This document shows, piece by piece, positions 1 through 18,384 of a stretch of 18,384 nucleotides of DNA (position 1 is the first letter of the stretch; every line of letters begins with the position of its first letter). The notes below the pieces were generated by a model. It saw only the letters and a list, made by a program, of their open reading frames with translations, had not been told where the DNA came from and made no database searches. The DNA is taken from assembly GCA_002686955.1 (NCBI GenBank), contig NYZA01000243.1:1-18384 (forward strand). The letters run 5' to 3'. This stretch comes from Gemmatimonadota bacterium. GTDB lineage: Bacteria; GCA-2686955. The position numbers were made by a program, and so were the translations under genes.

Positions 1-3000
1 CCGCCCATGAAGAGGCCTTTTCCGACGCTTCGGCGGCCTGGGAGCGGTCCTCCGGTGCGGCCTGTTCGCCCTTCGAGCGCAGCATGGCCAGCAAAGCGAG
101 AGGAGCGACGGGCTTCTGGAGGGTGTGGCAGGACCCGAGTTCGGTGCGGAGCTCTCCTCCCAGAGGGACCATGATCGCCAGTTTCGAGTGGCGGTGCGCC
201 GAGTGGCTTCGCAGTTTCGCCACCGCCGACGCCAGCCACGAGATCCCCTCCCGGTCATCGATGAGGATCCAGTCGCAGGGGTCGCCCAATCGAAGCGCCT
301 CCATGACCGATGCCGCCGTCCGCGCGGTTGCTCCGAGTTGCTCGACCTGCTCCCGCAACAACATTCGCATGGCATGGCTCGAGTCGATGATTAGCACCAC
401 GGTTTCGGGTGGGAGGGGTCGCGTGGGAACCAATGCGCCTCCTCCCAGCTCGACGCGGAACCAGAAGAGACTGCCGCGTCCTCGCGTGCTGTCGACTCCG
501 ATCTCGCCACCCATGCACGTGACGAGGCGCTGGCAGATCGTCAACCCCAGTCCGGTGCCACCGTAGCGACGGGTGAACGAGCTGTCTTCTTGGCGGAAGG
601 GCTCGAAAACCGTCAGCAACGCTTCCTCGTCGATGCCGATTCCCGAATCGACGACTTCGAAATAGAGCCCCACCCTTTCCGGTTCAGCACCCCACTCCGC
701 GCGCACCCGGACGATCACCTGCCCCTCGTCGGTGAACTTGATCGCGTTGCCGATGAGATTCATCAGAATCTGGCGCAATCGATGCGGATCACCGATCAGC
801 GAGACCGGAATACAGGGATCGATCGAGCAGCCGATATCGATTCCTCGCTCGGCGGCCTTTGGTGCCATCAACGAAACGATCGACACCACCAGATCGGAGC
901 AATCGAATCCCGTATCTTCGATCACGGTGCCCCCCGCCTCGATCTTCGATAGATCGAGCACGTCGTTGATGAGTGAGAGCAGGGTCGATCCCGAATCTTG
1001 TATCAGCTCCGCGCACTGTCTCTGATCGTTTGTCAGCTCGCCGTCGATCAGAAGCTCCGCCATTCCGAGCACACCGTTCATCGGCGTTCGGATTTCGTGG
1101 CTCATGGTCGCCAAGAATGCCGACTTCGCCGCGGCTGCCTGACGCGCATCGAGCACGGCCTGCTCGAGCGCGCGATTGGTCGTCTCCAGATGTTCTTCGC
1201 GGTCGACGAGCGCGCGCGTGCGCTCTACGACCTTAACTTCGAGCTCTCGATTCGTGCGTTCGACCCGTCTGATCTTCCGCCGGGCGACCCAACGCACCAG
1301 GACGATCGCGCACGCCGCCCCGAGCACTCGGAACCAGAGCCATTCCCAGAAAGGCGCTTCAACCGTGAAACGAACCCTCTCCGGCTTGAGAGAGGCGATC
1401 CCGTCGCTGTTCAGCGCTTCGACGAGGAAGGTGTACTCGCCTGGAGGCAGATTTGAGTAGGTCGCGTCGTTATCAGCCGTCGGTTCGAGCCAGTGCGGAT
1501 CGAAGCCGTCGAGCTTGTATCTGTATCTGATACCCTCGGGCGATCTCGTGGAGATTCCGACGAACTCGAACGCAACATGATTGCGATCGTAGGCCAGCAC
1601 GAGATCTTGCCGGATCTCGACCGCCTCGTATTCGACCTTCATGCCGGTCAGATGGATCTTCGGAGCAACTGGGTTTTCGCGATCGGCCGCCGCGTTGTAT
1701 CTGAAAGCGCCGCAGATCGTGCCGAACCAGAGCTGATGTTCGGAATCCTCGAAGGTTGCATGCACATTGGTTTCGATACCGGCAAACCCGTCTTCGCTAC
1801 CGAAGTGGGTGAATCGGCCCGGGTAGCCATCGTAACGATAAAGCCCCTTATTCGTTCCCACGAGCACTCGGTCATCGCGACCGACCGCAAGCAGATAGAC
1901 CAACTCCTCGGCGATTCTGCTCGAGCCGACGACATTCGTGAAGCGACCACGTTTGAAGAAGTAGACCCCCCCGTCGTCGGTGGCGATCCAGATCCTCCCC
2001 TTGCTGTCCTCGTCGATTCCGTTGAGCGATAGATGCTCCAGGCCGGCCGATTCCGCGTGAAAAGTGAAGCAACCGCTGTCACCCACGGCGTCCACCCGCA
2101 CGAATTCGCCCAGGCCCAGATCGGAGGTCGCGATCCAGATTCCACCCCGAGTGTCGGAAAAAACCTCGTATACACTCGTGTCGAACGAACCATCCATCAG
2201 TCGATAGGACTGAGTTGTTCCCAGCGTGCTGTCGGACGAGTCGAATGAGAAAGGCGGTGTGTAGCGAGCGACTCCGGCTTCGAAAAAGCCGATCCAGAGA
2301 TCGTCGCCATCGCCCGGCGCGAGGGCGAGCAGTTGATTGCTGGGCAGCCCCTGGTCTTCGGTCACTTTGAAGATCGACTGATCCTGGGGGTCGAAGCGGA
2401 TCAACCCCTCTCCGTCGGTAGCGAGCCAGAGCAATCCGTCGTCGTCGATATGAATGTCTCGAATGCTGTCGTCCGGCAGGCCGGTCTCGGTCGAGTAGAC
2501 GACGGTCTCGGCACCTCCCTCGCTCAATCTCGCGGGGGTGTAGCGAACGAGTCCGGCCTCCGTGCCGAACCAGAAGCGGCCCTCATCGTCCTCGGCTATC
2601 GCCCAGATCGCGCTCAGCTTCGGGTTCGGCGTATGGAGATAGGCTGTGAACGGACTGCCGTGATACAGCGAGACTCCCTGGCCGTCGGTCCCGAACCAGA
2701 TGTTCCCCTCTCGATCCTCCATCGCGGCCACCACGTCATCGACCGCCAGACCATCCCGAAGCGTGTAGGTGACCGGATCGCCGATCACCTCGTTCACCAG
2801 ATCGGGCCTGAATCTGATGACGCCGCCGCCGAGCGTGGAGACCCAGATCTGCTCCTCCGTCCCTTGCGAAACCGGCGTGATGGCGTACACCGGCTGGTCG
2901 GAAAGACCATGCTCAACGCCGAAAGGCCCCCGCCAGTCGGCGCTGGAGCCGTCCTCTCTCGGGCGCGGGTAGATCGACCCGTCGAGTGTGCCGATCCAGA

Positions 3001-3706
3001 ACGTCCCCCAGGCATCGACGGCCGAGGCGACGACCGGCACATCGGGCGATTCGATTCGAAAGCACCCCTGGGGATTCGCCCCGGGCTCGGTATCCGGGCC
3101 GAGCGGGAGGGAGTAGAGGCCCGAGCGCGTGCCGGCGAAGAGACGGTTGTCGAACTGGAGCAGGGTGAAGACCCAATCCCCGGGAAGCCCCGAATCGGGC
3201 ACGCTCTGAAGCCCGAGCTCGGGGTCGAAGTGCTGCAGCCCATCTCCATAAGTGCCGATCCAGATCCGTCCCCAGCGGTCTTCGAGCAGATCGAGGACCT
3301 CAGCGCCGTATGTGCCCTCCGGTTCCGCGAATGCCTCCCATCGATCGTCCTCGTAGCGGGAGAGTCCCCCCATCGGATGCCCGAACCAGAGCCGACCGTG
3401 CATGTCGACGAGGCCTGCCGAAAAACGGTTGCTCCGCAGCCCATCCTCGACCGTGTAGGTCTCGAACTCCCGTCCGTCGAAACGGGAAAGGCCGTACTCC
3501 GTGCCGAGCCAGACGTACCCATCGCGATCCTGAACGATCGCGCGAATCTGCGACTGGCTGAGCCCGTCATCCACACCGTACTGACGGAATACCGCCTGCT
3601 TCGCATCGGCCCTCAGCGCGGCGGCGAGGCACAGGCTCGTGGAGACCAGCACAGAACGGAATGTCGATCGACGTGTCAGCGCAGAGCCCTCCCCTGGCCC
3701 TTTCAA
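1..3706 (-). CDS. Reg_prop hybrid sensor histidine kinase (3' end beyond window)
   Basis: One-component/two-component hybrid signal transducer at the cytoplasmic membrane. It would sense an extracytoplasmic ligand, often a polysaccharide in this family, and autophosphorylate. About 1235 residues are visible in one unbroken frame. In order: a signal-peptide-like N-terminus (basic RRSTFR, then a hydrophobic stretch ending LRADA); ~residues 35-690 with many Reg_prop propeller blades ([44 protein letters not shown]); a Y_Y_Y domain ~700-765 ([18 protein letters not shown]); one membrane helix ~788-807; HisKA with [11 protein letters not shown]870; HATPase with N987 in [15 protein letters not shown] and GGTGLGL; and a receiver ~1097-1211. 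No ATG precedes the signal sequence. I chose TTG at 3706. A CTG at 3679 has a better Shine-Dalgarno (GGGAGG), so the start is uncertain. No stop is reached at base 1, so a second receiver or an HTH domain may follow. cutA lies 43 bp upstream on the same strand. Confidence 0.9.
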
Positions 3707-3749
3707 TCGGTCACGCCGTGGCGGGGAGTGAGCACTGCCCCGAGAAGAA

Positions 3750-4076
3750 TCAGCCCGCCCGGTCCGCCTTCCCGCAACGCTCGACCCACGCCACATAGTC
3801 GGGATCGCTCTGTTCGGCGTCGACCTCGAGCACCACGATCTCGACGGTCGAGTAGGGGTGGAGCTCACGGATTCGGTCCCCCAGCGCCGCCAGTCCGCTC
3901 CGGGCGACCTTGATCAGGAGGGTGTCTTCGCTCTCCTCCTCCAGCTTGCCCTCCCATTCGTAGAAAGAGCTGACCCCGCCGATCACATTGACGCATGCGG
4001 CGAGACCTTCGCGAATGAGCCGCCGGGCGATCGCTCGCGACTCGGCGGGCGGGCAGTTGCAGAGCACGACATTCAT
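3750..4076 (-). CDS. cutA: CutA family divalent-cation tolerance protein
   Basis: Small trimeric cytoplasmic protein of the CutA1 family, 108 residues, the usual length. It shows the family pattern: an N-terminal strand ([13 protein letters not shown]), the helix ending in GLAACVNVI, the [13 protein letters not shown] loop, DTLLIKV, and the hallmark HPYSTVEIV near the C-terminus. CutA was linked genetically to copper/divalent cation tolerance in E. coli; its biochemical role remains unclear. I chose the ATG at 4076 because homology begins there and AAGGTGG lies a suitable distance upstream. An ATG at 4160 in the same frame would add 28 residues unlike the family and would run into the divergent transporter. 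Its stop is 43 bp before the sensor kinase start, so the two may be co-transcribed. Confidence 0.93.
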
Positions 4077-4138
4077 CGGTGGCCACCTTTCTTCCTCGAG
4101 CGCGCCGGCGGGACTTCCCATTGGGCCCTCGAATCTCC

Positions 4139-5497
4139 ATGATTCCATCGATGTTCGCAAGCCAATCGCTCGATCGACTGCTGAGCCGTCTTGGGCTGCG
4201 CTCGACCGCGCAACGGGCCTGGGCGATGTACGACTGGGCGAACTCGGCCATGGTCACGGTCGTCATCACCGCCGTCTACCCTGTCTTTTTCGCCTCGTTC
4301 GCGGCCGCCGGCCTCTCGAACGAGAGCGCGACCCTCCGTCACAGCGTGGCCACGACGCTCGCGCTGGCGATCGTGGCCCTGCTCGCGCCATTTCTGGGGG
4401 CGGTGGCCGACCATGCCCCGGTCAAGAAGAGGCTGCTCGGCGGATTCCTCGGGCTCGGCGTCGTCGCGGTCGGCTCGATGTACTTCATCTCGCGCGGGCA
4501 ATGGCTCTTCGCCTCGCTGCTCTTCGTGATGGCGAATATCGGTGCGAATGGGAGCTTCGTCTTCTACGACTCCTTGCTGCCACATGTCGCTGATCGCGAT
4601 GAAATCGACGCCGTTTCGGCCGGAGGGTACGCCTTCGGCTATTTGGGGGGAGGGATTGTGCTGGGGCTCTGTCTCCTGGTGATCACGAGCCCATCCCTCG
4701 TCGGGCTCCCGGCGGGCGAGGCTATTTCCCCTTCCGACTCGTCTCTTCCGGTGCGTCTCTCCCTCGTCTTCGTTGCTCTTTGGTGGGCGGTTTTCTCGAT
4801 CCCCCTCTTTCGCCGCGTCTCGGAGCCCGACATCTCGCGCCTTCATTCGGGAGCGGTGGAGGTGATTCGGGCTTCAGCGACCGAGTTCGCGCGCACCGCG
4901 AGGGCTCTTGGACGGCACAAAGACGCGTTCAGGATGCTCGTCGCCTTCTTGATCTACAACGACGGCATCGGGACGATCATCCGCATGGCGGCGATCTACG
5001 GGGCCGAGCGGGGAATCCCGAGCGAGGCGATCATCGGCTCGATCCTGATCGTGCAGTTCGTCGGAGTGCCTTTCGCTTTCCTCTTCGGCGCGCTCGCGAA
5101 GAGAATCTCCGCCAAGCGCGCCATCCTTCTGGGCCTCACCGTCTACGCGGGGATCGCCGTACTCGGCTACTACATGAGCACCGCCCTGCACTTTCTGATC
5201 CTCGCCTTTCTGGTGGGGACCGTGCAGGGCGGCACGCAGGCGCTCAGCCGCTCTCTCTTCGCCAGCATGATTCCGCGCGAATCGTCAGGGCGCTTTTTCG
5301 GTCTATTCGCTGTTTTCGAGAAGTTCGCGGGCATCTTGGGGCCCGCGATCTTCGCCGCCATGATCGTCGTCACCGGCTCGAGCCGGGGCGCGATCCTCTC
5401 CGTCATCGCATTTTTCGTCGTCGGAGGCGCGCTCCTCGCGATGGTCGACGTCGAGGCCGGAAGGCGCTCCGCGGCGGATCAGACGAAGATGACCTGA
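4139..5497 (+). CDS. UMF1/Atg22-type MFS transporter
   Basis: Integral membrane permease of the Major Facilitator Superfamily, 452 residues, with about 12 predicted hydrophobic helices in two halves. The N-terminal AWAMYDWANSA segment matches the YDWANSAF signature of the UMF1 family (related to yeast Atg22, a vacuolar amino-acid effluxer). Substrates of bacterial UMF1 proteins are mostly unknown, so none is assigned. Other supporting parts are the cytoplasmic loop after helix 2 (DHAPVKKRLLGG), the central basic loop with RTARALGRHKDAF, and the LSRSLFASMIPRESSGRFFG segment of the second half. The ATG at 4139 is preferred. An in-frame ATG at 4079 would leave only 2 bp to the divergent cutA start and adds an arginine-rich leader unlike the family; ATG 4151 is also possible. 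No strong Shine-Dalgarno is visible. Confidence 0.88.
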   Translation: MIPSMFASQSLDRLLSRLGLRSTAQRAWAMYDWANSAMVTVVITAVYPVFFASFAAAGLSNESATLRHSVATTLALAIVALLAPFLGAVADHAPVKKRLLGGFLGLGVVAVGSMYFISRGQWLFASLLFVMANIGANGSFVFYDSLLPHVADRDEIDAVSAGGYAFGYLGGGIVLGLCLLVITSPSLVGLPAGEAISPSDSSLPVRLSLVFVALWWAVFSIPLFRRVSEPDISRLHSGAVEVIRASATEFARTARALGRHKDAFRMLVAFLIYNDGIGTIIRMAAIYGAERGIPSEAIIGSILIVQFVGVPFAFLFGALAKRISAKRAILLGLTVYAGIAVLGYYMSTALHFLILAFLVGTVQGGTQALSRSLFASMIPRESSGRFFGLFAVFEKFAGILGPAIFAAMIVVTGSSRGAILSVIAFFVVGGALLAMVDVEAGRRSAADQTKMT

Positions 5498-6001
5498 GCC
5501 CCCTCCGACTTGTCGATGAAGTCCATCGCCGTGATCACATCTTCGACCTGTTGAGACCACAGTGTTTGAGCTAGTGGAACGATCTCGGGTGGCCCCACTT
5601 CCGCCGCGACAATTTCGTTGAGGTGATACCCGAATCCGATCTCATCTTCGCTGGCATCCCGAACTTGGGCCAGGTTCTCCATCGACCGTGCGTATTTCTC
5701 TTCGAAGATCCGAAGGATCGACGACGAGTAGGGTGTTCTCCTGCACGTGATTCGCGCCCGACTTCAGCACAGCCGTGGCAACCACCTCGGCGGTATTCCG
5801 ATCCGCCAGATTCCGACAGAGTCGCCAGTGCGTCTTCTTCAGTGGGATCTGCTCGTCAAGGGCGCGCGCGATCTCCGTCAAACGCACAGATCCCCCCGTC
5901 AGCGGGCCGTAGATCGTCTCACGAACGAATCGAGCACCCACCTTGCCCAGTCCGGCAGAGAGCTCCCCCGAAAATCGGTCGATTTGTCCGCGTAGTTTCA
6001 T
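5479..6001 (-). pseudogene. Decayed DDE transposase (frameshifted, C-terminally truncated)
   Basis: Remnant of an IS transposase, probably of the IS4-like DDE superfamily; exact family not certain. The first frame, from ATG 6001, carries an N-terminal helical part (LTEIARALDEQIPLKKTHWRLCRNL) and the first catalytic aspartate region (LLVVDPSDLR). At about 5699 the frame breaks: homology resumes one frame over as KYARSMENLAQVRD and continues through IVPLAQTLWSQ. One extra base near GAGAAATAC, or a two-base loss, would explain it. After LWSQ the expected remainder, with the later catalytic D and E, is missing. The ORF ends in about 20 residues (EDVITAMDF to QVIFV) that do not look like transposase and overlap the last 19 bases of the UMF1 gene tail to tail. 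It cannot encode an active transposase. Confidence 0.75.
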
Positions 6002-6201
6002 GCCGAGCTGCGGTACCACGGCCCTGGGACCTCCGTGCAAGTGCTTGAGTTAATTGGACTTTTCACAAACACTACAATGTCGGAGGTCCCGCCGCACGGA
6101 GTTCCCCCAAATCCACTTGCGCGGCGCTCTAACTCACTGGCGTTCCGTTGGTTAGCTGATCTGGAGGTGGGTTTTTGGGGGAGGTCCTGTCGGAAACAGA
6201 G
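6002..6201. other. Gene-free spacer upstream of the transposase relic
   Basis: No convincing coding sequence. It holds an AT-rich patch (~6045-6080) unlike the surrounding GC-rich DNA, which could be the relic of the IS promoter. The patch is flanked by a perfect 10-bp inverted repeat, GGGACCTCCG at 6026-6035 and CGGAGGTCCC at 6081-6090. No second IS end or target-site duplication was recognised. Confidence 0.5.
6026..6090. repeat. 10-bp perfect inverted repeat around an AT-rich spacer
   Basis: GGGACCTCCG (6026-6035) and CGGAGGTCCC (6081-6090) are exact reverse complements, separated by 45 bp that include the AT-rich stretch TTAATTGGACTTTTCACAAA. It sits just upstream of the transposase relic. 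It could be a terminal or subterminal IS sequence or an operator-like palindrome; the sequence alone does not decide. Confidence 0.5.
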
Positions 6202-6234
6202 AAGCGGCCCCACGCGATTAGCGTGGAGCCGCTT
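6202..6234 (-). terminator. Rho-independent-like terminator of the protease operon
   Basis: A strong stem-loop: AAGCGGC (6202-6208) pairs exactly with GCCGCTT (6228-6234), the stem extends through CCACGC/GCGTGG with one mismatch, and the loop is GATTA. It begins 18 bp past the stop of the downstream protease gene on the minus strand. The bases after it on that strand (CTCTGTTTCC) are only moderately T-rich. Confidence 0.7.
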
Positions 6235-6251
6235 CGAGTGACGGGGTTGGT

Positions 6252-8078
6252 TCAGTCTCCGGTTCCACCCTTGATGATCTGGAAGCTGTCGCTATCGATC
6301 ACCGATCCCGGAAAGGTGCCGATCTTGCCCGTGCCGACGTAGTCACCATCGGCCAGCTCGCCCTCCATCGGCAGGCTCGCCGTGCCGCTGATGGTCTGAT
6401 TGGCCGCCAGGGTCACATCGTGAGGTCCCGAGACGAGTCGCGAGCCACTGATCGTGGCCGTCGAGCCTTCGGCCCAGCCCTGGAAGTTCTGTGTCTGGTT
6501 CGACGTGTTGGTGACCGACCAGTCGAACTCGACCGTTCCTCCTTCGCTGGGCACCAGAACCGGATCGCTGATCGGATCGAGCTCGACAGAGAGCCCGGTC
6601 GCGCCACCCAGGTAGTCGAGAGCGGCGACGACATCGATTCGGCCGGTTCCGTAGGTGTTGTCTTCACCAGCGGCGCCGAGATCGACGGCCGTGTTCAGCA
6701 AGGCTTCCTTGATCTCTTCCGGAGTAGATTGGGGAGATCCGCTCCGAAGCAGCGCAACGGCGCCAGCGACGTGCGGGCAGGCCATCGACGTTCCCGAGAG
6801 GGTGCCGTAGCCGCCTCCATCGACCGACGAGCGAACATTGTCACCGCGCGCCGTGACCTCGGGCTTGATGGTCGAATTGTCGCAGCCGGAGGGTCCGCGG
6901 CTCGAGAAAGAGGCGATGCTGTTGCTTCCCGCCACGAGGGCGCCGACCGCGAACACGTTGGTGTCGCTCGCGATGCGGTCCGCGGGAGTTCGCAAGGTCT
7001 TCGAGCCCGGTCCTTCGTTCCCTGCCGCGTACACGACCGCCGCGCCCGAAGCCTCGCAGTTGTCGATCACGTTCCAAAAAGTGTTGTCGCAATGGGGAAC
7101 ACCGTGCCAGATCGGAGAGATGCCCCAGGAGTTGTTCACGACTGCCGGAACGTCGTCGCTGGTGAAGGGATCGCCGTCGGGATCGGCGAACCACTGGAAG
7201 GCGAGGATCGCATCGGCGATGGTCCGGTCGATGCTCACCCGGTCGATCACCGCCGCGGCGATCCACTCGGCTCCCGGCGCCATACCGATCTGATTGGAGC
7301 CGCTCGAACCGCACATCGTTCCCAGTGTGTGGGTGCCGTGGCTGCCCCACCAGGCGAACTCGACCGGGAAGGTCGTGTTGGTTACCGGGTCGAACCAGCA
7401 CTGCGCCGCGGGCTTGCGGAGCCCGAGGTAACGACTGGCGAAGGCGGGATGATCGCCATCCGCTCCGGTGTCCATGTCGCCGACAATGGTCCCGCTGCCG
7501 TCGACGCCCAGAGCCCAGAGCTCGGGCGCGCGCGTCGAGGCCACACCCTCTTCGATCGTGAGCAAGGTCGGCTGGCCGAATCCCGTGGATGCGCCGGCCG
7601 CCTCGGAGACTGCGTCTACCTCGAGATCATCCACCGGTTCGATCAGCGAGATCGGGTAGTTCGGGTAGACGATATCGACATCGTGGCGAGTCGCCATCGC
7701 CTCGATCGTCTCTTTGGTGGCCGTCACGATGACGCCGTTGGTGATCCACAGGGGCTGGTAATCGAGGACCGCCTCGGTCATCAGGCCTTGATCGAGTCGC
7801 TCCAGAAGAGCGGCCTGGTCCGTGCGTGAGATCTCTCGAAGTCGGGTCACGGCCTCGACATGTCTTTCGTGCAGGTTCTTGCCCTCGGTCTTCATCTCAG
7901 CCACGAAGCCGTCTTTGTCGAGCTGATCGGGGAGCATGACGATGACCCGCACGAGATCGTTCGAGTCGGCGCCCTGGAGCTGCTCCGCCAGGTCGGGGCT
8001 GAGGACTCCCGCGTGGGCGGCCATTGTGGCCGCGCAGAGGGCGAAGGCGGGGAAGTGAGCGCTGAAGTATTTTGGCAT
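6252..8078 (-). CDS. Secreted subtilisin-like serine protease (S8), shorter paralog
   Basis: Exported endopeptidase of the S8 subtilase family, bacillopeptidase F-like, 608 residues. A Sec signal peptide (residues 1-23, ending AAHA before GVLS) is followed by an I9-type propeptide (~24-145, LVRVIVMLPDQ to IVYPNYPISL) and the catalytic domain (~180-490). The full machinery is present: D203 in DMDTG, H247 in SHGTHTLGT, oxyanion-hole N354 in AAGNEGPG, and nucleophile S431 in SGTSMACPHVAG. The last ~115 residues are a beta-rich domain ending in KGGTGD, with no sorting signal. The start ATG has CGGAGG 5 nt upstream. It lies 117 bp downstream of a close paralog on the same strand and is followed by a terminator hairpin, so it is probably the last gene of a two-gene unit. 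Confidence 0.93.
   Translation of the reverse strand: MPKYFSAHFPAFALCAATMAAHAGVLSPDLAEQLQGADSNDLVRVIVMLPDQLDKDGFVAEMKTEGKNLHERHVEAVTRLREISRTDQAALLERLDQGLMTEAVLDYQPLWITNGVIVTATKETIEAMATRHDVDIVYPNYPISLIEPVDDLEVDAVSEAAGASTGFGQPTLLTIEEGVASTRAPELWALGVDGSGTIVGDMDTGADGDHPAFASRYLGLRKPAAQCWFDPVTNTTFPVEFAWWGSHGTHTLGTMCGSSGSNQIGMAPGAEWIAAAVIDRVSIDRTIADAILAFQWFADPDGDPFTSDDVPAVVNNSWGISPIWHGVPHCDNTFWNVIDNCEASGAAVVYAAGNEGPGSKTLRTPADRIASDTNVFAVGALVAGSNSIASFSSRGPSGCDNSTIKPEVTARGDNVRSSVDGGGYGTLSGTSMACPHVAGAVALLRSGSPQSTPEEIKEALLNTAVDLGAAGEDNTYGTGRIDVVAALDYLGGATGLSVELDPISDPVLVPSEGGTVEFDWSVTNTSNQTQNFQGWAEGSTATISGSRLVSGPHDVTLAANQTISGTASLPMEGELADGDYVGTGKIGTFPGSVIDSDSFQIIKGGTGD
6603..7553 (-). repeat. Duplicated protease catalytic segment, copy 1
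   Basis: Region encoding the S8 catalytic domain (from EEG before STRAPELWAL to LDYLGG) that recurs with high nucleotide and protein similarity at 8967-9914 in direct orientation. Long identical peptides include TGADGDHPAFASRYLGLRKP and VVNNSWGISPIWHGVPHC. The copies differ in length by one codon. Confidence 0.8.
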
Positions 8079-8169
8079 CGAGGCCTCCGAAACAAGGAAA
8101 CGCGCCCGGACGCGCGCTTGCGCTGGGTGGGGGGGAGGTGGGGGCCTCGATCCGATCGACCAAGACCCC

Positions 8170-8192
8170 TACGAGGCCATGGTAACCTCGTA
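8170..8192 (-). other. Stem-loop between the two protease genes
   Basis: TACGAGG and CCTCGTA form a perfect 7-bp stem with a 9-nt loop, starting 3 bp past the stop codon of the upstream protease. No T-tract follows on the minus strand, so it is a weak terminator or a processing/stability hairpin. The rest of the 117-bp spacer is GC-rich and shows no clear promoter. Confidence 0.4.
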
Positions 8193-8195
8193 TTC

Positions 8196-10439
8196 TTAGG
8201 GCGCGCTCCATGCCAGATCGTCGAGCGTGTGGCCGAGGTGCCAGAGGCTACGGCCTTTCACCTTGAGCATAGAGATACCCGATGCGCTGAACACGATCGG
8301 AAGATCTTCGCCGCCGGCGGTCGTGATCTCTTCGAGCACCGTGCCGACGCTGTCGTAGGCGGTGTAGGCGTAGCCGTCGCTGTACCCCGTGTTGCACGAT
8401 ACGAAGAGCTGAAGATCGTCGATCGGCGAGCCCCAGCGGATCCAATTGTTGGTCTCGTGCGTGAAAACGACGTTCGGAAGGCTGTGCGGAGGATACTGGC
8501 TGTTCCCATCGGCATTCCAGACCGTCCATCCAGGCGAGAAACTGACTCCCGGGACCTGGCCCGCGACCGGCGAGCCATCTTCGAGATCATCGAAATCGAT
8601 CACGATCGGAGGAAGGTCGCCTTTGAGGATTCGGAAGGCGTCGGAGTCGGCGACATGACCGGTGTACTCTCCGACCTCGGCCCTTAGCCAGTAGTAGCCG
8701 TCCGGAACCGAACCGTTCATCCATTCCGGTTTCGATATGCGTGCCGATCCGGTTTCGATCTCCAGGGGGCCCAAGGTATCGTTCGCGGGACCCCAGACGA
8801 GCCGGTCGATTCCGCCGTCCGGGGTGGCCATGAGCCACTCCTCGAAGAGCTCTTCCTGCTCGCCCTCGTTGGTCAAGGTCCAGTCGAAGTCGACGGGACC
8901 ACCGGCGCTCGGTACGCGAAGCGGATCGGTTGCGGGATCGATCGACACCAGGATTTGACCGCCGGCGCCGCCGAGGTAGTCCAGCGCCGCGACCACGTCG
9001 ATCCGTCCCATCCCGTATGTGTTGTCCTCTCCCGCCGAGCCGAGGTCGACGGCCGTATTGAGCAGCGCCTCCTTGAGCTCTTCGGGAGTGGCGTCAGGCC
9101 GCGCGCTCTTCAACAGAGCAACCGCACCCGCAACGTGGGGAGAGGCCATCGACGTTCCCGAGAGGGTTCCGTAGCCGCCGCCGTCGACCGAAGATCTGAC
9201 ATCGTCGCCGCGAGCGGTAACCTCGGGTTTGATCGTTGCGTTGTCGCAGCCGGAAGGACCTCGGCTCGAAAAGGAGGCGATGTCGTTGCTGCCGGAAAGA
9301 AGCGCACCGACCGAGAACACTGTCGTCGCGCCGGCGATACGATCGGCCGGCGTGCGAAGCGTCTTCGATCCCGGTCCTTCATTGCCGGCGGCGAAGACGA
9401 CTGCGGCTCCGGCTGCCTCACAATTGTCGATCGAATTCCAAAATGTGTTGTCGCAATGGGGCACACCGTGCCAAATCGGCGAGATCCCCCACGAGTTGTT
9501 CACGACCGCCGGAACATCGTCGCTGGTGAAGGGGTCGCCATCGGGATCGGCGAACCACTCGAACGACAGGATCGCATCGGCGATTGTTCGCTCGATGCTG
9601 ACTCGATCGATCACGGCGGCCGCGATCCACTCGGCTCCGGGAGCCATGCCGATCTGGTTGGTACCCTCGGAGCCGCACATCGTTCCCAGAGTATGGGTAC
9701 CGTGGCTGACCCAACCGAACTCCACCGGGAAGGTCGTGTTGGTCACGGGATCGAACCAGCACTGGGACGCCGGCTTTCTGAGCCCCAAGTAGCGGCTCGC
9801 GAAGGCGGGATGGTCGCCGTCGGCACCGGTATCCATGTCGGCGACGATCGCGCCCGTTCCGTCGAAACCCAATGCCCAGAGCTCAGGGGCGCGGGTCGAG
9901 GAGATCCCCTCCTCCACTCCCAGCGCGGCCGGCGGGGTCGAGCCGGTGGCCTGGTCCACGTCGAGGTTTCGATCGTCGACTTTCATCTCCTCGATCGGAT
10001 CGATCAGTGAAATCGGATAGTCCGGGTAGACGATCTCTACATCGGTCCGGTTCGCGATCGACCGCAGAGTGCGCTCGGTCGCCGTGACGATGACCCCGTT
10101 GGTGATCCAAAGGGGTCGATAATCGGTCACTTCGTCGGCCAGCAGTTGCAGATTCAACCAGTTCACTAGATCCTGCTGGCGGCTTCGTGAGAGTGTCCTC
10201 AGGCGGGTCACCGCCTCGATGTGGCGCTGGTGCATGTTCCTGTCGTTCGAGCGCATCTCTTCCACGAATCCCGCCTTGTCGAACTGATCGGGAAGCATGA
10301 CGATGGCCCGCACGAGATCGTCCGCGTTCGCTCCCCGCATCTGCTCCTCGAGATCGGGACTCAGGATGCCGGCGGACGCGTTGCTCGAAAACGCCGCGGC
10401 AAGAGCGGTCAGGGCGAAGGGTGTGAGAGTTCGTGACAT
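8196..10439 (-). CDS. Secreted subtilisin-like serine protease (S8) with extra C-terminal beta domain
   Basis: Paralog of the downstream protease, 747 residues. Sec signal peptide 1-23 (ending NASA before GILS), I9-type propeptide ~24-145, and S8 catalytic domain ~180-490 with D203 (DMDTG), H246 (SHGTHTLGT), N353 (AAGNEGPG) and S430 (SGTSMASPHVAG). The catalytic domain is nearly collinear with the paralog: one residue is missing before the His motif (GWVSHG here, AWWGSHG there). After a shared ~110-residue beta module ending in KGD, it carries ~130 further residues absent from the paralog. That part starts with VIDFDDLEDGSPV, contains SLPNVVF and ends LDDLAWSAP; it looks like a jelly-roll or lectin-like adhesion domain, though this is inference. 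The ATG has AGGA about 8 nt upstream. The gene is divergent from ackA across 178 bp. Confidence 0.93.
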   Translation of the reverse strand: MSRTLTPFALTALAAAFSSNASAGILSPDLEEQMRGANADDLVRAIVMLPDQFDKAGFVEEMRSNDRNMHQRHIEAVTRLRTLSRSRQQDLVNWLNLQLLADEVTDYRPLWITNGVIVTATERTLRSIANRTDVEIVYPDYPISLIDPIEEMKVDDRNLDVDQATGSTPPAALGVEEGISSTRAPELWALGFDGTGAIVADMDTGADGDHPAFASRYLGLRKPASQCWFDPVTNTTFPVEFGWVSHGTHTLGTMCGSEGTNQIGMAPGAEWIAAAVIDRVSIERTIADAILSFEWFADPDGDPFTSDDVPAVVNNSWGISPIWHGVPHCDNTFWNSIDNCEAAGAAVVFAAGNEGPGSKTLRTPADRIAGATTVFSVGALLSGSNDIASFSSRGPSGCDNATIKPEVTARGDDVRSSVDGGGYGTLSGTSMASPHVAGAVALLKSARPDATPEELKEALLNTAVDLGSAGEDNTYGMGRIDVVAALDYLGGAGGQILVSIDPATDPLRVPSAGGPVDFDWTLTNEGEQEELFEEWLMATPDGGIDRLVWGPANDTLGPLEIETGSARISKPEWMNGSVPDGYYWLRAEVGEYTGHVADSDAFRILKGDLPPIVIDFDDLEDGSPVAGQVPGVSFSPGWTVWNADGNSQYPPHSLPNVVFTHETNNWIRWGSPIDDLQLFVSCNTGYSDGYAYTAYDSVGTVLEEITTAGGEDLPIVFSASGISMLKVKGRSLWHLGHTLDDLAWSAP
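8967..9914 (-). repeat. Duplicated protease catalytic segment, copy 2
   Basis: Partner of the segment at 6603-7553, same orientation, inside the longer protease gene. Divergence is spread mostly over synonymous positions. Recombination between the copies would delete about 2.4 kb and fuse the two genes in frame. Confidence 0.8.
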
Positions 10440-10617
10440 CGATGTATCCTAGGGAGATGGCTTCTGGCCGACCACCGCTCATCGTATGGGGATCGAGCGC
10501 GACGGCGGTCAATGAACAGGTCAGGGCGTTGCAAGTTGGTGTAATGATAACCCAAGAATCGGGGGGCTCCTCCAATATCTCGCGGGTCTTTCGGCCCCGC
10601 GAAACAAAGAGTACGCA
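10440..10617. promoter_or_regulatory. Divergent intergenic region (protease operon / ackA operon)
   Basis: This 178-bp gap must hold the promoters for both divergent units. A TTGCAA (10529-10534) and an AT-rich GTAATGATAA (10541-10550) are present but not at a canonical 17-bp spacing, so no sigma-70 promoter is claimed. The ackA-proximal end contains a stable hairpin (10580-10602). Confidence 0.4.
10580..10602 (+). other. Leader stem-loop 15 nt upstream of ackA
   Basis: TCGCGGG (10580-10586) pairs perfectly with CCCGCGA (10596-10602) around a 9-nt loop TCTTTCGGC. It ends 15 nt before the ackA ATG, just upstream of the GAG-type ribosome binding site, and would lie in the 5' leader. No T-tract follows, so it is more likely a leader structure than a terminator. 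Confidence 0.45.
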
Positions 10618-12054
10618 ATGCGAATCCTGGTGCTCAATTCCGGCAGCTCTTCCGTCAAATTCCAGATCCTCGATATGGAGGACCAGTCGGTTCTTCTGAA
10701 AGGGATCGTGGAGCGCATCGGGTCGACGAGGGCGGTTCTCTCCTATCAGCCCTCGGAAGGCCACAAGATTAGCGATGTGCGTGAGGTGCTCGACCAAGAC
10801 GCCGCGCTTCGATTGATCGTTCAGACCATTACGAAACCGGAGCTCGGTGTTATCGCGAGCACCGATGAGCTCGATGGCGTCGGCCACAGGGTCGTGCACG
10901 GGGGCGAGGAGTTTTCCGAATCGGTCGAGATCGACGAGCGGGTCACGGAGGCGATCGCCCGCTGCGCGCAATTCGCGCCTCTTCACAATCCACCGAATCT
11001 CAGAGGAATCGAAGTCTGTCGGAATCTGATGCCGGGTACGCCTCAGGTGGCGGTCTTCGACACTGCGTTTCACAATCAGATGCCGGCACGGGCCTACCTC
11101 TACGGTCTGCCGCTCTCGCTCTATAGACTCTTGGGCATTCGGCGCTACGGTTTTCACGGCACTTCGCACAAATATGTCGCTGGAAGGGCGGCGGAGCTTC
11201 TTGGGCGGCCGCTCGACGGATCGAAGCTCATCACTTGCCATCTCGGAAACGGAGCGAGTATCTCGGCGATCGAAGCGGGAGTATCGATCGATACTAGCAT
11301 GGGGTTCACTCCGCTCGAGGGCCTGGTCATGGGGACGCGGTGCGGCGACATCGATCCGGCCATCGTCTCCTATCTGATGCAATCGGAGAAGCTCTCGGCT
11401 CGCGAAGTCGAAGCGCTGATGAACGAGCAGTCGGGGCTACTCGGACTGACCGAAACCACCAACGATATTCGTGAAATCCTCGAGGAATCGGAACGCGGGA
11501 GTCAGGCCCACGTCCTCGCGCTTTCGGTCTACACCTATCGAGTGAAGAAATACATCGGTGCGTACCTGTCCGCGTTGGGTGGCACCGATGCGATCGTGTT
11601 CACCGGGGGCGTGGGTGAGAACGCTCCGGCGGTCAGGGCGATGATCCTGGATGGCTTCGAATACTGCGGCATCGAGATCGACTCGGAGCTCAACGAGAAG
11701 AACGAACCGATCGTTTCGATCGGGACGCCCGCGGTGCTGATCGTTCCTACCAACGAGGAGCTTGCAATCGCTCAGGATACGCTTCGAGTTCTGCGCGAGG
11801 CGAGCGCGAACGCGGGGGAAGTGGGCGGCGCCGAACGCGCGAGAGAGGAGATCGCGCGGATCACACCGAATCAGAAGGCGCAGCTGATTCTGCTCTGGGC
11901 GAGCAACCCCGACGACTCACTCGCCGAGGTGGCACGGAAGTTCAACAATCGATTCCAATCGAGCTTCTCGGCCGAAGCGATCGGGACCTTCCTGTCTGAG
12001 ATCGGGCTGCTCGATGCAGAGGCACCGAAGGAAGAGGACAGTATTCATGTCTGA
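10618..12054 (+). CDS. ackA: Acetate kinase with a C-terminal helical extension
   Basis: Catalyses acetate + ATP to acetyl phosphate + ADP, reversibly; with phosphotransacetylase this gives ATP from acetyl-CoA in the cytoplasm. Residues 1-395 are a complete ASKHA-fold acetate kinase. Visible conserved residues, by analogy with the Methanosarcina enzyme, are N7, S10, S12 and K14 (NSGSSSVKF), R91 (GHRVVHGGE), H123, D148 (VFDTAFH), H180 (GFHGTSH), R241 (MGTRCGDIDP), the GGVGENA loop and E381 (PTNEEL). Usual length is ~400; this protein is 478. The extra ~75 residues (about 402-478) are predicted mostly helical (REEIARITPNQKAQLILLWA, then SLAEVARKFNNRF, then AEAIGTFLSEIGLLD) with the look of a small HTH-like or interaction domain. 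The next gene starts 8 nt before this stop, so translation is coupled. No pta is present in the window. Confidence 0.95.
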   Translation: MRILVLNSGSSSVKFQILDMEDQSVLLKGIVERIGSTRAVLSYQPSEGHKISDVREVLDQDAALRLIVQTITKPELGVIASTDELDGVGHRVVHGGEEFSESVEIDERVTEAIARCAQFAPLHNPPNLRGIEVCRNLMPGTPQVAVFDTAFHNQMPARAYLYGLPLSLYRLLGIRRYGFHGTSHKYVAGRAAELLGRPLDGSKLITCHLGNGASISAIEAGVSIDTSMGFTPLEGLVMGTRCGDIDPAIVSYLMQSEKLSAREVEALMNEQSGLLGLTETTNDIREILEESERGSQAHVLALSVYTYRVKKYIGAYLSALGGTDAIVFTGGVGENAPAVRAMILDGFEYCGIEIDSELNEKNEPIVSIGTPAVLIVPTNEELAIAQDTLRVLREASANAGEVGGAERAREEIARITPNQKAQLILLWASNPDDSLAEVARKFNNRFQSSFSAEAIGTFLSEIGLLDAEAPKEEDSIHV

Positions 12055-12541
12055 GCTCAAAAAGGACGAGGTGGGTTGGGTGCTCTCGCGCATCTGGCTG
12101 GATGCACTCGAAGAGACAGCGCGCGATTTTCACGGCAATTGGCCGAAGATGTTCTGTTCGAGAGCGTACGAGCATGCGACCGACACCTGGATGAAGGTGA
12201 TGGCCAACGAGTACGATCTCGATGCGCGGCCGGAAACCACGATCGTGGGGGCGTTGGGCAGCTATGTCGATCTTGGGGTCAAGGCAGGGCTCTTCACGAG
12301 TCATTCCGATTTCAGAATCGAGGCTCTGAGCCCGAACAAGACAGAGGTAACGGTCTTCGAATGTCCTTATCGAAAGCCCTGTATGGACCTGATCGAGAGC
12401 GGTTTTTCCGTCAGCGATCTCACCTGCGCTCGCATCGGGTGTTTTCGCGCGGCGGTGAAGAGCATTTCGGGCGTCGAGTGCGACTACGAGGTGACGAGAT
12501 TCAGCAGCGAAGCCTGTGAAGGTTTCGTGGAGCGGATCTAG
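12047..12541 (+). CDS. Cysteine-rich V4R / ATC-hydrolase-like small protein
   Basis: Cytoplasmic protein of 164 residues with no signal peptide. The C-terminal half has a layout seen in V4R (4-vinyl-reductase, hydrocarbon-binding) and L-2-amino-thiazoline-4-carboxylate hydrolase-like domains: VTVFECPYRKPC, a downstream C-x4-C (C127, C132) in a helix, and a final SSEACEGFVERI that matches the C-x-F ending. Cysteines are C37, C106, C112, C127, C132, C145 and C157. Such domains bind small molecules or metal, and in V4R proteins act as sensors. No catalytic assignment is made. The ATG at 12047 overlaps the ackA stop by 8 nt and has AAGAGGA 8 nt upstream; an in-frame ATG at 12014 inside ackA is less likely. 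The HEAT-repeat gene follows after 5 nt. Confidence 0.8.
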   Translation: MSELKKDEVGWVLSRIWLDALEETARDFHGNWPKMFCSRAYEHATDTWMKVMANEYDLDARPETTIVGALGSYVDLGVKAGLFTSHSDFRIEALSPNKTEVTVFECPYRKPCMDLIESGFSVSDLTCARIGCFRAAVKSISGVECDYEVTRFSSEACEGFVERI

Positions 12542-12546
12542 AGCCC

Positions 12547-14382
12547 ATGAGTGCTACGAACAACGATATTTCTCATCGTATCGAGGATGCGGTCGACTGG
12601 CGCGGTCGACGGCGGGCCGCGATCGAGCTGGGCTGGGAAAAGCCGGCGGGAGCATATGGACTGCTCGTTCGACTTCTGCGCGATCAGGTGCTCGAGGTTC
12701 GACAGGCGGCGGTCTTCTCTCTGGGACGACTCGGCGATTATCGCGCGATCCGAGAGCTGACGGTGCCGAAGATCCTCTCGTCGAAGGAACCGGTCATGCG
12801 ACTGGCGGCCACCGGAGCGATCGGCGAGCTGGGCGGCATGGAGGTGGTCCCGCCGCTCGCCGAGAAGCTCTCCGATCCCGAATGGACGGTGCGCCTCAGA
12901 GCTGACGAGATCGTGACCGAAAAGCTCTCGGCGCTCAGTCGATCGGTCGACGGCGACACGGTGCAGATGCTGATACGACTGCTCGACCTGGAGCACAAGG
13001 AGGTCCGCAAGACGATCATCGCCACGATCAGCAAGATCGGCAACCTCGACTACGATCAAATCTTCCGTGCACTCAAGGGGGGCAGTCCGCGGATTCAGAC
13101 TGGACTGATCGAGATTCTCGGGAACATCGGCTACGGCGGATTCACGCCGGTCTTGCTGGAGCATCTCGGGCAGGGCAGCCGCTTCCATCAGATCGCGAGC
13201 GCCAGAGCTCTGGGTAGGATCAGAAGTGTGAGCGCGATCGAAGGCTTGGTTGCCGCCCTGGATTCCTATCATCAAGAGGTTGCGCTGGAGGTGAGCGCGG
13301 CGCTCGTGGAGATCGGTGATCCCTCCGTCGACACCCTGCTCGAGGCTCTGGCGCACACGACGAAGAAGCACTACCAGATTCACCTCATCCGCGGTCTCGG
13401 CAGAATCGGCGCACCACGCTCGATCCCCGCATTGATCGCGGCGTTGTCGAACAGCTACTCGTTGATTCGCAGATTCGCGGTGGAGGCGCTCTCCGCCTTC
13501 GACCCGGCCGATGTGATCGATCCTCTTCTCGAGCTCGTCAATCTCCGCGAAGTACCGATCGACGACATCATCAGCGATCTCGACAGCGACGACAACAAGG
13601 TCCGCTGGATCAGGGCGGTCCGTGCGCTCGGAGAGATCGGAAGCCATCGCGCCGTGCCGACACTGAAACGCTTGCTGTCCTTGGTAGATCACGGCAAGAT
13701 CCATGTTGAGATCGAAGATGCGCTCTGCAAGATCGGGTGTAGCTCGTGGGCGCGGGCCGGCGCGGTTCAAGTGCTCGAAAACCTGGGTGACAAGCGGGCA
13801 ATCGACGCAATTCTCAAGCTCGTTTCCGATGAATCGTACTACGTGCGTCATACGGCCGTAGTGGCGCTCAGACGTTTTCGCAGCGAACGGATCATTCCGG
13901 TTTTGCTCCGCGCGATGAGCAGCGATCGTCGGTACTTCGTACGGGCGCAGGCCGCCACTACCTTGGGAGGGCACTGGACCGACCGGGACGACATTTTCTT
14001 CGCTTGCATGAAGGCGGCCCAGGAAGATACGAGCTTCTCCGTAAGGGCCGATGCGCTGAGAGTGCTTGCAAGATACATGGATCGTCGTTCGCTGCCGGTT
14101 CTGCTGGAAGGGCTGGGCGACGAGCGATTCAGCGTGCGGGAGAACGCAGCTTATGCCCTCGAGAATCTCGGCCCGAGTGCTCTGCCCGAGGTGGCGGAAA
14201 AGCTGCGATCGAGTGACGAGATCGTGAGAATCCGCGCACTGAGAATTCTCGCGAAGATCCGCGACGCGAAAGCTCTCGAGCTGATCGAGGATGTCGCCGA
14301 TGGAAATAGCGACACTCAGGTTGTCGTGGTGGAAGCCAGGATGGCGGCTCGAAACCTGCGCCGGCGCCTCGACGAAGGATAG
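12547..14382 (+). CDS. HEAT-repeat protein
   Basis: Cytoplasmic solenoid protein of 611 residues built almost wholly of paired-helix HEAT/PBS-lyase-like repeats, roughly 15-18. The repeating signature is a VR.xA..ALG.(L/I)G segment followed by a helix with a proline-containing turn: EVRQAAVFSLGRLGD, MRLAATGAIGELGG, IQTGLIEILGNIGY, VRWIRAVRALGEIGS, VRHTAVVALRRF, VRENAAYALENLG. No catalytic motif, signal peptide or membrane helix is visible. Repeats of this kind act as protein-binding scaffolds or, in some cyanobacterial and archaeal proteins, as chromophore-lyase-like partners. Being the third gene of the ackA unit, 5 nt after the V4R-like gene, suggests a shared role, for example as scaffold for these two proteins. 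Its stop is 1 bp from the stop of the convergent aldo/keto reductase, leaving no space for a separate terminator. Confidence 0.92.
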   Translation: MSATNNDISHRIEDAVDWRGRRRAAIELGWEKPAGAYGLLVRLLRDQVLEVRQAAVFSLGRLGDYRAIRELTVPKILSSKEPVMRLAATGAIGELGGMEVVPPLAEKLSDPEWTVRLRADEIVTEKLSALSRSVDGDTVQMLIRLLDLEHKEVRKTIIATISKIGNLDYDQIFRALKGGSPRIQTGLIEILGNIGYGGFTPVLLEHLGQGSRFHQIASARALGRIRSVSAIEGLVAALDSYHQEVALEVSAALVEIGDPSVDTLLEALAHTTKKHYQIHLIRGLGRIGAPRSIPALIAALSNSYSLIRRFAVEALSAFDPADVIDPLLELVNLREVPIDDIISDLDSDDNKVRWIRAVRALGEIGSHRAVPTLKRLLSLVDHGKIHVEIEDALCKIGCSSWARAGAVQVLENLGDKRAIDAILKLVSDESYYVRHTAVVALRRFRSERIIPVLLRAMSSDRRYFVRAQAATTLGGHWTDRDDIFFACMKAAQEDTSFSVRADALRVLARYMDRRSLPVLLEGLGDERFSVRENAAYALENLGPSALPEVAEKLRSSDEIVRIRALRILAKIRDAKALELIEDVADGNSDTQVVVVEARMAARNLRRRLDEG

Positions 14383-14383
14383 G

Positions 14384-15592
14384 TCAGACGGCGGCGTCGC
14401 CGAGCAGATGGCGCGCCAGCGCCATCCGTGATGGAATGTCGATCCCGCGTGGGCACGCGGACCGCGCGCGAGCGAAATCCACTGAACCGCTGCCGCGCTC
14501 TTGGTCGCTCAATTCGGCGTAAAGCGTGCGCGCTCGCTCCGGCTCCCCGTAGCACTCGCTGTACATGAGATAGCGAAGTGTATCGGCGATACGAACCCCT
14601 CCACCCGCCTCCGGCTCGCAGAAGTGTGAGCACCCCAAGCAGTGAAGCGAAGCGTATTCCCGGTCGACGCGTCGAAGCTCCTGAATATCGTGCATGGAGA
14701 GCCGCACCGGCGACTTGGCCGCCGCGACATTCTCCGCGAGCTTGGCGGTGTTGTCGATATGGGAGCAGATGGAGCTGATCCGCTCATCGGCCCAGACCGC
14801 CTTCAGTTTGGCCTGTGGCAGTGTGAAGTTCTTCGAGGAGAAGCCAACGGCTTTCTCGCTCTTTTCCGGAACCGATTCGATGGTTTTCATCGCGATCAGG
14901 CCGATGCCCGATTCGATACAAGCATCGATCGCACGATTCAGCGCGAGATCACCGTATCGCGCAAAGCTGTAGCGGAACATGATCGCATCGATGCCGCCCA
15001 CCTTCGCGGCCTTCTCGAGGAGCTCCGCCACGCGATCACCGTGAGTCGAGAAACCGAAGAAGCGGGTCTTCCCACTCTTGCGCAGGGCTTCTCCCATTCG
15101 AATATAGTCCGGCTCCAATAGGGCGAGATCATCGATCTGATGCATGAAATACAGGTCGAGATGGTCAACCCTGAGCTCTTCGATACAGCGATCGAGCCCG
15201 GCTGTATAGGCTGCGACCGAGGGCCGACCGGCCGACTCCTTCGAAGTGAGCCAGATCTTGTCTCGGCCACCGATCTGCGGAAGGAAGTTGGCGATTCCGC
15301 GGTGAGAGGCGCCTTCGGCGTAGACCCGCGCGGTATCGAAGTAGTCGATCCCCTCGGCGAAGGCCCGGTGCAGAAGCTTGTCGTAAGTCGGATCGAACGA
15401 CTGTGCACAGCCCAAATTGAGGATTGGAACTTTGGCCCCAGTCCTTCCCAGCTTTCGCCTTGGGATATCGCGGGCGAGCTTTTCCGACCACAGGTCCTGC
15501 GCGCTCGCCTTCTGATCGGGAGCCGAAAGACCCACCGCGGCGCCAGCCAGCGTCACCGATTTCAGGAATCCTCGTCTCGATGATCGGTCCAT
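14384..15592 (-). CDS. Tat-exported aldo/keto reductase with C-terminal cysteine cluster
   Basis: Probable periplasmic oxidoreductase of the AKR family, 402 residues. A Tat signal (SSRRGFLKSV, residues 4-13, hydrophobic to ~30) precedes the TIM barrel (~45-300). The canonical AKR tetrad is intact: D86 (FDTARVY), Y91, K118 (LTSKE) and H151 (YFMHQID). The C-terminal ~90 residues hold C318-x2-C321-x3-C325, then C347 and C380 in ACPRGIDIP. This resembles the 4Fe-4S extension of iron-sulfur AKRs (C-x2-C-x2/3-C...CP.GIDIP), but the cysteines are more dispersed. An NAD(P)H enzyme exported through Tat is unusual; redox input from the adjacent membrane ferredoxin is an attractive idea but inference. 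ATG 15592 has AGAGGA upstream. It lies 16 bp after the polyferredoxin gene. Confidence 0.9.
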   Translation of the reverse strand: MDRSSRRGFLKSVTLAGAAVGLSAPDQKASAQDLWSEKLARDIPRRKLGRTGAKVPILNLGCAQSFDPTYDKLLHRAFAEGIDYFDTARVYAEGASHRGIANFLPQIGGRDKIWLTSKESAGRPSVAAYTAGLDRCIEELRVDHLDLYFMHQIDDLALLEPDYIRMGEALRKSGKTRFFGFSTHGDRVAELLEKAAKVGGIDAIMFRYSFARYGDLALNRAIDACIESGIGLIAMKTIESVPEKSEKAVGFSSKNFTLPQAKLKAVWADERISSICSHIDNTAKLAENVAAAKSPVRLSMHDIQELRRVDREYASLHCLGCSHFCEPEAGGGVRIADTLRYLMYSECYGEPERARTLYAELSDQERGSGSVDFARARSACPRGIDIPSRMALARHLLGDAAV

Positions 15593-15608
15593 GCTCGGTC
15601 CTCTCTAT

Positions 15609-17255
15609 CTATGATCCGTATGCTCGCCCGCGGTCTTCCAGCAGCAATCCACGGGCTCGCGATCGTGTTTCGCCTACGGCGGTCACGTACACCGCCGGCG
15701 CGTCGGTCACCGGGCATTCGTTCTGGCAGATCCCGCATCCGATGCACAGATCCGGAACGATGAACGGTTTGTTCAGCACGACGATCTTCCCGAAGACATC
15801 CTTGATCTCTTCGTCGACCGTTCGAATCGCTTTCGGGGCGACGGGGCAGACCTCTTCGCAGACTACGCAGGGAATCTCCATGGCGTGAGGGAGACAGCGT
15901 CCCAGGTCGTAGAAGGCCGTGCCTAGCCGAATCGGCCCCGCGTCTTTATGAGGCCCCTTGCCCAGCTTCTCCGCGACGGTGATTCGGCGAATCGCTCCGG
16001 TCGGACAGACCTCTCCGCACAGATTACACTTGAGCTGGCAATGCCCGATATTGAAGTTCATCACGGGCGTCCAGAGAGCCTCGAAGCCACCCTCAGCGGT
16101 CGTCGCCGGCTGCAACACATTTGTAGGGCAGACGTTGATGCACTGATCACATTTGATACATCTCGACAGGAATTCCCCCTCCTCGACCGAGCCGGGGGGA
16201 CGGATCATCCTGGGCGAGTAGTTGCTGTCGGTGCCGAGGCCGTGCGTCTTGAGAAATGGGAATGTGAGGAGGCCGAACAATCCGGAGAACACGAGCTTCC
16301 TGCGCCCGAGGTCAGTGCTGGTGAAGACCTGTTTCATATCCTGTCCCAAGAACGTGTAGCTGAGAGCATCTTCGGGACAGTCGTCGATGCAGTTCATGCA
16401 AGCGAAGCACTCGGCGGAACGCAAAACGCTCTGCGGCTCCGCGGCGCCTTCGCATCGCGTGAGACAGGCATCGCAATCGGTACATTCCTTCACATCACGG
16501 TTGATTCGAAAAAGACTGAACCGAGACAGAAATCCAAGTAGAGCACCGAGAGGGCAAAGCACGCGACAGAAGAACCGCGGAATCACCAGGTTCATCCCGA
16601 GCAGGACGACGAGAAGCGCACCGATCCAGAAGGAGCCCACGAAAACACGCCGCTCGGTATTCGGTGCGAATCTGATCGCGTTGGTCCAGTTGGCGTCGAC
16701 GCCGGCCTGTTCGATGGAACCGGCGAGGGCATCCACACCCATGTCGGACGCGGGAGCAAGAGAAGCGCTAACGCTTCTCGACAGCAGACAGATCGGATCG
16801 AGCAGTCCGATCTGCAGGGCTCCGAATCCCGCGAGGATCAGCAGACCGGCGAGAAGTCCGTATTTCAAGGCATAGAGCGGGCGATATCGATTCGACCGTC
16901 GCCGGAGTTTGAGCGGCAAGATGTTGAAGATCCACGCCGCGAACTGATGGAGGGTTCCGAAGGGGCAGATCCAATTGCAGAAGGCGCGTCCAAAGAGCAA
17001 TGTGATCGCCAGGAGCGAGAGCCCCCACGCGAGGTGGCGATAAAGGCGGCCCGTCGCAAGTGCGGTAGAGACGCCGACGAGGAGATCGATCTCCAGAAAA
17101 CGGGAGACCGGATACCCTCCGAGGCGGGTGGTCCACGTCGCCCAGAGTCCCAAAAGGAAGACCGACAGGAAGAAGGTCTGCGCTACGATTCGGATGTTCG
17201 TTGCTCTGAGAAGTCGCCGAGTGGCGCCGAGCTCAGCGGGCTCGGAAGATGTCAC
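15609..17255 (-). CDS. NapH-NapG-like fused membrane polyferredoxin
   Basis: Membrane iron-sulfur protein, 548 residues. Residues ~20-250 are a NapH/MauN/NosR-C-like membrane part with about four to five helices and the paired C-x3-CP motifs FCNWICPFG (C93, C97) and FCRVLCPLG (C230, C234). Two 4Fe-4S segments follow ([11 protein letters not shown] and [12 protein letters not shown], 258-293). Then comes an internal twin-arginine hydrophobic segment ([20 protein letters not shown], 317-335). After it lies a NapG/MauM-like ferredoxin starting [21 protein letters not shown], with further clusters at 406-417, 463-470 and 504-514. It probably moves electrons from quinol or cytosolic donors to periplasmic acceptors. 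I chose GTG 17255, which overlaps the DUF362 stop as GTGA and has AAGGAA 5-6 nt upstream; the frame stays open to 17681, but that extension is an out-of-frame reading of DUF362. Confidence 0.9.
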
Positions 17256-18289
17256 GACACTTCCTTGACTCGACCCGCGAGCTCGGCTCTGCCCGACCCC
17301 TTCTCTTCGGCGCGGCGCAGGTACTCCGGCAGGGGGGAGGTGCGGTCGAGGAGGTGTCGGTGACACCATGCATCGATCGCGACCGGATCGACACCAGCGA
17401 CAACGCAGTCGGTGCCGCGAACATCGCCCAGGTCGCCGCCGGTCGGCCCGCCCCGCATCAAGACTCGGCTCCCATCGACAATCGACAGTGTCGGCCGCAT
17501 CAGAAGCGCCAAATCGGAGACGATCTCGTGGATGTTCTGATGAAAGCGATTGCGTTGGCCGCCGAGCAAACCGTACCAGTTCTTGATGCCGATCGAGGCG
17601 CCGCAGAGATTGTGGTCCTTCGCCGGTGCCACGCCGATGACCTTGTCTACATTGGTGAGCGGACGGTGGAAGACAGGCCATGCGCCGATCAGCGCGGCCC
17701 CCGGTGTTTCGACCACACGGAAGGCGTTCGAGTCGGGCAAATAGACCCGCCCACCTGCGCGCTCGACCGCCTGGCGAACGCCGCTTTTGTGGAAGCAGTC
17801 CGCGGGCGATTCGATCGGGTTGTCGGCGACCCGTACCTCTTGCGCCCGACAGTCGACCAAGAGCATGCGGATGATCGATGCCAGGATCTCCGGCCCGGTC
17901 GTCGCGCCCAGAATCGCGGCGCGATCGAAAGCGACGTTCGGTTTGACCAGCACGATCTCTCCGGGGGCGACGAAATGGCGCAATCCGCCCAGCCCGTCCA
18001 GGGCTTTGCGCAGTCGGGTGTCCGGCTCCCCATCCCTCCCGATCGCCACGGGTGAGATGGCGGCGGGCACCGGAACGGAGAAATCGGCCAGACGGAGGGG
18101 AGGATCGGTCCGTCGGCGCCTCGATCCGGTCGGATCTCGAATCCCCAGCGGCGAGTCTTCGGGCGCGGTTGCCATATAGGTCGCACCGGATCCGATTCCC
18201 AGCGCGCCGGCGATTCGCCCGACGAAGGCTCGCCTACTAAGCGGTGCCTTGACATAGCTTTGGATCGATTCCGCAGGGTCAGATCTCAA
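17252..18289 (-). CDS. Tat-exported DUF362 protein
   Basis: Protein of 345 residues with a Tat signal (LSRRAFVGR, residues 18-26, followed by a hydrophobic [16 protein letters not shown]) and a DUF362 domain (PF04015). Visible DUF362 features are [10 protein letters not shown] near the start, ATTGPEIL, the [16 protein letters not shown] segment, [18 protein letters not shown] and [10 protein letters not shown] with a cysteine-containing [15 protein letters not shown] at the end. DUF362 proteins often occur with 4Fe-4S ferredoxins; the biochemical role is not settled. I prefer the TTG start at 18289, with AGGAGG 9 nt upstream and an 11-nt overlap with the upstream gene. ATG at 18334 or 18319 would also keep the frame but overlap that gene by 40-56 nt. 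Its stop overlaps the next GTG by 4 nt, a sign of translational coupling. Confidence 0.85.
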
Positions 18290-18384
18290 GGCGGATGGCC
18301 TCCTCGAGGCGACCCGCATCGCGTTCAGCCGCATCGCGATCGGGTGCGCGTTCGACTCCGTAGAGGATCGGACCGATTCGGCTC
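18279..18384 (-). CDS. C-terminus of an unidentified upstream protein (partial)
   Basis: Open reading frame entering from the right edge and ending at TGA 18281-18279. The visible 34 residues (SRIGPILYGV, then a charged helix [19 protein letters not shown]) look like a real protein C-terminus rather than random sequence. Its end overlaps the preferred DUF362 start by 11 nt and supplies its Shine-Dalgarno (GAGGAGG). Too short to identify. It is probably the first or an earlier gene of the Tat redox operon. Confidence 0.55.
   Translation of the reverse strand, partial: SRIGPILYGVERAPDRDAAERDAGRLEEAIRLEI

Follow-up and report, generated by a model that had tools for sequence, protein, structure and literature searches.

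To our knowledge, the nickel-pincer cofactor (NPN) has so far been known solely from lactate racemase (LarA) and its close relatives, which catalyse redox-neutral isomerisation. In LarA, K184 is the NPN tether, H200 is a nickel ligand and H174 is one of two catalytic histidines (PMC7583248, PMC12611868); NPN has a mass of 449 Da (PMC12611868). DUF362 proteins, which belong to the same Pfam clan, were used in a LarA study solely as outgroup (PMC11770544). Quinol-dehydrogenase ferredoxins of the NapH-NapG and MauN-MauM type combine CxxxCP motifs in a membrane part with a twin-arginine polyferredoxin. Typical aldo/keto reductases (AKRs) have a barrel domain with a catalytic tetrad, whose chemistry normally requires a hydride donor. 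Here we analyse an operon in which a DUF362 protein, a NapH/NapG-like polyferredoxin and an AKR are encoded side by side; in the literature searched we found neither a description of this operon nor a cofactor assigned to DUF362.

The window, 18,384 bp, is the entire contig NYZA01000243.1, one of 270 contigs in an 84.5% complete MAG. Its minus strand carries three complete genes and an upstream gene cut by the contig end, which stops the upstream reading (Table 1). The tight spacing described in the initial annotation was reproduced when the frames were remapped: the stop codon of the upstream gene at 18281-18279 leaves an 11-nt overlap with the DUF362 gene, which overlaps the polyferredoxin gene by 4 nt, and 16 nt separate the latter from the AKR gene. 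The TTG start of DUF362 is favoured by its relatives and by the 11-nt overlap, and a longer version from ATG 18334 is possible; DUF362 residue numbers are counted from ATG 18334. The cut gene, proposed earlier as a target for identification, probably encodes a DUF6599 protein and does not point to an unrelated operon. Its 34-residue tail, the only part of this protein in the window that can be compared, scores 58 against the best DUF6599 C terminus (maximum of 38 in 300 shuffles) and less against the other top DUF6599 matches, still above all shuffles, and the upstream genes of relatives match DUF6599 (PF20244). In relatives this protein is membrane-anchored. A fold search with DUF6599 returned LolA/TP0453/RseB-like matches only, which were weak, with low TM-scores, and gave no functional lead.

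Table 1. Features of the operon in the window (positions on the 18,384-bp contig).
Feature	Position	Strand	Remark
Upstream gene, probable DUF6599: last 34 codons and stop	18279..18383	-	Cut by contig end
DUF362 protein (PF04015), predicted Tat-exported, LarA-like fold	17252..18289	-	Start TTG 18289
DUF362 Tat signal	18161..18247	-	R34-R35 invariant in 39 sequences
DUF362 H241-x9-K251-N-x12-H265	17540..17614	-	Counterpart of LarA H174/K184/H200
NapH/NapG-like polyferredoxin fusion, 548 aa	15609..17255	-	Start GTG 17255
Polyferredoxin internal twin-arginine segment, between NapH-like and NapG-like parts	16236..16307	-	
Aldo/keto reductase (AKR), predicted Tat-exported, C-terminal Cys site	14384..15592	-	
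AKR Tat signal peptide	15497..15592	-	TIGR01409 22.1 bits, cut-off 16.7
AKR C318-x2-C321-x3-C325 ... C380-P, probable [4Fe-4S] site	14453..14641	-	Invariant in 87 sequences

The cluster is not a chance arrangement, because its gene order recurs across phyla. In the co-occurrence survey of DUF362, the NapH-G fusion and the Tat-AKR that the initial annotation had called for, linkage holds: AKR relatives adjoin DUF362 and the polyferredoxin in 45 of 64 assessable loci, with all four genes present in 40, over many phyla from Acidobacteria to sulfate reducers (genomes G013 and G024 are among those linked). Reordered, AKR-first versions also occur. A DUF362 of this kind is encoded, for instance, in Solidesulfovibrio aerotolerans DSM 16695 (L077:4909-6084). 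At 14 of the 64 loci a Tat-AKR stands without other cluster genes nearby. Unlinked homologs lacking Tat signals had been named as evidence against a common module; unlinked homologs do exist, but these orphan AKRs retain the Tat signal. More generally, the reported N-terminal Tat signals of two products and the internal one of the third were borne out by conservation of the twin arginine, which is found in 39 of 39 DUF362 sequences compared, in all 85 AKRs with a complete N terminus (R6-R7) and, internally, in 47 of 49 polyferredoxins. From these conserved signals, DUF362 and AKR appear to be Tat-exported, and the genome encodes TatC. Cluster conservation, Tat signals and motifs, all read from sequence, support a single functional module that would be exported and, by NapH/NapG homology, quinone-linked.

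The polyferredoxin matches Fer4_5 and other Fer4 domains in Pfam. Along the protein, predicted hydrophobic helices are combined with two CxxxCP motifs and two CxxCxxCxxxC motifs, followed by the internal Tat-like signal and four further Cys motifs. It thus shares the membrane-part CxxxCP and the twin-arginine polyferredoxin of NapH-NapG and MauN-MauM, but unlike these it is a single fused protein, it remains below the NCBIfam cut-offs (87.4 versus 213 for the NapH family and 78.9 versus 269 for NapG), and no nitrate reductase or methylamine genes lie near the operon.

The AKR has the family domain (Aldo_ket_red, PF00248; 62.6 bits, cut-off 24) and its tetrad, of which D86, K118 and H151 are invariant and Y91 is present in 86 of 87 sequences. 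Unlike typical AKRs, it has gained an export signal and a C-terminal Cys site, occurs in tandem copies in some operons, and has lost the Lys/Arg that anchor the 2'-phosphate of NADPH in aligned AKRs: in the 87 sequences, position 278 is mostly Q, H or E and position 281 mostly N, S or T. The adenine-side N288 is invariant. One may argue that an NAD(P) bound tightly to the AKR is loaded before export and is re-reduced or re-oxidised by the clusters, with DUF362 in a side role. Glucose-fructose oxidoreductase has a tightly bound NAD(P) loaded in this way, Tat transports folded proteins with their cofactor bound, and the (near-)invariant tetrad together with N288 would fit such a protein. However, the replacement of the 2'-phosphate anchors argues against it, and the conserved DUF362 would be left unexplained; we consider this explanation decidedly unlikely.

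DUF362 is the component for which a cofactor can be proposed. The protein (128 bits in Pfam) has a predicted structure with a pLDDT of 88.7, which matches LarA structures with Z of 14.3-16.4 over about 200 residues (rmsd 2.7-3.3), while the best unrelated fold reaches Z 5.7. K251, H265 and H241 are invariant in 39 DUF362 sequences. At the sequence level, the window's DUF362 does not match Lar_N (PF09861) even at E 10, searches of PDB sequences with the single sequence and with a profile gave chance matches only, and direct hhalign comparison of operon DUF362 with LarA is insignificant, with only a weak N-terminal pairing; hence the link to LarA runs via the fold and via intermediate DUF362 sequences. 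These intermediates are members of the same Pfam family with an inserted ferredoxin, which match Lar_N at about positions 143-196 (E 4.5e-5 to 1e-3), have the exact LarA-like H-x9-K-x15-H motif and align with LarA gap-free over H174-x9-K184-x15-H200 (39% identity, 51 columns). They in turn align with operon DUF362 at H241/K251, whereas H265 is placed by motif only, in a loop two residues shorter than that of LarA. They hold two [4Fe-4S] clusters within the polypeptide, whereas in the operon the clusters are on separate proteins.

Operon DUF362 has in common with LarA the fold of the NPN-binding N-terminal domain, the equivalents of H174/K184/H200 and co-occurrence with larC. Unlike LarA, it has a Tat signal, lacks the C-terminal domain and belongs to a respiratory operon, a setting different from that of the LarA isomerisation. 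It also has no counterpart of LarA R75 and H108: no His is found at the position of H108, the other catalytic histidine, and the D72/R75 positions correspond to N133/F136 in an hhalign pairing that is itself weak. The initial annotation had cast DUF362 as a possible iron-sulfur carrier or maturation partner, which would insert clusters into the AKR or the polyferredoxin. The gene neighbourhood is the evidence for this, along with the ferredoxin domains of some other DUF362 proteins, but the operon type has neither an invariant cysteine (39 sequences) nor a ferredoxin domain, and in its core the predicted LarA fold is combined with the Lys/His pattern of NPN tethering. We regard a maturation role as highly improbable.

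To assess whether DUF362 goes together with NPN synthesis, we compared gene content in 116 genomes, nearly all chosen as one per family, which is the sole phylogenetic correction of the p values below. DUF362 is found in 62 of these genomes and larC in 57, with a strong association between them (both, DUF362 only, LarC only, neither: 46/16/11/43; p=5e-9), as strong as that of LarA with LarC (p=5e-7). The association holds where LarA is absent (15/10/6/39, p=8.6e-5). It also holds where PFOR is present (p=1.8e-7; AKR control p=0.27), although PFOR, found in 106 of the 116 genomes, is near-ubiquitous and hardly discriminates as an anaerobe control. Among genomes with the operon, 17 of 20 have larC, and these 17 comprise each of the six that gave no Lar_N match. 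The window's genome has larB-larC and larE; larA was not detected in it, and at 84.5% completeness may have been missed. At single loci, larB-larC directly follows the operon (L033), larE-B-C has a DUF362 with an export signal in its vicinity where the genome shows no LarA (L187), and 72 nt separate larB from a Tat DUF362 (L219). Adjacency of larBC to DUF362 was seen at three loci only, and to LarA at 0 of 58. Weak DUF362 matches near larC (24-30 bits) were left out as likely ferredoxin-domain cross-matches. Rhomboid and other neighbours had been suspected to be LarE or LarB and were found not to be.

The same data bear on a module that works with iron-sulfur clusters only, in which the AKR would reduce its substrate via its own cluster with electrons from the polyferredoxin, and DUF362 would be a non-catalytic LarA relative that serves substrate binding or assembly without NPN. 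The invariant Cys site of the AKR and the missing R75 and H108 are in its favour, as are DUF362 proteins in genomes without detected LarC: 10 of the 116 genomes have DUF362 with neither LarC nor LarA, and in two of them (G117 and G126) it bears the full motif. On the other hand, a Lys and two His kept invariant at the NPN-tether and nickel positions, the strong co-occurrence with LarC and the hydride donor that tetrad chemistry normally needs all speak against it, and we judge this alternative possible but doubtful.

We thus favour, with a probability of about 50%, an oxidoreductase assembly that serves respiration and is located outside the inner membrane, in which a LarA-like NPN-binding DUF362 and the AKR act on a hydroxy/oxo substrate and exchange electrons with quinone. 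The module probably holds the rare nickel cofactor. We infer that DUF362 would be loaded in the cytoplasm with NPN made by LarB, LarE and LarC and then exported folded by Tat, with K251 as the tether and H265 as a nickel ligand. The polyferredoxin may exchange electrons with quinone, in one direction or the other, via its NapH-like membrane part and pass them via its NapG-like clusters outside the membrane, and the AKR, with its tetrad kept, its NADPH anchors lost and a cluster site gained, would handle the substrate together with DUF362. DUF6599 might anchor or organise the assembly.

A bolder extension, rather unlikely in our view, is that the nickel-pincer enzymes have a second and larger branch, the DUF362 proteins, which perform net redox chemistry. 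The exported one would then be the first of the NPN enzymes to work outside the cytoplasm, and its tethered pyridinium, charged from the quinone pool via the polyferredoxin, would replace NADPH for the partner AKR. About half of the 116 genomes carry larC, and in 21 of these 57 no confident LarA match was obtained, which leaves room for other users of the cofactor. For the widespread DUF362 family, NPN binding, if true, would name missing clients of the cofactor; the operon would then be a case of an exported cofactor coupled to respiration instead of isomerisation.

The order of the DUF362, polyferredoxin and aldo/keto reductase (AKR) genes, with their overlaps and gap, was seen as the initial annotation describes it, in a fragmented genome in which the window spans one entire contig (see table). 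The truncated upstream gene, left unnamed there, is probably DUF6599: the short C-terminal fragment in the window resembles DUF6599 C-termini more closely than 300 shuffles do, and the gene at the same upstream position in relatives is DUF6599 (PF20244). At its other end the operon is closed by a HEAT-repeat gene.

Operon genes and other features of the window
Feature	Position	Strand	Remarks
Upstream gene, last 34 codons	18383-18279	minus	rest cut by contig end; 11-nt overlap with DUF362
DUF362	TTG 18289 to 17252	minus	
Polyferredoxin	GTG 17255 to 15609	minus	4-nt overlap with DUF362
AKR	15592 to 14384	minus	16-nt gap after polyferredoxin
HEAT-repeat gene	12547-14382	plus	tail to tail with AKR; 611 aa; repeats similar to phycobilin-lyase repeats
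Acetate kinase	within 10618-14382	plus	about 90 additional C-terminal residues
175-aa protein	within 10618-14382	plus	no Pfam match
Two subtilisin-family proteases	6252-10439	minus	in tandem; 69% identity over 604 residues; C-termini differ
Large sensor kinase	2-3868	minus	two-component-regulator propeller repeats, Y_Y_Y domain, HisKA, HATPase_c

With the AKR as query, one search of genome contigs found 79 loci, distributed over Acidobacteria, Planctomycetota, Hydrogenedentota, Desulfobacterota, Verrucomicrobia, Lentisphaerae, Sumerlaeota/BRC1 and others. The linkage proposed in the initial annotation holds for most of the 64 loci whose neighbourhood can be judged: DUF362 and polyferredoxin lie beside the AKR in 45, and all four genes occur together in 40; the AKR lacks these partners in 14, and five have partial sets. 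In a few Desulfobacterota (L073, L076, L080, partly L071) the AKR comes first, thus the linkage outlives rearrangement. Tandem AKRs, in two or three copies, occur at L047, L048, L052, L062, L079 and L103, and a one-per-family sample added two genomes with the complete operon (L180, L181). Solitary Tat-exported AKR relatives with no DUF362 or polyferredoxin nearby are found in Hydrogenedentota and similar MAGs (L049, L051, L053-L058).

The operon DUF362 (numbered from ATG 18334) is a relative of the lactate racemase LarA. DUF362 and LarA's DUF2088 share one Pfam clan (PMC11770544), and LarA structures match the predicted DUF362 model (pLDDT 88.7) with Z 14.3-16.4 over LarA residues ~35-270, the best unrelated fold reaching Z 5.7. 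LarA uses K184 to tether the nickel-pincer nucleotide (NPN) and H200 as a nickel ligand, with H108 and H174 as catalytic residues (PMC7583248, PMC12611868). In DUF362 proteins with a ferredoxin insert, the Lar_N match covers exactly the H174-K184-H200 stretch, and these proteins align gap-free with LarA over H174-x9-K184-x15-H200 (39% identity, 51 columns). When they are in turn aligned to the operon protein, H174 falls on H241 and K184 on K251. H265 then follows K251 with a loop two residues shorter than LarA's and, by its place in the motif, best corresponds to H200. The four further DUF362 paralogues checked, from this genome and its family-level relative, all retain H-x9-K-N with a downstream His. 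Among the 39 DUF362 sequences compared, the invariant residues include N133, D171, K239, H241, K251, N252, H265, Q266 and D287, and no cysteine is among them. In contrast to LarA, the operon protein lacks equivalents of R75 and H108 as well as the C-terminal domain, and thus falls outside LarA's own definition. Two-cluster-ferredoxin DUF362 proteins with an exact H-x9-K-x15-H occur in G031, G045, G057, G097, G098, G117, G123 and G126 (L171-L178). Since ferredoxin-insert proteins weakly match Lar_N, searches with this profile can miscount them as LarA.

The NPN biosynthesis gene larC served as a genomic test of the cofactor. In a sample of 116 genomes, chosen with few exceptions one per family, 46 had both DUF362 and larC, 16 DUF362 only, 11 larC only and 43 neither (p=5e-9; p values not phylogeny-corrected), an association as strong as that of LarA with larC. 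Weak hits to Lar_N, mostly in DUF362 genes, were left out of the LarA counts. The association persists in LarA-negative genomes (15/10/6/39 in the same order, p=8.6e-5) and PFOR-positive genomes (p=1.8e-7), while the presence of any AKR, scored as a control in the first 60 genomes, was not linked to larC in this way (p=0.27). DUF362 occurs without both larC and LarA in 10 of the 116, two of these with the full LarA-like Lys/His motif, and the cofactor may vary between DUF362 subfamilies. The window's genome carries larB-larC and larE (308 bits), and LarA was not found in its 84.5% complete assembly. Of 20 genomes with the operon or the AKR, 17 carry larC, including all six without a Lar_N match; the remaining three all have LarA homologues, so incomplete assembly is a likely reason for the missing larC. 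In a Holophagae locus (L033), larB and larC, the only copies found there, directly follow the operon. A signal- and motif-bearing DUF362 lies 3.4 kb from larE-larB-larC in G113 (L187, G113:C28), where no LarA was detected, and 72 nt separate larB from the start of a Tat DUF362 in G107. LarA itself was adjacent to larC in none of 58 larC neighbourhoods, hence non-adjacency tells little.

Twin arginines are present in 39/39 DUF362 sequences and in 85/85 AKRs with a complete N terminus. The AKR tetrad is retained (D86, K118 and H151 invariant, Y91 in 86/87), and C318, C321, C325 and C380-P are invariant. In the AKR superfamily, a Lys and an Arg hold the 2'-phosphate of NADPH. By alignment to solved AKRs, these correspond to positions 278, mainly Q/H/E, and 281, mainly N/S/T; N288 is retained. 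The NapH-like part of the polyferredoxin combines predicted hydrophobic helices with two CxxxCP motifs; two CxxCxxCxxxC motifs come next, followed by an internal twin-arginine segment (47/49) and four further, NapG-like Cys motifs.

In the proposed mechanism, in which nickel, NPN, export and protein interaction are all putative, NPN would be synthesised and loaded into DUF362 in the cytoplasm; Tat would then export the folded holoprotein, consistent with the invariant Tat signal. Outside the membrane, quinone and polyferredoxin would supply the electron path, and the AKR, without its usual NADPH anchors, would act where NADPH is absent. NPN itself is a pyridinium hydride carrier. Net redox chemistry at the putative NPN site would fit the ferredoxin insert of DUF362 relatives, which comes within a few residues after the H200 equivalent. 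LarA's active site is closed by a domain that is missing from DUF362, so the site there may be completed by a partner protein; that the AKR is this partner is our own, rather unlikely, proposal. The chemistry of LarA and of AKRs suggests, by analogy only, 2-hydroxy or sugar acids as candidate substrates of the module.
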